Shown piece after piece: positions 1-27,863 of a DNA stretch of 27,863 nt (positions are counted from its first letter, which is position 1; each line of letters starts with the position of its first letter). A program made the position numbers and the translations under genes. A model generated the notes under the pieces. The model was not told the DNA's origin. It was given only the letters and a program-made list of their open reading frames with translations, and did not search any database. Origin of the DNA: a virus. Location of the stretch: positions 1 through 27,863 of the IMG/VR virus record IMGVR_UViG_3300043775_001169; one strand, written 5' to 3'.

Positions 1-126
1 CAACCAACTCACACCACTTGCAGGTGTATTCCCTACATCCCCATTATCTTTAACTTGTAACGCTGTTGTCCCCGCACTATTCTGCACCAAAAGCGATGTA
101 GTGGCGGATGTTGAGCCACTGCCTTT
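1..126. repeat. Terminal overlap, copy 1 (matches 27669-27794)
   Basis: Bases 1-126 are identical to 27669-27794 and diverge at base 127. The match lies in the same reading frame of the tail-fibre gene at both ends. The simplest reading is that the window closes on itself here, giving a long-form circle of 27,668 bp. Confidence 0.95.
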
Positions 127-993
127 GATATGAACTAATGTACTTGCGGCGGGGTTTGAATAATCTTTGTTAATTGCCACACCACCCGTAGTAGTAACTA
201 AACGCATATTGGTATTTTGAATTACAGTACCACTTACAAAAGTATAATTTGCAATATCAACCGCCCCATCATCGGTAACTTGAAATAATTTACCCCCCGT
301 ACTATTCTGCACCAAAAGTGCTGTTGTGGCGGATGTTACGCCACTGCCTTTAAAATGACCTCTTGCACTTGGCGCATTTGTTCCAACGCCCAACCTATTA
401 TTGGTATCATCCCAAAACAAGTTAGCGGCATCACTGGCAAACGCACTTCCATTGCTGAACTGAATTGCACCCGATACACCGCTTGGGTTTGCTGAAATAC
501 TAATATCACCGCTTCCCAAAAGCGATGTGCTATTGACGGTCTTAATATTTGTTGCGCTAACTAGTGTAGCCTGCTTAGCATCTAACTGCGTTTGAATTGC
601 CGAAGTTACCCCGTCCAAATATCCGAACTCCGTAGAACTTACAACGCCCGTGCCAATGTTGGCCGCGTTTATTCCTGTTGGCATATCCGCAGCGTCCAAT
701 ATATCGCCCGCAGTTACTAGCCCTTTCGCGTCGTATGTGATCTTGGTTTTTGTAGCTGCAACGATTGCAGTGTTTCCTGTTACCTTAGCGTTTAAAGCAT
801 CCTGCTGCGCGGTGCTCACTGGCTTGTTAGCGTCGCTGGTATTGTTGACGTTGTCCAACGCTAAAGCAGTCTTTAAAGCAGTCGGACTAATTTTTTTAGT
901 AGTATTCGCTGACGTGTCTACAATCGGCAGGACGTCTAGGCTCGTGTCTACCGTTACAATCGCGGTTAACTCGCTAATTTTTTGATTAGGCAT
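1..993 (-). CDS. Tail fibre / receptor-binding protein, N-terminal part (runs off left edge)
   Basis: An open frame with no stop runs from an ATG at 993 to base 1, giving 331 residues. The N-terminus MPNQKISEL followed by alternating short Ser/Thr/Asn-rich beta-type segments is typical of long trimeric tail fibres. Residues about 190-331 contain two copies of a module beginning KGSG(V/S)TSATT(A/S)LLVQNS, starting 75 residues apart. The frame continues in phase with the C-terminal part at the right edge of the window, which supports wrap-around. The expected role is host adsorption at the tail tip. It lies directly downstream of the tail-tip protein gene, with a 42-bp gap holding a TAnnTTTG box. 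The fibre assignment rests on position, composition and repeats; no receptor-binding domain can be named. Confidence 0.8.
   Translation of the reverse strand, partial: MPNQKISELTAIVTVDTSLDVLPIVDTSANTTKKISPTALKTALALDNVNNTSDANKPVSTAQQDALNAKVTGNTAIVAATKTKITYDAKGLVTAGDILDAADMPTGINAANIGTGVVSSTEFGYLDGVTSAIQTQLDAKQATLVSATNIKTVNSTSLLGSGDISISANPSGVSGAIQFSNGSAFASDAANLFWDDTNNRLGVGTNAPSARGHFKGSGVTSATTALLVQNSTGGKLFQVTDDGAVDIANYTFVSGTVIQNTNMRLVTTTGGVAINKDYSNPAASTLVHIKGSGSTSATTSLLVQNSAGTTALQVKDNGDVGNTPASGVSWL
340..420. repeat. Second terminal overlap, copy 1 (matches 27783-27863)
   Basis: Bases 340-420 are identical to the last 81 bases of the window (27783-27863), at an offset 225 bp different from the 1-126 match. 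The switch between the two matches falls in a 12-bp word (GCCACTGCCTTT, encoding KGSG) present at 115-126, 340-351 and 27783-27794. The right end therefore represents a version lacking one 225-bp (75-codon) module. Confidence 0.93.
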
Positions 994-997
994 AGCC

Positions 998-1005
998 CAA
1001 AATTA
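998..1005 (-). promoter_or_regulatory. Candidate -7 box (TAATTTTG) before the tail fibre
   Basis: The minus strand reads TAATTTTG four bases before the fibre ATG, fitting the Bacteroidota -7 consensus TAnnTTTG. No convincing TTTG -33 partner lies 17-23 bp upstream. If it is active, the mRNA would start at or next to the ATG. Confidence 0.35.
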
Positions 1006-1035
1006 CAAAGCCCCGCCGTCTATTGTGTTAACAAA

Positions 1036-3462
1036 TTACGGATGCGCTGCAATAATAAACCACTGGGTACCGTCGCAAATAATCGTGTGCGAATCGTAGT
1101 TTGTATTTAAAAGGAAGTGGTCTGTGCCGTTTATATTTTCTCCAGTGGCTGCATTAATCCTGAAGGTATGCGAGGTGCCCGACTTCACGAAGTAATATTT
1201 TTTCCCTTTCTGTGTAGCTACAGCAGGCAAATTTAATATAACAGAACCGCCCGCAGTATTTCCAATGTGCCCCTCGAAGTTTGTATCCAATGAGCTTGTG
1301 CCCGTGGTGTAAGTTTTAAAGGTGCCGTGTTCTTGTAGGTGCCACTCCATTTGCTCGTTGGCCAAATCATACTGTACCATTACCTCGTACTGGGTGTCCT
1401 GTGTTGGCACTGCTGTAGGTGCGCCGTCGGCATCGTTAACCAGGTGGCTTAGAACTAGGTCGGGCGTTCTTTGCACTTCGTCGTTTAATTTCCCGATTTG
1501 GATATCTTGATAATTTACGCGATCCTTTAAACCATTACCCAAACGCAAGCCCTCGCCTGTGGAAGTTAGCCCAGTGTAAATTGGAACCAAGCCCAACCAC
1601 TCACCGCTCCACTGCTCAGACATTGCAGAGTAAACTCCGCCGTTAAATATCCATTTAAAGCTATCAAAAGAAAGCGACTTAATAGCCGTCAAAGTTCCCG
1701 CGTCTACCCAAGTGCCTTGTATTACTGGCACAAAATCCCGATACAATCCTGCAACTCCTTGCCCTAGCATTGCCGTAGGTGATCCGTGCGTCACTGAATC
1801 CCAACCACCATACCAATCGTCTGCAATAACGTCAGCCGTTCCATTGTTGGCCAAAATATTTCCCGTTCCATATTTACTATTGGAATAGTAATACTTTGGA
1901 TTTAAAATAATTGGCGTTGAATTTAAAGCGCTGTTGGTGCCTGGGTTAAATACTTCTGTAATGTTAAAAGTAAAGTCCGGGTTATTGTATGGGCTAGCGT
2001 CTGCAAATGCGATTTGTATAGCACCCCAATAATCTTTACTGAAAACGTCTGGCGGATTTTTTGGAATACCGAAAATATTAAACCTATTTTTCCAAGCTTT
2101 TACTCCATAAACTAAAACATTTAAAGTGTCAAATCCCGCGGGCGCTGTGCTCACTTGTTTGTCAAAAACAAAACTTGTCCAGGTCGTGCTTTGATCTGTC
2201 TTTATATCCTCGTTAAATATTGGTATAACTGCGCCCGTAAAGCTATACCAAAAATAATTACGCCGATCTAATGCCATTTTATTACCAGATGAATCGGTAA
2301 GCCAAATTTGTATAGATACCCTAGTTAAATCTTCTGCGCCTGAAGGCGAGCCGCTAAATATATGACGTTGAAACTTTAATGCAAACCTTACACGCATTGG
2401 CGCTTCGTCTGGGGTTGCTCCTGTAGGTATACCAGTAAACGCCCCGCTTAAGGTCGTTGTTGTTTTGTTGTTATAGCTTCTATAAACTCCTGTATTTAGA
2501 GTTCGCTCTGTATCTATTTGCACATACTTAGCCGCGGGTTGATAGCTCATCGATGGCTTGGCCTGCCATTGCGGACGTGTAGAAGTTGCGCCCAAGGTTA
2601 CGGCGTGCGTATAGGTACCCGTTCCAATGTACTGCAGGGTATAACTGTATTGCCTATAACTAACCGTAGAATCTAAATACTCTGCTGCAGAAACCAACCA
2701 ATAAACGCCTAGCTCGTGAATAAATTGACATTGCAGTATTTCGCAAATCTGTATAATAGCCTGTTTGCAGCTTACCATATTCTCACTGGCATACTGAAAG
2801 GCGTTTACATCGATTGCGGTTAAATCCTTAAAAGCATCGTAACCCGTTACAAAAGTATTGATGTCAACCTTAAGCAGGTGGATACCTTTAATACTTGCAT
2901 CGCTAGAGTAAGGGCTAACTGCATCGCGTAGGTAATCCGTCTGCGTTCCGTTTATAACCCAATATTCTTTTAAGCCTAGCAAGTCTAAGCTGTTTCTGAA
3001 TAGCTGTGATATTTGTATTTTACCATCGGTAAACCAATCGGGGCTCACCTTAAATCCATCTAACAACTCAAACCCATCGACAGCGCCCAAAGAAACAACT
3101 GGCTTACCTTCGATTGCCTCACGCAAAAAAGTCATTTGATCAGCAATTACTCTGCCGACGTGCTGAAGTACTGAATCTTGATAAATTAATACGGCCCAAT
3201 ACTGCTCATTATTTGTGGCAAGGTTTTTAAAATCTGCCAATACTGTATTATTCGGCATTACCCAGTGCGAAGTAGATCGCGAAGAACGAATAGGATTCTC
3301 AAAAAATTTACTGCCTGAGCCGTCCCTATTTATTTCGTATCCATTTTCTGCAAGTAATAACTCCGTTCCACCTGCACCCGAACCGCTTGGAGCGTCCCAA
3401 ATTTCCACCTTGTGAAGCGCGCCCGTAATTGAATAAAAACTTCCGTAGTATTTGCGTGCCAT
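1036..3462 (-). CDS. Tail-tip / baseplate-associated minor tail protein
   Basis: A protein of 808 residues sits immediately downstream of the tape measure (1-bp gap) and upstream of the fibre, where siphophages encode distal-tail and tail-associated proteins. The first 110 residues (YYGSFYSITGALHKVEIWD, then FFENPIRSSRSTSHWVMP) resemble tail-tip proteins I associate with flavobacterial phages. The centre is beta-rich with many aromatic residues. The last 90 residues (NTAGGSVILNLPA, KGKKYYFVKSGTSHTFRI, DGTQWFII) look like a small beta domain of the kind found at phage tail tips. No catalytic motif or signal peptide is visible. The likely role is to form the tip platform that joins tail tube and fibre. 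Whether it is Dit, Tal or a fusion cannot be decided from sequence alone. Confidence 0.7.
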   Translation of the reverse strand: MARKYYGSFYSITGALHKVEIWDAPSGSGAGGTELLLAENGYEINRDGSGSKFFENPIRSSRSTSHWVMPNNTVLADFKNLATNNEQYWAVLIYQDSVLQHVGRVIADQMTFLREAIEGKPVVSLGAVDGFELLDGFKVSPDWFTDGKIQISQLFRNSLDLLGLKEYWVINGTQTDYLRDAVSPYSSDASIKGIHLLKVDINTFVTGYDAFKDLTAIDVNAFQYASENMVSCKQAIIQICEILQCQFIHELGVYWLVSAAEYLDSTVSYRQYSYTLQYIGTGTYTHAVTLGATSTRPQWQAKPSMSYQPAAKYVQIDTERTLNTGVYRSYNNKTTTTLSGAFTGIPTGATPDEAPMRVRFALKFQRHIFSGSPSGAEDLTRVSIQIWLTDSSGNKMALDRRNYFWYSFTGAVIPIFNEDIKTDQSTTWTSFVFDKQVSTAPAGFDTLNVLVYGVKAWKNRFNIFGIPKNPPDVFSKDYWGAIQIAFADASPYNNPDFTFNITEVFNPGTNSALNSTPIILNPKYYYSNSKYGTGNILANNGTADVIADDWYGGWDSVTHGSPTAMLGQGVAGLYRDFVPVIQGTWVDAGTLTAIKSLSFDSFKWIFNGGVYSAMSEQWSGEWLGLVPIYTGLTSTGEGLRLGNGLKDRVNYQDIQIGKLNDEVQRTPDLVLSHLVNDADGAPTAVPTQDTQYEVMVQYDLANEQMEWHLQEHGTFKTYTTGTSSLDTNFEGHIGNTAGGSVILNLPAVATQKGKKYYFVKSGTSHTFRINAATGENINGTDHFLLNTNYDSHTIICDGTQWFIIAAHP

Positions 3463-3463
3463 C

Positions 3464-5431
3464 TTATCCTCTGCTAGAGTCTCTATTATATCGTTCCAAA
3501 ACTATTGCCAAATCCCTGCCTTGTATCGAAGTGCTTGCTACAAATCCACTACTGTCGTTTGTCTTTAACATTCCTTTCAACTTATCAAGTGGTGCAATTA
3601 CTTCAGGGTTAGAACTCGCCCCAGGATATTCTCCCATAAGTCCGAGCGTTGGACCGCTAACTATACCACCGTCGGCAAAGGCTGTAACATTAGGACCCGC
3701 TTTTAAAGTGTTTCTTACAACTGCTGCCCCCGCCATCAAAGCAATACCTGCCGCAATCGCAGCTGCAGGGTTAGCTACAATTAAATTTTTAAAGGCATCT
3801 GTTGCAATAGCAGTAGCGACAATAGCTTTACCTAAAGTTTGCATAAATCCCGCAATCGCGCCTAGCATATTTTTACCAAAATTTTTGCCTGCGTTTTTAT
3901 CGCCTGTTGCAACGTCTGCCAGAAGTTGCGCCATATTCTCAGCCGTTTGCATTTGTAACTCGGCAAAGGCTGCATTAACAGCGGTTAAAGCTTCCTCTGT
4001 TTTGGCCGCCCATTCTGCCGTTTTAATTGCCGATGCATTTAAAGCGCTTGCGTGCTGTTGAAAACTTGCACTGTTGCGGTCCGCCATTACCTTAATTGCA
4101 TCGCTAACCTCTACAGTGGTAGCAACAACTTCAGGGCCTTCTTCAATTATATCTGTAAATAATGGCTCGCTTCTTATGTCATCCAATACAGGCGGGATCT
4201 TGTCAAGCTCCGCCAATACGTCGGCCATTGATTGCTTAACAATCGGATCCACTGGAGCCAACAAACTGCCGCCTGTATTCTTTGCGGTGAGTTGCTCAGT
4301 CTCTTTAATAACCGCTTTGGTAATCTTTATTTTTTCCTTGCCTACTACTTTAGTCGCTTCGATTTCATCCAGTGCGAGCGAGTGCACTTTATTTTGATAA
4401 GCTTCGTTTAAAGTTGTGCGAACTTGTAGGCTTTCCTTTTCGTATTTTTTACGAACTTCAGCCTGTTCTGCGGCGCCTCTAGTTATTCTTAACTCATCAT
4501 CTTGACGCCTAGCAATCAAGTGCATTGCATCAATGCCCGCCTGTTTGTATAATCCTTTTTGAGTTTCTAGGCTTTTGCGTTTTAAATCTAAAATAAACTT
4601 TTCGCTTTTTCCCTCTGCTTTTGCTGTTGCAATCGCAAGCTCCAAACGGCGCTCCTCAATTTTTATTTTCTTTTCGCCGTTAGATAGCAGCTCGCTTTGT
4701 GCTTCTTTTAAACGCTCAATATTTTTTTCAACTGCTGCAGTCTCTGCTGCAAGTTTACTTAGCAAGTATCCAACCGCTGCAATGGATGCCGTTAGGATTA
4801 CCCAAGGCCCTGCCGCTAACGCTAAATTCATTGCCCTAGTTGCTACGGTTGCGCCGTTAGTTGCTGCCGTATAAATGCTAGTAGCCGCTGCGCTTAGTCC
4901 TTGTCGCACTGCGCTTTCTGCCTGTAGGGCATTACCTACCGCAGTCAATCCGTTGACGATGGCCATAGCAGATTGCAGCTTGACCATAGCCTCCTGCAAA
5001 TCCTTTCCGCCCAAGCCTGCTAATTGCATGGCTCCCTGCATCGCTCCAAAGGCTCCCGCCGCCGCCTGCACTCCACCTAGCACAGCATCTAGTCTACGCG
5101 TATCACTCGCAAAATACCCAACTTCCGCACGCGTGTCCGCGATGCTGTCCTTCATGCGGCCCGCCTGTTTAATTATTTCATTAGCAACTTGGGCAAACTC
5201 TGGACCCAATGCCCGGGCTTCCATCGCCAACTGAGTCAACTGCCGCACGCTTCCCATTGTTGGGTTACGCGTAGCAATAGACGCCAAACGTTCCTCCATC
5301 GACTTAGCCGACTTCGCAACCTCGGCACTCATTTGGTTGCTGCTCTTTTGAACTATAGCAATGGCTTTGTTAAACCCTTCGCGCAGTTTCTCAATGTCTG
5401 CGCCAATTACAATATTTAAACTTTTAGCCAT
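3464..5431 (-). CDS. Tail tape measure protein
   Basis: This protein of 655 residues is Ala-rich and mostly helical. It has coiled-coil stretches at about 1-120 and 225-360 and hydrophobic helices at about 200-226 and 540-580. The C-terminal region reads FADGGIVSGPTLGLMGE, then NPEVIAPLDKL, a tail seen on many siphophage tape measures. It lies downstream of the G/GT chaperone genes and before the tip protein, the standard location. The protein sets tail length and is expelled during DNA ejection. At the usual 0.15 nm per residue, the length predicts a tail of roughly 100 nm. The ATG at 5431 shares its last base position with the end of the upstream gene, so the two are tightly coupled. Confidence 0.9.
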   Translation of the reverse strand: MAKSLNIVIGADIEKLREGFNKAIAIVQKSSNQMSAEVAKSAKSMEERLASIATRNPTMGSVRQLTQLAMEARALGPEFAQVANEIIKQAGRMKDSIADTRAEVGYFASDTRRLDAVLGGVQAAAGAFGAMQGAMQLAGLGGKDLQEAMVKLQSAMAIVNGLTAVGNALQAESAVRQGLSAAATSIYTAATNGATVATRAMNLALAAGPWVILTASIAAVGYLLSKLAAETAAVEKNIERLKEAQSELLSNGEKKIKIEERRLELAIATAKAEGKSEKFILDLKRKSLETQKGLYKQAGIDAMHLIARRQDDELRITRGAAEQAEVRKKYEKESLQVRTTLNEAYQNKVHSLALDEIEATKVVGKEKIKITKAVIKETEQLTAKNTGGSLLAPVDPIVKQSMADVLAELDKIPPVLDDIRSEPLFTDIIEEGPEVVATTVEVSDAIKVMADRNSASFQQHASALNASAIKTAEWAAKTEEALTAVNAAFAELQMQTAENMAQLLADVATGDKNAGKNFGKNMLGAIAGFMQTLGKAIVATAIATDAFKNLIVANPAAAIAAGIALMAGAAVVRNTLKAGPNVTAFADGGIVSGPTLGLMGEYPGASSNPEVIAPLDKLKGMLKTNDSSGFVASTSIQGRDLAIVLERYNRDSSRG

Positions 5432-5919
5432 TAGATTATAATTTTATCACCAGTTTCTAAAAGCACAAAGTCGCCACTTTCCAAAAGCAAATCAAACTCA
5501 GGAAGCGGAGCCGTATAAATATAATTAAGCAAATAGTCTTGGCTAATTTGGTATAACCCCGCAAACGCTGCCGTATCGTCCGCTGTGTGATTCTCGCCGT
5601 CGTATTCGATTACTTGCACGTAAGAATCGTTATAAGTATCTGGAGTGCTAGCGTCATCAAAAGCAACTCGCACCTGCGCAGAAAGTTCTACAGCATCCGC
5701 AAAGCTAGTAGCATAAACATTAACTTGCACCCTTGCAAATTCTGTGCGACTGTGCCCTGAGTTAGTTGGGTTGGCTGCAATGGAAACAAGGTTGTAACTG
5801 ATTGCGGGAAATGCTGACTCTTGCGGGATTCTAACGGGGTTTATCCGCGTGCCTACTAACGAAGTGACCCCCGCCGCATTGCTTAAAATTGAATAGACTA
5901 TTTTTATAGGGGCGCTCAT
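5431..5919 (-). CDS. Tail completion / tail terminator protein (DUF3168-like)
   Basis: The N-terminal 110 residues fit the DUF3168 (gp17-type tail completion) pattern: IVYSILSNAAGVTSLVGTRI, then RIPQESAFPAISYNLVS, then FARVQVNVYATSFADAVELS. These proteins cap the tail tube at the head-proximal end. The extra C-terminal tail contains two staggered copies of an LLLESGDFVLLETGD-type motif, seen on assorted phage structural proteins. The location is odd, because such genes usually sit between the gp10-like gene and the tail tube gene, whereas here it lies between the chaperones and the tape measure. It overlaps the T frame upstream by 4 bp. The family call is by pattern and is fairly secure; the exact assembly role is inferred. 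Confidence 0.72.
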   Translation of the reverse strand: MSAPIKIVYSILSNAAGVTSLVGTRINPVRIPQESAFPAISYNLVSIAANPTNSGHSRTEFARVQVNVYATSFADAVELSAQVRVAFDDASTPDTYNDSYVQVIEYDGENHTADDTAAFAGLYQISQDYLLNYIYTAPLPEFDLLLESGDFVLLETGDKIII

Positions 5920-6263
5920 GCTTTCGCGTCTGGGGTTAACTTATCAAAGACATGCGAATATAACTTTAAAGCGTCGTGAATAGATAAGTAATCGGACTGC
6001 TCCCAAGGAAATGTTAACAGACGTTTGGGCTCAATAGGTTTCTTTAAGTGCGGGGCCATGCCGGTAGCAACAGCCCAGCGGGTTATTTCCCATTGGTTGC
6101 GATACTGTTGCTGCTGAGCTTCGCGCATCCCTTCCAATTTCAAACGCCAAAAGCGAGGCGTTGAAAGTAAAAACTCGCTTTCGCTTAGCATCATTTCGCC
6201 GTAAGCAATGCGCTCAATCTTGCGCCAAGTTAGCGGGGCGCTGTCGCCCTTGGCATTTACTCC
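5916..6263 (-). CDS. Tail assembly chaperone T extension, made by -1 frameshift from G
   Basis: This frame is open from the slip point and adds about 115 residues to the upstream G protein, for a fusion of about 224 residues. The extension begins GVNAKGDSAPLTWRKIERI and continues AYGEMMLSESEFLLSTPRFW, typical of the T part of lambda-like G/GT chaperones. An internal ATG at 6194 could start a 92-residue protein, but the conserved-looking stretch upstream of it (6195-6260) has no start of its own. That favours synthesis by frameshifting. The GT fusion is expected to load tail tube subunits on the tape measure, and neither G nor GT stays in the finished virion. Confidence 0.8.
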   Translation of the reverse strand, partial: GVNAKGDSAPLTWRKIERIAYGEMMLSESEFLLSTPRFWRLKLEGMREAQQQQYRNQWEITRWAVATGMAPHLKKPIEPKRLLTFPWEQSDYLSIHDALKLYSHVFDKLTPDAKA

Positions 6264-6267
6264 CCCG
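6257..6267 (-). promoter_or_regulatory. Probable -1 ribosomal frameshift site at the G/T junction
   Basis: The minus strand reads ACG GGG GAG TAA, with a run of five G just before the G stop codon. A one-base backward slip on GGG gives GGA GTA AAT and enters the T frame, which is exactly the -1 frame and is open to 5916. It is not a canonical X XXY YYZ heptamer, because the A-site codon GAG re-pairs poorly with GGA. Slippage of the P-site glycine tRNA is the likeliest mechanism. Confidence 0.65.
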
Positions 6268-6589
6268 TTGAATCTTCAACAGGTGCAAAAAAATCTGTAA
6301 TTGCTGCCGTGAATCCTTCTAACGCGGGGCTAATTTCTTGAAACTTTTTAATGGCAGCGCCTAACTTTTGCACGGTCGGGTAAGGCGTTTTTTTATCCTG
6401 GATCTCGTAGCCTTCCAAGATTCCGTAAAACGCGCAGCTAAGTGCGAAATCCATAGACTTGGCTAAGTCCTTTTGCAGGTTTAAATCCGCAAAGGTTTCC
6501 ATCCCTGCAACCTCCATAATGTTGCGCAGGCTGTTCATGTTAAATAAAAGGGGGTGACTTGCACCCCCGATTTTTATTGTAGTGCTCAT
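6257..6589 (-). CDS. Tail assembly chaperone G
   Basis: A protein of 110 residues lies directly after the tail tube gene, the standard place for the G chaperone. The sequence has a short beta-type start (TIKIGGASHPLLFNMNSLR) followed by helices and a C-terminus ending FFAPVEDSTGE. That end contains the slip site leading into the T frame. Family resemblance is mostly by position, size and the G/T arrangement, as these proteins diverge strongly. A TAnnTTTG box ends 4 bases before the ATG. The protein is thought to bind the tape measure and recruit tube subunits, with the G:GT ratio set by frameshift efficiency. Confidence 0.8.
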   Translation of the reverse strand: MSTTIKIGGASHPLLFNMNSLRNIMEVAGMETFADLNLQKDLAKSMDFALSCAFYGILEGYEIQDKKTPYPTVQKLGAAIKKFQEISPALEGFTAAITDFFAPVEDSTGE

Positions 6590-6593
6590 GGCA

Positions 6594-6601
6594 CAAATAT
6601 A
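6594..6601 (-). promoter_or_regulatory. Candidate -7 box (TATATTTG) before the G chaperone
   Basis: The minus strand reads TATATTTG then TGCC and the ATG, in the 18-bp gap after the tail tube gene. It matches TAnnTTTG. No good -33 TTTG is seen, only a TTGG at about 19 bp spacing. It may drive an extra, possibly leaderless, transcript of tail genes. Confidence 0.35.
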
Positions 6602-6607
6602 ATACTA

Positions 6608-7045
6608 TTAGGCAACAGTGCCAATAGTCAAAGCGCCAGACCCCTGCAAGGTGCCAGTCCAAGTTGCTTTGTCGTTGTTAGGTGCGCTAAGTGACAAGCT
6701 AGTAAAGAAAGCGGTACCGCTATATTTTTCGTCGCCTGTTACGTTTGAGCTCATTACAATAGTCAATAAAGTACCTGCTAGCAAATCGGTAGCTAAGTCT
6801 TTAAAAGATTGTTGAGTTGCTCCTACGCTTGAATCATCTTCAAAGATTGCTTCAACGTTCAAAGTGTAGCCATACTCGCCGGCAATAAATTCCTTTGCGC
6901 CTGCGCTGTCTTTACTTGTTACGTCGATCATATCTTTTGAAATGTCGATAGAGTTAGAAGTTGCGTTTGCAATCTTCTTAAGTGAGCCGCTCACATCTTT
7001 ATAGATGCTTATGAGCGTGCCGTTAACTGGTCCTGTGGTTGGCAT
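6608..7045 (-). CDS. Major tail tube protein
   Basis: A protein of 145 residues, mostly beta-strand, Gly/Ser/Thr-rich and without Cys, in the style of TP901-1/HK97-type tail tube proteins. Its pattern includes LISIYKDVSGSLKKIANATS near the start, DMIDVTSKDSAGAKEFIAG at about 38-56, and a C-terminal ATWTGTLQGSGAL. It builds the hexameric tube through which DNA passes. It follows the gp10-like gene with a 2-bp gap and precedes the G chaperone, the standard order. The ATG at 7045 has no competing start nearby. Confidence 0.85.
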   Translation of the reverse strand: MPTTGPVNGTLISIYKDVSGSLKKIANATSNSIDISKDMIDVTSKDSAGAKEFIAGEYGYTLNVEAIFEDDSSVGATQQSFKDLATDLLAGTLLTIVMSSNVTGDEKYSGTAFFTSLSLSAPNNDKATWTGTLQGSGALTIGTVA

Positions 7046-7047
7046 GA

Positions 7048-7494
7048 TTATTTATATATTAAGTTATTTTTTTTAGCTAATTTGGCTAGGATTTTATCCA
7101 CGCCGTTTATAATTCCGTCGGTTACTCTGCCCGCGTTCTGGTCTAATGCCGGGCGCATGAATGGGCGCGCTTCAATGATGCCAGTATAGCGGCCTGTCTT
7201 TTCCTGTATACGCGCAACAGTGCCATATTCAAACATCGGCCCGAGGTAATTATTGTAATATTCTTTGCGCAATCCAATCAGCACTTTCGTTTTATTGTCT
7301 TTATCCTTGCCAGTAATAAAGCCGATTGATGCCGCCAAGTCTCCGCCTTCCTTTGGCGCTAGATTCTTTGCACTACTAATTATTGGTAATGCCTGAGCTT
7401 TGAGCATGCGCTGAAATTCGGGGTTATCGATTTCGACCCCCATTGCTTTTAAGGCGTCTATAACCTCGGCAATATTTTCAACGTTTTTGCTCAC
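7048..7494 (-). CDS. HK97 gp10-like head-tail connector / tail completion protein
   Basis: A protein of 148 residues matching the HK97 gp10 pattern. It has a helical start, then AKNLAPKEGGDLAASIGF (removal of a tail-to-head clash is typical of this family), a basic beta region with GLRKEYYNNYLGPMFEYGT, and RPFMRPALD near residue 125 followed by a C-terminal helix. The motif order, EYGT then ARPFMRPA, is characteristic. The gene lies between the head-closure and tail tube genes and overlaps its upstream neighbour by 4 bp. The protein helps join head and tail. Confidence 0.85.
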   Translation of the reverse strand: MSKNVENIAEVIDALKAMGVEIDNPEFQRMLKAQALPIISSAKNLAPKEGGDLAASIGFITGKDKDNKTKVLIGLRKEYYNNYLGPMFEYGTVARIQEKTGRYTGIIEARPFMRPALDQNAGRVTDGIINGVDKILAKLAKKNNLIYK

Positions 7495-7811
7495 TCTGTT
7501 AGTTCCGTTTGTAGCTTCAAATATAAATTCCTTGCTAGGTTTGCAATGTTAACAATGTTATGATTCAAGCCCGCGTCAACTATTCTATGCTTAACGCTTA
7601 CCGCTGAATTATAGCGGATAGTATAGTAAACGATTTGCTTATGCTCTCTGCGGTCGGCATTCACTTGCTCGCTTCCGCTTTCCTGTTCTACGCGCTGAGC
7701 CCAAGCCGTTGCGTATTCAGTCCACGTTTGTAATTTCTCACCTGTATTCGCGTCGATAGTTTCCGCATAACTCTGCAAACTAACTAGTACATCCATAGAT
7801 CCCGACTGCAT
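7491..7811 (-). CDS. Head closure / head-tail joining protein
   Basis: A beta-rich protein of 106 residues fitting the phage head-tail joining family (SPP1 gp16 / HK97 stopper type). It shows DVLVSLQSYAETIDANTGEK near the start, WTEYATAWAQRVEQESGSEQ in the middle, then HKQIVYYTIRYNSAVSVKHR. The spaced W-A-x-V and HRI pattern is typical. It acts as the stopper that keeps DNA in the filled head and docks the tail. The ATG at 7811 overlaps the stop of the connector gene (TAATG), a coupling seen repeatedly in this genome. Confidence 0.83.
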   Translation of the reverse strand: MQSGSMDVLVSLQSYAETIDANTGEKLQTWTEYATAWAQRVEQESGSEQVNADRREHKQIVYYTIRYNSAVSVKHRIVDAGLNHNIVNIANLARNLYLKLQTELTE

Positions 7812-8470
7812 TAGAGTATTATTTGGATTTTGTAAGGGTCTAAAAGATACTCAAAGCCTAAAGATATCTTGGCTTGGATGGTTCCCACTACAATAGCATT
7901 TCTATTATCGTAATACTGACCGACTAAAAGCAAAGCGGCGTGTTTAATTGCCATTGGAAAAATAGTATCTGGGTCAACGCTTGCTGTGCCAACTGGATTA
8001 AATCCCTCGCTTACTTCAATAATATACTTAATCGTATCGTCGGTTATTGAGTCGGGCGCAGTATTGATAAAAATATTTCGTGAGTAGTTGCCCATTGGGT
8101 CAGGTGCTACTAACCAATCACTGCCAGCAAATGCCGTTACCGCTTGGCTGCTGTTTACATAGCTCACAGAGTTAACAGCCAACACGCGGCTATTTACGCG
8201 CAGATAATTGCCAGAAGGTATATTGAGCCCATTAACGGGATTGATTAGCGCAGGCGAGCCCGTAAAGCTATCAAAGCCATATTTAGCCGTTCCCTTCTTA
8301 ATCGAGTATCCTAAGTAATTGCTGCAGGCGTCAACGGCCATACTGATAAGACCGCTAATATAACTGTCATCATCTGAGGCAGTAACGCGCAAATGCTGCT
8401 TAGCGTCGGCTAAACTTAAATAGTCGGTTGCTACATTGGCAAAGGCTGTGTATCTTCTTGATTTAAACAT
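7811..8470 (-). CDS. Head-tail connector (gp6 / gp15-like adaptor)
   Basis: A protein of 219 residues. The start LSLADAKQHLRVTASDDDSY, then ISGLISMAVDACSNYLGY, is the diagnostic helix pair of phage gp6-like connectors. The C-terminal helix AIKHAALLLVGQYYDNRNA is also typical. The middle (80-160) is a beta-rich insert common in longer members. It forms the ring under the portal to which the stopper binds. Its start at 8470 shares bases with the stop of the gene upstream. Confidence 0.87.
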   Translation of the reverse strand: MFKSRRYTAFANVATDYLSLADAKQHLRVTASDDDSYISGLISMAVDACSNYLGYSIKKGTAKYGFDSFTGSPALINPVNGLNIPSGNYLRVNSRVLAVNSVSYVNSSQAVTAFAGSDWLVAPDPMGNYSRNIFINTAPDSITDDTIKYIIEVSEGFNPVGTASVDPDTIFPMAIKHAALLLVGQYYDNRNAIVVGTIQAKISLGFEYLLDPYKIQIIL

Positions 8471-8655
8471 TATTCGGCGTCTAATTCGGTCTCAGGGTTA
8501 GTCGGTTTCTTTTTGGTCTTAGGTGCAGCTACAACTTCAACAGCCCCAGCCTCAAGTAACAACTCGGCTTGCTTTGTTTCAATGTCTACCACCTCCCCCA
8601 AGTTATAACTTAGGTTAAATTGCCCTGTTGGATTGATCAAAAATTTTACTAACAT
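8470..8655 (-). CDS. Small protein after the major capsid gene, unknown function
   Basis: The ATG at 8655 gives 61 residues starting MLVKFLINPTGQFNLSY. A GTG at 8694 would add 13 residues but would begin inside a strong hairpin, so the ATG is preferred. The sequence has a beta-type first half with VVDIETKQAELLLEAGAVEV, then a Lys/Pro-rich tail ending ELDAE. Small proteins with this ETKQAELL..GAVE pattern often sit between capsid and connector genes of HK97-type phages. A structural role is plausible, but I recognise no named family. Confidence 0.65.
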   Translation of the reverse strand: MLVKFLINPTGQFNLSYNLGEVVDIETKQAELLLEAGAVEVVAAPKTKKKPTNPETELDAE

Positions 8656-8664
8656 TTGGCCCGT

Positions 8665-8720
8665 GGGGGGTGCAGTCAAGACCCCCCGCAGCACTCGGAC
8701 TTTTACGCCCCCGAGCGGGC
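8665..8720 (-). other. Two GC-rich hairpins between the capsid gene and the next gene
   Basis: On the minus strand the capsid stop is followed by a GCCC/GGGC stem (8707-8720) and then by a perfect 7-bp stem, GGGGGGT/ACCCCCC, with a 9-base loop (8665-8687). Neither is followed by a T-run, so they do not look like intrinsic terminators. They could stabilise the 3' end of processed capsid mRNA or lower read-through to downstream genes. Confidence 0.6.
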
Positions 8721-8726
8721 TAGTTG

Positions 8727-10040
8727 TTAAGCTACGATATCTTTACAAACTGCGAAGGCAGTAGGCTGCAACAAATTGCAATCCATGTAAGCGTTAAGCA
8801 CAACGTTAGTTAAGCCAGCAGTAGCTCCAGAATATGGGTCTACTGTGAGCTCCATTCCGCCGAAACTCGCAATAGCCATCTTGCTGAAGTCTCCGAAGAT
8901 CATTGCAGACAAAGTGCTAGACGATCCTTTGCTCAAGTTACTAGGAACCAAAGTTGTTGTTGCAACATTGTAACCGTTCAACTCAGTGCCACCAGAAGGC
9001 CAGATAAAGTTACCTTCTACGCCTGAGGCTTGGCGGGCGGTAGTTTGCAATTTAGCTTTCACCAATGGGTTAGTCAAGTAAGCAACACCGTTTCCGTTAG
9101 CGTTCTCAACGGCTTTCATCAAGTTAACAACATCGGCCCAAACTGGAGCGATTCCGTTAGCGTTGGTAGAGTTAGAAGTTGCGCCACCTGCGAAAGTTAC
9201 GTTAACGTTAGCGTTTGCAATAATACCAGTAGGCTCGTTAGAACCACCGCCTTTAATAGCAGCAGTTTCCAAAGATTGGGCCATAGCATTAAGCAACCAA
9301 TTTCTAACGTAAGCATCAATCGAGTTGCTAGATTGCAACATCAACTGGTTAGACACCTGAATATAGGCAGCCAAACGCTTAGGGCTAAAAGTGATTTTTG
9401 AGAAAGCGGGGCTCTTTTCGGTAGCTGTTCCGTTTTCAGTATTCCAACCTGCGCTAGGTACAGTGCTAGCAGTAGGCATATCCAAGTTGCCAACCAATCC
9501 GCTCAAACGTTGAACGCCCAAGTTAGCTAAAACTGTGCGAGGCAACAAAACGTCAATGATTGAACCTACAGAAGTTTGAACGTTAACGCCACCTTCAGAA
9601 CCAGAAGTTCCGCCTGTTGCAGTCATGTCGCGCTTAAATACCGCGGAAGGGATTTTAATAGAGTGAGCAGAAACGCTAACGCCTGAACGTTGGAACTCGT
9701 CGCCACCCATTGCACTAAATTCTCCTTCAACACCTTCACGGCGTCCAGTAACAGCCATTTCAATAGCGCGCTTAAAGCTGTAAGCGTCGGCCATGTTAGA
9801 CTTTTCTTTTTCTTCGCTACGGCTTGCGCTGTGGCCTGCTGCCTGAGCTGCAAGGTTTTGCAATTTCTCTAAGGTTTCAACCTCTGCTTTGATCGCGCCC
9901 AAACGAGCTTCGATTTCGCTTAAGCGGTTAGTTTCAGTGTCAGCCATAGAACGTGCTTCACGCTCGATGGTAGATTGTAGGGTAGACAATTCGCCTAGCA
10001 AACGTCCACGCTCTTCTTTTAGGGCTTTAATTTTATTCAT
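8727..10040 (-). CDS. Major capsid protein (HK97 fold) with N-terminal scaffold (delta) domain
   Basis: A protein of 437 residues following the protease. Residues 1-80 form a charged coiled coil (MNKIKALKEERGRLLGELS, then IEARLGAIKAEVETLEKLQN), the delta domain normally cleaved after prohead assembly. The remainder carries HK97-capsid features: IIDVLLPRTVLANLGVQ, a KITFSPKRLAAYIQVSNQL segment near 215-235, AAIKGGGSNEPTGIIANA, and a C-terminal FGDFSKMAIASFGGMELTVD segment. It self-assembles into the icosahedral shell. The ATG at 10040 is preceded by an A-rich leader with no strong Shine-Dalgarno site. The cleavage point is not certain from sequence; the region around residues 75-115 is a candidate. 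Confidence 0.93.
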   Translation of the reverse strand: MNKIKALKEERGRLLGELSTLQSTIEREARSMADTETNRLSEIEARLGAIKAEVETLEKLQNLAAQAAGHSASRSEEKEKSNMADAYSFKRAIEMAVTGRREGVEGEFSAMGGDEFQRSGVSVSAHSIKIPSAVFKRDMTATGGTSGSEGGVNVQTSVGSIIDVLLPRTVLANLGVQRLSGLVGNLDMPTASTVPSAGWNTENGTATEKSPAFSKITFSPKRLAAYIQVSNQLMLQSSNSIDAYVRNWLLNAMAQSLETAAIKGGGSNEPTGIIANANVNVTFAGGATSNSTNANGIAPVWADVVNLMKAVENANGNGVAYLTNPLVKAKLQTTARQASGVEGNFIWPSGGTELNGYNVATTTLVPSNLSKGSSSTLSAMIFGDFSKMAIASFGGMELTVDPYSGATAGLTNVVLNAYMDCNLLQPTAFAVCKDIVA

Positions 10041-10054
10041 GATTTTTGTTTTTT

Positions 10055-10666
10055 TTAATAGTTTGTGTATCTGGCTAATGCAAGTTTTAAAATATCTGCG
10101 CTTACTTGACTTTGTTTTGCGGCTTCAATTTCTAACTCTTGGTCTCTTGTTGCTGCGATGCTGCGAGCGTCTGCTTCTGTATCCTCGTAAGCGGGATAAG
10201 TTACAGGGCTCACGTCGTATAGATCCTCAATCATTGAAATAGAACGCTTGCCCATACTGCCATACTTTTCGGACTCGCTCCAGTTCTGTGATTTAATTGT
10301 AAATGCAAATGAGCTCTGCGTAATGTCGCCGCGCATAATGCTGCGCACTACTGACATGTGCGTAGGGTTCTCATAATCTGGTATCCAAGTATATTCAAGA
10401 TTGCCGTCGCCATTTACAAACACTCTGCAAGTATCTGCCTTTGTGCGGCCCAAAATTAAATCGGCTTCGTGGTTAAACAAACAACGGATATCGTAATCCT
10501 TACTTAAAGCATTATCAAACGCCCCGGCCATTATAACCTCTTCAAAGTATCCAAGGTCAGTAACTGAATTAATAACGGCAGCGATGCCACCAATTTCTTT
10601 TGGCATGCCTTCGCCGTCTGCTCTAGTGTGGACGGTGCCCGTAAATGTGCGCCTTTCTTGTTTCAT
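10055..10666 (-). CDS. Prohead protease (HK97 gp4 / S78-like)
   Basis: A protein of 203 residues between portal and capsid. A histidine in LFNHEADLILGRT (H66) and a serine in GDITQSSFAF (S118/S119) match the catalytic His and Ser of HK97-family prohead proteases. The motif DVSPVTYPAYEDTEA near residue 155 is a further family mark. It cleaves the scaffold domain of the capsid protein during head maturation. The C-terminal helix is charged. The gene starts one base after the portal stop codon region, so the pair is almost certainly co-translated. Confidence 0.92.
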   Translation of the reverse strand: MKQERRTFTGTVHTRADGEGMPKEIGGIAAVINSVTDLGYFEEVIMAGAFDNALSKDYDIRCLFNHEADLILGRTKADTCRVFVNGDGNLEYTWIPDYENPTHMSVVRSIMRGDITQSSFAFTIKSQNWSESEKYGSMGKRSISMIEDLYDVSPVTYPAYEDTEADARSIAATRDQELEIEAAKQSQVSADILKLALARYTNY

Positions 10667-10667
10667 T

Positions 10668-11939
10668 TTAATTTATTGTTTGGTTATTTACGCCGTCTGG
10701 GTTATTGTTTTTGTCTGCGGTCGCCATAAGGTTTGCAATCTTGGCATCCATATACTCGTTGATCTGACTGCTAGGCATTAAGTTGGCCTCGATTAAATAT
10801 TCGTCGCCACCATCAAACGCGTTTACATCCTCATAAACCCGCGCCTCGTTACGTGAAAGCCAGCCGCCGCGGATGCCTTTATTATAATAGTCTGCTCGCT
10901 CGTTAGCGGAGGCCCTCAATAGTGAGTTAAAATTGAATTTAAAGTAATATGTAAGCTTGTCATTTTCTGTAAGCAACTTACGCGCTAGCTCTTGCTCAAT
11001 GTTAATTGCGTAGCTCATTAAAGTGCGGGCGTAAAAATCTTGGTATTCCTGTTCAACGCTTGACTTAATCCCTGCGGTTGCGCCAATCATTGACGCGGGC
11101 ACTCCAAAGATTCGCGCGATTTCCTCGCTGCTAAATTTACGGGTCTCCAAGTACTGTGCCTCTTCAGGGCTTAGGCTAAGCTTCTCCATCTTGATGCCGT
11201 TGGGAAGCACAGCGCTACGGCTTGCCCCGTCGATAACATCGTCGAGGGATTTTTTCAAAGGCCCTGCTTGATCTATTTTTATCTGGGCGTCTGACGTTAA
11301 CAAAAATTTCAATACTCCATTTTTATAAACGCCTGCGCTCTGGCTGATTGCTGCCAAGTCAATGCCTAAAGTTTCGGCGTGCAATACTACAGGGCTTAAA
11401 CCTACTAGCGGATTATCGCCACACATTCCTTTAAAGTGTAGCATTTCAGTAGCGGGTATCATGCCCGGGTATCCTGCGAGTGTAACCTTGTAAAACAAAA
11501 GGCCGTCCTGCATAACAGGGGTAACGTACTGCGGCGCGATTGGGTGCAACTCAATGCCGATATTCCGAACATCGCGATTAATAAAAGCGTAAGCGTTGCC
11601 AGTTAGCGCCAAGTGGCTGGTCATGTACTTGGTGAAATCGTATTTTGTTTGATAGGGATTCGGCTCGTTAGTTAAAGCTGTGGCGTAGTGGATTATAATT
11701 TGGTCCCTGCTTTGGCCATCGTCTTTATACAATTTCAAACCAAGCCCCGCGATTCCGTCCGCAATAACTCTAACGCAAGCGTGCACGGATGCAATGCTTA
11801 ACGCCGTTGTATTATTTACGGCTTGGCCGCTTTTGGTTTGATAGCCAAAAATATTGTTTAAGGTATTTACAAACCAGTCTGCGGGTTGCGTTAGCATTGA
11901 CCGCTTTTCTGTTTTCCGTTCCCAAAATCGTAGATTCAT
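10668..11939 (-). CDS. Portal protein (HK97 family)
   Basis: The ATG at 11939 gives 423 residues (MNLRFWERKTEKRSML). A TTG three codons upstream is less likely. Family features in order are ALSIASVHACVRVIADGIAGL (about 45-65), LALTGNAYAFINRD (about 108-122), MLHFKGMCGDNPLVGLSPV (about 165-185), KFSSEEIARIFGVPASMIGA (about 268-288) and SVEQEYQDFYARTL (about 293-306). These are hallmarks of HK97-type portals. The dodecameric portal is the DNA gate where terminase and connector dock. About 45 bp separate it from the small gene upstream, with a near-match TAATTTG just before the start. Confidence is high. Confidence 0.93.
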   Translation of the reverse strand: MNLRFWERKTEKRSMLTQPADWFVNTLNNIFGYQTKSGQAVNNTTALSIASVHACVRVIADGIAGLGLKLYKDDGQSRDQIIIHYATALTNEPNPYQTKYDFTKYMTSHLALTGNAYAFINRDVRNIGIELHPIAPQYVTPVMQDGLLFYKVTLAGYPGMIPATEMLHFKGMCGDNPLVGLSPVVLHAETLGIDLAAISQSAGVYKNGVLKFLLTSDAQIKIDQAGPLKKSLDDVIDGASRSAVLPNGIKMEKLSLSPEEAQYLETRKFSSEEIARIFGVPASMIGATAGIKSSVEQEYQDFYARTLMSYAINIEQELARKLLTENDKLTYYFKFNFNSLLRASANERADYYNKGIRGGWLSRNEARVYEDVNAFDGGDEYLIEANLMPSSQINEYMDAKIANLMATADKNNNPDGVNNQTIN

Positions 11940-11984
11940 CGCCCGCAAATTACAACCTCTTTAATTCTGCCGTGTTAACAAATC

Positions 11985-12170
11985 TTATTTATTACGCCCC
12001 TGGGCTAGCCACCTGCAAAGAGCCGAGCGAAATACGTCGTAGTTTTTATAGCGTGGCACGCCGTACCTTTCTAAGTACTCGGCTTCCGTTGCGTTATAGG
12101 CATCCTCATAAGTGCGATACTTAGGAAGGTTAAAATAATACTTGTTCATAAAGTCGTCAACAAATCTCAT
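11985..12170 (-). CDS. Small conserved-looking protein between terL and portal
   Basis: The ATG at 12170 overlaps the terL stop as ATGA and gives 61 residues (MRFVDDFMNKYYFNLPKY). A further ATG at 12185 would add five residues. The sequence is rich in Tyr, Arg and Asn and looks helical, with TYEDAYNATEAEYLERYG and NYDVFRSALCRWLAQ. Similar small Tyr-rich proteins occur at this position in Bacteroidota phages as I recall them, but I know no function. Its place suggests a part in packaging or head assembly. Confidence 0.65.
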   Translation of the reverse strand: MRFVDDFMNKYYFNLPKYRTYEDAYNATEAEYLERYGVPRYKNYDVFRSALCRWLAQGRNK

Positions 12171-13789
12171 AAGCTTATAAACCAAAAGTCCGTTTCTTTT
12201 TCTTTGGCAGCGTCTTGCATAGCCGTGCCCAATGCCATTACAATAGATACAGGCCCGTCGACCTTATCCCCGCTCTTTGCTTTGTTAATCTTAATATTGC
12301 CAGCAGGGTCATTAGCAAGTAATACGTTACCCATCATCCAACGGGTAACTGGGTTGCCATCGTGTTTAAGCCTGCCGTCTTTTACTAGGCGCTCCAGTTC
12401 CTTCGTCGGGCTGCTCATTGAAATAAAGCCCTGCCCGAAGGGAAACATTTGCAAGCCCTCGTTTTGTAAATCAATTACAAGCTGCGAAGCGTTGAAGCGG
12501 TCGTAAGCAATATCTTTAATTTCAAACTCCAATGCCAAATCTAATATTTGTGCCTTAATAAAATTATAGTCCGTTACGTTTCCCTCGGTTGCAGTAATTA
12601 CACCGTCCGCAATCCATTGCCTAATGGAAGCGCCTGCTGCATCCTTTCTTTTGTAGGCTGCCTCGCTTGGCAAAAAGTACCAAGTCCTAATCGCCGAGTA
12701 TTCGGGCCAATACAAACTAAACGCGCAAAAGTCTCCAGTGCTTGCCAAATCCAAACCGCCGTAACAAATCCCGTCTAGCTGTTGAGACTCGGCGCATTCC
12801 ATCCAAGTACTGTCATTAATCCAAGTCATGGCCGTATCTGTCCACACGTTTAGCAGTTTGGTTTTAAACTCAACTTCTTTGTGTACAAATTCCTTAGCCT
12901 CGGTTAGTGCCTGCTCTAACTGACGCGGATAAACCGAAATGCCCCAATTAGGATTAGCCTTTGCCCAGTTTGCCGAGTCTGTCCAATCGTCGCCTTCGTC
13001 TAGCGTATAGATTACAGAAAATAAAGCATCGTCTACAATAGCCCCAGATAAAACCGAGGCGCAGTAATTGCGATGCTTATAGCAAGGCGACTCACGATTA
13101 AAGCCTGCGGTCGTAATTGTGAATAACAACGGTTGCCTCCTTGCCCCCATCGAGTTGCGCAATACGTTATAAAGCTCATCGTTAGGGTGCGCGTGGTATT
13201 CGTCAATTACTGCAAAGTGCGTGTTTAGGCCATCCTGTTTACTTGGGTTCCATTCCAAGGGCTTGTAAATACTTTGGCCGTAAAGTATGCGCCTATTGTT
13301 TACTGAGTTGTTAACGGTTAACGATTCTGCAAGCCAGTCTACATTTTGGCAAACCCTAACAGACTCCGCAAATACCATCATGGCTTGGTCCAACTTTGTA
13401 GCTGCGCTATAAACTTGCGCTGCGCTTTCGCCGTCAGCCATCAACCCGTAAAGCATTACCGCACTCGAGAAAGTAGATTTCCCATTTTTTCGGGGTACCT
13501 CAACATAAGCCCGCGTAAATCTTCGGCTGCCGTCGGGATTCAGAAACCCGAACAGATTCCAAACTATAAAAGCCTGCCACCCTTCCAACTTAAACGGCTT
13601 GCCGGCATAGTCACCCGTCGAGTGCTCGAGCTGTTCGATAAAGTCGATGGCGTGCTGCGCGTAGTTTTCACTAAACGCCCAACCCCCCGCCCTGTCGGAC
13701 AGATAACGGTTAACAGCATTGCGCACGTGTTCGCACACAACTACGCGCCCACTTACTACGTCGTCAATATATTGCTCAGCTATTCGCAA
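12167..13789 (-). CDS. terL: Terminase large subunit
   Basis: A protein of 540 residues of the Terminase_1 / HK97-like type. The Walker A region is VEVPRKNGKST (about 96-106), Walker B is HFAVIDEYHAH (D196, E197), and FTITTAGF near 223-230 is the coupling motif. The C-terminal nuclease part begins GGLDLASTGD (D347), with further acidic residues at IAYDRFNAS and near KVDGPVSIVMALG (about residue 515). It is the ATP-driven motor that packages DNA into the prohead and cuts it. It follows terS and one small gene, and overlaps both neighbours by a few bases. This family is often associated with cos-type packaging, here supported by the HNH gene next to terS. Confidence 0.95.
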   Translation of the reverse strand: MRIAEQYIDDVVSGRVVVCEHVRNAVNRYLSDRAGGWAFSENYAQHAIDFIEQLEHSTGDYAGKPFKLEGWQAFIVWNLFGFLNPDGSRRFTRAYVEVPRKNGKSTFSSAVMLYGLMADGESAAQVYSAATKLDQAMMVFAESVRVCQNVDWLAESLTVNNSVNNRRILYGQSIYKPLEWNPSKQDGLNTHFAVIDEYHAHPNDELYNVLRNSMGARRQPLLFTITTAGFNRESPCYKHRNYCASVLSGAIVDDALFSVIYTLDEGDDWTDSANWAKANPNWGISVYPRQLEQALTEAKEFVHKEVEFKTKLLNVWTDTAMTWINDSTWMECAESQQLDGICYGGLDLASTGDFCAFSLYWPEYSAIRTWYFLPSEAAYKRKDAAGASIRQWIADGVITATEGNVTDYNFIKAQILDLALEFEIKDIAYDRFNASQLVIDLQNEGLQMFPFGQGFISMSSPTKELERLVKDGRLKHDGNPVTRWMMGNVLLANDPAGNIKINKAKSGDKVDGPVSIVMALGTAMQDAAKEKETDFWFISL

Positions 13790-13991
13790 AGAAATAATCT
13801 AAAGCTATCTGCGCAAGGTATTGGTTTCTGTAAAGGTGCGGCGTTTCGCTCCAGAGTCCATCTTTTCCGCAAGGCTTAAAGCCGCTGCCTTGATCACGGC
13901 AAAGGATAAAATGGAATCCGCTTGGCTCGATTCTAAAACTTACGCCCTCGGTTAATTCTACTGGCTCGGTTGTTTCAATTTTCTTTTTCAT
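13776..13991 (-). CDS. Small protein between terS and terL, unknown function
   Basis: A protein of 71 residues starting MKKKIETTEPVELTEGVSF. It overlaps the terS stop by 4 bp (ATGA) and the terL start by 14 bp, so it belongs to the packaging operon. It has an acidic Thr-rich start, a beta-like centre (FRIEPSGFHFILCRDQGSG), and two cysteines (CRDQ and KPCGK) too few and too far apart for a clear zinc site. I do not recognise a family. Confidence 0.6.
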   Translation of the reverse strand: MKKKIETTEPVELTEGVSFRIEPSGFHFILCRDQGSGFKPCGKDGLWSETPHLYRNQYLAQIALDYFFANS

Positions 13992-14458
13992 GCTATTTTT
14001 GATTTTTGTAAAAGTTCCAATTTACTTACTGGCGCGCTCTTGCCTGTTTCAATCTTGCCTCGTGCGCTTGGCGTTACTCCAAATAGTTGCCCCATTTGTG
14101 TAGCTTGCTTAAGTGCTCGGCTTCTAACATCGTACCAGGGCGAAATAACTTTATCGCCAAAACGATTTAACACAACTTCCCCCTCCGCCTCTGTCATTCC
14201 GCACGCTTTCTTATAAAGTCCTAACTCGTTGCAGTACCCGGCAACTAACCCAAGATCAACGCCTGTTAACAAATGATTATTTTTTAACTCCCTACAAGTT
14301 ACATCCCAATACTCGAAGCCCAAAGCGTTTAAGTGCGCAGGCGGTTGCGGTACCCCTTCGCTTAGTTCGACAATCATAGGCGCGGCTAATTCCCTGCTCG
14401 GGCTTAGCGTTCCCTTCATTACCTTAATTTCGGTAGGTATTCGTGGCCTTCCTTTCAT
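13988..14458 (-). CDS. terS: Terminase small subunit (P27 family)
   Basis: A protein of 156 residues. Its start MKGRPRIPTEIKVMKGTLSPS, central ALGFEYWDVTCRELKNNHLL with DLGLVAGYCNELGLYKKA, and C-terminal FGVTPSARGKI are characteristic of the P27-type terminase small subunit. It recognises the packaging site and recruits TerL. It is the first gene of the morphogenesis block after the HNH gene. An 85-bp non-coding gap upstream contains a TAnnTTTG box five bases from the ATG and a 14-bp word shared with the recE/regulator switch. Confidence 0.9.
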   Translation of the reverse strand: MKGRPRIPTEIKVMKGTLSPSRELAAPMIVELSEGVPQPPAHLNALGFEYWDVTCRELKNNHLLTGVDLGLVAGYCNELGLYKKACGMTEAEGEVVLNRFGDKVISPWYDVRSRALKQATQMGQLFGVTPSARGKIETGKSAPVSKLELLQKSKIA

Positions 14459-14463
14459 ATTTA

Positions 14464-14490
14464 CAAATATAGTCTAAAATTTAGTACATT
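14464..14490 (-). promoter_or_regulatory. Candidate late promoter and operator before terS
   Basis: The minus strand carries TATATTTG at 14464-14471, matching TAnnTTTG, five bases before the terS ATG. Five bases further upstream (14477-14490) lies AATGTACTAAATTT, identical over 14 bases to 22486-22499 in the recE/regulator gap. No TTTG -33 box is present at normal spacing, which would fit an activator-dependent promoter. The sequence match is observed; its function is inferred. Confidence 0.5.
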
Positions 14491-14543
14491 TATTTTTGCA
14501 CGGGTGTGAAAGAAAATAAGACCCGCGGTTTTGAGCACGTACC

Positions 14544-14864
14544 TCATAGATCCAAAGGGGGGTATGGGGTCGCATTTCTTTCTCGCGCGGACTTAGAAGC
14601 ATGGCACGAATTGCACAGCGGTTGTAAGTTATCCATTGCCCAGAACTCGCCACCTAATCGCACTGGCTCGATGTGATCTACCATCTGCGCAACTGTCAGT
14701 AAGCCCAGCGATTCGCAGTTAACACATAACGGATTGCACTGCAGTACCTGCTCGCGGACGTTACGCCATCGCGTTGTATTGTATCTAACCTCGACGAAAG
14801 AACCTTTAACGTAAGGACGCTTAGGCTTTCCCTTGTCGCCCTTTGGTTTGTTAACGCTTGGCAT
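14544..14864 (-). CDS. HNH endonuclease, packaging-associated
   Basis: A protein of 106 residues with a complete HNH motif and zinc ligands: CNPLCVNC (C47, C50), then MVDHIEPVRLGG (D63, H64), DNLQPLCNSCHASK (N79, C84, C87, H88). The basic N-terminus (KPKGDKGKPKRPYVKG) could bind DNA. Free-standing HNH proteins next to terS/terL are known to take part in specific cos cleavage by the terminase complex in HK97-like phages, so that is the likely role here. It overlaps the upstream VRR-NUC gene by 14 bp, and an 85-bp gap separates it from terS. Confidence 0.9.
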   Translation of the reverse strand: MPSVNKPKGDKGKPKRPYVKGSFVEVRYNTTRWRNVREQVLQCNPLCVNCESLGLLTVAQMVDHIEPVRLGGEFWAMDNLQPLCNSCHASKSARERNATPYPPLDL

Positions 14865-15195
14865 CTAGGCTTATGATTAGGTCCTGAAACTCTGCTAAGG
14901 TGCGCACTATCTTATAGGGTAATCCTGCCTCGATGCAATGCGCCTCGAACTGACGCTGTGCAGGGCTTTGTATACCTACATCAGTCTTAAGCTCAACGAA
15001 CCCAACCCAACCCCTGTATACTACCAGCAAGTCAGCCGCCCCCTTATACAACCCTGTTGCCTTCATCGTTACCGCTGTCATCTTATCCCTTAACCCTCCG
15101 TTAGGTATGCTCAGGATCATGCAACGCTTATCGTGGATGACATAGGTATTTTGATACCATAAATAAATACTTTGTTGTAATTGATTCTCGTTCAT
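14851..15195 (-). CDS. VRR-NUC domain nuclease
   Basis: A protein of 114 residues covering just the VRR-NUC fold: an N-terminal helix (NENQLQQSIYLWYQN), LSIPNGGLRDK (about 28-38), KATGLYKGAADLLVVY with D55, VGFVELKTDVG with E68 and K70, and SPAQRQFE with Q80. These match the PD-(D/E)XK active-site layout of the family. Small phage VRR-NUC proteins are thought to resolve branched DNA in replication or packaging. Here the gene sits between the candidate origin and the packaging genes. The ATG at 15195 follows an (AT)n tract. Confidence 0.88.
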   Translation of the reverse strand: MNENQLQQSIYLWYQNTYVIHDKRCMILSIPNGGLRDKMTAVTMKATGLYKGAADLLVVYRGWVGFVELKTDVGIQSPAQRQFEAHCIEAGLPYKIVRTLAEFQDLIISLDAKR

Positions 15196-15267
15196 ATATA
15201 TATATTCTTTAGTGTCTATTATAGTGGAATATGCAATGTAGCCAATGCCAGTAAGGGATACAGCGCA

Positions 15268-15285
15268 TTTTCTACACTTTCTACA
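15268..15285 (+). repeat. Iteron pair 1
   Basis: Two adjacent 9-mers, TTTTCTACA and CTTTCTACA, followed by GAGA. The first is one base away from the relaxed DnaA-box consensus TTWTNCACA. Confidence 0.75.
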
Positions 15286-15332
15286 GAGAGCACAAAATGC
15301 AATGTAGCCTGTGTAGGCTTGGGATTGAGCCT

Positions 15333-15350
15333 CTTTCTACACTTTCTACA
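15333..15350 (+). repeat. Iteron pair 2
   Basis: Two adjacent exact copies of CTTTCTACA followed by GAGA, 65 bp after pair 1 and in the same orientation. Confidence 0.75.
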
Positions 15351-15439
15351 GAGAAATACAAAGACTTTGGAAAGTAGTAAATAGAAATTAGGTAAAATAC
15401 AGGGTAGTATAATACGCTCAGCAATGTTATGTATTTTCG

Positions 15440-15457
15440 TGTAGAAAGTGTAGACAA
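15440..15457 (-). repeat. Iteron pair 3 (inverted)
   Basis: TGTAGAAAG is the exact reverse complement of CTTTCTACA. It is followed directly by TGTAGACAA, which has two mismatches. The orientation is opposite to pairs 1 and 2. Confidence 0.7.
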
Positions 15458-15513
15458 ACGCCAAAATCGACCTCAAACCCAAGCCTAGTAACGCTACAGA
15501 GAAAAGCCGTTTT

Positions 15514-17688
15514 TTAGTCATTTTGTAGCGTTTTTATCTTTCCGACCCTAAAAACTCTCTGGCTCTTGCCATTTAGTTTAGTCACCCGTTGCAAAAATCC
15601 CATGTTTTTTAACTCCATTCCGAGCTTACGAGTGTCAAAAATTTTCTGATTTGAGCACAATTCTAGGTAAATTTTGATTTCTGTGTTGCTTAAATAGGTG
15701 CTATATTCACCCTCTTTTGGGTTAAATAAAAATTGGTTTATTAATTCAGCTTCAAAATTAATGGCATTAAATTCATCACTATTTTCGTTTAATTCTGCTA
15801 TGTCAGCGCTTGATAATTCCCACTTAAAGCCACTTTGGTATAAATCATAAAAGGCCATAAATAGCGCGGATTTGTCAATAGCGTTATAATTTGCTTGGTT
15901 TACTGCCGTTACATTCACCGGCAAGATTCGACGGTTGCCTGTTGGGTCGCTGATTAGGCCGAGGTCGTTTGTAGTTCCTGCTAATACAGCCAAGCGTTTT
16001 AGATCGCGATGAGTGCGTCCATAAGGCAAACGAATAGAGAAACTGGCTTTACTTGTTAGCTCCTTAAAACGCTTACTTTCAAGCTTAGACTTACCCCCGA
16101 ATTCATCGTCCATAATAATGAGCTTTTTAGTTAACAGGATATCGTCATCTTTGCCGCCGTCCAGTTTACTTTCGGCGTAGTAGTTGCTAAGTTGTGGTGG
16201 AAGCAGGCGCCTAAAAAACTCTGTTTTACCCGTGTTCTGGCGTTCACCTGCTAGCACTAAGACCAGGGGCGAGGTTCTGCCAAAAATGCTTGCAATCATG
16301 CCAACGCCCCAATGCGTAATGTATTTTGCAACGTTGGGCGTCGGGGTTTCAATACAGGCGGCTAAATCCTCAATTAACCCCTGCCCCCTCTGGATGGATT
16401 GATTTAGCCGTATAAAATCTTCGAAGGGGTTGTAATAGGTCGTAAGCTCAGAGTATACTACACGGCAAAAAAACTCAAAACTTATCTTATTATCTGTAAC
16501 CTCGCTAAAGCGTAGATACATCGTGTTTAAAGCCATATCGTCTATAATCTTGGCCCTGTTATTAAATAGCACTGTGCGATCCTCTAAATCGGTCGTAATG
16601 GTATTGTAAAATAACTGGTAGTTATTGGATAGGTAAAGCTGAACGAGCCCGAGGTTAGTCTGCCCAACCAATGCAAGATTAACGTTTGCCTCGTATACCG
16701 CCGCGGCCGTCTCTGTGGCTTTCTCAATATCCATGCCCTGCAGGCGTGCAATTTCAATAACCGACTCCTGACCGCGCCCTTGTTTTTTAGCCATTTTGGC
16801 TATATTCTCGAGCTTAACCGATTGCTGGCTTTTCAGCTCAACGCCTGCCTCCTTGGCATAATAGTAAAATGTGGCTATAGTTACCTTGCTTAGGCCCGTG
16901 TCTCTGAGGCAATATGTAAACTGCTTGTCTGCCTTAGCGGGGTCGTATTTATCATTTTGCGCGCATACAGCGTGGAAATGCTCGCGCCCTCGTTCTCCAA
17001 ACTCGGAAGCCAGTGCAAACCCAATGCTCAGGTAGTTGGCATAAACGCCCCCTGTTAAATCGTACCCACCCCTGCAAATCCTATCGATAAGCTCGTCAAA
17101 CTCATTGCCCGTGAGCACAGTGTTAACTACCTTGGGCTTTGCCTCCTTTTTTGGGTATTCTTTAAATACCCTACTCGAGGGGTTGGTAAATAATAAAGGA
17201 TCTACGGATAGGAAACGCAGGCGGCTGACATTTTTACAACTCGCATCTATCAACTGCCCGTAATTGCGAAAATAGTATGTTTTAAGGCCGTTGAACGCAT
17301 CCAAATGCCTGTCGGCTTCTATTCGTACGATTGCGGCCAATCCATTGCCTGAGGCGCTTAAATGAGCGGCAAAAGTATAGGGGTCTTTAGAAAGTTCTGC
17401 CTTAAGTTGCGCAGGATTCTCTACCGCGTCAAAATCTATACAAATCAATCCGCTATGGGTTAATAAATTTGCGTTTTTTACCGATTCTTTAAAAATCCCG
17501 CTTATCGTTACCGCCGGGATCTGTTGCTTAATTTCTGCCTGTTGGTCTTTGGATAAGGCGGCCGAGTTTCTAAAGGCTTCAATGCTGTTTATATACGTGC
17601 CATTCCTTACGAGCTCCAGATATTCCGTAATCGGCATTACGGTAAATTTGTTGCTCAGTTTTATGTTAGGCAGGAAATTTATTTGCAT
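15514..17688 (-). CDS. Primase-helicase (BT4734/VirE-type primase, PriCT and VirE P-loop domains)
   Basis: The ATG at 17688 overlaps the upstream stop by 10 bp and gives 724 residues; a TTG at 17724 is less likely. Residues 10-180 form a primase-like VirE_N domain with LICIDFDAV (D85, D87) as a candidate metal-binding pair. Residues 200-285 resemble a PriCT helical domain (GGYDLTGGVYANYLSIGFAL). Residues 475-680 form a VirE-type P-loop ATPase, with Walker A GERQNTGKT (481-489) and Walker B LIIMDDEF (523-530). The Walker A has one more residue than usual between its first Gly and GKT. The last 60 residues may bind DNA. It likely primes and unwinds phage DNA at the adjacent repeat region. Confidence 0.88.
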   Translation of the reverse strand: MQINFLPNIKLSNKFTVMPITEYLELVRNGTYINSIEAFRNSAALSKDQQAEIKQQIPAVTISGIFKESVKNANLLTHSGLICIDFDAVENPAQLKAELSKDPYTFAAHLSASGNGLAAIVRIEADRHLDAFNGLKTYYFRNYGQLIDASCKNVSRLRFLSVDPLLFTNPSSRVFKEYPKKEAKPKVVNTVLTGNEFDELIDRICRGGYDLTGGVYANYLSIGFALASEFGERGREHFHAVCAQNDKYDPAKADKQFTYCLRDTGLSKVTIATFYYYAKEAGVELKSQQSVKLENIAKMAKKQGRGQESVIEIARLQGMDIEKATETAAAVYEANVNLALVGQTNLGLVQLYLSNNYQLFYNTITTDLEDRTVLFNNRAKIIDDMALNTMYLRFSEVTDNKISFEFFCRVVYSELTTYYNPFEDFIRLNQSIQRGQGLIEDLAACIETPTPNVAKYITHWGVGMIASIFGRTSPLVLVLAGERQNTGKTEFFRRLLPPQLSNYYAESKLDGGKDDDILLTKKLIIMDDEFGGKSKLESKRFKELTSKASFSIRLPYGRTHRDLKRLAVLAGTTNDLGLISDPTGNRRILPVNVTAVNQANYNAIDKSALFMAFYDLYQSGFKWELSSADIAELNENSDEFNAINFEAELINQFLFNPKEGEYSTYLSNTEIKIYLELCSNQKIFDTRKLGMELKNMGFLQRVTKLNGKSQRVFRVGKIKTLQND

Positions 17689-17876
17689 ATCGTAATCGGT
17701 AAAAGCGTTTCCGTGAGTGTACAAAGTAAATCGCCGTTAAGTTTGGCGTCTCGGATATATTCGCCGTTTGCATCGTATAGCCCAATCGCCTCAATTAGTA
17801 TGCCTCCAGATATTACCCTAACCCAAGATATTCGGGCGTGGGTCGGTTTGTTGTTTTGATTTTCGTGTGGTGTCAT
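17679..17876 (-). CDS. Small protein in the replication operon, unknown
   Basis: A protein of 65 residues starting MTPHENQNNKPTHARISW. After a polar N-terminus it contains a beta-like core (VRVISGGILIEAIGLYDANG) and ends LTETLLPITICK. It overlaps the upstream gene by 59 bp and the primase-helicase by 10 bp. The composition of the core looks protein-like rather than a shadow, but I recognise no family. Confidence 0.5.
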   Translation of the reverse strand: MTPHENQNNKPTHARISWVRVISGGILIEAIGLYDANGEYIRDAKLNGDLLCTLTETLLPITICK

Positions 17877-18033
17877 CTTTTAAAGTTATTTCAATCTGAT
17901 TTATTAGTGTTTGGAACTCTTCTAAGGTGGTTCCGTTGACCTTGGAAATTTTAAACAGGGGTACAAACTTAGTTTTTTTTCTCTTTGAAAAATAATAAAT
18001 ACCCCTGTTAGGGATTATGGCGTAGTTACTCAA
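17818..18033 (-). CDS. Small protein in the replication operon, unknown (TTG start)
   Basis: A protein of 71 residues whose start codon is TTG, overlapping the upstream stop as TTGA; no ATG occurs in the frame. It begins MSNYAIIPNRGIYYFSKRKK, is Lys-rich, and includes a helix (TTLEEFQTLINQIEITLK) before a polar tail. The tail overlaps the next gene by 59 bp. No known family. Confidence 0.5.
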   Translation of the reverse strand: MSNYAIIPNRGIYYFSKRKKTKFVPLFKISKVNGTTLEEFQTLINQIEITLKDDTTRKSKQQTDPRPNILG

Positions 18034-18251
18034 AGCAGTTTCTCGTTACCATCACCCAATTTGATAAAGCCCGAGTCCTTGGTGCTTCCAGTGGCGCGGA
18101 TAAAATCTATTTCAATCTTTGCGCTGTTGATAATTACTTGCCCGACGTCTGCCATTGCCTTAGCTGTTGCTATGTCGATGTCGCCATCCTTTAGGCGTTC
18201 TAGTGTTTCAAAGAGGTGATCCCTTAAGTCGTTAATTTTGTTGCGTGCCAT
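18030..18251 (-). CDS. Small helical phage protein, conserved type
   Basis: A protein of 73 residues: MARNKINDLRDHLFETLERL, then DIDIATAKAMADVGQVIINS, then AKIEIDFIRATG. The A-K-A-x-A-D-V-G-Q-V-I-x-x-A-K pattern is familiar from small proteins of replication regions in phages of several host groups, generally without assigned function. It overlaps the HNH gene upstream by 20 bp. It may be a replication or recombination accessory factor, but that is a guess from position only. Confidence 0.7.
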   Translation of the reverse strand: MARNKINDLRDHLFETLERLKDGDIDIATAKAMADVGQVIINSAKIEIDFIRATGSTKDSGFIKLGDGNEKLL

Positions 18252-18834
18252 GTTGATTAATTTTTCTAGTTATTTGTTTTTTTATGTGAATTACTGCCCG
18301 CAACTCAGCGGGTAAATTTTGGATGTGATTGCGTCGCATGTGCTCGGAGCGGTCTATAAGCTCGAGGTTTTCAATGCAAACGTTTAGCCTATTGCGGTCC
18401 TTAAATACGACAAACAGCCCTTTTGGTATTTCGCCGTGATGCTGACGCCAAAGAAGCCAATGCACAAACTCAAATCCTTTGTCGGTTTTCTCTACCATGT
18501 AGCCATCCCTGGTACTTTGGTATCCGATCGGCTTGGTATTATGTGGCAAACCGCCAGCTTTAAACTGAGTCTCTACGCCTCCCATTTGCAAGCCTTTTAG
18601 CCCCTTATTCCAACTCTTATGCCCTTTTTTAAACTGGGTGGCTATGTTGGTTTCCTTAATTCGACCGCCATAGTTTTGCAAATAGTTCTCAGATTTAGAC
18701 AAATCCAAACGCTTTGCTTTGTTGTAAATCTGCTTCACTGTGCAGTTAAATTGCTTGGCTAGATCGGCTGTAATTGTATCGGCGTAAATCTTACGCAATA
18801 CCCGGGTTTCTTTTGGTGTCCAGTATTTTCTCAT
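18232..18834 (-). CDS. HNH endonuclease with N-terminal HTH
   Basis: A protein of 200 residues. Residues 1-45 (WTPKETRVLRKIYADTITAD, then KQFNCTVKQIYNKAKRL) look like an HTH/SANT-type DNA-binding domain. Residues 65-95 carry GHKSWNKGLKGLQMGG, a polar linker seen in HNH proteins of Bacteroidota phages. Residues 115-165 form an HNH_3-like nuclease with H125 in VHWLLWRQHHGEIPKG and the ENLELIDR box (N156). It overlaps the helicase upstream by 4 bp and is in-line with the operon, so it could be a phage function or a domesticated free-standing homing nuclease. Confidence 0.88.
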   Translation of the reverse strand: MRKYWTPKETRVLRKIYADTITADLAKQFNCTVKQIYNKAKRLDLSKSENYLQNYGGRIKETNIATQFKKGHKSWNKGLKGLQMGGVETQFKAGGLPHNTKPIGYQSTRDGYMVEKTDKGFEFVHWLLWRQHHGEIPKGLFVVFKDRNRLNVCIENLELIDRSEHMRRNHIQNLPAELRAVIHIKKQITRKINQHGTQQN

Positions 18835-20249
18835 CCTGCAACCTCCCCCAATCTTATTGTAAAATTCTTAACTGGAGCGCCCTCTGCAAAATCCCTTTCT
18901 TTGCGCCATCGGTAGCCATCGGTATAACCTTTGGACCGCCAAAAGCGTTGCAACTCTGAGTAATTGGCGAAGTATAGCACACGCTCAATAAAGGACTGTT
19001 TATACTTTTTAACCCGTTGCAAATCGTATAGATCGGCGGGATTTTTAGCAATGTCGTAAATTTTACGGCCCTCAAGTTTTGCGGATTTTTGGTAATTTAA
19101 CAACTTTAAAGTTGCAATTACGTCCTCTTCAGTCTTTTTTGGCTCTGGAAACTCCGCCCCACAGTTAGCACAAATCCGCGCTGAAGCGTAAGCTACAAAA
19201 CCGCACGCTGGGCAGTCCTTAACAGGTGCAACGCCTTCGCCTTTTTTCTTAGGATTCTCGAACAGGTGCGCCCAATCGCGAGGCTCCTGCCAGAAACCTA
19301 AGCGCGTTACATTCTCGCCAAAGTCTAAGATTGTAAAGGCCGATTTGGTTTGAGTCCTGCGCGAGGCTCTGCCCACCATTTGCAACCATAGTGCAACCGA
19401 CTTAGTAGCTCGATTAATTACTACCACCTCAATATCTGGGCAGTCGAAGCCAGTCGTCGCTATTCCGCAGTTAACTAGGATGCCGTTTTTTGATGCGCTA
19501 AATTCCGCAATTATCCGCTCGCGTTCCTGTGGGCTTTGCTTTGAGTGCACGCCCCAAACTCTGCCCGGCCCTAATTGCTTTATAAATTCTATGGCGGTAT
19601 TGATCGTCGCGCTAATATTAACACAAAATACAATAGCCTTTTTATCGGCCCATTTTTGGCAAAATTCATGCACTACTCCCTCATAAACTTTAGGCTTGTT
19701 AAAAGCATCGTCTAGGCTTTGCTCGGTATATTCTCCGCGGGCGGTTTGAAGCTTAGAAGTGTCGACCGGGTGCATTGCGTAAGTTTTTGGAACCGCAAGC
19801 CACCCCTGCCCAATCAATGACTCAATCCCAACAGGGCAAACTATAGCGTTATACTGGTCCTTTAGTGGCGGATTGGATACAGGCGTTGCAGTGGCTCCAA
19901 TTACAAAGCCTTGGAATCCCTTAATAACCTTTCGGAAGTTTCCAATATGCGCCTCATCTACTACTAGCAAATCGTACTGGCTCAAATCCAACCCCCGCTT
20001 AATTGCGTTATTCAGCGTTTCCACCATCAAAATATCGCAACTATTTAGCCGCCCCGCTTGACTCAATAACTCCCTGCGATGGGTTAAAATTGCAACTCGC
20101 TTGCCCTTTGCCGCTGCCCTGTGCGCTATGTCTGAAAATATAACAGTCTTGCCCGCTCCAGTAGGTAGGCAAAGGATCACCCGCTTACTGCCGGAAGCAA
20201 ACGCCCTCTGCACTTGGGCCACGCTATCCACTTGGTAATCCCTAAGCAC
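18831..20249 (-). CDS. DEAD/DEAH-box superfamily 2 helicase with zinc ribbon
   Basis: The GTG start at 20249 is preceded by GGAGG at good spacing, giving 472 residues. Motifs are: Q/I region LRDYQVDSV, Walker A CLPTGAGKT (27-35), DEAH (98-101, LLVVDEAHIGN), GATATPVS (118-125), TTGFDCPDIEVVVINRAT (265-282), and QMVGRASRR (290-298). A four-cysteine zinc ribbon follows: C346-x2-C349 and C360-x2-C363. This resembles phage RadD/UvsW-like helicases that remodel branched DNA. The ribosome-binding site and start codon are part of a 17-bp sequence repeated 372 bp upstream, on the other side of the GIY-YIG gene. Confidence 0.93.
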   Translation of the reverse strand: MLRDYQVDSVAQVQRAFASGSKRVILCLPTGAGKTVIFSDIAHRAAAKGKRVAILTHRRELLSQAGRLNSCDILMVETLNNAIKRGLDLSQYDLLVVDEAHIGNFRKVIKGFQGFVIGATATPVSNPPLKDQYNAIVCPVGIESLIGQGWLAVPKTYAMHPVDTSKLQTARGEYTEQSLDDAFNKPKVYEGVVHEFCQKWADKKAIVFCVNISATINTAIEFIKQLGPGRVWGVHSKQSPQERERIIAEFSASKNGILVNCGIATTGFDCPDIEVVVINRATKSVALWLQMVGRASRRTQTKSAFTILDFGENVTRLGFWQEPRDWAHLFENPKKKGEGVAPVKDCPACGFVAYASARICANCGAEFPEPKKTEEDVIATLKLLNYQKSAKLEGRKIYDIAKNPADLYDLQRVKKYKQSFIERVLYFANYSELQRFWRSKGYTDGYRWRKERDFAEGAPVKNFTIRLGEVAG

Positions 20250-20260
20250 TTTGCACCTCC
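20244..20260 (-). repeat. 17-bp direct repeat, copy at helicase start
   Basis: The minus strand reads GGAGGTGCAAAGTGCTT, identical to 20616-20632. This copy supplies the Shine-Dalgarno-like GGAGG and the GTG start of the helicase gene. Confidence 0.95.
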
Positions 20261-20294
20261 CAGCTAATTAATTGAACTAATATTTTATTTACCA

Positions 20295-20621
20295 TTATTT
20301 TCCAATTCTATTAAATTTTGGTTGGTGATATTTTATCCAAGCCCGCTCTTGATTTAAACTTTCCTCATAAGTATTGTATTCGATTAAACCAAATCTATCA
20401 AATTCAAAACTCTGTTTGTGGCACACAATTCTTTCATATAGACTTTTAGTGTGACCAATGTAAATCTCTTTATCTTCATACATAAGAAAGTAAACAAAAA
20501 ACCTGCCTCGATATGCACTCCAGTGTATATTAAAATCACCTATTTTATGATAAGTTTTCTTGCTTATTACATCAACCAACTGACTTAAACTCATTTTTCT
20601 TACATTTGGATTCTCAAGCAC
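20295..20621 (-). CDS. GIY-YIG endonuclease (free-standing, probable homing type)
   Basis: A protein of 108 residues, start GTG at 20621 inside the upstream 17-bp repeat. The GIY-YIG layout is visible: FVYFLMYEDKEIYIGHT (about 42-58), SLYERIVCHKQSF with the conserved Arg, then EYNTYEESLNQERAWIKYHQ with the catalytic-type Glu, and PKFNRIGK. The stretch is more AT-rich than the flanking genes to the eye. It is inserted exactly between the DnaA-like gene and the helicase, with the 17-bp repeat on both sides, which keeps both neighbours intact. Such genes are usually selfish homing nucleases. It might alternatively serve a phage DNA function. Confidence 0.88.
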   Translation of the reverse strand: MLENPNVRKMSLSQLVDVISKKTYHKIGDFNIHWSAYRGRFFVYFLMYEDKEIYIGHTKSLYERIVCHKQSFEFDRFGLIEYNTYEESLNQERAWIKYHQPKFNRIGK

Positions 20622-21087
20622 TTTGCACCTCCATTCCTAAGCCTTCGACCTGTTCAGTAATACAAAGCAACTCTTTAGCGGTGTTGTAAATGCGCCTTTC
20701 TTCGCGCCTGTATTCCAAGCTATTGGAAAACTGCTTAAAGCTATTAATTGCTGTGCTGTGATCGCGGTGAAGCCTGCGCCCTATTTCGGCATAATGCAGG
20801 GCGTAATCGTGGCGAAGTAGGTATACAACCAAATGGCGGGCCGTCATAATATCGCCGCGCCTCATTTTGCTGAGCACCTCCGCGGGCGTTACGTTGCAAA
20901 CCATACAGGCCACCTGAAGCACTTTCTCAAATTGCCCCATTTTGGATGTGAACTTAATTTTAGGAGCAAGTATTTCCTTTTTTAGCCCTGCTATTTCCTT
21001 CTCATACTTTGCAACGGTGTAAGCGAGTTTGTTCTCAAGCTCCCGAACTCTTTTCGATTTCCTCGAGTATTCCAGTATATAATCCAT
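20614..21087 (-). CDS. Stand-alone DnaA domain IV (DNA-binding) protein
   Basis: The ATG at 21087 gives 157 residues; a TTG one codon upstream is less likely. Residues 8-42 form a coiled coil (KRVRELENKLAYTVAKYEKE). Residues 52-125 match the C-terminal DNA-binding domain of DnaA: NVTPAEVLSKMRRGDIMTAR, HLVVYLLRHDYALHYAEIGR, and RDHSTAINSFKQF, with the DHST signature at 109-112. No AAA+ ATPase part is present. In DnaA this domain reads the 9-bp DnaA box. Here it may mark the phage origin, recruit the phage primase-helicase or interfere with host initiation. The gene lies in the replication operon. Confidence 0.87.
   Translation of the reverse strand: MDYILEYSRKSKRVRELENKLAYTVAKYEKEIAGLKKEILAPKIKFTSKMGQFEKVLQVACMVCNVTPAEVLSKMRRGDIMTARHLVVYLLRHDYALHYAEIGRRLHRDHSTAINSFKQFSNSLEYRREERRIYNTAKELLCITEQVEGLGMEVQSA
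20616..20632 (-). repeat. 17-bp direct repeat, copy at DnaA-like 3' end
   Basis: The minus strand reads GGAGGTGCAAAGTGCTT, identical to 20244-20260. It encodes the last residues of the DnaA-like protein (E-V-Q-S-A before the stop) and also gives the GIY-YIG gene its GGAGG and GTG start. Confidence 0.95.
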
Positions 21088-21259
21088 CAAATTTTGTAGT
21101 TAGTGTGGTTAAAATTTTATCCCTGCTGCGGGTATCGTTCTCGTGAAACCGTATGCGCTCCAAGATTTCCAAGGAAATTAATGACTGTCTGAGTCGTTCC
21201 TGTTCCTCTGGGCTCAGTAATGCCCAGACGTAAGCTGTAATGCTTTTTTCTTTTTCCAT
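21035..21259 (-). CDS. Small charged helical protein, unknown
   Basis: A protein of 74 residues starting MEKEKSITAYVWALLSPEEQ, strongly helical and charged. It overlaps the putative HTH gene upstream by 143 bp in the +1 frame and the DnaA-like gene downstream by 53 bp. Composition favours this as a real coding frame over the tail of the HTH gene in the overlap. It could be translated from its own ATG or as a fused product by frameshift. No family recognised. Confidence 0.55.
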   Translation of the reverse strand: MEKEKSITAYVWALLSPEEQERLRQSLISLEILERIRFHENDTRSRDKILTTLTTKFDGLYTGILEEIEKSSGA

Positions 21260-21377
21260 AAATATAGTGTGCTGTTTTGTCTGTAATGTTTAATCGCTCA
21301 CCAATGGAGCGCCAAGTAAGGCCGAAGTCATCCCGTAAGATTGCAACGGCCCAGATTAAATTGTAGTTAGTCTGCAT
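21117..21377 (-). CDS. Putative small HTH protein
   Basis: A protein of 86 residues. The first 45 contain a plausible helix-turn-helix (VAILRDDFGLTWRSIGERLN, then ITDKTAHYIYGKRKK) ending in a basic patch. From about residue 46 the sequence (SLRLGITEPRGTGTTQ and beyond) is Gly/Thr/Arg-rich and overlaps the better-looking 74-residue frame, so the natural C-terminus is doubtful. The ATG at 21377 overlaps the upstream stop by 11 bp. The HTH call is by pattern only. Confidence 0.5.
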   Translation of the reverse strand: MQTNYNLIWAVAILRDDFGLTWRSIGERLNITDKTAHYIYGKRKKHYSLRLGITEPRGTGTTQTVINFLGNLGAHTVSRERYPQQG

Positions 21378-21579
21378 TTAAATGTTTTTGTTTTTCAAAT
21401 TCATCATACAAACGTTCGTATTTATCATTAGCGTTTTGCCATTCGATAGTATCTGTAAAATGATATATACCATTGGCAAAAAGTCTATTTTTTATGTAAT
21501 CTACATAATCCGAGGCGTGCCTAACTTTGGCATATAACAAATCTATGTCAACTGCCGTTTGTTGTTTATTGTTTGTCAT
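21367..21579 (-). CDS. Small protein, unknown (early operon)
   Basis: A protein of 70 residues starting MTNNKQQTAVDIDLLYAKVR. Tyr/Asp/Asn-rich and helical (DYVDYIKNRLFANGIYHF, then NDKYERLYDEFEKQK), acidic overall. It overlaps its neighbours by 13 and 11 bp. No motif or family seen. Confidence 0.6.
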   Translation of the reverse strand: MTNNKQQTAVDIDLLYAKVRHASDYVDYIKNRLFANGIYHFTDTIEWQNANDKYERLYDEFEKQKHLNAD

Positions 21580-21943
21580 TGCTCACCTCCTTTAACGCTT
21601 TTTTCTTTGCCCTCTCCTTAGCCTTTCTAAGCCTTGCCTGTTCTCTCCGTTCAACTTGCCTCGCCTCCAGTGCAAAAAGTTTCTGTAACGCGCTCGCTAG
21701 GTCATTCTCAGCAACTAAGCAACGGCGCTGCAATTCCTCGCCCCTGCCTTCCCAAGTCTTTGCTTTGTCAATAGCCCCCATAACCTCGGCGCGATAATCT
21801 AGCAGTTGGGTCTCGTACTTAAATACAAGATTGGATTTTTTCTTTAATTCTCTGCTCAATCCTCGCACCTGAGCGCGGGAAGCATTTAACGCCAATGCAA
21901 GCGCAACGGCTGCAATAGTGGCTAGTGTGGTGTAAAGTATCAT
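21566..21943 (-). CDS. Membrane-anchored coiled-coil protein
   Basis: A protein of 125 residues. Residues 3-20 (LYTTLATIAAVALALALN) form one membrane segment or uncleaved signal anchor. The rest is a long charged coiled coil ending in a very basic stretch (REQARLRKAKERAKKKALKE). The ATG overlaps the upstream stop as ATGA. Its early position next to another single-TM protein suggests a pair acting at the membrane, for example replication anchoring or superinfection effects. This is not supported further by sequence. Confidence 0.7.
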   Translation of the reverse strand: MILYTTLATIAAVALALALNASRAQVRGLSRELKKKSNLVFKYETQLLDYRAEVMGAIDKAKTWEGRGEELQRRCLVAENDLASALQKLFALEARQVERREQARLRKAKERAKKKALKEVSNDKQ

Positions 21944-22137
21944 TTTTGTTTAGTTTTTCTTTGGGTTAGCATCTGAGTGTACTCATCAAAATGCGGGATA
22001 AATTCATCGCGTTCAAACTCATAAGGCCGAGCCTCTGGTAAACGATTTAAATCGCGTTTGTACTGCTTGAATTTCCAAGCGGTGAAACTGACTGCAACGG
22101 CTAACGGTGTTGCTAAAATAAGGTAGATTGCATCCAT
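21940..22137 (-). CDS. Small single-TM protein, first gene of the leftward operon
   Basis: A protein of 65 residues starting MDAIYLILATPLAVAVSFTA, an N-terminal membrane segment (about 3-21). It is followed by a charged soluble part (KFKQYKRDLNRLPEARPYEF) and a basic end. It is the first gene after the leftward promoter at 22168-22197, with a leader of roughly 25-30 nt, so it is probably made early. No family known. Confidence 0.65.
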   Translation of the reverse strand: MDAIYLILATPLAVAVSFTAWKFKQYKRDLNRLPEARPYEFERDEFIPHFDEYTQMLTQRKTKQK

Positions 22138-22167
22138 AGTGTGGTTATTTTTTGGTTATTGTATGTG

Positions 22168-22197
22168 CAAATCTAATCAAGTTTTACACAAAACAAA
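22168..22197 (-). promoter_or_regulatory. Leftward promoter for the replication operon
   Basis: On the minus strand, TTTG (22194-22197) is followed after 18 bp by TAGATTTG (22168-22175), matching the Bacteroidota -33 TTTG and -7 TAnnTTTG elements at normal spacing. It lies between the terminator of the regulator gene and the first gene of the leftward operon. Confidence 0.7.
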
Positions 22198-22217
22198 ATA
22201 AATTTTAAAATATTTTT

Positions 22218-22248
22218 AAAAAAAAGCCCCGAGCCGAAACCCGAGGCT
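22218..22248 (-). terminator. Intrinsic terminator after the HTH regulator gene
   Basis: The minus strand folds into a 9-bp stem, AGCCTCGGG with CTCGGGGCT (two G-U pairs), with loop TTTCGG, followed directly by eight T. It would end leftward transcription from the regulator gene and insulate the operon promoter just downstream. Confidence 0.88.
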
Positions 22249-22289
22249 AAACTAAAAAATTAGCACCACACTAATGAAATGCAAAAGTA

Positions 22290-22466
22290 TTACAGCGTAT
22301 CCAGTACCTCGTTAATACGGCGCAGAGTTGTTAACGTCTTTGGTTCTTTTTTTGCCCAATGGCTTAGCACCCCTCTATTTATCCCTGCCATATCGCAAAC
22401 TTTCGTTAAAGATACCCCTTTGCTAACCGCTCGCAGTTTCAACTCCATTACTATATTTCTACTCAT
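22290..22466 (-). CDS. Small HTH (Cro/CI-like) regulator
   Basis: A 58-residue protein starting MSRNIVMELKLRAVSKGVSL. Residues 12-40 have the classic helix-turn-helix spacing: RAVSKGVSLTKVCDMAGINR, then GVLSHWAKK. The remainder (LTTLRRINEVLDTL) resembles the last helix of the Cro/CI-type HTH fold. The ATG at 22466 follows a TAAATTTG box by six bases. It is divergent from the recE/recT operon and followed by its own terminator. It is the only obvious repressor-type gene and probably binds the inverted repeat in the shared promoter gap. Confidence 0.83.
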   Translation of the reverse strand: MSRNIVMELKLRAVSKGVSLTKVCDMAGINRGVLSHWAKKEPKTLTTLRRINEVLDTL

Positions 22467-22507
22467 TTGCTACAAATTTACAAATAATGTACTAAATTTG
22501 CAACCTT
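22466..22507. promoter_or_regulatory. Divergent promoter/operator between regulator and recE
   Basis: The 41-bp gap holds two -7 boxes facing apart: CAAATTTA (22473-22480, leftward TAAATTTG) and TAAATTTG (22493-22500, rightward). Together they form a perfect 8-bp inverted repeat with a 12-bp centre. The rightward box has TTTG at 22466-22469, 23 bp upstream; the leftward box has a weak GTTG partner 20 bp upstream. AATGTACTAAATTT (22486-22499) recurs before terS. The arrangement suggests a regulator-controlled switch. Confidence 0.65.
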
Positions 22508-23281
22508 ATGACTTACCACACTAATACAAGCCGTATCTCGAAGAGCGGCCTAGACCTAATTAACCGCGCTCCAGCTCATTACTATGAGCGCTACTTAAAC
22601 CCAAACGCCCCACCGCAAAAAGAAACGCCCGCCTTAGTTATTGGGTCGGCAGTCCATTGCGCGGTATTGGAACCAGAAGAGTTTGGCAAACGCTACGCCG
22701 TTGGGCCACGCGTTGACCGCCGAACTTCCAAGGGGAAGGCCGAATGGGAAGAGTTCCTAACCCAGTCCGCAGGGCTTACCTGCCTCGACTCCGAAACCGC
22801 AACCCTGTGCGAGCGTATAATGGAAGCCGTCCGTAAATTTCCTGCTGCTAAATACCTACTAAAAGAAGGGCAGGCAGAGAAAGTAATTGAGTGGACCGAT
22901 GAAGCTATAGAGGTAGATTGCAAAGCACGCCCCGACTGGCTTACTCCAGATAATATAATTGTTGATCTAAAAACTACCGAGGATGCAAGCCCGCGCGGGT
23001 TCGCCCAAAGCGTAAGAAAATACAGGTACGATGTACAGGCCGCGTTTTATTCTGACGGCCTCGAGCAGTCAACAGGCAAAGAGTGTGAAGGCTTCTTTTT
23101 TATAGCCGTTGAAAAATCCCCGCCGTTCCTGTGCGCTGTTTATTTTTTAGGCGCCGACGACTTGCTAGAAGCTAGGCAGAAATACCAAAAAAATCTGCTC
23201 ACTTATCGTATGTGCAAAGAGTCTGGCATTTGGTCGGGCTATTCTGAAATCGTTACTAAACTTGAAATATGGAAACCATGA
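22508..23281 (+). CDS. RecE-like exonuclease (PD-(D/E)XK, exodeoxyribonuclease VIII type)
   Basis: A protein of 257 residues. Early SKSGLDLINRAPAHYYERYL and GSAVHCAVLEPEEF (H50) match the start of RecE C-terminal-like nucleases. The catalytic core is CKARPDWL (D143), IIVDLKTTEDASP (D153, K155) and YRYDVQAAFYSDG (Q177, Y181). It is expected to degrade one strand of double-stranded DNA ends 5' to 3', leaving 3' tails for RecT. It is the first gene of the only rightward operon. The ATG at 22508 follows a TAAATTTG box by seven bases. Confidence 0.92.
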   Translation: MTYHTNTSRISKSGLDLINRAPAHYYERYLNPNAPPQKETPALVIGSAVHCAVLEPEEFGKRYAVGPRVDRRTSKGKAEWEEFLTQSAGLTCLDSETATLCERIMEAVRKFPAAKYLLKEGQAEKVIEWTDEAIEVDCKARPDWLTPDNIIVDLKTTEDASPRGFAQSVRKYRYDVQAAFYSDGLEQSTGKECEGFFFIAVEKSPPFLCAVYFLGADDLLEARQKYQKNLLTYRMCKESGIWSGYSEIVTKLEIWKP

Positions 23282-23487
23282 CACCAAAAGACAAAGCAAA
23301 AGAACTGGTAGATAAGTTTGACGGAGTTGGATTGCAAATGCGAAACGAAGCCATTGCTTGCGCATTTATTACAGTCGATGAAATAGTAAAAGAAATACAA
23401 TGCAATGCTTTTGACTTTGGGGCTGAGGTTCCAGTAAGCGTTTACACATATTGGAAAAATGTAAAAGAAGAAATAAAAAAATTATGA
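23278..23487 (+). CDS. Small protein between RecE-like and RecT genes
   Basis: The ATG at 23278 overlaps the upstream stop as ATGA and gives 69 residues (MTPKDKAKELVDKFDGVGLQ). An ATG at 23269 would add three residues. The pattern AKELVDKF, then NEAIACAFITVDEIVKEI and YWKNVKEEIKKL, is one I associate with small proteins common in Bacteroidota phages, always without assigned function. Placement inside a recET operon suggests a recombination accessory role. Confidence 0.75.
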   Translation: MTPKDKAKELVDKFDGVGLQMRNEAIACAFITVDEIVKEIQCNAFDFGAEVPVSVYTYWKNVKEEIKKL

Positions 23488-24101
23488 CCACAGAAATAAA
23501 CACCACCGAACTAACCACAACCGAGCCAGTAAACAACGGCCCAATCTTCGCCCCTGCTCAGTTTGAACATGCACAAAGGATCGCCAAGGTCCTAAGCTCT
23601 AGCGACCTTGTACCAACCCAATACAAAAACAATGTAGCAAATACTTTGGTAGCCCTAGAAATGGCAAACAGGATGGGAGCCAGTCCGCTTATGGTGATGC
23701 AAAACTTGCACATCATTCATGGCCGCCCATCTTGGGGCTCCAGTTTTATTATTGCCTCGCTAAACAGTTGCGGCCGTTTCACAACCCTGCGCTTTGTAGG
23801 CGACGCTAACAAGTGCAAAGCCGTAGCAACTGACAAAGCCACGGGCGAGGTACTCGAAGGCCCAACAGTAAGCCTAGAAATGGCAAAGGCTGAGGGTTGG
23901 CTAGACAAAGCAGGGAGTAAATGGAAAACTATGCCAGAACTTATGCTAAAGTATCGCGCCGCTGCTTTCTTTGGCAGGCTCTACGCCCCCGAGGTATTAA
24001 TGGGTATGCAAACGAGCGAGGAAGTTATAGACATTACGCCTATCCAACCTGCTGCAGTCGACGCAATCAACGAAAAGATTAAAGCTAATCCAAAAGGTTA
24101 A
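23484..24101 (+). CDS. recT: RecT-family single-strand annealing protein
   Basis: The ATG at 23484 overlaps the upstream stop as ATGA, giving 205 residues (MTTEINTTEL). The core matches short phage RecT proteins: QFEHAQRIAKVLSSSDLVP, LVALEMANRMGASPLMVMQN, LHIIHGRPSWGSSFIIASLN, then KWKTMPELMLKYRAAAFFGR and APEVLMGMQTSEEV. It coats single-stranded DNA and anneals complementary strands, working with the adjacent RecE-like nuclease. It ends head-on with the lysin gene (17-bp overlap of coding ends). Confidence 0.92.
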   Translation: MTTEINTTELTTTEPVNNGPIFAPAQFEHAQRIAKVLSSSDLVPTQYKNNVANTLVALEMANRMGASPLMVMQNLHIIHGRPSWGSSFIIASLNSCGRFTTLRFVGDANKCKAVATDKATGEVLEGPTVSLEMAKAEGWLDKAGSKWKTMPELMLKYRAAAFFGRLYAPEVLMGMQTSEEVIDITPIQPAAVDAINEKIKANPKG

Positions 24102-24648
24102 CTAGATCCTTAGACTCTATCAAAGTATAACTAAAGCGGTTGCCGTGAAAGGTGGCCGCTTTTTTTGCTAGTAGCATAAACTCATTAAAATCAGCAACTC
24201 GCTTAAAGACTTGGCAGCCGTGGCTCCAGTCGTCAACGCGTGTACTGTCAACTCCAGCCTTATGTATATTAATACCAAAAACGCCTGTTTCTGTTTTATC
24301 TGTTTGATAGATTCCATCCTTTGTAAAATCGCGGTATACTGTTACAGGGCCGCATTGTTTTAATGCCTCATACTTACCTTGGTGCAAGCCGATGGCGTGG
24401 CTACCTCTGTACTGATTTGCAACCAAGCGAGCAGTACCGCCCCCGTTATCCGTTGTAATTGGATATTCTTTGATCACCCAAGCCCCGGCAACTTGGTAAG
24501 CACATACAAGCTTATCGTCAAAAGCGTTTGTAACTTTAGAGCCAGTGGAACTGTTGCGGATCCCGATAATATTTAAATTGTATTCGCCGCCCTCAAAGAA
24601 AGCGTATTTCTTAGCGGCCATCGTGGCCTTTAGTGTTTGTATGTTCAT
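24085..24648 (-). CDS. Lysin with L,D-transpeptidase (YkuD-like) catalytic motif
   Basis: The ATG at 24648 overlaps the upstream stop (ATGA), giving 187 residues; an ATG at 24702 is less likely. The C-terminal half shows FGINIHKAGVDS (H129) followed by WSHGCQVF (S142, H143, G144, C145), the active-site pattern of L,D-transpeptidase-fold enzymes with a catalytic Cys. Some proteins of this fold cut peptide crosslinks, and the lysis-cassette context points to a murein-degrading lysin. No signal peptide is visible, so it would need the holin. A rightward terminator for recT lies antisense inside its 3' end. Confidence 0.8.
   Translation of the reverse strand: MNIQTLKATMAAKKYAFFEGGEYNLNIIGIRNSSTGSKVTNAFDDKLVCAYQVAGAWVIKEYPITTDNGGGTARLVANQYRGSHAIGLHQGKYEALKQCGPVTVYRDFTKDGIYQTDKTETGVFGINIHKAGVDSTRVDDWSHGCQVFKRVADFNEFMLLAKKAATFHGNRFSYTLIESKDLVNLLD
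24133..24166 (+). terminator. Intrinsic terminator of the recE-recT operon
   Basis: AAAGCGGTTGCC pairs with GGTGGCCGCTTT (12 bp, three G-U pairs) around the loop GTGAAA and runs into seven T. It lies 31 bp after the recT stop, within the lysin gene on the opposite strand. Confidence 0.9.
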
Positions 24649-24950
24649 AGTATAGCAAAAATAATACTTAGCAATGAAATGCCAAGCGTTAAGCGTTTCC
24701 ACTTAGTTACCTGTTTATCGGTTGCCTGTATGCGATCTAAAAGCTTAGCCTCAATCTTGCCCTGCTGTGCAATCACTGCGCTATCCACCTTGCGAAACTC
24801 CCTGCACAGTGCTAAGTTTTCCCGGGCTTCTGCTCCTTTAATTAAATACAGATTACTTGCCGCAACTATCGAGCTGTCGGTGCATTGCGATAAGGCGACG
24901 CGTGGCGCTGCAACTAGTATCGCCATTAAGAGTAAGGTAAAGCGTGTCAT
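24645..24950 (-). CDS. Candidate unimolecular spanin (secreted N-terminus, C-terminal TM)
   Basis: A protein of 101 residues. Residues 1-20 form a signal peptide (RFTLLLMAILVAAPRVAL) ending ALSQC with C23. The middle is a charged helix (AQQGKIEAKLLDRIQATDKQ), and residues 86-101 (RLTLGISLLSIIFAIL) form a C-terminal membrane segment. An outer-membrane lipoprotein end plus an inner-membrane tail is the plan of u-spanins. The lipobox is imperfect because Gln precedes Cys, and cleavage after ALS by signal peptidase I is possible. The start lies 98 bp inside the upstream gene in another frame. It directly precedes the lysin. Confidence 0.55.
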   Translation of the reverse strand: MTRFTLLLMAILVAAPRVALSQCTDSSIVAASNLYLIKGAEARENLALCREFRKVDSAVIAQQGKIEAKLLDRIQATDKQVTKWKRLTLGISLLSIIFAIL

Positions 24951-25146
24951 ATTTCTGAGTTATTATAGTCTGCGTATCGTGCAGGGTTTTGTACTTAAGC
25001 CGAATCTGCCTGAGCGTGTCGTGCAATAGTACAACCTCCTTATCTATCTCGACGATTTTAACGGGGCTCTCAGGCACTTTCGTAATAGTGTACAGGCAAA
25101 CTGCTAACACGATTAAACAGATAGCCCAGAAGCCCCCGTTTTTCAT
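24853..25146 (-). CDS. Inner-membrane lysis protein, i-spanin-like
   Basis: A protein of 97 residues with one N-terminal membrane segment (FWAICLIVLAVCLYTI, about 6-21) and a periplasmic-type helical part (KYKTLHDTQTIITQKYDTLY). It ends SATRRLIAMHRQLDSCGK. This topology matches Rz-type inner-membrane spanins, and its 3' third overlaps the next lysis gene out of frame, as in Rz/Rz1 pairs. It overlaps the holin gene upstream by 4 bp. The family call is by topology only. Confidence 0.55.
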   Translation of the reverse strand: MKNGGFWAICLIVLAVCLYTITKVPESPVKIVEIDKEVVLLHDTLRQIRLKYKTLHDTQTIITQKYDTLYLTLNGDTSCSATRRLIAMHRQLDSCGK

Positions 25147-25373
25147 TCCTCGTTTTTCTTTCCGCTAAACTTATCTATGCTTGTAAAGCCAAGCGTCAAA
25201 ATAGTTACCCATTCAACTGCCGCTACTAATTCTGCACTAGGTGCAATGTCCTGCGGGCTCATTGAGTTATGGGCCATAGTGCCAAACAAAACAAACGCAC
25301 CGATAATTCCGACGAACCGCTTACTGGATAGTTGGCCGTTGTCTCCTTTGAATATTTCCATTAATTTTTTCAT
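25143..25373 (-). CDS. Holin candidate (two TM segments)
   Basis: The ATG at 25373 gives 76 residues and is preceded by AGGGGTGAT; a GTG at 25391 is less likely. It reads MKKLMEIFKGDNGQLSSKRF, then two hydrophobic segments (VGIIGAFVLFGTM, about 21-34, and VAAVEWVTILTLGF, about 50-63), with a charged tail (KFSGKKNEE). The start EIFKGDNGQLSSKRF.G is one I associate with holin-like proteins in Bacteroidota phages. It would form the membrane lesion that releases the lysin. Confidence 0.72.
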   Translation of the reverse strand: MKKLMEIFKGDNGQLSSKRFVGIIGAFVLFGTMAHNSMSPQDIAPSAELVAAVEWVTILTLGFTSIDKFSGKKNEE

Positions 25374-25374
25374 A

Positions 25375-25497
25375 TCACCCCTGCCCAACACTGGGCTTTT
25401 TAGATTTGTGTTTATTGATGTGCTTTGTATGCCTGCGCAGTTTACGCTTTGGCTTTGGCTGCCAACTGGATGCGGTGGGTTTGCTTGCCTTTGCCAT
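25375..25497 (-). CDS. Very basic 40-residue protein in the lysis cassette
   Basis: A frame from ATG 25497 (overlapping the upstream stop as TAATG) to TGA at 25375, one base before the holin ATG, fills the only gap in the cassette. It reads MAKASKPTASSWQPKPKRKL, then RRHTKHINKHKSKKPSVGQG. About a third of the residues are Lys, Arg or His. Perfect packing between neighbours argues that it is translated. Function unknown; nucleic-acid or membrane-surface binding is possible. Confidence 0.65.
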   Translation of the reverse strand: MAKASKPTASSWQPKPKRKLRRHTKHINKHKSKKPSVGQG

Positions 25498-25865
25498 TAT
25501 TTCAACCCGTTAAGCCTAAGCATATTGTTAATACTAATTGTATCCATTTCGGCCATCGCAGTATCTACGCCCAGAAACATCATTGTAACGGCGTACTTTT
25601 CAACCTTCGCCTGTGCCTTGAATGCCTGAGCTTCTGCTGCTACAACCGCCTCCTTTAATTCTGCTTTCTCTTCAACCTTAGCTGCAACTAATTCCGCGCT
25701 CATTGTCTGCGCCAACTTGGTAGCCTGCCCGGCTGTTTGCAAATTAGCTTCCACCTTCTTTAGCATAGCCTCGACCTCGTCGTAAGGCGGTTGCTGTACT
25801 GCCTGAATCGGTATGCAAATCCAACCTAATAGCAGAAGAGTAGTTAAAAATATTGCAGCCCTCAT
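25497..25865 (-). CDS. Secreted helical protein of the lysis region, unknown
   Basis: A protein of 122 residues with a clear signal peptide (RAAIFLTTLLLLGWICIPIQ, residues 2-21, cleavage near QAVQQ). It is followed by an Ala/Glu/Lys-rich helix (AELVAAKVEEKAELKEAVVA) that looks like a coiled coil, ending MDTISINNMLRLNGLK. It overlaps the upstream gene by 4 bp. It may act in the periplasm during lysis; no family known. Confidence 0.65.
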   Translation of the reverse strand: MRAAIFLTTLLLLGWICIPIQAVQQPPYDEVEAMLKKVEANLQTAGQATKLAQTMSAELVAAKVEEKAELKEAVVAAEAQAFKAQAKVEKYAVTMMFLGVDTAMAEMDTISINNMLRLNGLK

Positions 25866-26146
25866 AGCTTATTCATTGTATTCATTATCCGTATTTCAGT
25901 AATCGCGGCAGCCAGTGCACTGTCTGACTTCTTTAATGCGTAGCTGAGCCTGTCTATCTTAATATCTAGAGCGTCAATTTTCTGATTACTCTTTTCAATT
26001 TGTTCTTTATACCCCGACCTAAGGTCAACATACAAATAAGACACAGCCAACAGCATACAAAAAGCCACGGCAGCAACAGGGTTTTTGCGAAATTCTGAAA
26101 AATTAACAGGAAGGGGATTAGCGGATATTTTCTTAGTCGCATTCAT
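25862..26146 (-). CDS. Single-TM coiled-coil protein
   Basis: A protein of 94 residues: a short cytoplasmic start (MNATKKISANPLPVNFSEFR), one membrane segment (AAVAFCMLLAVSYLYV, about 24-39), and a coiled coil (EQIEKSNQKIDALDIKIDRL). The start overlaps the GIY-YIG gene by 14 bp. Topology resembles inner-membrane lysis or spanin proteins. Its first residues resemble the N-terminal extension of the upstream GIY-YIG frame. Confidence 0.65.
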   Translation of the reverse strand: MNATKKISANPLPVNFSEFRKNPVAAVAFCMLLAVSYLYVDLRSGYKEQIEKSNQKIDALDIKIDRLSYALKKSDSALAAAITEIRIMNTMNKL

Positions 26147-26855
26147 TTGCTATATAAATTAAAGTTGTATTATTTTTCTTTTGACCATTCAAACGATTGG
26201 TAATTGTACTATAAGCAATTCCGAGTTCTTTGGCCGCCTCTTTGACTGAACCCCACACTCTATTTGTTTTTGTACACATGACTTTTTTTGCCAAAGGATT
26301 AGCACTCCCAAACTTCCCCCAATTTGGGTTTCTTTCTCCAACCATCAGACCTTTGTGTCCTTCGCTGATATTTTTTCTTGCTTGGTCACTCATCTTTTTG
26401 CCACGCATTGGATGATTTGCAATTAGCCATTGACGAGTTTTTTCAATTCCTACGAGTGGCATTTTTCTTCCAGTCATATATTCACGCCTTTTTTGTTTGA
26501 ACTCTTCAGACATCTTAATGCCCTTAAGCCGAATACTTTGTTTTTCCCTTACTTCATCCGTGACTATACGCCCCGGATTCCCTTCACCGCCATCAGTTAA
26601 ATTGCACAATGTACCCTCACCCTTATCACTTCTACCATATAATTTAATAAATTCAATTTCTTTTTCTTTAGCCTCATCTAATGAAATATCCATCAAAATA
26701 ATTTGAACTTTATAGTCAGTTTTTGCCACAATGTTAAACCACTTTTGATTCCTACGATGTTTATTGTATGCTCTGATAAATTTTTCATCGCTTCCAATAC
26801 CAATATAGAATGGCACATTTTTATCAATTCTAATATGTCGATATAGGTAAGCCAT
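26133..26855 (-). CDS. GIY-YIG homing endonuclease with NUMOD repeats
   Basis: The ATG at 26855 gives 240 residues; a frame-open ATG at 26906 adds 17 residues unlike the family. The nuclease part has AYLYRHIRIDKNVPFYIGIG, EKFIRAYNKHRRNQKWF and a Glu helix (SLDEAKEKEIEFIKLYG). It is followed by NUMOD3-like repeats (MSEEFKQKRREYMTGRKMP and SEGHKGLMVGERNPNWGKFG) and a C-terminal IENR/NUMOD1-type HTH (VWGSVKEAAKELGIAYSTIT). This is the SegE-like plan of free-standing homing nucleases. It looks more AT-rich than its neighbours and interrupts the run from fibre to lysis genes. Confidence 0.92.
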   Translation of the reverse strand: MAYLYRHIRIDKNVPFYIGIGSDEKFIRAYNKHRRNQKWFNIVAKTDYKVQIILMDISLDEAKEKEIEFIKLYGRSDKGEGTLCNLTDGGEGNPGRIVTDEVREKQSIRLKGIKMSEEFKQKRREYMTGRKMPLVGIEKTRQWLIANHPMRGKKMSDQARKNISEGHKGLMVGERNPNWGKFGSANPLAKKVMCTKTNRVWGSVKEAAKELGIAYSTITNRLNGQKKNNTTLIYIANECD

Positions 26856-26913
26856 TATTTTACAGGTAGCGCATTGGGTTTTACTTTCGGTGCCGTCATT
26901 GCTCAAAAAAAAA

Positions 26914-27255
26914 TTAAATCGTTACAACTTCAACCTGCGCGGGGTAAATCTTTTCAAGTGCTGATTCAACTGCATTAATTAACAAAACTTCTGCTGATAA
27001 ACTTTCATAACTCGCAACGGTTAATTCCAACCCTGAAAAAGTGGTGTTAAAATCTTCAATGCCTTGAATCGGGGCTTTTCCTTCCGCCAATGCTTGAACA
27101 CTTGCAAAAACAAAGGTTGCGATTTGGGCGGGGATGATTCCGTCTTTTTGTGATTTGACATCGGCGTAACCTTCTGCGATTACTACTACTGAACCCGATG
27201 GGATTGATAAACCGCTTGTAAGGTTTACGCTTGTATTGATTTGTATTGCTTTCAT
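26914..27255 (-). CDS. Small protein after the tail fibre, unknown
   Basis: A protein of 113 residues starting MKAIQINTSVNLTSGLSIPS, beta-rich in the first third (GSVVVIAEGYADV) and more helical near the end (ESLSAEVLLINAVESALEKI). No Cys, TM or signal. A TAATTTTG box ends seven bases before the ATG. Position after the fibre suggests a tail or fibre accessory protein, but I recognise no family. Confidence 0.65.
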   Translation of the reverse strand: MKAIQINTSVNLTSGLSIPSGSVVVIAEGYADVKSQKDGIIPAQIATFVFASVQALAEGKAPIQGIEDFNTTFSGLELTVASYESLSAEVLLINAVESALEKIYPAQVEVVTI

Positions 27256-27262
27256 ATATTTA

Positions 27263-27270
27263 CAAAATTA
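27263..27270 (-). promoter_or_regulatory. Candidate -7 box (TAATTTTG)
   Basis: In the 20-bp gap after the fibre stop, the minus strand reads TAATTTTG then TAAATAT and the ATG of the next gene. It fits TAnnTTTG; no TTTG at -33 spacing. Confidence 0.35.
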
Positions 27271-27275
27271 TAGAA

Positions 27276-27863
27276 TTAAAGTGATGTTATTGTTTCCCAC
27301 GCTGTGCCGTTGTGGACTGAAAGTTTACCTAATGTAGTGTCAAATACAAGCAACCCTGCTAATGGTGTAGAAATTGCATTCTTTTGGGTGGTTGTTACTC
27401 TAGGGAATAAAACTCCTTGTGTTGTGCTTCTTATTTCTAAATTAGCACAAATATTGTAACTTGTACTATACGAGCCAATTAACCATTGTCCTGTTGTACT
27501 AATTTGTCCCCTAGCAGAGTTATTCGTTAAAAAACTAAAGGCATGATTTGTTGTTGTGCCTACTGCCGCATTACCACTTGCCCCCGCATTAAGCCTTGTA
27601 TTGCTACTTCCTGACCCTGCTACGTCAATAATGCCACCCAAACTTAGTGAAAGCCCTACATTGTTAAGCAACCAACTCACACCACTTGCAGGTGTATTCC
27701 CTACATCCCCATTATCTTTAACTTGTAACGCTGTTGTCCCCGCACTATTCTGCACCAAAAGCGATGTAGTGGCGGATGTTGAGCCACTGCCTTTAAAATG
27801 ACCTCTTGCACTTGGCGCATTTGTTCCAACGCCCAACCTATTATTGGTATCATCCCAAAACAA
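27276..27863 (-). CDS. Tail fibre, C-terminal part (runs in from right edge)
   Basis: The frame is open to the window edge with no true start and encodes 195 residues to the stop at 27276. It repeats the FWDDTNNRLGVGTNAPSARG and KGSGSTSATTSLLVQNS modules found at the left end, then adds unique sequence. It ends GVLFPRVTTTQKNAISTPLA, then GLLVFDTTLGKLSVHNGTAW. That end is the type seen at the C-termini of many Bacteroidota phage fibres. Joined in phase with 1-993, the full protein would be 461 residues (long form) or 386 (short form with one module). Confidence 0.8.
   Translation of the reverse strand: MFWDDTNNRLGVGTNAPSARGHFKGSGSTSATTSLLVQNSAGTTALQVKDNGDVGNTPASGVSWLLNNVGLSLSLGGIIDVAGSGSSNTRLNAGASGNAAVGTTTNHAFSFLTNNSARGQISTTGQWLIGSYSTSYNICANLEIRSTTQGVLFPRVTTTQKNAISTPLAGLLVFDTTLGKLSVHNGTAWETITSL
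27669..27863. repeat. Terminal overlap, right-end copies
   Basis: 27669-27794 equals 1-126 and 27783-27863 equals 340-420. The right end is thus a direct join of two segments that are 225 bp farther apart at the left end. Confidence 0.95.

Follow-up and report, generated by a model that had tools for sequence, protein, structure and literature searches.

In the 27,863-bp viral contig analysed here in full (the window), a small predicted GIY-YIG nuclease gene lies between a dnaA-like gene and a helicase gene, and sequence comparison indicates that the 355 bp holding it were gained in the window's lineage together with a 17-bp duplication. All features of the locus are on the minus strand. The upstream neighbour (20614..21090, 158 amino acids) encodes a protein resembling the C-terminal domain of DnaA (PF08299, E = 3.3e-14), and the downstream neighbour (18831..20249, 472 amino acids) encodes a superfamily 2 helicase (PF04851/PF00271, phrog_16). 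The 355 unique bases between the repeat copies (20261..20615) contain one substantial gene, that for the nuclease, and have a G+C content of 28.7% versus 44.1% for the window. An earlier note on this DNA had stated that the insert restored the ends of both neighbours, and this is what we found: the DnaA-like protein still ends in EVQSA before its stop codon, and the GTG start of the helicase is unchanged.

The 17-mer GGAGGTGCAAAGTGCTT is present on the minus strand in two identical copies, 372 bp apart. Copy 1 (20616..20632) forms the 3' end of the dnaA-like gene and now also provides a ribosome-binding site (RBS) and a GTG in the GIY-YIG frame, while copy 2 (20244..20260) comprises the Shine-Dalgarno sequence, spacer, GTG start and second codon of the helicase gene. 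Because the bases bordering the copies differ (AAT before and GAG after copy 1; CTG before and AGG after copy 2), the repeat is exactly 17 bp long. Even when up to three mismatches were tolerated, none of 100 shuffled sequences matched twice, and the repeat described on both sides of the nuclease gene is thus exact and beyond chance.

Using the helicase protein as query, 78 loci were retrieved. In close relatives (helicase identity 82-96%), the dnaA-like gene continues into the helicase gene via one copy of the repeat (...GGAATGGAGGTGCAAAGTGCTTAGGGATTACC...), and the insert is missing from all of them. The intact empty-site 20-mer GGAGGTGCAAAGTGCTTAGG is present once each in ten IMG/VR contigs, and variants with one- or two-base changes were seen in L006 and L008. 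Whole-contig alignments with eight relatives break at position 20260 and resume at 20616 with an exact 17-bp overlap. An outgroup at ~67% identity has neither the insert nor the 17-mer. The uninserted junctions that the earlier note had proposed to look for in related phages were therefore found, ten contigs having an unbroken junction with one 17-mer, and its reading of the locus as an insertion footprint stands. The empty sites in the relatives, together with the outgroup, indicate that the insertion is derived and was made in the window's lineage.

We also considered the reverse history, with the gene present in the ancestor and removed from the relatives by recombination between the direct repeats, which would allow a precise loss. 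Loss in the relatives was rejected on the outgroup evidence and is extremely improbable, since the gene is absent from all relatives examined and from the ~67% outgroup, which also lacks the 17-mer, and since the insert is AT-rich and nearest to another phage group. The insertion was seen in only one contig, and near relatives of the window may lie outside the searches, as would fit a chimera of metagenome assembly. Such an artefact is nevertheless very unlikely: the insertion is in frame and gene-precise on both sides, everything is on one coding strand, and assembly overlaps are usually longer than 17 bp.

The native nuclease gene most likely spans 20295..20594 (ATG start, 99 amino acids), because five homologues with 65-84% protein identity all start at an ATG corresponding to M10 of a longer, GTG-started open reading frame (ORF), at window position 20594. 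The frame can be extended to a GTG at 20621 (108 amino acids), and the nine residues that this start would add are not common to the homologues. It had been proposed that the insert captured the RBS and GTG of the duplicated sequence for its own start. An in-frame GTG does exist in the upstream copy, and the gene may borrow it together with the RBS; its use as the start is not established, however, as the conserved start is the downstream ATG behind an A-rich leader. This ATG is still present, and capture would not be needed.

The 108-amino-acid form matched Pfam PF01541 above the cut-off (E = 5.7e-6). An alignment of the six proteins revealed invariant residues Y35, Y45, G47, R55, E83 and N95, and from knowledge of the family we take the two Tyr and the Arg, Glu and Asn to be catalytic. 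An AlphaFold model had a mean pLDDT of 68 and was poor over the N-terminal ~20 residues; its nine best Foldseek matches in the PDB were all UvrC GIY-YIG domains (probability 1.00, E = 0.011-0.029). A PDB sequence search gave nothing useful, and a comparison with the phage collection gave weak Vibrio phage matches only. No separate DNA-binding domain was recognised, with Pfam reporting GIY-YIG alone and NCBIfam nothing. The insert contains no terminator-like site and four promoter-like sites on both strands together (shuffle mean 1.8, standard deviation 1.3). With its fold and catalytic residues, and as a free-standing gene present or absent among close relatives, the predicted enzyme shares these two features with free-standing GIY-YIG homing endonucleases. 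It also resembles a phage moron, as a gene of foreign composition added between conserved ones.

Homologues of the insert gene are also AT-rich (24-26% G+C within contigs of 35-40%), and the gene is 86-87% identical at the DNA level to those in L079 and L080. Most other genes common to the two phage groups are further apart, with MARNK at 72-85% identity over short matching parts and HNH at 73-77%, and the dnaA-like and helicase genes gave no BLASTN match to L079/L080 in the stretches compared. In this other Bacteroidota phage group, the gene resides directly upstream of a replication-initiation-like gene (MENIGQ..., assigned through phrog matches). The nuclease gene is present at this locus in L079, L080, L081, L088 and L089 and absent in L109, L110, L112-L115, L117-L119 and others. 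At the MENIGQ locus, whose flanking genes do not overlap, no 17-bp duplication was seen; any repeat there is imperfect and covers no more than ~8 bp surrounding the ATG. The insertion at this locus is older, and a duplication there could have been lost through divergence. Exact IMG/VR searches with both insert ends gave no match to a donor. There was no DNA match among plasmids, DNA of the helicase/dnaA region had none in the phage collection, and no relative was found in the genome collection.

In another phage group, a replication-initiation-like gene is preceded by a conserved structured element (L079:2908-3000, L109:1816-1911, L122:2400-2500 and relatives). Two hairpins make up this element, a small one and a terminator-like one with a T run behind it, and the 6-8-nt loop of the first is complementary to that of the second. 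Complementary loops were located here in 14 of 15 sequences, with many different loop sequences involved; for L115, the script gave another pairing, though GTAAGAG/CTCTTAC is visible. Rfam returned no match at the gathering score in L079-L081 and no credible match in L122.

In the empty allele, the C-terminus of the dnaA-like gene (GAG GTG CAA AGT GCT TAG) overlaps the GGAGG and GTG start of the helicase gene, in agreement with the earlier proposal that the gene without the insert would end E-V-Q-S-A-TAG across these signals. The interval that begins with the first G of GGAGG and closes with the dnaA-like stop codon measures 19 bp; its first 17, through the first base of the stop, are duplicated. 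The insert opens with GA and so completes a new stop (...E-V-Q-S-A-TGA). Had fewer bases been duplicated, the dnaA-like protein would be truncated or the helicase parted from its RBS; 17 bp is therefore the length that selection would keep, whatever process formed the duplication. This argument accounts for the retention of the duplication and not for its formation, and a staggered break would leave the same picture if this selection acted afterwards.

Taken as a whole, the locus is probably best explained by a recent transfer of the GIY-YIG gene into the dnaA-like/helicase overlap through illegitimate joining, with the length of the duplication set by selection. The parts of this account with direct support are the insertion, the empty site, the derived duplication, the foreign composition, the presence and absence of the gene at a second locus, and the undamaged flanking genes. 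The small mobile nuclease gene would have come from a relative of the L079/L080 phage group, in which it would have been followed by TAATGGTAAATAAAATATTAG, and moved recently into the junction. The donor fragment would have been joined illegitimately between two junction copies, by template switching or end joining in replicating multi-copy phage DNA. A break made by the nuclease itself was perhaps the trigger, and the window's exonuclease VIII-like gene (22508..23281, plus strand; phrog_412, E = 8.1e-83; PF12684) and its partner, a RecT-like single-strand annealing protein and candidate recombinase (23472..24101, plus strand; phrog_561, E = 4.2e-78), perhaps helped. Joins with other overlaps would form too, but only one that duplicates the stretch from the helicase Shine-Dalgarno sequence to the dnaA-like stop (19 bp) would keep both genes working. 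For Red-beta, efficient pairing was reported at 23-27 bp (PMC3945230); since 17 bp falls short of this, the repeat is a less probable site of homologous recombination, and illegitimate joining is favoured. At the tail of the insert (20242..20295, minus strand), a TAATGG stop/start overlap opens a short ORF, MVNKILVQLISWEVQSA followed by a stop, that ends on the old dnaA-like tail, and its first codons may tentatively be read as what is left of the gene that followed in the donor (in relatives, MENIGQ...). Counting against illegitimate transfer are the failure to find the donor and the restriction of the insertion to one contig.

An exact 17-bp duplication of pre-insertion sequence around an insert barely larger than one nuclease gene could also be the product of a transposon-like event, in which two nicks at a distance of 17 nt, made by the GIY-YIG protein or a partner, are followed by joining of the gene to the ends and by gap filling that creates a target-site duplication. 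We regard this as quite unlikely. Compared with a DNA transposon or insertion sequence, the locus has a target-site duplication with a known empty site, yet the insert ends carry no terminal inverted repeats, there is no transposase, and the nuclease is the sole substantial gene. GIY-YIG homing enzymes leave 2-nt 3' overhangs (PMC2988022). Moreover, the sequences past the GIY-YIG gene differ between the two loci, so that the element has no fixed ends, and the duplication length is not constant, as no 17-bp duplication was seen at the MENIGQ locus; a fixed 17-nt stagger is thereby disfavoured, subject to the greater age of the insertion there. It is improbable that the stand-alone gene of ~100 codons represents a minimal autonomous element that makes ~17-bp target duplications, is aimed at translation-initiation regions and gains a start signal with each copy.

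Repeats at start codons form a wider pattern, of which the window insertion is a clean example. We compiled gene-scale insertions from the window, from its relatives and from another 20 helicase loci. Among 50 distinct empty-site strings, which are not fully independent, 30 hold a gene's start codon, versus 4.4% of random intervals; for those with a flanking repeat of at least 7 bp, the figure is 18 of 23 (control, 6.2%). The repeats at such gene gains measure 7-36 bp, for example ATGAGCAAACCAA in L015, AGGAGGTGAGCAATGA in L022 and ATAGCACCACATTTATGA in L028. These numbers would be expected if genes were exchanged as start-anchored cassettes, with RecT-type annealing using translation-initiation regions as short homologies and the donor gene already lying behind a similar start (GGAGGTGC...). 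Small-gene arrays with one common RBS and N-terminus (MTNNKQQTA) and the encoded RecT-like protein point the same way. Still, we consider this origin unlikely for the window insertion, given that the 17-mer lies upstream of the gene in none of the five known loci and that 17 bp is short for efficient pairing. Selection for intact genes alone likewise moves boundaries to gene junctions and starts, and the pattern is therefore no proof of a start-directed recombination system.

Several other variable places were observed in the window. The hypervariable small-gene array (21367-21592, minus strand) lies between two conserved genes and recurs in G001, G002, G004, G007, G008, G011 and others; many of its genes share the RBS and N-terminus (ggaggtgagcaATG, MTNNKQQTA) and then diverge. 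Directly after the helicase gene (18030-18834, minus strand), contents differ in close relatives, each change falling at gene boundaries. This junction is empty in G005, G006 and G008, holds an HNH gene and a small gene in the window, G001 and G002, has a further gene besides these two in G004, and contains a DNA-methyltransferase-like gene (named by eye) in G007. A second GIY-YIG homing-endonuclease-like gene (26133-26906, minus strand; phrog_314, E = 5.5e-30) is preceded by a remnant (26855-26899, minus strand), a truncated start copy of the downstream gene (MTAPKVKPNALPVK, then a stop) that overlaps the nuclease ATG as TAATG; the downstream gene has its own complete start. A similar remnant is found in L137-L141 and was not seen in L142-L145, and G001 and G009 show the empty arrangement. 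Finally, both ends of the window (1-993 and 27276-27863, minus strand) carry very similar, repeat-rich tail-fibre-like coding sequence; the contig may thus begin and end inside a single repetitive gene and represent an almost complete genome.

That homing nucleases usually arrive without target duplications, as the earlier note held, is overstated in view of published precedents (PMC4019555, PMC2988022, PMC3029335). Fungal mitochondrial homing endonuclease genes at cox2, atp6 and rps3 duplicate or replace the end of the host gene and thereby preserve it (PMC4019555), there in C-terminal coding sequence and here at an RBS/stop overlap in a phage. Homing breaks in T4 can be repaired illegitimately through microhomology, and the free-standing seg genes of T4-like phages, with transposition-like insertions (PMC2988022), share with the window gene the fold, the catalytic residues and a patchy, free-standing placement between conserved genes; the window protein, a predicted nuclease, differs in its 99-amino-acid length, the lack of a recognisable DNA-binding domain and a new site with an exact 17-bp duplication. 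Gene 68 of mycobacteriophage Island3 was gained between ~60-bp direct repeats, a close relative having one copy (PMC3029335), but that repeat is at the genes' 3' end with the direction undecided, whereas the window repeat covers an RBS and start and its direction is clear. HNH insertions in Cluster J mycobacteriophages also lie precisely between genes with a known empty site (PMC3706429); one is precise and the other came with a 35-bp loss, and a duplication like that in the window was not described. The ultra-small MPME1/2 insertions, one near the 5' end of a phage gene (PMC3029335), have inverted repeats and 6 added bp, neither of which is found in the window insert. Start-associated sequences of Cluster K are likewise RBS-bearing repeats beside start codons (PMC3203893), yet form a dispersed motif and not an insertion-made duplication. 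No published phage case of an exactly duplicated RBS/stop overlap was found in a search that left out most subscription journals.

The routes by which free-standing nuclease genes reach new places are usually inferred from old, blurred insertions. The present case shows the empty site, both repeat copies and a related donor group together. It suggests a rule for compact genomes, namely, that insertion between overlapping genes requires duplication of the overlap, and the start-codon-centred repeats at many gene gains in these phages make testing on a large scale possible.
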